Source: a virus
Length of the DNA: 25,131 bases
IMG/VR virus record: IMGVR_UViG_3300034101_000721
Coordinates: 1 to 25,131 of that record
Reading direction: 5' to 3' (one strand)
The notes beneath the pieces were generated by a model that was not told the DNA's origin, made no database searches, and saw only the letters and a list, made by a program, of their open reading frames with translations. Of the stretch, positions 1 to 25,131 are shown piece by piece. The stretch's first letter is position 1, and the number at the start of each line of letters is the position of its first letter. The position numbers and the translations under genes are program-made.

Positions 1-346
1 CTCCAAATACAAACACCCAGCGTTCAGGCCAGCCGACAATGACCGTATTTCAGGGTGGTCGCAGATAAGACAGAGGTTGGTTAATAAGCCTGCTCTATTG
101 TATATTTTCGCTACCTGTCCATATTTGATTGAAACACTTCCCGCTCTTGCCATGGATAAGCGCAAGCCAGAAGATGCAGATAGCACAGGTAATGACCATG
201 CCTGCGACGCCCTTAGGTATTTGTGTAAGGCTCGCTTGATCGATAGTCAGTGGGAACAACCACCAGAAGTGCTAAACAAAGGTATTATCAAGCTACAGGC
301 GTATATCGCCCAGATGCGAGCTAGAGCTAACAGACCAACAATATGA
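1..346 (+). CDS. terL: Terminase large subunit, C-terminal fragment (5' end outside window)
   Basis: The reading frame is open from base 2 to the stop at 344-346, so this is the 3' end of a gene that begins left of the window. About 114 residues are visible. They include RPADNDRISGWSQIRQRL, then IFATCPYLIETLPALA, then RKPEDADSTGNDHACDALRY. The last segment matches the end of the RNase H-like nuclease domain of large terminases, where the Asp-rich DHxxDALRY stretch supplies a late catalytic acid. The enzyme packages DNA into the prohead through the portal encoded next door; the ATPase part is not visible. The stop overlaps the portal start as ATGA (343-346). A TTG at 77 is only an internal codon, because the homologous sequence runs upstream of it. 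The family assignment is strong from motif and position. Confidence 0.9.
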   Translation, partial: SKYKHPAFRPADNDRISGWSQIRQRLVNKPALLYIFATCPYLIETLPALAMDKRKPEDADSTGNDHACDALRYLCKARLIDSQWEQPPEVLNKGIIKLQAYIAQMRARANRPTI

Positions 347-2910
347 AAATCAAACCGCTCATTGAACTCTATACGGGACCATATTGGAAAAGCCAAATCA
401 CTCTAGCAGAAGAGCGGCGCAAGAAGTTCATTGAAGCAGCAGAAGAATCTATTAGGATTTATAATGCTCAGAAAGATGTAGGCATTTTACGGGATACAGA
501 ACGCCGTCTTAACGTATGGTGGTACTGCGTTAATACTCTTTTACCTGCCTACTACAGTTCTACTCCAAAGGCTGAAGTAATGCTTCGTAAGCGTAGCGGC
601 GGTGTAATGCACGAGGCTTCCGCTGTTATTCTTGAACGCAATATCCAGTACCAGATGGATATGAGCTTTAATTTTGACCAGGTAGGATACTCAGCAGCCC
701 TACAGTTCCTTTTAACTGGTCAGGCAGTACTTTGGGCTAGGTACGACTTTGAAATGGAAGAGCGCGAGCAGGAGATGGTTCTGTTCGCCAATGACGAAGG
801 TAAACTAGTCGATGTAGACGGCGAAACCTACGAAGGGCCAATGGACGTAGTTAAGCAGGGTCCAGGCAACACGTTTATCGTCCCTGTAAACGTAGAAGTT
901 AAGGATGATGAGGCGTCAATCTTAGACATCGTTCAATACAACGATTACCTTTGCTCAGATGCTAGAAATGAATCTGAAGTAGAGTGGAGAGCTAGACGTG
1001 CTTTCCTTACTCGCTACCAGGCAGAAAAGCTATTTGGCAAAGAACTAGCCAACGGCCTCAACTACGATAGTTTCCCAGAGGCTATAAAGAAGGATTTTAA
1101 CAGGGACAGGGAAAAATACGAGGGTAAGGCTGAGGTTTATGAAATCTGGTGCAAGACGTCGGAAAAGGTTTACTGGATTCAAACGACGGGCGAAAAGGCT
1201 TTGCTTGCGAAGTCGGAACCTCCTATCGAGTTTGAGAAGTTTTTTCCATGTGTAGTAATTGCTCAGAACGTAGACCCAGACTCAGTTATACCTGTATCTG
1301 ATTATACTCACTGCAAAGACCAAATCCTTGAGATTGAGCGGCTTACCACTCGTATTCACGCCGTTACTCAGGCTATTCGTACCAATGCTCTTTATGACTC
1401 ATCCATGGGCGCTCAAGTAGAGCAGCTAATGATTGGCGACCTAAAGATGATTCCAACTATTAACTGGAACAGTCATAAAGGTCGTGGTGGTTTGCAGAAC
1501 GCCGTAGAGTTTATGCCAATCGAACCATACGTTAACGCCCTGCAAACTTTGCAGACCGCAAGACAAACAGCGCTTCAACAGCTCTATGAAACCCTAAAAG
1601 TATCTGACCTTTTGCGTGGCACAAGTGCAGAGTACAAAACGGCTACAGCTAACAGACTGGAAAACGCTTGGTCGTCCCTTGGTCTTATTGTTCGTCAGAA
1701 CATGTTCACTAAGTTTATTTCAGACGCTATCGGCAACCTTGGTACCATCATTATGGACCAGTTTGAAGAAGCTAAGATAATGAACTGCGGCGATGCAGAA
1801 CAAGTGCTTTCTCCGCTTATTCCACCAGAGCCGCCAGCGCCTCCAATGGACCCAAACATGCCGCCAGAGGCGCAACCACCAATGCCGCCTCCCGTAGACC
1901 CTGCGCTACTTATTGACGTCATGAAAAAGAAAATCATGACGCTATACAAGGATGATGACCAGTTTAACTACCGTATTCAGATTGCTTCCGACTCGATGGT
2001 GGCAATCGACCAAGCGCAAGACCAACAAGAAGGTCAAGCGTTGCTTGGGGCAGCAGGCGAGTTTTTTAATCAAATGCGCGCACTCATCGAGCAATACCCA
2101 CCGCTGCTGGAGTTTAGCATTAGCTTATTCCAGAACGTAATCAAGCGTTACAAAGGCGGTAAAGAATTGGATGGTTTGTTTACTGGAGCACTTTCTCAGA
2201 TTGGTGAAATCTCCAAGGCAAGAGAAGAGGCCGCTATGCAACCTCCACCGCCAGATCCCAAGATCATTGAAATGCAAGGACGGATGCAGATTGCACAAAC
2301 GGAAGCTAATGCCCGTCTACAAACAGCTCAAATGGAAGCCCAAGATAGGCATGACAAAAACATTCTCGCCTACCAAGACCAGCAACTCAAAATACAGCGT
2401 GACCAACTTGAAGCTCAACTTGCTGTTCAAAAACAACAGTTTGAGGAGTTTGTTAAGCAACAAGAACTTGTACTGCTCCAGCAAGAAATCAATATCAAAG
2501 GTCAAGCTGTTCAAGTTGATAACCTTAAAGTACAAGCGATGGCTCAGTCCGATGCGGATAAACACGCAATTCAGCAAGAAGCTCACCGCATGAAGGGTAT
2601 TCTTGATATTCAAAAGCTAGAGCTAGACAACATGAGAGTTCGTCTTGCAGAATCGGAAAAGCTGATGGAGGAGCGTCGTCTTGCTTCAGAACAACAGTTA
2701 GAGCGTATCCGTATGCAGATGGATCAGGTTAATGCTAGCCCTAAGTTAATGAGTATGGGCGGTATGACTGGCCGAAAAAAGTCCGGCAAAATAATCACTG
2801 ATGAAAACGGTAATCCAACAGCGATTGAAATTACCGAACAACCAGAAGTGAAAGTACAACGTATAACACTTGATGAAGAGGGCAATCCTAGCGGGATTGA
2901 GTTAAGCTAA
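343..2910 (+). CDS. Portal protein
   Basis: An 855-residue protein directly after the terminase, the usual place of the portal. The N-terminal third (RRLNVWWYCVNTLLPAYYSS, then Q-Y-Q-M-D-M-S and a helical stretch) fits podovirus-type portal proteins that form the dodecameric DNA channel at one capsid vertex. Residues about 489-520 are very proline-rich. Residues about 630-805 form a long Gln/Glu/Lys-rich helix with heptad character, longer than a minimal portal core and comparable with the helical barrel tail of P22-type portals. The last 40 residues hold two copies of an ITxDExGNPxxIEx motif. The start is fixed by the ATGA overlap with the terminase, and the stop TAA shares its last base with the next ATG. 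The role is known for the family; the barrel reading of the tail is inference. Confidence 0.86.
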   Translation: MKIKPLIELYTGPYWKSQITLAEERRKKFIEAAEESIRIYNAQKDVGILRDTERRLNVWWYCVNTLLPAYYSSTPKAEVMLRKRSGGVMHEASAVILERNIQYQMDMSFNFDQVGYSAALQFLLTGQAVLWARYDFEMEEREQEMVLFANDEGKLVDVDGETYEGPMDVVKQGPGNTFIVPVNVEVKDDEASILDIVQYNDYLCSDARNESEVEWRARRAFLTRYQAEKLFGKELANGLNYDSFPEAIKKDFNRDREKYEGKAEVYEIWCKTSEKVYWIQTTGEKALLAKSEPPIEFEKFFPCVVIAQNVDPDSVIPVSDYTHCKDQILEIERLTTRIHAVTQAIRTNALYDSSMGAQVEQLMIGDLKMIPTINWNSHKGRGGLQNAVEFMPIEPYVNALQTLQTARQTALQQLYETLKVSDLLRGTSAEYKTATANRLENAWSSLGLIVRQNMFTKFISDAIGNLGTIIMDQFEEAKIMNCGDAEQVLSPLIPPEPPAPPMDPNMPPEAQPPMPPPVDPALLIDVMKKKIMTLYKDDDQFNYRIQIASDSMVAIDQAQDQQEGQALLGAAGEFFNQMRALIEQYPPLLEFSISLFQNVIKRYKGGKELDGLFTGALSQIGEISKAREEAAMQPPPPDPKIIEMQGRMQIAQTEANARLQTAQMEAQDRHDKNILAYQDQQLKIQRDQLEAQLAVQKQQFEEFVKQQELVLLQQEINIKGQAVQVDNLKVQAMAQSDADKHAIQQEAHRMKGILDIQKLELDNMRVRLAESEKLMEERRLASEQQLERIRMQMDQVNASPKLMSMGGMTGRKKSGKIITDENGNPTAIEITEQPEVKVQRITLDEEGNPSGIELS

Positions 2911-3308
2911 TGGCAAATGCAATTTATCCTAAAGCAAAAGAGAAGTTTCTTGACGCTCTAATTGATATTCCCAGTGACACTATCAAGATAGCTTTGATAG
3001 ACACCGGAACATATACCTATAATTCCGCTGATGAGTTCTGGAGTTCTGCCAGTTCTGCAATCGTAGGCACCGCAGAAACATTAGCCTCTAAGACTATCAC
3101 TAACGGCGTATTTGATGCAGCGGATGTTACCTTTACTTCCGTATCTGGAGTAAGCGTAGAAGCTCTTATCATTTACAAAGATACAGGCTCAGCAGCTACC
3201 TCACCTCTTATTATGTATATCGACGTAGCGGCAAGCGGCTTACCTGTAACGCCAAACGGCAATAACATTGATGTTCAATTTAATGCTTCTGGAATCTTTG
3301 CATTATGA
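2910..3308 (+). CDS. Small beta-rich phage protein, probable virion component
   Basis: A 132-residue acidic protein. It opens with IYPKAKEKFLDALIDIPSDT and continues with alternating small and hydrophobic residues, including ALIDTGTYTYNSADEFW, EALIIYKDTG and SGLPVTPNGNNIDVQFN. Proteins of this pattern recur in many tailed-phage genomes near head genes, usually without a known function. No signal peptide, membrane helix or enzyme motif is visible. The start codon overlaps the portal stop by one base (TAATG) and the gene ends in an ATGA overlap with the next, so it is translationally coupled to both. A capsid or decoration role is inferred only from position and composition. Confidence 0.72.
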   Translation: MANAIYPKAKEKFLDALIDIPSDTIKIALIDTGTYTYNSADEFWSSASSAIVGTAETLASKTITNGVFDAADVTFTSVSGVSVEALIIYKDTGSAATSPLIMYIDVAASGLPVTPNGNNIDVQFNASGIFAL

Positions 3309-3526
3309 TCGTAGAAATTGTTGGTGGAACACTTAACTACATTTCAACAGCAACCGATTGGACGGCGCAAGTAACAGCTAGTGATACAGCTATCAGCATT
3401 ACGTTTGCTAGTAATCTTGGCACAATGGAAATGTCTTCCGGTATCAATTACGACAATCTGGCCGCATTTATTGGGCAGGTGAAAGACGATTGCATAGCTC
3501 GTGGGATTAACTGGAGCGGAAACTAA
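3305..3526 (+). CDS. Small hypothetical phage protein (73 aa)
   Basis: The family is not recognised. The product is 73 residues: a hydrophobic and polar beta-like N-terminal half (MIVEIVGGTLNYIS, then TAISITFASNLGTMEMSS) followed by one amphipathic helix ending in KDDCIARGINWSGN. There is no membrane segment or signal peptide. It starts inside the previous stop (ATGA) and its TAA abuts the ATG at 3527 with no gap. It therefore belongs to the tightly coupled group between portal and scaffold and may be a small virion or assembly protein, but the sequence shows nothing more specific. Confidence 0.62.
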   Translation: MIVEIVGGTLNYISTATDWTAQVTASDTAISITFASNLGTMEMSSGINYDNLAAFIGQVKDDCIARGINWSGN

Positions 3527-4384
3527 ATGGCAGCAATAACCGACTTATCAGACCTGATTAACCGATTCACTGGCGGTAACAGCGGGACTCCTGAAAATAT
3601 ATTTGTTTATAAAACTCCAAGAATTAACGGAACTGCGGTAGGAGCTACTAATGCTGCTGTTGCTGGTAAGTATGTATCATTGTGGCAATACGATGGAACG
3701 CATGGTAACGGGGCGGCTCCTGGAGCAGTAGCGGTGCCAACGAATAGCACCAATGGTGCGCTGCCTATTACCAATCCTGGTGGTTCAAGAGAAAAATGGT
3801 TAACTCAAGTTTCTGGCGCTAGTAATGCTGCGGGCGTTTTATTACTTTATGATAGGCTGCTTCATATAAGCGGATTGAGCGGAACATCTACAGCTGACCA
3901 GACAGTACAAGGTGCAAGCCCTAGCGTAGTTCTTACGCGCAATACTGGAGGTGTTGGAAATATCGTTTTTTACGAAGTGTATACTCAAATTGGAGCAACT
4001 GCGACAACCATTACAATGACATACACTAATAGCGCAGGCACAGGAAGCCGCACTTCTACGCAAACGATTGGAGGTACTGGATTTAGAAATGCTCAGTCAG
4101 GTTACATAATCCCACTAGCCGCTGGAGATAAAGGAGTTCAAGCAGTAGAAAAAGTGAAGCTTACCGCAACTACGGGAACAGCCGGAGACTTTGGAATAAC
4201 TATTGCAAAGCCAATAGCATATATTCCTATTGGAACTGCCGGAGTAATGGGATTTAGAGATTTTAGCACTGGTTTGCCAGGGATACCTAAAATAGATACA
4301 GATGCTTGTTTAGCATTTTTGTTTTTATCAAACACATCAACTGCACCGGAGCTAACCTACGGTTTAAGTTTTGTAGAAAAATAA
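3527..4384 (+). CDS. Virion protein candidate, first of a tandem paralogous pair
   Basis: A 285-residue protein of unknown function, rich in Gly, Thr, Ala and Ser, with the look of a beta-structured virion protein. Residues about 105-230 align by eye with the same region of the next gene: LLLYDRLLHISGLSG, VVLTRNTGGVG, TYTNSAGTGSRT, then IPLAAGDKGVQAVEKVKLTA and FGITIAKPI. The N-terminal hundred residues (LSDLINRFTGGNSGTPENIF) are specific to this copy. No signal peptide, membrane helix or catalytic motif is visible. It starts immediately after the previous stop. A head-surface or tail-associated role is inference from composition, position and the paralogous neighbour. Confidence 0.7.
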   Translation: MAAITDLSDLINRFTGGNSGTPENIFVYKTPRINGTAVGATNAAVAGKYVSLWQYDGTHGNGAAPGAVAVPTNSTNGALPITNPGGSREKWLTQVSGASNAAGVLLLYDRLLHISGLSGTSTADQTVQGASPSVVLTRNTGGVGNIVFYEVYTQIGATATTITMTYTNSAGTGSRTSTQTIGGTGFRNAQSGYIIPLAAGDKGVQAVEKVKLTATTGTAGDFGITIAKPIAYIPIGTAGVMGFRDFSTGLPGIPKIDTDACLAFLFLSNTSTAPELTYGLSFVEK

Positions 4385-4385
4385 C

Positions 4386-5210
4386 ATGGCTCTTAGTAAT
4401 TACAGTGCTTTTTACAATGCCTTGCAGGAGCAAAACTCTGTTAATGCAACAATAACAGGAGGTACTGGCACAAACACACGATTGCATGATTTATACAGAG
4501 GAGTTATAGATCCAACTACAGGCGCTGTTCCTGCAATACCATCAACAGCATCCGCATTAAGTAAATCCAATACTACAGCTTTAAATTATTATTTACCAAA
4601 CTACTCCCCTGAGTTGCCTTATATTGTAGGTGCAAGATCGAGCACTCAAGGCGTAATTGGTTATTACTTGATTATAGATAGGTTGTCGCATCAAGGTGGT
4701 CTTGATGGAAATAGTGCTTTAACTCAAACTACCAATCTTCCAACTGCTGCTTTAACGCGATTTACAAGCGGTGTTGGCGTAATGATAGGATTAACAATTT
4801 ATTCAGCGGTTGGTAGCGCAGGAAGCACTGTTACAGCCTCGTATACTAATCAAGCAGGAACATCAGGCCGAACCACAGTTGCTCAAGTATTTGGAACAAG
4901 TATAACTAATTCGACCGCAAGACTGTTAATACTTCCCCTTGCCGCTGGAGATACTGGAGCAAGGTCTGTAGAAAGCGTTACTTTAGCATCAGGCAGCGGA
5001 ACGTCAGGAAATTTTGGCGTAACATTATTTAAGATATTAGGCGCAATAGCTTTAGATACTACAAATAATAGTTTTACAAATGACATGATTACTGGAGGAT
5101 TGCTTGGCGGCATCCCTGAATTGCAAGATACAAGTCATATTAGCTTACTAGGAGCATTTAACAGTACAAGTAGTGCAGGTAACGCAACTCTCTTAATAGC
5201 AGAGGGGTAA
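4386..5210 (+). CDS. Virion protein candidate, second of the paralogous pair
   Basis: A 274-residue protein of unknown function, paralogous to the product of 3527-4384. Matching blocks are YYLIIDRLSHQGGLDG, AALTRFTSGVGV, ASYTNQAGTSGRTT and LPLAAGDTGARSVESVTLAS, followed by FGVTLFKILG. The N-terminus (NYSAFYNALQEQNSVNATIT) differs from the first copy, so the pair has diverged most at the ends. It starts one base after the upstream TAA and ends directly against the ATG at 5211. The pair probably arose by tandem duplication. Both copies are intact, which argues that both are used. No catalytic motif or membrane segment is seen. Confidence 0.7.
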   Translation: MALSNYSAFYNALQEQNSVNATITGGTGTNTRLHDLYRGVIDPTTGAVPAIPSTASALSKSNTTALNYYLPNYSPELPYIVGARSSTQGVIGYYLIIDRLSHQGGLDGNSALTQTTNLPTAALTRFTSGVGVMIGLTIYSAVGSAGSTVTASYTNQAGTSGRTTVAQVFGTSITNSTARLLILPLAAGDTGARSVESVTLASGSGTSGNFGVTLFKILGAIALDTTNNSFTNDMITGGLLGGIPELQDTSHISLLGAFNSTSSAGNATLLIAEG

Positions 5211-6152
5211 ATGGCAACTAGGAGGTTTTTTGACGGGGCGCAAATTGAGATTGGCTCTTTGCCGATTGAAGGCGCTGCCGTTCAAACTATTGTCCTCAAC
5301 CGTTTAGAATCAACTGCTCAAACTTTCAATCCCACCGTAATTAGGCAAGCATCAAGTGTAATAACTCTTGATAGGCTTGAATCAACAGCGCAAATATTTC
5401 TGCCTACAGTTACCAGGCAAACTTCTAATGTAATTAGTCTTAATAGGCTTGAATCAACTGCACAAATCTTTCTTCCTACCGTAGTTCAAGCAGGCGGCGT
5501 TCAAACAATTACGCTTAATTTGCTGGCCTCCACGGCGCAGATATTCTTGCCTACGATTACACTAGCTTCTGGTGTTGTTGATACATCTGACATTCTCAAC
5601 AGATATAGGCGCAAACGGTCAGAATCCAAAGAAGAGGAAGAAATTGCCGCACAGCTACTCAAAGCTAGGCAAAAACGACCACAAGTAGAGCAAAAGTCCA
5701 GAGAATTACGCAACTGGAAAAAGTTAATCTACGAGGCTATATATGGCGCAGATACATTAGAAGAACTAGAGGCTATTGATACACCGCCGGTTCCAGTAGA
5801 TTCTCCAGAAGTAGTAGCAGCTATACTAGCTGAGATAGAGGAGCAAAAGGCCCTACGTAAAGCTGAAATTAAGCTAAAGATGGAAGAAGCATCTTTACGG
5901 GCCGTCCAGCTAGAATCTCAAATATCTGCAAAAATTGACGAGCAAAAACGCGCAGTTCAGGCTATAAAGGAATTACAGCAAGAAGTCATGGCCCGTCATG
6001 CCATAGCTGTAGAAGCAGCAAGGCAGTTGGAAATGCAAGCATTCCTGCAATTACAAGAAGCTGAACGCAAAGCAGAGGAGTTTACCCGCAAGCGAAATAA
6101 CCGTATAAAGCGATTAAAGGCGCTAATGTGGCTAGCTAAAATAGATTTATGA
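5211..6152 (+). CDS. Repeat plus coiled-coil virion protein candidate
   Basis: A 313-residue protein with two clear halves. Residues 29 to about 121 are four tandem copies of a 24-25-residue unit with core LxRLESTAQIFLPTV. Residues about 126-313 are highly charged (Lys, Glu, Arg, Gln, Ala) and predicted by eye to be a long alpha-helical coiled coil. STAQxFxPTV-type repeats occur in assorted phage structural proteins, where they are usually unannotated. The combination suggests a short beta repeat domain mounted on a helical stalk. The start follows the previous TAA directly, with AGAGGGG just upstream as ribosome binding site. The stop overlaps the next ATG (ATGA, 6149-6152). Function is not known. 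Confidence 0.7.
   Translation: MATRRFFDGAQIEIGSLPIEGAAVQTIVLNRLESTAQTFNPTVIRQASSVITLDRLESTAQIFLPTVTRQTSNVISLNRLESTAQIFLPTVVQAGGVQTITLNLLASTAQIFLPTITLASGVVDTSDILNRYRRKRSESKEEEEIAAQLLKARQKRPQVEQKSRELRNWKKLIYEAIYGADTLEELEAIDTPPVPVDSPEVVAAILAEIEEQKALRKAEIKLKMEEASLRAVQLESQISAKIDEQKRAVQAIKELQQEVMARHAIAVEAARQLEMQAFLQLQEAERKAEEFTRKRNNRIKRLKALMWLAKIDL
5295..5574 (+). repeat. Four tandem 24-25-codon repeats (LxRLESTAQIFLPTV)
   Basis: Units begin at residues 29, 53, 77 and 102 of the protein encoded from 5211. Units 2 and 3 are nearly identical (RLESTAQIFLPTV). Unit 1 has TFNPTV and unit 4 has NLLASTAQIFLPTI. The DNA is less similar than the protein because synonymous codons differ, which points to old repeats kept by selection rather than recent slippage. 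Confidence 0.85.
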
Positions 6153-6469
6153 GCAATAAATATAAATTGTTTCAATATTGTCCGATTCAAAAAAAAGTAG
6201 TTCCAATAGAAAAAGTGCAGCGCACTTCAAATGCTCGTGACCTGTTTATACAAGACGAGATGGAGCCGGTGCGTAATCCACTTAATCCAAAGGAAATCTA
6301 TACCAGTAAATCAAAGCTCAGGGCGGCCTATAAAGCTGCTGGAGCTATTGAAATTGGCGATGCCTACGATAAAGGGTACATCCCAGATCAGGAGTCTGGC
6401 GCATCCACTCGTAGAATGGCCAAATATTTAACTAACCAAATAATTGATAGGTATAGAAATGGAAGATAA
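6149..6469 (+). CDS. Small conserved-type phage protein upstream of scaffold
   Basis: A 106-residue basic protein. The segment EPVRNPLNPKEIYTSKSKLR followed by AAYKAAGAIEIGDAYDKGY matches a pattern seen in small proteins encoded near capsid genes of many phages (a Met/Pro-rich target sequence, a tyrosine-containing SKSKxR, then a helix and a Gly). Their function is not known. No zinc ligands survive in the N-terminus beyond a single Cys, so a zinc-finger reading is not supported. It starts in an ATGA overlap with the upstream gene. Its last 11 bases overlap the scaffold candidate, which implies coupled translation. Confidence 0.68.
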   Translation: MSNKYKLFQYCPIQKKVVPIEKVQRTSNARDLFIQDEMEPVRNPLNPKEIYTSKSKLRAAYKAAGAIEIGDAYDKGYIPDQESGASTRRMAKYLTNQIIDRYRNGR

Positions 6470-7490
6470 CGAAACCTTAAATCCGTCCGATACTGAGGTT
6501 ACTGTAGAGCGAGAACCAGCTAATTTGTCTATCAGACAAACATTAAAACAGCAGTTGAAAAACGTTAATGATGAGAATGAAAGTAGCGATAATGCTACTC
6601 AAGCAGAGCAGCCGTCCGATAGCGAGGCCGTAGCGGTTGAGAAGGTCAGCGCTCCTGTTACCCCACCAATGGCTCCACCTGCGGATATGAATGCCGCTGA
6701 AAAAGAAGCGTTCTTGAATCCTACTCCGGCCAATGCTCATGTTTTGCAATCCTATCTAAACCGTAGGGCTTATGAGACACGTTCTGACTATAGCCGAAAA
6801 ATGCAGGAGGTAGAACAATTAAAACGCCAAACTTCCGGCCTTTACGAAACTATAAAGCAATACGAAGACGAGTACGCTAGGGATGGTATTTCTATAGCTG
6901 ATGTCACCAGGCGGGCAGTAGCTTGGGATAAGGCTATGCAAAGCAATCCAGTAGAAACCGCCTTGGATTGGCTAGATTCTTATGGGGTAAGGCTAGAGGA
7001 ATTAACTCAGCACCAACCTCAAGAACAAGCCCCTGCTCAATACCTAACCAGGGAAGAGGCAGAACGCATAGCTGATGAGCGATTTAAGTCAATTCAATCA
7101 GAGCAGGAAAAAAAGGCTCTTGAGTATTACAATCAACAGGTCGTAAACTCATTTATGAGTAACAAGCCGTTATTCAGAGATCCAGAAACAGCAGCGCAGT
7201 TAGAGGCTGAGATGGCTCCAGTTGTTCAGGCTCTTAACGCTACAGGGCGGTATTCCTCCCCTGAGCAAGTATTAGAGACTGCATACAACTACGTAGTAAA
7301 CGGCAATCCGACTTTTTCCGGCCTCGTTCAAAGAATGGCCGCAAAGCCGGCGATACAACAGCAGCAGCAGGTCGTTCAAAAGGCCAAGCAAGCTGCCAAA
7401 TCAATATCTGGCTCCACCGGTAGTGGGACTCCCAGAGTGCAATCAAAATCACTAGGGGATAACCTACGTCGGCGATTCGTAGGAGAGTAG
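6459..7490 (+). CDS. Scaffolding protein candidate
   Basis: A 343-residue hydrophilic protein immediately before the major capsid gene, the standard position of the scaffold that shapes the prohead and is then released or cleaved. It has an acidic, Pro/Ser-rich N-terminus (residues 1-80), a helical Gln/Glu-rich middle (LNRRAYETRSDYSRKMQEVE through the 200s) and a basic C-terminus ending KSLGDNLRRRFVGE. A short basic C-terminal helix is the capsid-binding element in known scaffolds such as that of P22. The ATG at 6459 is chosen over the TTG at 6444, because the five extra residues are the only gain and ATG starts dominate here. The gene overlaps the upstream one by 11 bases. Assignment rests on position and composition, not on a diagnostic motif. 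Confidence 0.74.
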   Translation: MEDNETLNPSDTEVTVEREPANLSIRQTLKQQLKNVNDENESSDNATQAEQPSDSEAVAVEKVSAPVTPPMAPPADMNAAEKEAFLNPTPANAHVLQSYLNRRAYETRSDYSRKMQEVEQLKRQTSGLYETIKQYEDEYARDGISIADVTRRAVAWDKAMQSNPVETALDWLDSYGVRLEELTQHQPQEQAPAQYLTREEAERIADERFKSIQSEQEKKALEYYNQQVVNSFMSNKPLFRDPETAAQLEAEMAPVVQALNATGRYSSPEQVLETAYNYVVNGNPTFSGLVQRMAAKPAIQQQQQVVQKAKQAAKSISGSTGSGTPRVQSKSLGDNLRRRFVGE

Positions 7491-7524
7491 CCATAAGGTT
7501 ATCCCGCAAACTTTAAGGGATAAC
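7456..7524 (+). promoter_or_regulatory. Three-armed alternative RNA pairing over the capsid gene RBS
   Basis: Arm A GGGATAACC (7456-7464) lies in the last codons of the scaffold gene. Arm B GGTTATCCC (7497-7505) is in the 38-nt gap. Arm A' GGGATAAC (7517-7524) overlaps the probable capsid Shine-Dalgarno AAGGGA (7515-7520). B is exactly complementary to A (9 bp) and to A' (8 bp plus one G-U), so only one pairing can form at a time. Pairing B:A' would bury the ribosome binding site, and pairing B:A would free it. The sequence complementarity is seen directly; a regulatory role is inference. Confidence 0.5.
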
Positions 7525-7528
7525 TAAA

Positions 7529-8485
7529 ATGGCTAATTTAGAAGAGGCAATAGTATCTACCCTCTTTGATCAATCAGAAGAAATTGCTGATGTTGTGCTT
7601 CATCACAACCCAGTAACTTCTGTATTGGATGAGAAGGGTAGAATCAAGAAGATTGGCGGCGGCTATGAGCTGCGTAAGCCAGTAATGTATAACGATGCAG
7701 CAGTAGGTGGATTTTATCAGGGATACCAGTCTTTTGACTTGTCCTCGATTGATGACCTTACAGCTTTCCGTTTTCAGATTAAACAGTGCTATGAGCCTGT
7801 TGCGATGAACGGACGTGAGCGTCGTGCAAATCGTGATGAGGCAGCTCTCCTTGACTTGGCTGAGGCTAAGATGGAAGCAGCTATTGAGCGATTGAAGAAC
7901 ACAGTATCCACCTCCCTTCGTGGCGATGGAACTGGGTCAGGCGGATTGGAGTTTGATGGAATTAAGAAAGCCGTTTCGACTTCGCCTTCGTCTGGTACTT
8001 ACGGCGGAATTGATCGTACTTCTAACTCATGGGCTAGAAACTACGCTACAAACGTAACGCTTTCTGCTGCAAATGTTCAGGAGACTATTACTGATGTTAT
8101 CAGCCGCTTAACTCGTGGTTCTGAGGCACCGGATTTGGGTCTTATGGATCGCACAGCGTGGAAGTATCTCCATAGCTCACTTACCGCTATTCAGCGCATT
8201 CAGCTTCCTACAAAGAAGGCTGTAGCTGGATTTCGCGTTCTTAGCTATGACGGATGCGACTTCGTATTCGATGGCGGATTTGGATCGTCAGTTCTTGAAA
8301 CAAATTCATGTCGTTTGCTCAATACTAAGTATTGGACTTTTGACATGGTTCGAGGCGCTGACTTTAAGCCGCTAACACCAACTATGGATCGTCCGATTGA
8401 TCAGGATGCTTTCTTCACCGTAATTATCGTTGAAGGAAACCTCTGCTGCTCAGCTCCGGCTCTCCAGGGTGTAATTTACGCTTAA
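7529..8485 (+). CDS. Major capsid protein
   Basis: A 318-residue protein directly after the scaffold candidate. It begins MANLEEAIVSTLFDQSEEIA and contains GGGYELRKPVMYNDAAVGGF, EPVAMNGRERRANRDEAALL, a Gly-rich loop GDGTGSGGLEFDGI, LGLMDRTAWKYLHSSL and MDRPIDQDAFFTVIIVEGNL near the end. This fits the short HK97-fold capsid proteins of many podo- and siphophages: an N-terminal arm, a spine helix region (AEAKMEAAIERLKNTVSTSL) and a C-terminal beta-rich axial part. Hundreds of copies form the icosahedral shell around the scaffold and portal. Translation probably starts at the ATG at 7529 with AAGGGA upstream, inside the potential hairpin described separately. A strong AGGAGG follows for the next gene. 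Confidence 0.85.
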   Translation: MANLEEAIVSTLFDQSEEIADVVLHHNPVTSVLDEKGRIKKIGGGYELRKPVMYNDAAVGGFYQGYQSFDLSSIDDLTAFRFQIKQCYEPVAMNGRERRANRDEAALLDLAEAKMEAAIERLKNTVSTSLRGDGTGSGGLEFDGIKKAVSTSPSSGTYGGIDRTSNSWARNYATNVTLSAANVQETITDVISRLTRGSEAPDLGLMDRTAWKYLHSSLTAIQRIQLPTKKAVAGFRVLSYDGCDFVFDGGFGSSVLETNSCRLLNTKYWTFDMVRGADFKPLTPTMDRPIDQDAFFTVIIVEGNLCCSAPALQGVIYA

Positions 8486-8500
8486 TAGGAGGGAAGGAAT

Positions 8501-8986
8501 ATGTCACAAGTAGGATCATTTGGTGTTAATTATAAGAAAACTTTTACAGCAGACACTTTGCCACTACCGGTTCCGGTAGGTGCTAAGGGTTCGCTAGTAG
8601 AGGGTGAGTTTGTATTTGTTCAGGCTGATGGAGCTATCGACCAGTACGCTTTCGTAAAAATCGAGGCTGATGGTCAGGCTGCTATGCTAACAACTACAAA
8701 CGCTGGCTCTCAGGGGCTTCTTATTGGCGTGGCTCAAATAGCCGTTGCTGATAACGAGTACGTTTGGGTATGGGTAGGCGGGCTTCATGCTGGTGGAGTA
8801 GGTTCAGGGATTCGAGGCAAGGTAGCTGCAAACTACGTTGCTAAGAACAACCTTAATACTACTGCAACTGCTGGTGTAGCTGATGATGCCTCAACAACTA
8901 AGATCGCTTACGTTGTTGGAGTTGCGTCGACAACCCCTGCGGCTGCCGTTGAGCTTGCGTCGGTTGCTCACTTGAAAGTGAACTAA
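8501..8986 (+). CDS. Small virion protein, decoration-protein candidate
   Basis: A 161-residue protein right after the capsid gene, preceded by the strongest ribosome site of the late region (AGGAGG at 8487-8492). It is rich in Ala, Gly, Val and beta-branched residues, with LVEGEFVFVQADGAIDQYAF, LLIGVAQIAVADNEYVWVWV and AGVADDASTTKIAYVVGVAS. The pattern resembles capsid-decoration or head-stabilising proteins found next to capsid genes in many phages, with a compact beta fold and no cofactor or catalytic motif. Such proteins are made in amounts close to the capsid protein, which agrees with the strong RBS and the terminator-like hairpin just downstream. The decoration role is inference; existence of the gene is secure. 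Confidence 0.75.
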   Translation: MSQVGSFGVNYKKTFTADTLPLPVPVGAKGSLVEGEFVFVQADGAIDQYAFVKIEADGQAAMLTTTNAGSQGLLIGVAQIAVADNEYVWVWVGGLHAGGVGSGIRGKVAANYVAKNNLNTTATAGVADDASTTKIAYVVGVASTTPAAAVELASVAHLKVN

Positions 8987-8993
8987 CCTAAAT

Positions 8994-9018
8994 GGGGGGT
9001 AGCAATACCCCCCTTTTT
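8994..9018 (+). terminator. Rho-independent terminator after capsid/decoration pair
   Basis: A perfect 7-bp stem GGGGGGT (8994-9000) / ACCCCCC (9007-9013) with loop AGCAAT is followed by five T (9014-9018). The next gene starts only 11 nt later with no room for a new promoter, so it probably acts as a partial terminator or 3' end-stabiliser that lowers expression downstream. Confidence 0.8.
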
Positions 9019-9028
9019 GTGAGGATTT

Positions 9029-9334
9029 ATGCCAACAGTTACTAATCTTATTGGCCTTGGTATGCCACCTGAGCATGCAGTGCAGATATGCGACGGGGTG
9101 CAACCTGCCGTAGTAGATGCTACTGCCGCTGGTGTTCGTACAAAAATGGCTATCAATGACGTAAACAATACAACTCCAACAGCAGCAGAGCTAACAACTT
9201 CGTTTGGCGCTCCTGCAACTGTAGGAACTGGTTTTGTAGGTATTGTTAAAGATGCTGATACTGATACTAACTGCTTTGTAGTGGTATCAAACGGAACATC
9301 TTTTTACTACCTCAAGTTTACTAAGGCTGTATAG
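9029..9334 (+). CDS. Small virion protein candidate (head-fibre/decoration type)
   Basis: A 101-residue protein. The N-terminus VTNLIGLGMPPEHAVQI is a short amphipathic motif met at the start of several phage virion proteins. The rest (TPTAAELTTSFGAPATVGTG, then VVVSNGTSFYYLKFTKAV) looks like a small beta domain. Its spacer to the upstream gene and its spacer to the downstream gene carry near-identical hairpins. The RBS is the GTGAGG just before ATG. A surface or decoration role is suggested only by position directly downstream of capsid genes and by the beta composition; an exact function is not known. Confidence 0.66.
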   Translation: MPTVTNLIGLGMPPEHAVQICDGVQPAVVDATAAGVRTKMAINDVNNTTPTAAELTTSFGAPATVGTGFVGIVKDADTDTNCFVVVSNGTSFYYLKFTKAV

Positions 9335-9341
9335 CTTTATA

Positions 9342-9359
9342 GGGGGGAGCAATCCCCCC
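9342..9359 (+). terminator. G6/C6 hairpin, weak terminator or transcript-end element
   Basis: Stem GGGGGG (9342-9347) / CCCCCC (9354-9359) with the same loop AGCAAT as the hairpin at 8994-9018. The following sequence GCTTTATT has only a short T stretch, so termination should be less efficient. The distance to the next ATG is again short. Confidence 0.6.
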
Positions 9360-9376
9360 GCTTTATTAGGTGATTT

Positions 9377-9694
9377 ATGACATGCTTTGCAGGCAATACA
9401 ACAACCGCAACTCCTACTATTGCTACAGCTACTAGCGTTACTATTCTAGCCGCTAATGGTGCTCGTAATTTTTTACTTATTCAAAACAACTCTGCTGCTG
9501 ATGTAGCTATTGGATTAGAAGGGCAAACTCTTACTGGAATAACTCCAACTTCTACCAATAAATGCTTTGTACTTAAAAGCACAGCAGGACTTAATACAAT
9601 ACGCTTTGAGGCTGGTTTTGTTCCGGCTGGAGCTATAACAGCTTATCAAACAAGTGGCAGCTCTATTAACACAGTGACGGTTATTGAAGGATAG
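9377..9694 (+). CDS. Small virion protein candidate (105 aa)
   Basis: A 105-residue, Thr/Ala-rich protein with a probable all-beta fold: TSVTILAANGARNFLLIQNN, SAADVAIGLEG, FVLKSTAGLNTIRFEAGFVP and ITAYQTSGSSINTVTVIEG. This strand pattern, with a central QNNSAADVAIGLEG-like turn, resembles short phage beta-sandwich proteins that coat heads or tails. The start (ATG at 9377) follows AGGTG at a weak distance. It has no detectable sequence similarity to the gene before it, although both are flanked by similar hairpin spacers. The function is not recognised. Confidence 0.65.
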   Translation: MTCFAGNTTTATPTIATATSVTILAANGARNFLLIQNNSAADVAIGLEGQTLTGITPTSTNKCFVLKSTAGLNTIRFEAGFVPAGAITAYQTSGSSINTVTVIEG

Positions 9695-9702
9695 TGCTAT
9701 AA

Positions 9703-9728
9703 ATAAGTAGGCACTAATGCCTATTTAT
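9703..9728 (+). promoter_or_regulatory. Hairpin directly upstream of an RBS
   Basis: An 11-bp stem (9703-9713 with 9718-9728, one G-U pair) closed by the loop CTAA sits just before GGAG at 9729-9732 and the ATG at 9741. A competing 6-bp pairing TAGTGC (9692-9697) / GCACTA (9711-9716) overlaps the upstream stop codon. No T tract follows, so a terminator is unlikely; an RNA-processing, stability or translation element fits better. Confidence 0.45.
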
Positions 9729-9740
9729 GGAGATTAGACA

Positions 9741-10391
9741 ATGGCACAAATAGATTGGCAGAGCATAATGTCAGGCCAGCAGCAGCAGAAAAAACGCTAT
9801 GCTGGAATGAACGTGCAATTCTTTTATGCTTACAATGAGAACGAGGAAAAGTCGCTAAAAGAAGGCCGTCCGATTTTTGATGAAATACCTTCAATTAGCA
9901 TTCAAGTCCCAGGCGGAGATACCACAGTAAGGCGCATTGAGCCGCAGGATATTCAAGAGTATCCAGAAAAGTACCAGGCTTTTAAGGCTGGTTCTGAGCC
10001 TGTGAGTGAAGGGACCCCCCTTGCAGAATGGCCGATGATGACTGGATCCGCTATGCGCGAGTTTCAGTACCTTGGCTTTAAGACTGTAGAGCAGGTAGCT
10101 AATGCAACCGAAGAGGCTAAGCGCAAACTAGGAACACTATCCAAGTTTGTAAAGATGGCTAAAGAATGGTTGGCCGCTGCTAATTCTGACCAGAACGATG
10201 TAGCTAAGCTTAAAGTTCAACTAGAACAGTACCAGACAAAGTACGCCAAATTAGAAGAGAAGTTAGAGATTTTAATGCAGCGTATTGAAGCTAATGAGGG
10301 CACAGATTTGCGTGATGAGCGTGTTTCTGACCCGTTAGATGATGAGCCTGTTAGCACACCTAGACTAAGAGGTAGACCAAAAAGAGTATGA
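9741..10391 (+). CDS. Phage structural-region protein with basic AT-hook-like tail
   Basis: A 216-residue protein. The middle part (EIPSISIQVPGGDTTVRRIE, then GTPLAEWPMMTGSAMREFQY and LGFKTVEQVANATEEAKRKLG) matches a family seen between capsid and adaptor genes in T7-like and other short-tailed phages, function unknown. Residues about 110-135 read like a helix-hairpin-helix-type segment. Residues about 150-185 form a coiled coil (LKVQLEQYQTKYAKLEEKLE). The acidic linker is followed by the terminal residues RLRGRPKRV, which contain the RGRP core of AT-hook DNA-binding motifs. The RBS is GGAG at 9729-9732. The stop overlaps the next start (ATGA). DNA binding is an inference. Confidence 0.66.
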   Translation: MAQIDWQSIMSGQQQQKKRYAGMNVQFFYAYNENEEKSLKEGRPIFDEIPSISIQVPGGDTTVRRIEPQDIQEYPEKYQAFKAGSEPVSEGTPLAEWPMMTGSAMREFQYLGFKTVEQVANATEEAKRKLGTLSKFVKMAKEWLAAANSDQNDVAKLKVQLEQYQTKYAKLEEKLEILMQRIEANEGTDLRDERVSDPLDDEPVSTPRLRGRPKRV

Positions 10392-11245
10392 GCATAGCTA
10401 CGGTTATACAGAATGTCGCTAATGAAGCTGGCTACACCGTAGAGTCTAATATTTTTACCTCTACAGAAACTACGACTAAGCAGCTTTTAGCGATAGCTCA
10501 ACGTATCAATCGTGATATTTTTGAGGCGTATCCCTGGCCCAAGTGCTACGCCGCTGGCTCAATAACGCTGGTAAGTGGGCAATCAAGTTACGCCTTACCA
10601 GCGGCCTTTTCTAATTATCAATACGAAACCTTCTGGAATCAAAGCACTAGATGGCGCGTTCTTGGCCCTATATCAGAGCAGGATTATGCTCAGATTCAAG
10701 GCTATGGACTTATGCCAACAATCTATCAACGATTTCAAATTAGGGGGTTAAGTAATAATGAAGTATTCATTAGTCCTACTCCTGGCAGTTCTGGTGATAT
10801 TCTTATTTTTGAGTATATCGCCGACCGCTCAGTAGTCCCTAAAACGTGGGTAGCTTCAACTGCATTTGCAGCTAACTCCTACTGTATTTATAACGGCAAC
10901 TATTATGTAACTACCGCTGGTGGCACTACAGGGGCTACAGCACCAACGCATACCACCGGAAGTGTATCAGATGGTGGCGTGACATGGACTTATTACAACG
11001 GCATTTACGACCAATTTAGAGCCGATACAGACACAAGTATTTTCCAAGAAAAATTGCTTGAGCAAGGTATTTTAGAGCGGTTTGCTCAAATACATGGGCT
11101 AGAGGGAGTTCGACCTCAGTTTGAAGCTCAACTGCATGATGAATACGGTCGCACTAAAGGTGGAAAGGTAGTTTATGCGGGCGGGTTTAGTAGGCCTACT
11201 CAGTTTGCAAGAAGTGGAATAGCAGCATTTGGGACGTGGATATAA
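10388..11245 (+). CDS. Head-tail adaptor (tail tubular A-like) with inserted small beta domain
   Basis: A 285-residue protein. The N-terminal LLAIAQRINRDIFEAYPWPK followed by ITLVSGQSSYALPAAF is the helix-to-strand pattern of short-tail adaptor proteins of the T7 gp11/P22 gp4 kind, which sit under the portal. A C-terminal helical bundle part (LEQGILERFAQIHGLEGVRP) completes the fold. Residues about 154-205 interrupt it with WVASTAFAANSYCIYNGNYY and TGATAPTHTTGSVSDGGVTW, a small aromatic-rich beta module common in phage proteins and reminiscent of carbohydrate-binding modules. The start overlaps the upstream stop (ATGA) and the end overlaps the next ATG (TAATG). The adaptor call fits its place between capsid and ejection genes. 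Confidence 0.74.
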   Translation: MSIATVIQNVANEAGYTVESNIFTSTETTTKQLLAIAQRINRDIFEAYPWPKCYAAGSITLVSGQSSYALPAAFSNYQYETFWNQSTRWRVLGPISEQDYAQIQGYGLMPTIYQRFQIRGLSNNEVFISPTPGSSGDILIFEYIADRSVVPKTWVASTAFAANSYCIYNGNYYVTTAGGTTGATAPTHTTGSVSDGGVTWTYYNGIYDQFRADTDTSIFQEKLLEQGILERFAQIHGLEGVRPQFEAQLHDEYGRTKGGKVVYAGGFSRPTQFARSGIAAFGTWI

Positions 11246-12795
11246 TGGCAATCAACGAACAAGCATTCAATCCGGAAGCACCTCCTTTTGCTAGAAGTTC
11301 CCCTAAGGCGTATTATGCTTGGCTAACTAGCAACGGGTATCCTCATCGTGTTGCTTATGACCAAACTGTAGGCATTTTTGGTCCGCCTAAAACACCAGAA
11401 CAGCAGCAAGCAGAAGCAGCTAAACAAAAACAACAAGCGGGACTTGCTCAGGCTGGAGGCGCTATTGGCGGAGCCTTGTTAGTTAATGAAGCTGCTAGAG
11501 GATTTCCAAACGTAAGAGGAGCATTTGATAGCACTACGCAATCAACTGGCTCTTTTGCTGAAAGTGGAAATTTAGCTATATCAAGGCCAGTTCCTTCTCC
11601 TACCACAACGGTTGATGGATCTGGTGCTAGTGTTGATTTAGGCGGAGCAGCTGCAACCCCTCAAGTTATTAGCTCTGAAGGTGGAATGTCTACCGTTCAA
11701 ACGCCAGTAGGCACGCAACAAGTGCCAACGGAGTCGCTTAATGACCCTGGATTCTGGAGTAATGTAAATTGGGGTCAAGTAGCTCAAGGCGGTCTTTCAC
11801 TTGCTCAAATCTATGGTGCTTATCAAGCTTATAAATCAGGCGATAAGGCTGGGGCTGCTATTGGCGGACTTGCAGGAGCTGGGAATCTTGCAGTAGCAAC
11901 AGGCGCAACTAGTGGGGGCTATGTAGTCCCAGGCTTAAATATTCTTGCTGGTGGCTATCAAGGATATCAAACCGCCGAAGCATTAGGTGATATGGCAGCG
12001 GGAGCAAAGCGCACTAGAACAGGCGTGATTGGTGGCGCTACTTCTGGAGCTGCTATTGGTGCTGGTGTAGATGCGATGACTGGTGGCGCTACATTAGGCT
12101 TAGGAGCTGCAATAGGCGCTACAGTAGGTGGAATTGCTGGAGCGATTGGTTCTCTTACTGGAAGTTCTAAAGGCAAAGGGCAAATGCAGCGCGATGCTGT
12201 GCGAGGAGTATTGCAAGAGCAAGGCATTCTTGATGAAAACTATCAAGGCACACTGGCTGATGGAAGCAAAGCAGATTTTGGTCAGGATGGTAGCAAAATA
12301 AATACTAAGTTTATGAATAAGCTGGCATCTGAAAATCCAACAGCTTTTAATCAAACTCAAGAACTTGGCGATGCCTTAACTGCTGCTTATGGATTCGTTG
12401 GTGATAAAGCTCGTTCATTAGGTAGGCTTTACGTTAAAGGCGCTCTTTCTAATGCAAAAGACAATCCGCAAGTTGCTCTTGCTAATATGCAACATTTTGC
12501 CAAGCAGCAGGGAGTTACATACGACTTAATGAAAAGTAAGTTGGACGAAGCATTAAAAGACAATCGAATTAATCAAGGTGAATACGGCAGATTATTAGGC
12601 TCTGCGCAAACGCTTACAGGTGGCGCTGCTCAAGGTGCTGCCCCAGTAGTACCTAGACCAAAAAAAGGCGAAGTAGCAAGACAATCGGCAGGATTATACC
12701 GCAACGATCAAGGCAAGTTGGTTCAAGCAACATCTATGCGACAAGCATTAGAGCGCTCGTATGGCAAAAATAAAAAAACTGAGGAGAAAAAATAA
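11245..12795 (+). CDS. Internal virion (ejection) protein candidate with glycine-zipper region
   Basis: A 516-residue protein. The ATG at 11245 is preferred to the GTG at 11236, because it makes the TAATG junction used throughout this cluster. Residues about 65-90 and 198-308 are rich in Gly and Ala with GxxxG spacing (for example GLGAAIGATVGGIAGAIGSL), typical of glycine zippers that can insert in or line membranes. The C-terminal part is helical and polar, and near residue 478 carries RQSAGLYRNDQGKLV, a motif repeated in two other proteins here. Short-tailed phages carry such proteins inside the head and eject them with DNA to form a channel through the cell envelope. That role is inferred from composition and position; no homolog was searched. 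Confidence 0.66.
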   Translation: MAINEQAFNPEAPPFARSSPKAYYAWLTSNGYPHRVAYDQTVGIFGPPKTPEQQQAEAAKQKQQAGLAQAGGAIGGALLVNEAARGFPNVRGAFDSTTQSTGSFAESGNLAISRPVPSPTTTVDGSGASVDLGGAAATPQVISSEGGMSTVQTPVGTQQVPTESLNDPGFWSNVNWGQVAQGGLSLAQIYGAYQAYKSGDKAGAAIGGLAGAGNLAVATGATSGGYVVPGLNILAGGYQGYQTAEALGDMAAGAKRTRTGVIGGATSGAAIGAGVDAMTGGATLGLGAAIGATVGGIAGAIGSLTGSSKGKGQMQRDAVRGVLQEQGILDENYQGTLADGSKADFGQDGSKINTKFMNKLASENPTAFNQTQELGDALTAAYGFVGDKARSLGRLYVKGALSNAKDNPQVALANMQHFAKQQGVTYDLMKSKLDEALKDNRINQGEYGRLLGSAQTLTGGAAQGAAPVVPRPKKGEVARQSAGLYRNDQGKLVQATSMRQALERSYGKNKKTEEKK

Positions 12796-13343
12796 TGAAA
12801 GAATCTGGCAAGAAGTTAAGCGGAGCTTTGCGTAAAGACCCTAAAAATAAGCCCATGCAGCGGCTATCTCCTGGCGTATATCGCAGTGCTAGCGGTGGGC
12901 TAGTTGGCCAAGGCGGACGGCAAATTCAGCGTCAACCGCAAGCGCCACCGCAATCAATTCCGCCACAAAATAGCCCAATGCCAACAGATCCTGTTTTTTT
13001 TAATCCTGAAATGCAAGTCGGCCAGCAAATTCAGCGCCAACCACAGTTAAATGTATCCCCAGAAAGTGCTGTTCAAGACAGTCAAATGAATCCAGGGCGT
13101 CAAGTGCAACAGGGAATGTATTGGGCTCCTGGTTTTGGCCCCGACCAAACAAATATGCCAATGGATAAAATGTATCGTTGGCCTCAAGCTTCGCAAATGC
13201 CGCAACCATCAGCGAATCAAGGTGGTCAGTATCGCCTAAGCCCTGGGGTGTATGGCAATCAGCAGCAAGCGATGAATCAGTATAATCAGCAGATGCAGCA
13301 GATGTATCAGCCAATGACAATGCCACAAGTTCGCAAAGGGTAG
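12795..13343 (+). CDS. Gln/Pro/Met-rich low-complexity virion protein candidate
   Basis: A 182-residue protein, largely disordered by eye. It starts with a lysine-rich stretch and MQRLSPGVYRSASGGLVG (residues 21-38). It then has two QIQRQPQ copies, and near residue 146 a second RLSPGVY followed by a Gln/Met-rich tail (MNQYNQQMQQMYQPM). There is no enzyme motif, membrane helix or signal peptide. It shares its first base with the preceding stop (TAATG), after a good GAGGAG ribosome site inside the end of the upstream gene. It lies between ejection and nozzle genes and shares the SPGVYR motif with two neighbours, so an internal or tail-associated role is likely; the exact function is unknown. 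Confidence 0.62.
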   Translation: MKESGKKLSGALRKDPKNKPMQRLSPGVYRSASGGLVGQGGRQIQRQPQAPPQSIPPQNSPMPTDPVFFNPEMQVGQQIQRQPQLNVSPESAVQDSQMNPGRQVQQGMYWAPGFGPDQTNMPMDKMYRWPQASQMPQPSANQGGQYRLSPGVYGNQQQAMNQYNQQMQQMYQPMTMPQVRKG

Positions 13344-13346
13344 CTA

Positions 13347-14891
13347 ATGGCTTTTCAGGGATTCACAATGTCACCGCCTTATGGCGGGCTGGACGCGCTA
13401 AGTCCAATAGACAATATGGATCCATCCTTTGCGTTGGAGTTAGTAAACGTGTTTCCTGGGGCAGGAGCGCCGTCTGTAAGGCTAGGATATACTCAGTACA
13501 ATACAAGCGGCACTACTATCCCAGCTACGCCTATTAATTTTATACGAGAGTTGCCGCTAGCGGATGGAACTAAGCATCTTATTGCTGCTACTGATACTAA
13601 CCTTTATAAGATATTATCAGGCGGCGCTGTATCAACGGTAACTAACGCTACTCCTCATACTGATGGCAAATTCAACTCTGAAATATTCGCCAACAATCTT
13701 TACCTTTGTAATGGGATAAATACGCCACAGGTTTATACAGGGACAGGGAATGCAGCAAATGTTACTTTTACTTGCTCTGCTGGATTAAGCAATTTAATAA
13801 CCTGCTCCGCTTGGAAACGTAGGTTGTACTTTGTTCAAAAAAACTCAATGTCAGTTTGGGTACATGCTTCTGTTGATGTACCTGGCACTGGCGGCTCTCC
13901 TAAGCTAGACGAGATTCTTGATATTAAATACGTAATGACTAAGGGCGGTTACTTGCTGTTTGCTGGCAGCTATACCAACCAAACAGCTTCCACGTCTCAA
14001 GACTTGTTTTTTGCTTGTAGTTCTGAAGGTGAAATAGTTTTTTATAGTGGCAATAGCCCATCTGATTGGTCGCTAGTTGCACATTATTACATAGCTAAGC
14101 CGGTAGGATTTAGGGCTTTTATCAGAGTTGATGCAGACGTTTGGATAGTAACACAAGACGGCATAGTGCCATTGTCGGCCTTGTTTCAAAGCGATTCTGC
14201 ATCAGCACTTATGGTTGTAAGCGGCAAAATCAATCCCATAATTTCTGCCGCTGCTGATTCGTTTCCATTTTCGCATGATTGGTCAGGTTTTGTCTGGCCT
14301 AGAGGTAGGAGGGTGTATATCTCAGTCCCGCAATCAAGCAGCGAGAATTACTTTCTAGTTTACTCGCTAGACACTAAAGGCTGGACTATTTTTAGGCTAT
14401 TTGACGGTGCCCACGCCAACTCTTCCTGTTATGCATTTGAACAGCCGTTTTATGCTTCACTTACTGGCATAGTTTACCAAGGAGAGACTGGCCAAGCTGA
14501 TGCAATTACCGCTACTTCATCAGGTCAAACCATTAACTTTTCCGGTCGTACAGCATTTAGTTTTTATGGCAGCAGGGGAAATTACAAGGCGTTCAAAGAT
14601 ATCAGGCCGTTGCTAAAAGTTAAAAAAGGCGTGACCCTAAGCTTAGGATTAGATACAGATTTTAAGCGGTCAGCAGTGGTTACAAATGTTACAACTCCCG
14701 TTAGTAGTTTTACACCTTGGGGTAGTCCCTGGGGGAGTCCTTGGTCAGCAGACGTAGAATATACGTTTGATAGGTACGCCGTTAAAGGGCAGGGACATTG
14801 TGCAGCGGTTAGGTTTGGTGGTGCTATAAAAAACACTACCCTTGATATTTACGGATTTGAGATTCGTTATGATTTAGGTGGGCAAGTATAG
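13347..14891 (+). CDS. Tail nozzle/hub candidate (beta-propeller-like)
   Basis: A 514-residue protein. The beginning, YGGLDALSPIDNMDPSFALE followed by LVNVFPGAGAPSVRLGYT, is the typical opening of nozzle and hub proteins of short-tailed phages (T7 gp12 or P22 gp10 functional class). Repeated blade-like blocks follow (KHLIAATDTNLYKIL, SEIFANNLYLCNG, RRLYFVQKNSMSVWV, VWIVTQDGIVPLS, YFLVYSLDTKGWTIF), consistent with a beta-propeller. Near residue 452 there is a short SPWGSPW tandem. The C-terminal part (GHCAAVRFGG, then TTLDIYGFEIRYDLGG) is the usual closing beta element. The product would close the short tail and carry fibres. The fold call is by pattern only. Confidence 0.76.
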   Translation: MAFQGFTMSPPYGGLDALSPIDNMDPSFALELVNVFPGAGAPSVRLGYTQYNTSGTTIPATPINFIRELPLADGTKHLIAATDTNLYKILSGGAVSTVTNATPHTDGKFNSEIFANNLYLCNGINTPQVYTGTGNAANVTFTCSAGLSNLITCSAWKRRLYFVQKNSMSVWVHASVDVPGTGGSPKLDEILDIKYVMTKGGYLLFAGSYTNQTASTSQDLFFACSSEGEIVFYSGNSPSDWSLVAHYYIAKPVGFRAFIRVDADVWIVTQDGIVPLSALFQSDSASALMVVSGKINPIISAAADSFPFSHDWSGFVWPRGRRVYISVPQSSSENYFLVYSLDTKGWTIFRLFDGAHANSSCYAFEQPFYASLTGIVYQGETGQADAITATSSGQTINFSGRTAFSFYGSRGNYKAFKDIRPLLKVKKGVTLSLGLDTDFKRSAVVTNVTTPVSSFTPWGSPWGSPWSADVEYTFDRYAVKGQGHCAAVRFGGAIKNTTLDIYGFEIRYDLGGQV

Positions 14892-14893
14892 TT

Positions 14894-15886
14894 ATGGCAA
14901 AGCAAACAAAAAAGACTGCATTAGCAAGAGACCCTAAGCCAAGACCGGCAGCGCCAGCACCTCAAAAGTCGGCAGCCCCGCCACCTCAGAAGTCAGCGGT
15001 ACGGCCACCTCCTGCTTTAACACCAGCAACTTCTAAGTCGGCGGCAACTGGTCCTAGCAGGTGGACTCGTACTGGCCCTGGTCAATACAAAGACCAATAT
15101 GGCAACGTATTAAAAGGCCAGCCAAAAGCTCCTACTAAGGATATGTCTAAAGGTAAAGCCCCAGTATCAACAGCGCCACAAGGTCCAGCAGCGCCAACTC
15201 CAGAATCTGTTACGCAAGAAGGCTTTATGGGGGCAGGAAAAGCTTATGCAGATATGCTTAATAGATTTCAAGGCGAGCAATATCAGCCTAACTTTGAAGC
15301 AGAAATGGAGCGAGCTAGGCAGAATGTAATGGGGCAGTTTGACCGCCGTAATGCTCAAGCTTTTGCTCAACAGCGTCAAGATTTTGAAACTAGCATGGCC
15401 AATAGAGGTATTGCCCCAGGCGGAGAACAGTACAATAGAGAGCTAAAAGCGCTTACTGATAGGCAAGATATGGCTCGCCAAGAAGCTATGGGAGCCGCAG
15501 AACAAGCAGCCTATGGCGTACAGCAGCAGCAATTTGGCCAAACAGGTGATTTAGCTATGCGACCTTATGAGCAGTGGGGCGTGCTCCAGCAGCCATATAT
15601 GGCTGGTATACAAGCTCAATATCAATCACAAGAAGCGATGCTACAGCGTCAATTTGAAGAGGCTATGAGAAGAGGCGATAGGGCTAGTGCAGAACGTATA
15701 GCTAGAATGTCTCGTGGTGGTGGCGGTGGCGGTGGTCAGCAAGGGCCAACACTATATGACCGTATGGAAATGGGTCAGTTAGATACGGGTTATAATCAAC
15801 CTGCACAGCAAAATCCTTGGGCTAATGTAGCTCAGGGAGTAGTAGCAGGAACTACTCAAGGAATAATGAATAGAATAAATAAGTAA
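14894..15886 (+). CDS. Internal virion protein candidate, Pro-rich N-terminus and Gln/Arg helices
   Basis: A 330-residue protein. Residues 1-115 are Lys/Pro/Ala-rich and contain RWTRTGPGQYKDQYGNVLKG (residues about 56-75), related to the SPGVYR motif of the two genes upstream. Residues about 125-260 are helical and include NRFQGEQYQPNFEAEMERAR, FETSMANRGIAPGGEQYNRE and ALTDRQDMARQEAM, a pattern recurrent in phage internal proteins that follow the nozzle gene. A run of seven glycines (nt 15715-15737 region) links to a short amphipathic C-terminus. No enzyme motif is present. It is probably packed in the head or tail and ejected, by analogy with other short-tailed phages. Confidence 0.66.
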   Translation: MAKQTKKTALARDPKPRPAAPAPQKSAAPPPQKSAVRPPPALTPATSKSAATGPSRWTRTGPGQYKDQYGNVLKGQPKAPTKDMSKGKAPVSTAPQGPAAPTPESVTQEGFMGAGKAYADMLNRFQGEQYQPNFEAEMERARQNVMGQFDRRNAQAFAQQRQDFETSMANRGIAPGGEQYNRELKALTDRQDMARQEAMGAAEQAAYGVQQQQFGQTGDLAMRPYEQWGVLQQPYMAGIQAQYQSQEAMLQRQFEEAMRRGDRASAERIARMSRGGGGGGGQQGPTLYDRMEMGQLDTGYNQPAQQNPWANVAQGVVAGTTQGIMNRINK

Positions 15887-15887
15887 T

Positions 15888-17060
15888 ATGGCAACACTAG
15901 AAGAAGCATTACAAGGCTTAAACTATACCGGCGCTGATACTGGGTACGGTATTGCTGCACAAACACTAGGCCAGGTAGCACCTAGCCTAATCAATCCTTA
16001 TGGCTCGACAGGCCAGGCTTTAGGAATAGGCTTAGGCTCAGTATTACTTCAATCGTTATTGGGCTATCAGGCTAGACAGCAAGCCTCCAGAGATACGCTA
16101 GAGCTTAATACGCTAGCTAATCAGCTAATGACAAAAACAACACCAGAAGCTCGTACTGAGTTTATTGGTGGCGTATCTGACCCTATGAATCAATCCAGGC
16201 TTTCTACGTTATCAACTGCATTGTTGCAGCAAGAAGCAAAACGAAAGGCAGATTTTGATACTAAGCAAGGGCTCGCCGGTTTAGAGGTTGATATAGCTCG
16301 CGCCAAAGATTTAGGCATGTCATTTTCTCAACTTGGTGAGTTTGACAAACAGCGAGAGCAGCAAAGAGAAGCGCTTTTAGGAACGCCTGATATTACGTCA
16401 ACAATAGAACCACAAGCAGCTACTTTCCCTTCATTAGCACCAACAAGGGATCCGGCTAGTATTTTAGCTAATCCAGAAGCACAGCGTCTTTTAACAAAAC
16501 CAGAAAAAGAAGCATTAACAGCACAGGCAAAATTAAGTGCAGATCGACGCGATCAAGCAGATACTCTTCGTAAAGAATTTAACGCATTGCCAGAGGTAAA
16601 AAACTTTAGTTTGATAGATAATGCAGCAAAGGTAGTAGCTAAAGCGGTACAAGATCCAAGTGCCGTAGCAACTCAAGAGCTAGTTCGTCGTGCGGTTCAA
16701 TTAGTAGAGCCAGGCATGGCCGTAAGAGAAGGCGAGCAGGCCGCTATTATGGCAAGCCAGAGCATCCCAGATCGATTTAAGGGAGAGCTCGCCAGGGCGT
16801 TATCTGGAGAAGGTGGACTACAAGAAGATACTCGCCAAGGCATTATGCGAATTGCTCAACGTGCTTACGAGTCTCAAGCGAGTCGGTACAAATCAACTAA
16901 AGACTTTTATGAGGGGTTAGCAGAAGAGCGGGGCATCCCTAAAAAAGCTATTTCATACATAGGTGAGGCAGAGCCTTGGTCGACCATTTCAGGCAAAAAA
17001 CCTGCTCTTACAAAAGAAGAGGCAATGCGTATAGCTAAGGAAAGAGGGCTAATCAAATAA
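15888..17060 (+). CDS. Internal virion protein candidate
   Basis: A 390-residue protein. An N-terminal hydrophobic stretch (residues about 20-62, with [20 protein letters not shown]) is followed by long charged helices. Residues about 225-345 contain [20 protein letters not shown], then [20 protein letters not shown] and the later [20 protein letters not shown]. This is a well-recurring block in phage internal and tape-like proteins (an LPxVKxF...DPxxxVREGE pattern). The last residues [20 protein letters not shown] resemble a short capping helix. The gene lies between two other ejection candidates and shares its stop base with the next start (TAATG). The precise role is not known. Confidence 0.68.
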
Positions 17061-19717
17061 TGGACGAGAACGCCTACTCAGACGCAGAAGTATTGCAAGC
17101 ATTGGGAATAAGTGCGCCGACCGCTTCGACGCCAACTATTCCTGCGGATAAAGCCGCAGAGTTTGCTGCTGCTCGTCAAGCTTTAGAACAAGCGCAAAGC
17201 AATGTCGGACTAGATTTAACTGGGAGACTTGGGACCGCCTTATCTTATGCAGGTCAAGGATTAACATTCGGGTTGTCAGATGAAGCTTTAGCAGGGCTAA
17301 GTGCGCTTGCTGGTGGTCCTTCCTATTCAGAACAGCTTGCAGCACAACAAGCAGAGCGAGAAGCGATGAGATCTCTTTACCCAATAACTGCGGGAGCTTC
17401 TGAAATAGGAGGCGGAATTACCTCCGCTTTAGCAACTGGACCATTAGGACAATTAAGAGGAGTTTTTGGCGCATCTCGTGCCGCTCCATCTTTAGCTTCA
17501 GAATTATTATTAGGGGGCGGAGCGCCTACTGTAGCAAAATTGGCGGGAGCTGGAGCTGTTCAGGGTGGTATATATGGCGCAGCGTCAGCAGAACCAGGCG
17601 AACGATTACCAGGCGGCATAATGGGTGCTGGAGTGGGTGCCGTTGCAAGTCCTGTAATTGGGAAGGCTGCTCAGTATGCTACTGAAACATTAGGCGGCGT
17701 ATTAGCTCGTGCTGGCACAACAGCAGGAAGCGAACGTGGCGCTATTACATTTGGCGGCGCAAAATATACACCTGAAGAAATTCAACTTGCTAAAATATTA
17801 TCGCAAACAGCGCCAGAAACTATACCAAACGCAGAAGTGGCATTGCAAAGAGCTGGAGAGCTTGGCAAACCTGTATTTATTCCCGAAGCTGTAGGCTCTC
17901 CTGCTTTATATCAACAAGCTAAGTTGATTGCTAACTACCCAGCTTCTATTGAAGTAGCAAAAACAGCTATTGAAGAACGTGCCGCAAATGCAGTTAATCG
18001 CATTACCAAAACACTAGATAAGGTTGCGCCAGTTCGTAACGTAAATGCTGGAGCTAATAGGCTTGTAGAGGGCGCAAAGTCTTTGCTTGAAGATTTAGGC
18101 GTAGCTCGTAAAGAAGCTACTAGAGGACTATACGAAGCAGCTTTCGAGCGTACTCCACAATTAACCGCAGACAGCGCAGTAGAGTTAGTACAAAGCAACC
18201 CAAGAATACAGCAAGCTATTAAAGCCGTTAGAAAAGAACTGCCTGAGCTTGCGGAGAAATCAGATACAAGCTTAGAAGTACTGCATCAGGCGCAACAGTA
18301 TCTAAGTGGAAAGGCCAGATCGTTAGATAATAAGTTTACTGCTGGCAAAGTTACTGACGCTCGCAATGCTTTGATGAAAGCAATTAAAGAAGAGTCGCCC
18401 GATTACGCACAGGCTACCAGCACCTTTGCACAAATGTCCAAAGGCTTAACCGCTAAAGAGCAAAGTAAAATAGGGTTCTTGGCTAATGTAAGCCCTGATA
18501 GACCAGAAACTATTGGGAGAGTGTTTGCTCTTGATGCTGATGTTATTTCGAGCCTTAGAGATGATTTTGTTGCTGCTGGCAAACTTGACGAGTGGGAATC
18601 GGGAGTTCGTGCATATTTACAAAGATCGGTAGAAAAAGCACAGGATGAAAGAAATCCAATAAATAAAATTATTGGCTCGCCAGATCTACGTAATAAATTA
18701 CGTGCAGCTCTTGGTGATAAATATGATTCTGTTATTGAGCCTCTGACAATAGAGCAAAACATTTTAAAAGGGCAAAGAGAATATTTTGCGGGATCGCCTA
18801 CTACTCCATTAAGACAAGCAGAAGAAGCCTTAGGGGAAAGCTTTGGAGCTATTAGAAGCGCAATACAAGCTGGGAAAGACCCTGTAGGAGCTGCTGGTAA
18901 GTTACTGTCTAAAATGCTAGGTGGGCGTCAAGATGATGAGTTTTACAAAAACTACGCACAGTTATTATTTAGAGAACCTGAGCAAGGATTAGAAACGCTT
19001 GGACGTATTAGTCAACTAACTTCTGCATTGCGTGGTGCAAGGCAAGCTGGAGAGAAAGCTGGTAAAGTTGCAGGAGCAGCCGCAGGACGAGAAACGGCAG
19101 CGGGATTGGATATTATGCAAGAGCAGCTCAAAGCGAAGCGAAGCAAACAGCTTGGCATGGGCGCGATAGGAACTGCGTCTTTAACTTCAGAATTAGCCGA
19201 CTCTGATTATACAGATGATGAAATCCTAAAAGCATTAGGACAAGAAGAGCCAGTACAACCGGCAAGACCTATTTCTTCAGAAAAGCAAGAAATAAAAGTA
19301 GGCAAGCAAAACATCAGCATTCCTACCGGCAAAGAGTTTGCTCCACCTAGCCTTGTTAGGGCTGTAATGAAAGTGGAATCAGGCGGCAAACAAGAAGCTG
19401 TTAGCCCTAAAGGTGCTACAGGCTTGATGCAGCTTATGCCAGCTACAGCTAAAGCTCTTGGTGTAGACCCTAAAGACCCGCAAGAGAACGTAGAGGGTGG
19501 CAGCAAGTATTTGCAACAGATGCTTAACAAGTACGGCAAAAAAGATATTGCTTTGGCTGCTTACAACTGGGGGCCAGGCAATATCGATAAAGCTATTAGA
19601 CAAGTTAAGGCTGACGGCAAACGTGTTACCTGGGCTAATATCATGCAAGCAGTTAAAGTGCCTATGGAAACTAGGCTGTACGTAAATAAAGTATTAACTA
19701 ACGAAAGAGAGGCATAG
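17060..19717 (+). CDS. Ejection protein with C-terminal lytic transglycosylase domain
   Basis: An 885-residue protein. Residues about 55-230 are Gly/Ala-rich with several possible amphipathic or membrane segments ([39 protein letters not shown]). A long helical region follows. Residues about 755-875 are a lytic transglycosylase domain of the SLT (GH23-like) type: [11 protein letters not shown] with the expected catalytic Glu773, [17 protein letters not shown], then [15 protein letters not shown]. This activity cuts peptidoglycan locally while DNA enters, as known for T7 gp16. The N-terminus ([11 protein letters not shown], 6-16) is echoed just before the enzyme domain ([11 protein letters not shown], 717-727). 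It is the last ejection gene before the fibre, and the start shares a base with the upstream stop. Confidence 0.85.
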
Positions 19718-19718
19718 T

Positions 19719-20954
19719 ATGGGCTGGAGCGGAGGGAATTACTCGAAAGGTAATGCAGGTACAGGTGGTTGGGCTGGTGATGCTAGTCTTGGCATAGGTA
19801 TAGAGGCTGGTCGCCATGATACTCAGGATAATGATTTTGCTACGGGTATCAATCAATGCGTCAACAAAGACGGCTCTAATGCCTTTACCGGCAATCCTAA
19901 CTTGGGCGGTTATATTCCTACCAACTTAGGCGCTGGTACTGCTGCTGCGCCAGCATTGTGCGTAAATAATGATACTAATACAGGCGTGTTTGCTCCTGCT
20001 GCTGATACTTGGGCTGTAGCTACTGGAGGTGTTAAAAAGCTAAATATTGATGTCAATGGCAGCACTGAGATATCACGAAGTGGTGCTGGTTTAGATTTAA
20101 CTATTTCAAAATTTGAAAATGGTGCTCAAGGCGCTGTTTTAGTATTACAAAAATCAGATTCTAATACGATTGGAACAAATGCTCTTATTGGCAACGGAGA
20201 TAGCGTAGGAGAAATTTATTTTAAGGGTGCTAACGGAACTGGATATACAGATGCAGCGGTAATTGCAGCTCAAGTAGATGGCGCTCCTGGGGCATCAAAC
20301 GATATGCCTGGACGTCTCGTCTTTTATACTACTCCAGATGGCTCCGGCAGTTTTACTGAACGCATGAGGATTGATCGCGATGGACGTGTAGGAGTAGGAG
20401 CTATTCCATTTTTTAATGCGCAATTTTATGTAAAAAGCACTATTTCTACCAACGCCGCTGGAAGATTTTATGTTGATGTAGCTTCTACTAATTTATCTAC
20501 TCCAGCTTTGTATTTAGATAAAAAAGATAATGATAACACAACTTCGCAAGTGTTTCTTCAAGCTACTATAAATAGTCAAGGAACAGGAAATGGGCAAATC
20601 AATGGAAATGGCGCAAGTCAATTAGCTTTTGGTACATTTTCAGATGTTAGATTAAAAGAAAATATAATTGATTTGCCTTCGCAACTTGCAAATATTTTTG
20701 CACTTCGTCCGGTTGAGTTTGATTATAAAGATGGAACTGGTCATCAAATTGGTTTTATCGCTCAAGAAGTGAGGGAAATTTATCCTGATTTAGTTGCTGA
20801 AAATAACGATGGATACTTGACGCTTTCTGGTCTTGGTAAAAACGAAGCTAGAATGATTAAAGCATTTCAAGAGTTTGCTCAGATAATGCAAGCTAAAGTA
20901 GAGGCGCTAGAAGCTCAGGTTGAGATGTTGCAAACTCAGGTGGCGGTAGGATGA
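19719..20954 (+). CDS. Tail fibre/spike with C-terminal S74 intramolecular chaperone
   Basis: A 411-residue protein. The N-terminus (WSGGNYSKGN, IGIEAGRHDTQDNDFATGIN, KDGSNAFTGNPNLGG) is the virion-attachment type common in short-tailed phages. The middle is a beta-rich repetitive shaft with VNNDTNTGVFAPAADTWAVA. From residue 308 the sequence SDVRLKENI starts an S74 peptidase/chaperone domain. Ser308 and Lys313 match the self-cleaving Ser-Lys dyad known from phage endosialidases, followed by RPVEFDYKDG, HQIGFIAQEVREIYPDLV and a trimerising coiled coil (VEALEAQVEMLQTQV). In the known family the C-terminal part assists trimer folding and then cuts itself off before the Ser. No receptor-degrading enzyme domain is evident. 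The stop overlaps the next gene as ATGA. Confidence 0.86.
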   Translation: MGWSGGNYSKGNAGTGGWAGDASLGIGIEAGRHDTQDNDFATGINQCVNKDGSNAFTGNPNLGGYIPTNLGAGTAAAPALCVNNDTNTGVFAPAADTWAVATGGVKKLNIDVNGSTEISRSGAGLDLTISKFENGAQGAVLVLQKSDSNTIGTNALIGNGDSVGEIYFKGANGTGYTDAAVIAAQVDGAPGASNDMPGRLVFYTTPDGSGSFTERMRIDRDGRVGVGAIPFFNAQFYVKSTISTNAAGRFYVDVASTNLSTPALYLDKKDNDNTTSQVFLQATINSQGTGNGQINGNGASQLAFGTFSDVRLKENIIDLPSQLANIFALRPVEFDYKDGTGHQIGFIAQEVREIYPDLVAENNDGYLTLSGLGKNEARMIKAFQEFAQIMQAKVEALEAQVEMLQTQVAVG

Positions 20955-21367
20955 AACTCCGGCTTGTCAGAGTATCAGAGTATAACGGCGCAACTATGGG
21001 CGTATTGTGCATCAATGATATGCCTGAGTTTGTTACGCTGGAAGATGCCTGGCGAGATAATGAACGCAAGATTAGCTGCATCCCTGTAGGACGGTATAAA
21101 GTTATGCCAAGGAATAGCCCTAAGTTTGGCAAAACTTGGCAGGTAATGGACGTAACAGAGCGAGACCATATCTTATTCCATGCGGGCAATACTCATAAAG
21201 ATACGCATGGCTGCATCCTGCTTGGCATGCAATTTGGCAAAATTGGAAGTGAGTCGGCTATCCTAGCCAGTAAATCCGCCTTTAATAGGTTTATGGATAT
21301 TATGGCGGGTACTCCCGAAGCAGAATTGATAATTATTGATTCTTACGGAGGGGGGCGAGTACACTAA
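20951..21367 (+). CDS. DUF5675 family protein in lysis region
   Basis: A 138-residue protein. CIPVGRYKV, HILFHAGNTHKDTHGCILLG and the final helical and strand part (KSAFNRFMDIM, AELIIIDS) match the DUF5675 pattern, in which conserved His, Asn, Asp and Cys residues cluster around HxGNxxxDTxGCILLG. The family's biochemical activity is not established to my knowledge. It is often encoded near phage lysis or tail genes, and a catalytic His/Cys pair is conceivable. There is no signal peptide or membrane helix. It starts in an ATGA overlap with the fibre gene and shares its stop base with the next start, so it is expressed with the late genes. Confidence 0.8.
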   Translation: MKLRLVRVSEYNGATMGVLCINDMPEFVTLEDAWRDNERKISCIPVGRYKVMPRNSPKFGKTWQVMDVTERDHILFHAGNTHKDTHGCILLGMQFGKIGSESAILASKSAFNRFMDIMAGTPEAELIIIDSYGGGRVH

Positions 21368-21606
21368 TGACTGGCGATGTTACTGAGCTTAAATATTGGC
21401 TGGATATTATTATAAAGGCTGCAATCGGTGTACTTGTTTCTATTATTGGCCTGGATTACAGAGCGGTTAAGAATAGTTTGCACGAGCTGGAGGCGCATAA
21501 GTACGTTGTGTCGGCTGAGGTGCAGGTTATTCAAACGGAACTAGCCTACATTAAAGGCCGGCTGGAAAAGATTGACGCTAAGCTGGATAGGGCGTTAGAG
21601 CGATGA
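21367..21606 (+). CDS. Small membrane-anchored coiled-coil protein, lysis accessory candidate
   Basis: A 79-residue protein with one membrane segment at residues about 9-28 (WLDIIIKAAIGVLVSIIGL) and a C-terminal coiled coil from about 36 to 79 (LHELEAHKYVVSAEVQVIQT, then YIKGRLEKIDAKLDRALER). Single-span proteins with a following coiled coil sit in phage lysis cassettes as holin-like, antiholin or inner-membrane spanin-type proteins. It is short for an i-spanin and lacks a visible outer-membrane partner. Its place between DUF5675 and an exported protein supports a lysis role, but which one cannot be told. It shares its first base with the upstream stop (TAATG), and its stop overlaps the next ATG. 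Confidence 0.65.
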   Translation: MTGDVTELKYWLDIIIKAAIGVLVSIIGLDYRAVKNSLHELEAHKYVVSAEVQVIQTELAYIKGRLEKIDAKLDRALER

Positions 21607-22415
21607 GGTTTGTGCATATTATATGCATATTGCTGCATATATATGCACCTGTAGCTATGGCCGCTCCTAGCTTGTTAGGGGTATGCCATAAGGATTTTAA
21701 CTGTAACGGGGTAGATAGACTGTATCAGAGTCAGGACAAGCTAGTTATTGGCTGGCTAGAGAACACCTTTGGCCATAAATGCCAGTGCCTAGAAGGGCTA
21801 TTAAGCGACGCTAGGCCAAAGATTATAAGAGCCCACCTGATACAAAGCCCATGCATGAGAAACAAGCGCTGTGGCCGTTATGAGGCACTATGGGGCTATA
21901 CAGCGGCATCAGCTAGTAGGGCGGCACAGAATCCAAGAAGCAGGTTAAGGAAAAGGTTTGCGGTAATACTTGAACGATTTAGGCAGCGGATACAGGGCAA
22001 GGAGCTTACCTGTTACGTATCGCCATGTTTGGAGTGCGACTTATATGAACCAGCTAGAAGAGTGCTTGCCAATCTTGTATCTGCTACTTTGCCTACTTGT
22101 AACATTGTGGACAATCCATACCAGCGACGCTGCTTATCTGGACTCACCTGCGAAAAGCATGGAGTTAATCCTAACCTATCTGCCCCGTGTATAGTTGATT
22201 TAGACGGGATAGACGGCGCTACGGTAAACTTAAATAAATGGGTGGCCAAATACCGGCATTGTGATTTATCCTTTTATTGGGAACCCTGGATGAATTGCAT
22301 ACGGGGTAAGTTTGTAGATCCTAGAAGCCGTAATTGTAAGTACGATACGTCTATATTTGAAGGTGCTATATGCCGCTCATTCTTGCATCCATCCTCCGCC
22401 ATCTGCTTACCTTAG
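21603..22415 (+). CDS. Exported cysteine-rich protein, possible secreted hydrolase
   Basis: A 270-residue protein beginning with a Sec-type signal peptide (positive start, hydrophobic core, AMA cleavage region after about residue 20). The mature part has 18 cysteines (28, 34, 60, 62, 84, 90, 137, 142, 145, 166, 177, 183, 196, 220, 232, 245, 257, 268), an even number suited to disulfides in the periplasm. Short strand-like segments end in polar residues at regular intervals: IIRAHL, CYVSPCLE, CNIVDNP, CIVDLDGIDG, LSFYWEPWMNC and FVDPRS. This resembles a beta/alpha barrel glycosidase with acidic residues at strand ends (Glu144, Asp199/201, Glu227), but no named family is recognised. It lies between a membrane coiled coil and a holin-like protein and overlaps the latter by 46 bases. 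Confidence 0.68.
   Translation: MRFVHIICILLHIYAPVAMAAPSLLGVCHKDFNCNGVDRLYQSQDKLVIGWLENTFGHKCQCLEGLLSDARPKIIRAHLIQSPCMRNKRCGRYEALWGYTAASASRAAQNPRSRLRKRFAVILERFRQRIQGKELTCYVSPCLECDLYEPARRVLANLVSATLPTCNIVDNPYQRRCLSGLTCEKHGVNPNLSAPCIVDLDGIDGATVNLNKWVAKYRHCDLSFYWEPWMNCIRGKFVDPRSRNCKYDTSIFEGAICRSFLHPSSAICLP
21612..21648 (+). repeat. Phased TGCA(TAT) repeats and 8-bp inverted repeat at gene start
   Basis: TGCATAT occurs at 21613, 21624 and 21634 and TGCA again at 21644, a spacing of 11, 10 and 10 bases. The outer copies also form a perfect inverted repeat GTGCATAT (21612-21619) / ATATGCAC (21641-21648). The element lies within the signal-peptide codons of the exported protein, a few bases after its start. 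Confidence 0.6.
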
Positions 22416-22558
22416 CTGCTGGAGCGCTAGTAACAGTAGGCGTGTCAGAGCATGACGCTGCTAACCTAGCTACGGCTGCTGAGCCTGTACTTGGTGGGGC
22501 CATTCTTTACGGCGCTGCACAAGCTTGGTCAATCGTTGAAAAGAAGAAAAAGCGCTAA
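22370..22558 (+). CDS. Holin-like small membrane protein
   Basis: A 62-residue protein with two hydrophobic stretches (about residues 3-23, LILASILRHLLTLAAGALVT, and 36-55, AAEPVLGGAILYGAAQAWSI), a polar turn with SEHDAANLATA between them, and a strongly basic end KKKKR. Size, two membrane spans and positive tail fit a class II holin, and the sequence resembles the small Pam3 gp28-like holin group of phages. Holins open the inner membrane at lysis. GAAGG at 22359-22363 is a suitable ribosome site. The first 46 bases overlap the exported protein in another frame. It is the last plus-strand gene, and its stop overlaps the end of the convergent minus-strand gene by four bases. Confidence 0.74.
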   Translation: MPLILASILRHLLTLAAGALVTVGVSEHDAANLATAAEPVLGGAILYGAAQAWSIVEKKKKR

Positions 22559-22851
22559 AAACTGCTAGAGCGGTAGGAGCGATTCTTTTCGTCCGGTGAA
22601 TAGTTAGGGATTCTTTTGCGTATTTTAGCTACGGCATCCTCTCTATCTAGCAGCATAGAGCAGATATAAACTAGGTTATGTGGCCTGGGAATATCTTCAA
22701 AAAAGAAGTTATATAAGTCTAACTTGAAGAAGTCTGGCAACTCTTTTGCTGGGGAGCAGTAGTCTGCAATCGCTCTATCTATAACAGCCAGCCATAGCAA
22801 TACTTCTGGTAGCACTGGCGTGCTTACATATTCTGTTTGTAAATCACTCAT
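22555..22851 (-). CDS. Small phage protein of unknown function
   Basis: A 98-residue protein when started at the ATG at 22851, which forms an ATGA overlap with the upstream nuclease gene like its neighbours. An earlier in-frame start at 22875 would add eight residues. The sequence (EVLLWLAVIDRAIADYC, LPDFFKLDLYNFFFED, NLVYICSMLLDREDAVAKIR) is helical. It resembles a group of small phage proteins with a DxxWFF-type centre followed by a helix-turn-helix-like end, in which a DNA-binding or regulatory role has been suggested, but I cannot assign it firmly. It is the last gene of the leftward operon and ends inside the stop region of the convergent holin gene. Confidence 0.6.
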   Translation of the reverse strand: MSDLQTEYVSTPVLPEVLLWLAVIDRAIADYCSPAKELPDFFKLDLYNFFFEDIPRPHNLVYICSMLLDREDAVAKIRKRIPNYSPDEKNRSYRSSSF

Positions 22852-23180
22852 TCTGATTTCGTAGTCTTTTGACATTGGACTAAAGCTAAAAAGTCCTCCA
22901 GGTACATCGTTACAAGCCAGGGCCGGTTGTTCTTACGGTGGCATACTATTGGAGTTTTGTCACCGCAGTCTCTTGTAGCTTGGTCAATAGCCTTGTCTAC
23001 GTTGAGATTCTGAACCCGCTTACATTCGATGTGGTAATCGGCTAATTCGGTGCAAACTACATCTGAGTCGCCAGCCTTACCGCAGAACTGTTGAGTACGC
23101 CTAGCAGTAAAACCATGCTCCTTTAGCTTGTTGGCAAGCTCTCTTTCTCCTGCGGCGCCTTTAGCCCTTGAGTTCGTCAT
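22848..23180 (-). CDS. PD-(D/E)XK nuclease, Holliday-junction-resolvase-like
   Basis: A 110-residue protein starting MTNSRAKGAAGERELANKLK. The arrangement GERE (Glu12/Glu14), GDSDVV (Asp40), HIECKR (Glu52, Lys54) and the downstream helix with Gln67 gives the PD-(D/E)XK nuclease signature in the right order and spacing for small resolvase-like or restriction-like nucleases (Hjc/VRR-type). The role would be in phage DNA recombination or processing before packaging. A GTG at 23201 would extend the N-terminus by seven residues (MIRFITN) and overlap the upstream gene. I prefer the ATG at 23180 because the family usually begins close to the GERE helix, although no good Shine-Dalgarno is visible for either. 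Confidence 0.72.
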   Translation of the reverse strand: MTNSRAKGAAGERELANKLKEHGFTARRTQQFCGKAGDSDVVCTELADYHIECKRVQNLNVDKAIDQATRDCGDKTPIVCHRKNNRPWLVTMYLEDFLALVQCQKTTKSE

Positions 23181-23181
23181 A

Positions 23182-23787
23182 TTAGTAATAAATCTTATCA
23201 CTGTTAGCTACTGACCAGCGGTTACAATCCTCTGCTGACCAGATTGTATCGAGTGTAGCATATTCCTTTGTCGGTGCAGTCGGATTATTTCCGATAAAGA
23301 AAGCGTCTTTGAAAACGATTCTGTTGGTAGGCAAAGCTGCAACTTGTCCGTTATCAAGCAGAATGACGTGGGCACACTTGTTCTGGTCTGGCTGGAACAG
23401 GAAGGCAGATTCAGCGTCAGAATCAGGCAGCCAATCAATCGTAAACCAGTAAGTACCAGACACTTTAGTTTTGTCTTTGAGGATTGCGTCACATTGATAG
23501 CCTTTGAATATATCAAAGGTAGTTACTACGGGGCGGTAACTGAAACAATCCCATAGCTGAAGTAGGTCCAAAGAGTATTTAGAACAGTCGCCATCAATAG
23601 TGTCATGCCAAAGCCAATGCAGAGGGATATGACGAAAGTGAGCACCTGATTCAAGCAGCACGTGGAATTGTAGCGCTCTTGCTTTGTAGGATTGTATTGC
23701 AAATGCGTAACCATGTTCAAAACCTTCTTTACCGTTTAAGTTCTTGTTTTCTATCCAGACTTTTAAGGGCGGTATATCTGCGTTCAC
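23182..23787 (-). CDS. Conserved-type phage protein of unknown function (201 aa)
   Basis: A 201-residue protein starting with GTG at 23787 in a GTGA overlap with the upstream DUF551 gene, whose last codons supply the AAGGAGGAGG ribosome site. Notable segments are LLQLWDCFSYRPVVTTFDIF, YQCDAILKDKTKVSGTYWF, DQNKCAHVILLDNGQVAALP and TNRIVFKDAFFIGNN. The last two fit a small beta-barrel reading (RNA- or nucleic-acid-associated barrels have similar strand layout), but that is only an impression. Proteins of this appearance recur in phage genomes without assigned function. It has no signal peptide or membrane segment. Confidence 0.68.
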   Translation of the reverse strand: MNADIPPLKVWIENKNLNGKEGFEHGYAFAIQSYKARALQFHVLLESGAHFRHIPLHWLWHDTIDGDCSKYSLDLLQLWDCFSYRPVVTTFDIFKGYQCDAILKDKTKVSGTYWFTIDWLPDSDAESAFLFQPDQNKCAHVILLDNGQVAALPTNRIVFKDAFFIGNNPTAPTKEYATLDTIWSAEDCNRWSVANSDKIYY

Positions 23788-24032
23788 TTTTCCTCCTCCT
23801 TTGGCGGTTCAGGTAGCGGATTTAATTTCATCCAGTGGGTAAATTGGTCCAGAGCTAGTGTGGCATTTGGATTGTTGTAATCAATAACGCCAAGAGTCTC
23901 TAGCCCTTTGTCGCTGTAGCAATTAAGCAAGCCGCCCAATACAAATTCAGGACAAGCTGCATTTGTCAGCCACAATAAAACAATCCCATCGCTTATATCC
24001 GGCATACGCTCTTTTAAGCTAATCCAACTCAT
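23784..24032 (-). CDS. DUF551-type protein, array copy 1 (leftmost, divergent)
   Basis: An 82-residue protein with the two conserved edges of a DUF551 domain: MSWISLKERMPD at the start and FTHWMKLNPLPEPPKEEEK at the end. The core (residues 15-62) shows no resemblance to the other copies beyond aromatic and Gly spacing, and it has a small insertion (KLN) in the THWMPL motif. The DUF551 family is common in phages and prophages and has no known activity. Its start is the ATG in an ATGA overlap with copy 2, whose Lys-Glu-Glu codons (AAGGAGGAG) are its ribosome site. It is the last array member before an unrelated gene. Confidence 0.75.
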   Translation of the reverse strand: MSWISLKERMPDISDGIVLLWLTNAACPEFVLGGLLNCYSDKGLETLGVIDYNNPNATLALDQFTHWMKLNPLPEPPKEEEK

Positions 24033-24478
24033 TTCTCCTCCTTTGGCGGCTCAGGCAGCGGCATCCAATGGGTAATACCAGTCAACCTACAATCATTTGG
24101 TGAAAATTTAATGCTCCAATTCCATAACTCATATCCACCAGTACAAAATGGGGGAATGTCTCCTAAACCACCAGACCATGCTAGTATTTGCATATCCTGC
24201 TCCGGCAGCCTATCCTTCACGCTAATCCAACCATTCACATCCATTATTTTGCTCATGTCGAGAATATGCTCGCAAGTATCCGGCATCACCTTGTCGGCGT
24301 CAGCAAGCTGATCCTGTAACTCTTGTATTTTAGCCTCAGCCTCCTCTAGTGCTGCGTGTGCGTGTTCCTGTGCTGCTTTGTAGCCTTCATACCAAGCTAT
24401 GTTGATGTCGTTTTTGCTTATCTCTACGTTGTCAAACTTTTCGCCGTAATCGTATGCCAACTCTTCTGGTGATTTCAT
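24029..24478 (-). CDS. DUF551-type protein with helical N-terminal extension, array copy 2
   Basis: A 149-residue protein and the longest of the array. Residues 1-38 contain EELAYDYGEKFDNVEISKND followed by IAWYEGYKAAQ. Residues about 38-65 form a short coiled coil (ALEEAEAKIQELQDQLADAD). From about residue 81 comes the DUF551 domain, from GWISVKDRLPEQ to ITHWMPLPEPPKEEK. N-terminal WYEGYKAA helices are also known in front of DUF551 domains elsewhere. This may be the full-length form from which the shorter neighbours derive. The stop overlaps the next ATG (ATGA) and the end encodes AAAGGAGGAG as ribosome site. The cellular role is unknown. Confidence 0.78.
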   Translation of the reverse strand: MKSPEELAYDYGEKFDNVEISKNDINIAWYEGYKAAQEHAHAALEEAEAKIQELQDQLADADKVMPDTCEHILDMSKIMDVNGWISVKDRLPEQDMQILAWSGGLGDIPPFCTGGYELWNWSIKFSPNDCRLTGITHWMPLPEPPKEEK

Positions 24479-24714
24479 CCTTCCTCCTTCAGCGGCATCC
24501 AGTGAGTGATCTCATCAGACCAATCCGCATGTTCATAGGTGCACTTGGACACTTGTAACTGCGACGAGAGCCAGATGCCCGCAAAAACCCCATTATGAAC
24601 CTCAACTGCCCAAAAAGTACCAATATCCTTCCCAGCTAGTACAACCGCTCCTATCTCAGGCAGCCTATCTTTTACGCTAATCCACTCGCTTTTTACGCTA
24701 ATCCACTCGCTCAT
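24475..24714 (-). CDS. DUF551-type protein with duplicated start, array copy 3
   Basis: A 79-residue protein. The N-terminus reads MSEWISVKSEWISVKDRLPE: the conserved SEWISVK is present twice because of an exact 21-bp tandem duplication (24670-24711). The core (GAVVLAGKDIGTFWAVEVHN and on) differs from the other copies. The C-terminus is DEITHWMPLKEEG, lacking the PEPP of copies 2 and 4 but keeping Lys-Glu-Glu, whose codons supply GAAGGAGGAA for the next gene. It is joined to both neighbours by ATGA. The short C-terminus suggests a deletion of four codons that preserved the ribosome-site codons. Function unknown. Confidence 0.75.
   Translation of the reverse strand: MSEWISVKSEWISVKDRLPEIGAVVLAGKDIGTFWAVEVHNGVFAGIWLSSQLQVSKCTYEHADWSDEITHWMPLKEEG
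24670..24711 (-). repeat. Exact 21-bp tandem duplication
   Basis: On the plus strand the unit TTTTACGCTAATCCACTCGCT plus no spacer occurs at 24670-24690 and again at 24691-24711, perfect in both copies. It duplicates seven in-frame codons (SEWISVK) at the start of array copy 3. Identity of the copies points to a recent event. Confidence 0.95.
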
Positions 24715-24965
24715 TTCTCCTCCTTCGGCGGCTCAGGTAGCGGCATCCAATGGGTGACTTGATCCTTGTTGTAGTGTTTCCATCCACTGCACACACTAGG
24801 ATCTCCTGATGCAGTTTCAATAAAAACATATTCGCTAGTCCCGCATTTTATCCATGCTAATACATTAGTGTTTCGATTTGGCAACCGATCCTTAACGCTA
24901 ATCCATTGCGGCGCTGCTGCCTTGTAACCAGCGAGAAAAACATCTTTAGCGTGTGAGTTTGTCAT
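24711..24965 (-). CDS. DUF551-type protein, array copy 4
   Basis: An 84-residue protein: MTNSHAKDVFLAGYKAAAPQ, then WISVKDRLPNRNTNVLAWIK, a variable core, and DQVTHWMPLPEPPKEEK. The FLAGYKAA piece corresponds to WYEGYKAA of copy 2, so this copy looks like the same architecture with the coiled-coil linker missing. The first residues MTNSxAK also resemble the start of the nuclease gene (MTNSRAK), which may be coincidence. It has an ATGA junction with copies 3 and 5. The upstream ribosome site GAAGGAGGAA lies within the last codons of copy 5. It is probably cytoplasmic, since no signal or membrane segment is present. Confidence 0.77.
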   Translation of the reverse strand: MTNSHAKDVFLAGYKAAAPQWISVKDRLPNRNTNVLAWIKCGTSEYVFIETASGDPSVCSGWKHYNKDQVTHWMPLPEPPKEEK

Positions 24966-25131
24966 ACTTCCTCCTTCGGCCTATCAGGTAGCGGCATCCA
25001 GTGAGTGACGGTTTCAGTTCCACACCACAGTCCCAAATCCGTATGAAACCAAGGCTCGTTTTTACCTGCTGGTGGCAATCTATACCGTGTTACAATCGAC
25101 CGTTTTTCATTAGTTGCAAGCAAAACTCTCT
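24962..25131 (-). CDS. DUF551-type protein, array copy 5, N-terminus outside window
   Basis: The minus-strand frame is open from the window edge to a TGA at 24962-24964. The visible 55 residues end with YRLPPAGKNEPWFH, then CGTETVTHWMPLPDRPKEEV, clearly the C-terminal half of another DUF551 domain. The RLP at the domain start is present, but the WISVKD that normally precedes it is replaced by a different sequence (SIVTRY). The Lys-Glu-Glu codons again form GAAGGAGGAAG before the ATG of copy 4, with an ATGA junction. The array therefore continues, or begins, beyond the right edge. Confidence 0.75.
   Translation of the reverse strand, partial: RVLLATNEKRSIVTRYRLPPAGKNEPWFHTDLGLWCGTETVTHWMPLPDRPKEEV

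Follow-up and report, generated by a model that had tools for sequence, protein, structure and literature searches.

Ea22 V2 and YfdS of lambdoid phages possess the same DUF551 domain as the genes reported here, and in the part of the source available the domain is described as portable (PMC10834534); the same part describes no tandem array, core-swap seam or SD within the tail. In E. coli phage HK106, the DUF551 gene sits between the Erf recombinase and xis-int, and its SD-bearing tail overlaps the next ATG. The DUF551 consensus was found at 615 places in 608 records of isolate phages, about one per genome compared with five here, and the five-copy array is therefore unusual.

PeSLs are promoter/stem-loop units located between genes. 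In the PeSL cassettes of T4-type phages, a conserved expression signal next to accessory genes also serves as a shuffling site (Arbiol 2010 and Comeau 2014, as cited in PMC4503421); by contrast, the present array has its signal, an SD, within the coding sequence of the tail, and what is exchanged is only a portion of a gene. The locus may also resemble Rad52-like relaxed mosaicism, in which the mosaics are bordered by lower homology and a phage-encoded annealing protein of the RecT/Bet/Erf type takes part; however, the stretches involved have a median of 400–500 bp and occur anywhere in temperate phages (PMC3945230), whereas the array reuses the same short seams inside genes, in tandem. In the type I restriction specificity subunits (DOMO, PMC3077401), repeat-flanked variable recognition domains likewise move, duplicate and get lost at repeats, but these bacterial proteins are unrelated, are known to recognise DNA and have two domains each instead of forming a row of small genes. 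A further likeness is found in phage protein domain mosaicism, where fragment shuffling is still ongoing (PMC10684548); DUF551 and Ea22 are absent from that study, whose authors anticipate more mosaicism among accessory proteins and those of unknown function.

The window analysed here is a 25,131-bp IMG/VR virus record, the right end of which is formed by the array. Profile matches to PF04448 in all five copies bore out the DUF551 tandem array claimed in a preliminary description of this DNA: five genes lie on the minus strand at 23784–25131, of which four are complete and the last is truncated where the contig ends, and adjacent ORFs overlap by 4 nt. The genes of the array and its downstream neighbours are as follows.

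22848..23201 (-), PDDEXK nuclease, RusA/Hjc-like resolvase, downstream of the anchor gene; PF24608 2.8e-7
23182..23787 (-), conserved 201-aa gene used as syntenic anchor, downstream of the array; found at 71 IMG/VR loci with identities of up to 100%
23784..24032 (-), c1, DUF551 gene of 82 aa; PF04448 1.3e-8
24029..24478 (-), c2, DUF551 gene of 149 aa with N-module KSPEELAYDYGEKFD..GYKAAQEHAHAALEEAEAKIQELQDQLADADKVMPDTCEHILDMSKIMDVNG; PF04448 1.5e-9
24475..24714 (-), c3, DUF551 gene of 79 aa; PF04448 5.1e-9
24711..24965 (-), c4, DUF551 gene of 84 aa; PF04448 1.1e-15
24962..25131 (-), c5, DUF551 gene with its 5' end cut by the contig end (ORF 24962–25129); PF04448 0.0017

The copies c1–c4 score 34–58 bits against PF04448, above the curated cut-off of 22 bits, whereas c5 stays below it (19.1–19.6 bits) because it is truncated; its complete homologue in the record L139 reaches 63 bits with a DUF551 profile built in this work. 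A 5,044-bp near-identical contig (L139/L150) shares 2671 nt with the window, with 8 mismatches, and contains c5 in full (108 aa). Extension of the window to the right, as had been suggested, was made via this contig and gave five copies in total, with no sixth DUF551 copy in the next 2.2 kb beyond c5. The 8 mismatches to L150 all crowd into the final 67 nt of the window (25065–25131), which suggests that the population is variable here or that assembly of the array was difficult. An array mis-assembled from the reads of mixed phages would be in line with this crowding, taken as a sign of unstable assembly, and with a window that ends inside the array; it is nevertheless very improbable, as the same five-gene order is present in L139/L150, which stems from another metagenome record, and independent arrays with at least four DUF551 genes exist in L026/L140, L118, L088, L148/L149 and L175. 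The latter also show that the five-copy array is not unique.

Each gene has a head segment, WIS(V/L)K(D/E)R(L/M)P, and a tail segment, THWMPLPEPPKEE, both of which are repeated at the DNA level. The fixed edges claimed earlier were thus confirmed, with exceptions in three copies: the tail of c1 has a small insertion (THWMKLNPLPEPP), c2 possesses an additional N-terminal module of about 80 aa, and the tail of c3 is shortened to THWMPLKEEG. The head repeats span 30 nt and the tail repeat 46 nt, the latter being 96% identical between c2 and c4, and the longest exact repeats within the array are of 19 nt. The seams and a further repeat in c3 are located as follows.

23786..23831 (-), tail seam of c1, 46-nt repeat family D1, 67%
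23997..24026 (-), head seam of c1, 30-nt repeat family D2
24028..24073 (-), tail seam of c2, reference copy of D1
24200..24229 (-), head seam of c2, 30-nt repeat family D2
24475..24496 (-), shortened tail seam of c3, D4
24655..24684 (-), head seam of c3, 30-nt repeat family D2
24670..24711 (-), c3 head, 21-nt unit duplicated exactly in tandem (SEWISVKSEWISVKDRLP), D5
24710..24755 (-), tail seam of c4, D1, 96%
24876..24905 (-), head seam of c4, 30-nt repeat family D2
24961..25006 (-), tail seam of c5, D1, 76%

The conserved edges are partly a signature of the DUF551 family, to be expected in any member. Family-wide, W21, P29 and W73 are invariant and T-H-W-M-P-L-P is nearly so. Because many DUF551 loci were retrieved with patterns taken from the edges, the conservation of the edges is overstated; among the genes fetched with the anchor, WIS[VL] is present in 26 of 36 genes and [TS]HW in 26 of 36. 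The array might accordingly have arisen by tandem duplication and in-place divergence of the cores, the edges being conserved only as the structural signature of DUF551. The family-wide conservation agrees with such an origin, as do edges that are barely more alike within than between loci (head 0.67/0.65, tail 0.61/0.64), and the DNA-level tail repeats together with the 21-nt duplication in the c3 head, which is a recent local duplication, show that local duplication occurs. At the codon level, uncorrected for codon usage, edge identity is 0.47 within the array (0.56 in L139) versus 0.38 between loci, a difference that is given no weight here.

The same site was then compared among relatives by means of the anchor gene. 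Within 2 kb upstream of it, no DUF551 copy was found in 28 loci, one in 19, two in 11, four in one and five in one, loci with less than 2 kb of upstream sequence being excluded; among loci with an anchor at least 71% identical, the corresponding numbers are 5, 14, 5, 1 and 1. These counts rest on the DUF551 profile built here (E 0.01) and on the contig ends. The intervening genes are short ORFs that adjoin or overlap one another, and many of them start with M(S)KTPEE and end with KEEK or KDE, whether they encode DUF551 or not. An equal copy number with one-to-one orthologous cores in related genomes had been named as the outcome that would speak against active diversification; the opposite was seen, namely 0–5 copies and non-orthologous cores, with no one-to-one orthologue found in relatives at the syntenic site, which favours turnover of the array and counts against in-place divergence. 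Copy number and cores thus change while the flanking genes remain almost constant.

Several observations were made on the surrounding genes and records. In records of cyanophages and Pelagibacter phages, as in phrog_3704, the family of the 201-aa neighbour goes under the labels ferredoxin or PurM, neither of which is backed by a Pfam match; no relatives of this gene were found in bacterial genomes. A search of bacterial genomes for the tandem-junction pattern returned 12 stretches, none of which encodes DUF551 by profile. In L215, a short Gly/Ser-rich repetitive ORF lies in the accessory operon about 1285–1024 bases before the anchor. The portal gene of L155 (37,054 bp) is split over both contig ends, which suggests that this record is complete and circularly permuted, with a genome size of about 37 kb for the lineage. 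The portal homologues of L177 and L048 each contain one in-frame TGA that is read through, and the two records share it.

Clustering of cores and N-modules in a comparison set of 236 DUF551 genes revealed that 11 of the 19 multi-member core clusters stand behind at least two different N-modules, and that 8 of 17 multi-member N-modules carry at least two cores. The N-module of c2 is shared with other cores in L138, L151, L156, L157, L175 and L220; the c3 core recurs in L138 behind another N-module, the c4 core in L006, L007, L008, L104, L159 and L219, and the c5 core, at 99% identity, in L220 behind a c2-type N-module. Individual cores thus have relatives of 90–99% identity in other phages behind other N-modules. 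For the c4 core, DNA identity is 98% with L007 and 90% with L104, two records whose portal proteins are only 64% identical to that of the window. Two clean core swaps were identified: L148 and L010 are 97% identical on the N-side, 100% downstream and 32% in the core, and L210 and L206 are 93%, 100% and 26% identical, respectively. In both swaps, identity stops in WISVKDRLP and restarts in THWMPLP. These swaps and the shared cores largely refute duplication with in-place divergence, which is quite unlikely, and, with the chimeras, support the earlier proposal of a locus that diversifies or expands by recombination at fixed edges. GYKAA forms a second seam, since 7 of 9 clusters of variable part 1 (KTPEE to GYKAA) have different downstream modules; in L175, one variable part 1 is present twice with differing continuations. 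L158 (SKVM-PLPEPPKEEE), L165 (DVN-WQELPEPPKEES) and L174 resemble core deletions in which the tail is retained.

No crossover was seen within a core. No within-core chimeras were found, as 0 pairs are alike in one half and 71 are alike in both, and the single candidate at relaxed thresholds was a misplaced anchor. With crossovers spread evenly over head plus core, the probability that none of 11 falls in the core is ~7e-8. This lack could be due to selection against misfolded hybrids and not to the origin of the crossovers. Illegitimate recombination anywhere, with selection for hybrids at domain borders, would also yield no within-core chimeras, and the seams would then be a consequence, not a cause; the shortness of the exact inter-copy repeats, 19 nt or less, is compatible with it. 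However, the head DNA of chimeras is shared with both parents, with an identity of 0.83 to genes with the same N-module and 0.87 to those with the same core against a background of 0.65; crossovers in or beside the head follow from this, as expected when they occur in homology. The two-sided clean swaps, with seams exactly in register, also speak against illegitimate events.

The cores were tested for elevated nonsynonymous change, as had been suggested, and none was found. Among cores of one type, pN/pS is about 0.25, a value that again speaks against rapid in-place divergence; the variety thus comes from redistributed old cores and not from fast mutation. The cores are under purifying selection, and their diversity arises by exchange, not by hypermutation. 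In same-core pairs, synonymous divergence is 0.142 in cores versus 0.285 in edges, a comparison biased by the choice of pairs by core similarity and therefore not among the main evidence; the lower value in the cores fits edge exchange.

A RecT-family annealing protein (L157:2389–3150; PF03837 2.9e-29; phrog_252, Bet-like) is encoded upstream and in the same direction in relatives, and was found in all 11 lineage records searched, the contig of the window itself ending before that region. The homologue of the PDDEXK nuclease in L157 matches phrog_244 at 6e-23. Rad52-like phage recombinases exchange short, diverged stretches, and the minimal pairing segment of Red beta is 23–27 nt (PMC3945230); as the longest exact repeats of the array are shorter than this, better-matched phage partners or relaxed annealing would be needed. 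In seven of 11 array-bearing records of other phages, neither RecT nor Erf was seen, which would favour illegitimate recombination followed by selection; given RecT throughout the lineage and the evidence from the seams, we consider that explanation rather unlikely. A dedicated diversifier, either a diversity-generating retroelement or a site-specific inversion/integration system, is almost certainly not at work. Fixed edges around variable cores superficially resemble the targets of such systems, but neither reverse transcriptase (PF00078) nor tyrosine recombinase/integrase (PF00589) was found in 16 possibly incomplete records of arrays or relatives, and the cores are unrelated sequences, not point variants of one template.

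Besides being repeated, the tails carry a signal for translation. The motif AAGGAGG is present in all five tails just ahead of the next start codon, and this start overlaps the stop by 4 nt, at the following positions.

23795..23801 (-), AAGGAGG in the c1 tail, for the start of the 201-aa gene (GTG at 23787)
24037..24043 (-), AAGGAGG in the c2 tail, for the c1 start
24483..24489 (-), AAGGAGG in the c3 tail, for the c2 start
24719..24725 (-), AAGGAGG in the c4 tail, for the c3 start
24970..24976 (-), AAGGAGG in the c5 tail, for the c4 start

The conserved tail PPKEEK encodes AAGGAGG plus the ATGA overlap, that is, the predicted ribosome-binding site of the next gene. In the anchor group, the ATGA overlap is found in 24 of 40 DUF551 genes, and AAGGAGG occupies the SD position in 23 of the 36 with a near start. 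Codon usage shifts in the same direction: in genes with a near downstream start, the GAG fraction of E is 0.61 in tails versus 0.35 in bodies (p 4e-17) and the AAG fraction of K is 0.63 versus 0.38 (p 2e-12), whereas the shift is not significant in genes without a near start (p 0.17 and 1.0). The plain test for presence of an SD is weaker (93/183 with a near start versus 10/37 without, p 0.011). In HK106, the tail PPQEAK is encoded by CCGCCGCAGGAGGCGAAATGATG, in which AGGAGG is kept and the residues differ. That ATGA overlaps couple the translation of adjacent genes is generally known (PMC6728339); what appears particular here is that the coupling signal lies inside an exchanged, conserved protein tail. 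Since the tail carries both AAGGAGG and the ATGA overlap, a cassette that is inserted, deleted or swapped would still bring the translation initiation of its neighbour. The edge would thus serve at once as protein frame, recombination seam and translation joint, and the row could gain, lose and reshuffle genes while remaining expressed.

The AF2 model of c4 (pLDDT 78, pTM 0.66) consists of a short WISV strand, a core hairpin and a VTHWMP strand, and the model of c3 (pLDDT 74) has the same strand order. As far as the two modelled copies show, the single-family reading therefore holds, the models being built from nearly the same set of homologues and thus not fully independent. A fold search of c4 in BFVD returned mostly DUF551 proteins among the named top matches. 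Searches of the PDB by sequence and by fold gave nothing significant, and weak matches to CHAP and tudor (E about 1) were set aside. Within the core, the hydrophobic positions V35-L36 and W62 are kept, and most others are near random. The simplest reading of the DUF551 fold, as modelled, would be a fixed frame with a changeable surface. None of the Pfam hits of any copy is Ead_Ea22, c2 having its own N-module. PADLOC gave no match below E 0.01, its library comprising defence proteins and being apt to miss new counter-defence proteins. With no PADLOC match of weight and no relative in the PDB by sequence or fold, the arms-race or immunity-modulating role put forward in the preliminary description is only a guess. 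Host-directed binding may be the likeliest role, with somewhat less than even confidence, by analogy with the lambdoid Ea22/YfdS genes that lie in the corresponding region (PMC10834534, PMC4776307).

Taken together, the locus is probably a combinatorial cassette array, in which modules are exchanged at seams by homology and the tail carries the SD. It would belong to the early/recombination operon of a ~35–37-kb phage, with each gene readable as a string of modules: M(S)KTPEE, variable part 1, GYKAA, an optional helical linker, WISVKDRLP, a variable core and THWMPLPEPPKEEK. The chimeras and swaps show, by sequence comparison, that modules are exchanged between phages at short conserved segments. 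We infer that the exchange is driven by homology and performed by an annealing recombinase of the phage itself (RecT in this lineage and Erf in some others), a RusA/Hjc-like resolvase being encoded nearby. The most tentative steps are that DUF551 might be a small β scaffold with fixed first and last strands and the core as variable surface, and that the operon might produce small host-interacting proteins as a set coupled in translation. It is a speculative possibility that the locus is shaped for diversification, the triple job of the seams letting the recombinase build new rows from an environmental pool of cores as an anti-host repertoire, for example against defences.

Phage mosaicism, the portability of DUF551 and ATGA coupling are already known singly; their combination in one coding seam that recurs throughout an array has, to judge from the literature covered, not been described. 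HK106 has the same design of a tail with an SD, so that the idea is testable in a laboratory phage. As DUF551 is a widespread phage domain, the locus offers a testable setting with an exchangeable pool of cores and defined borders, and it would show how an operon stays expressible under gene shuffling, each exchanged end holding the translation start of the next gene.
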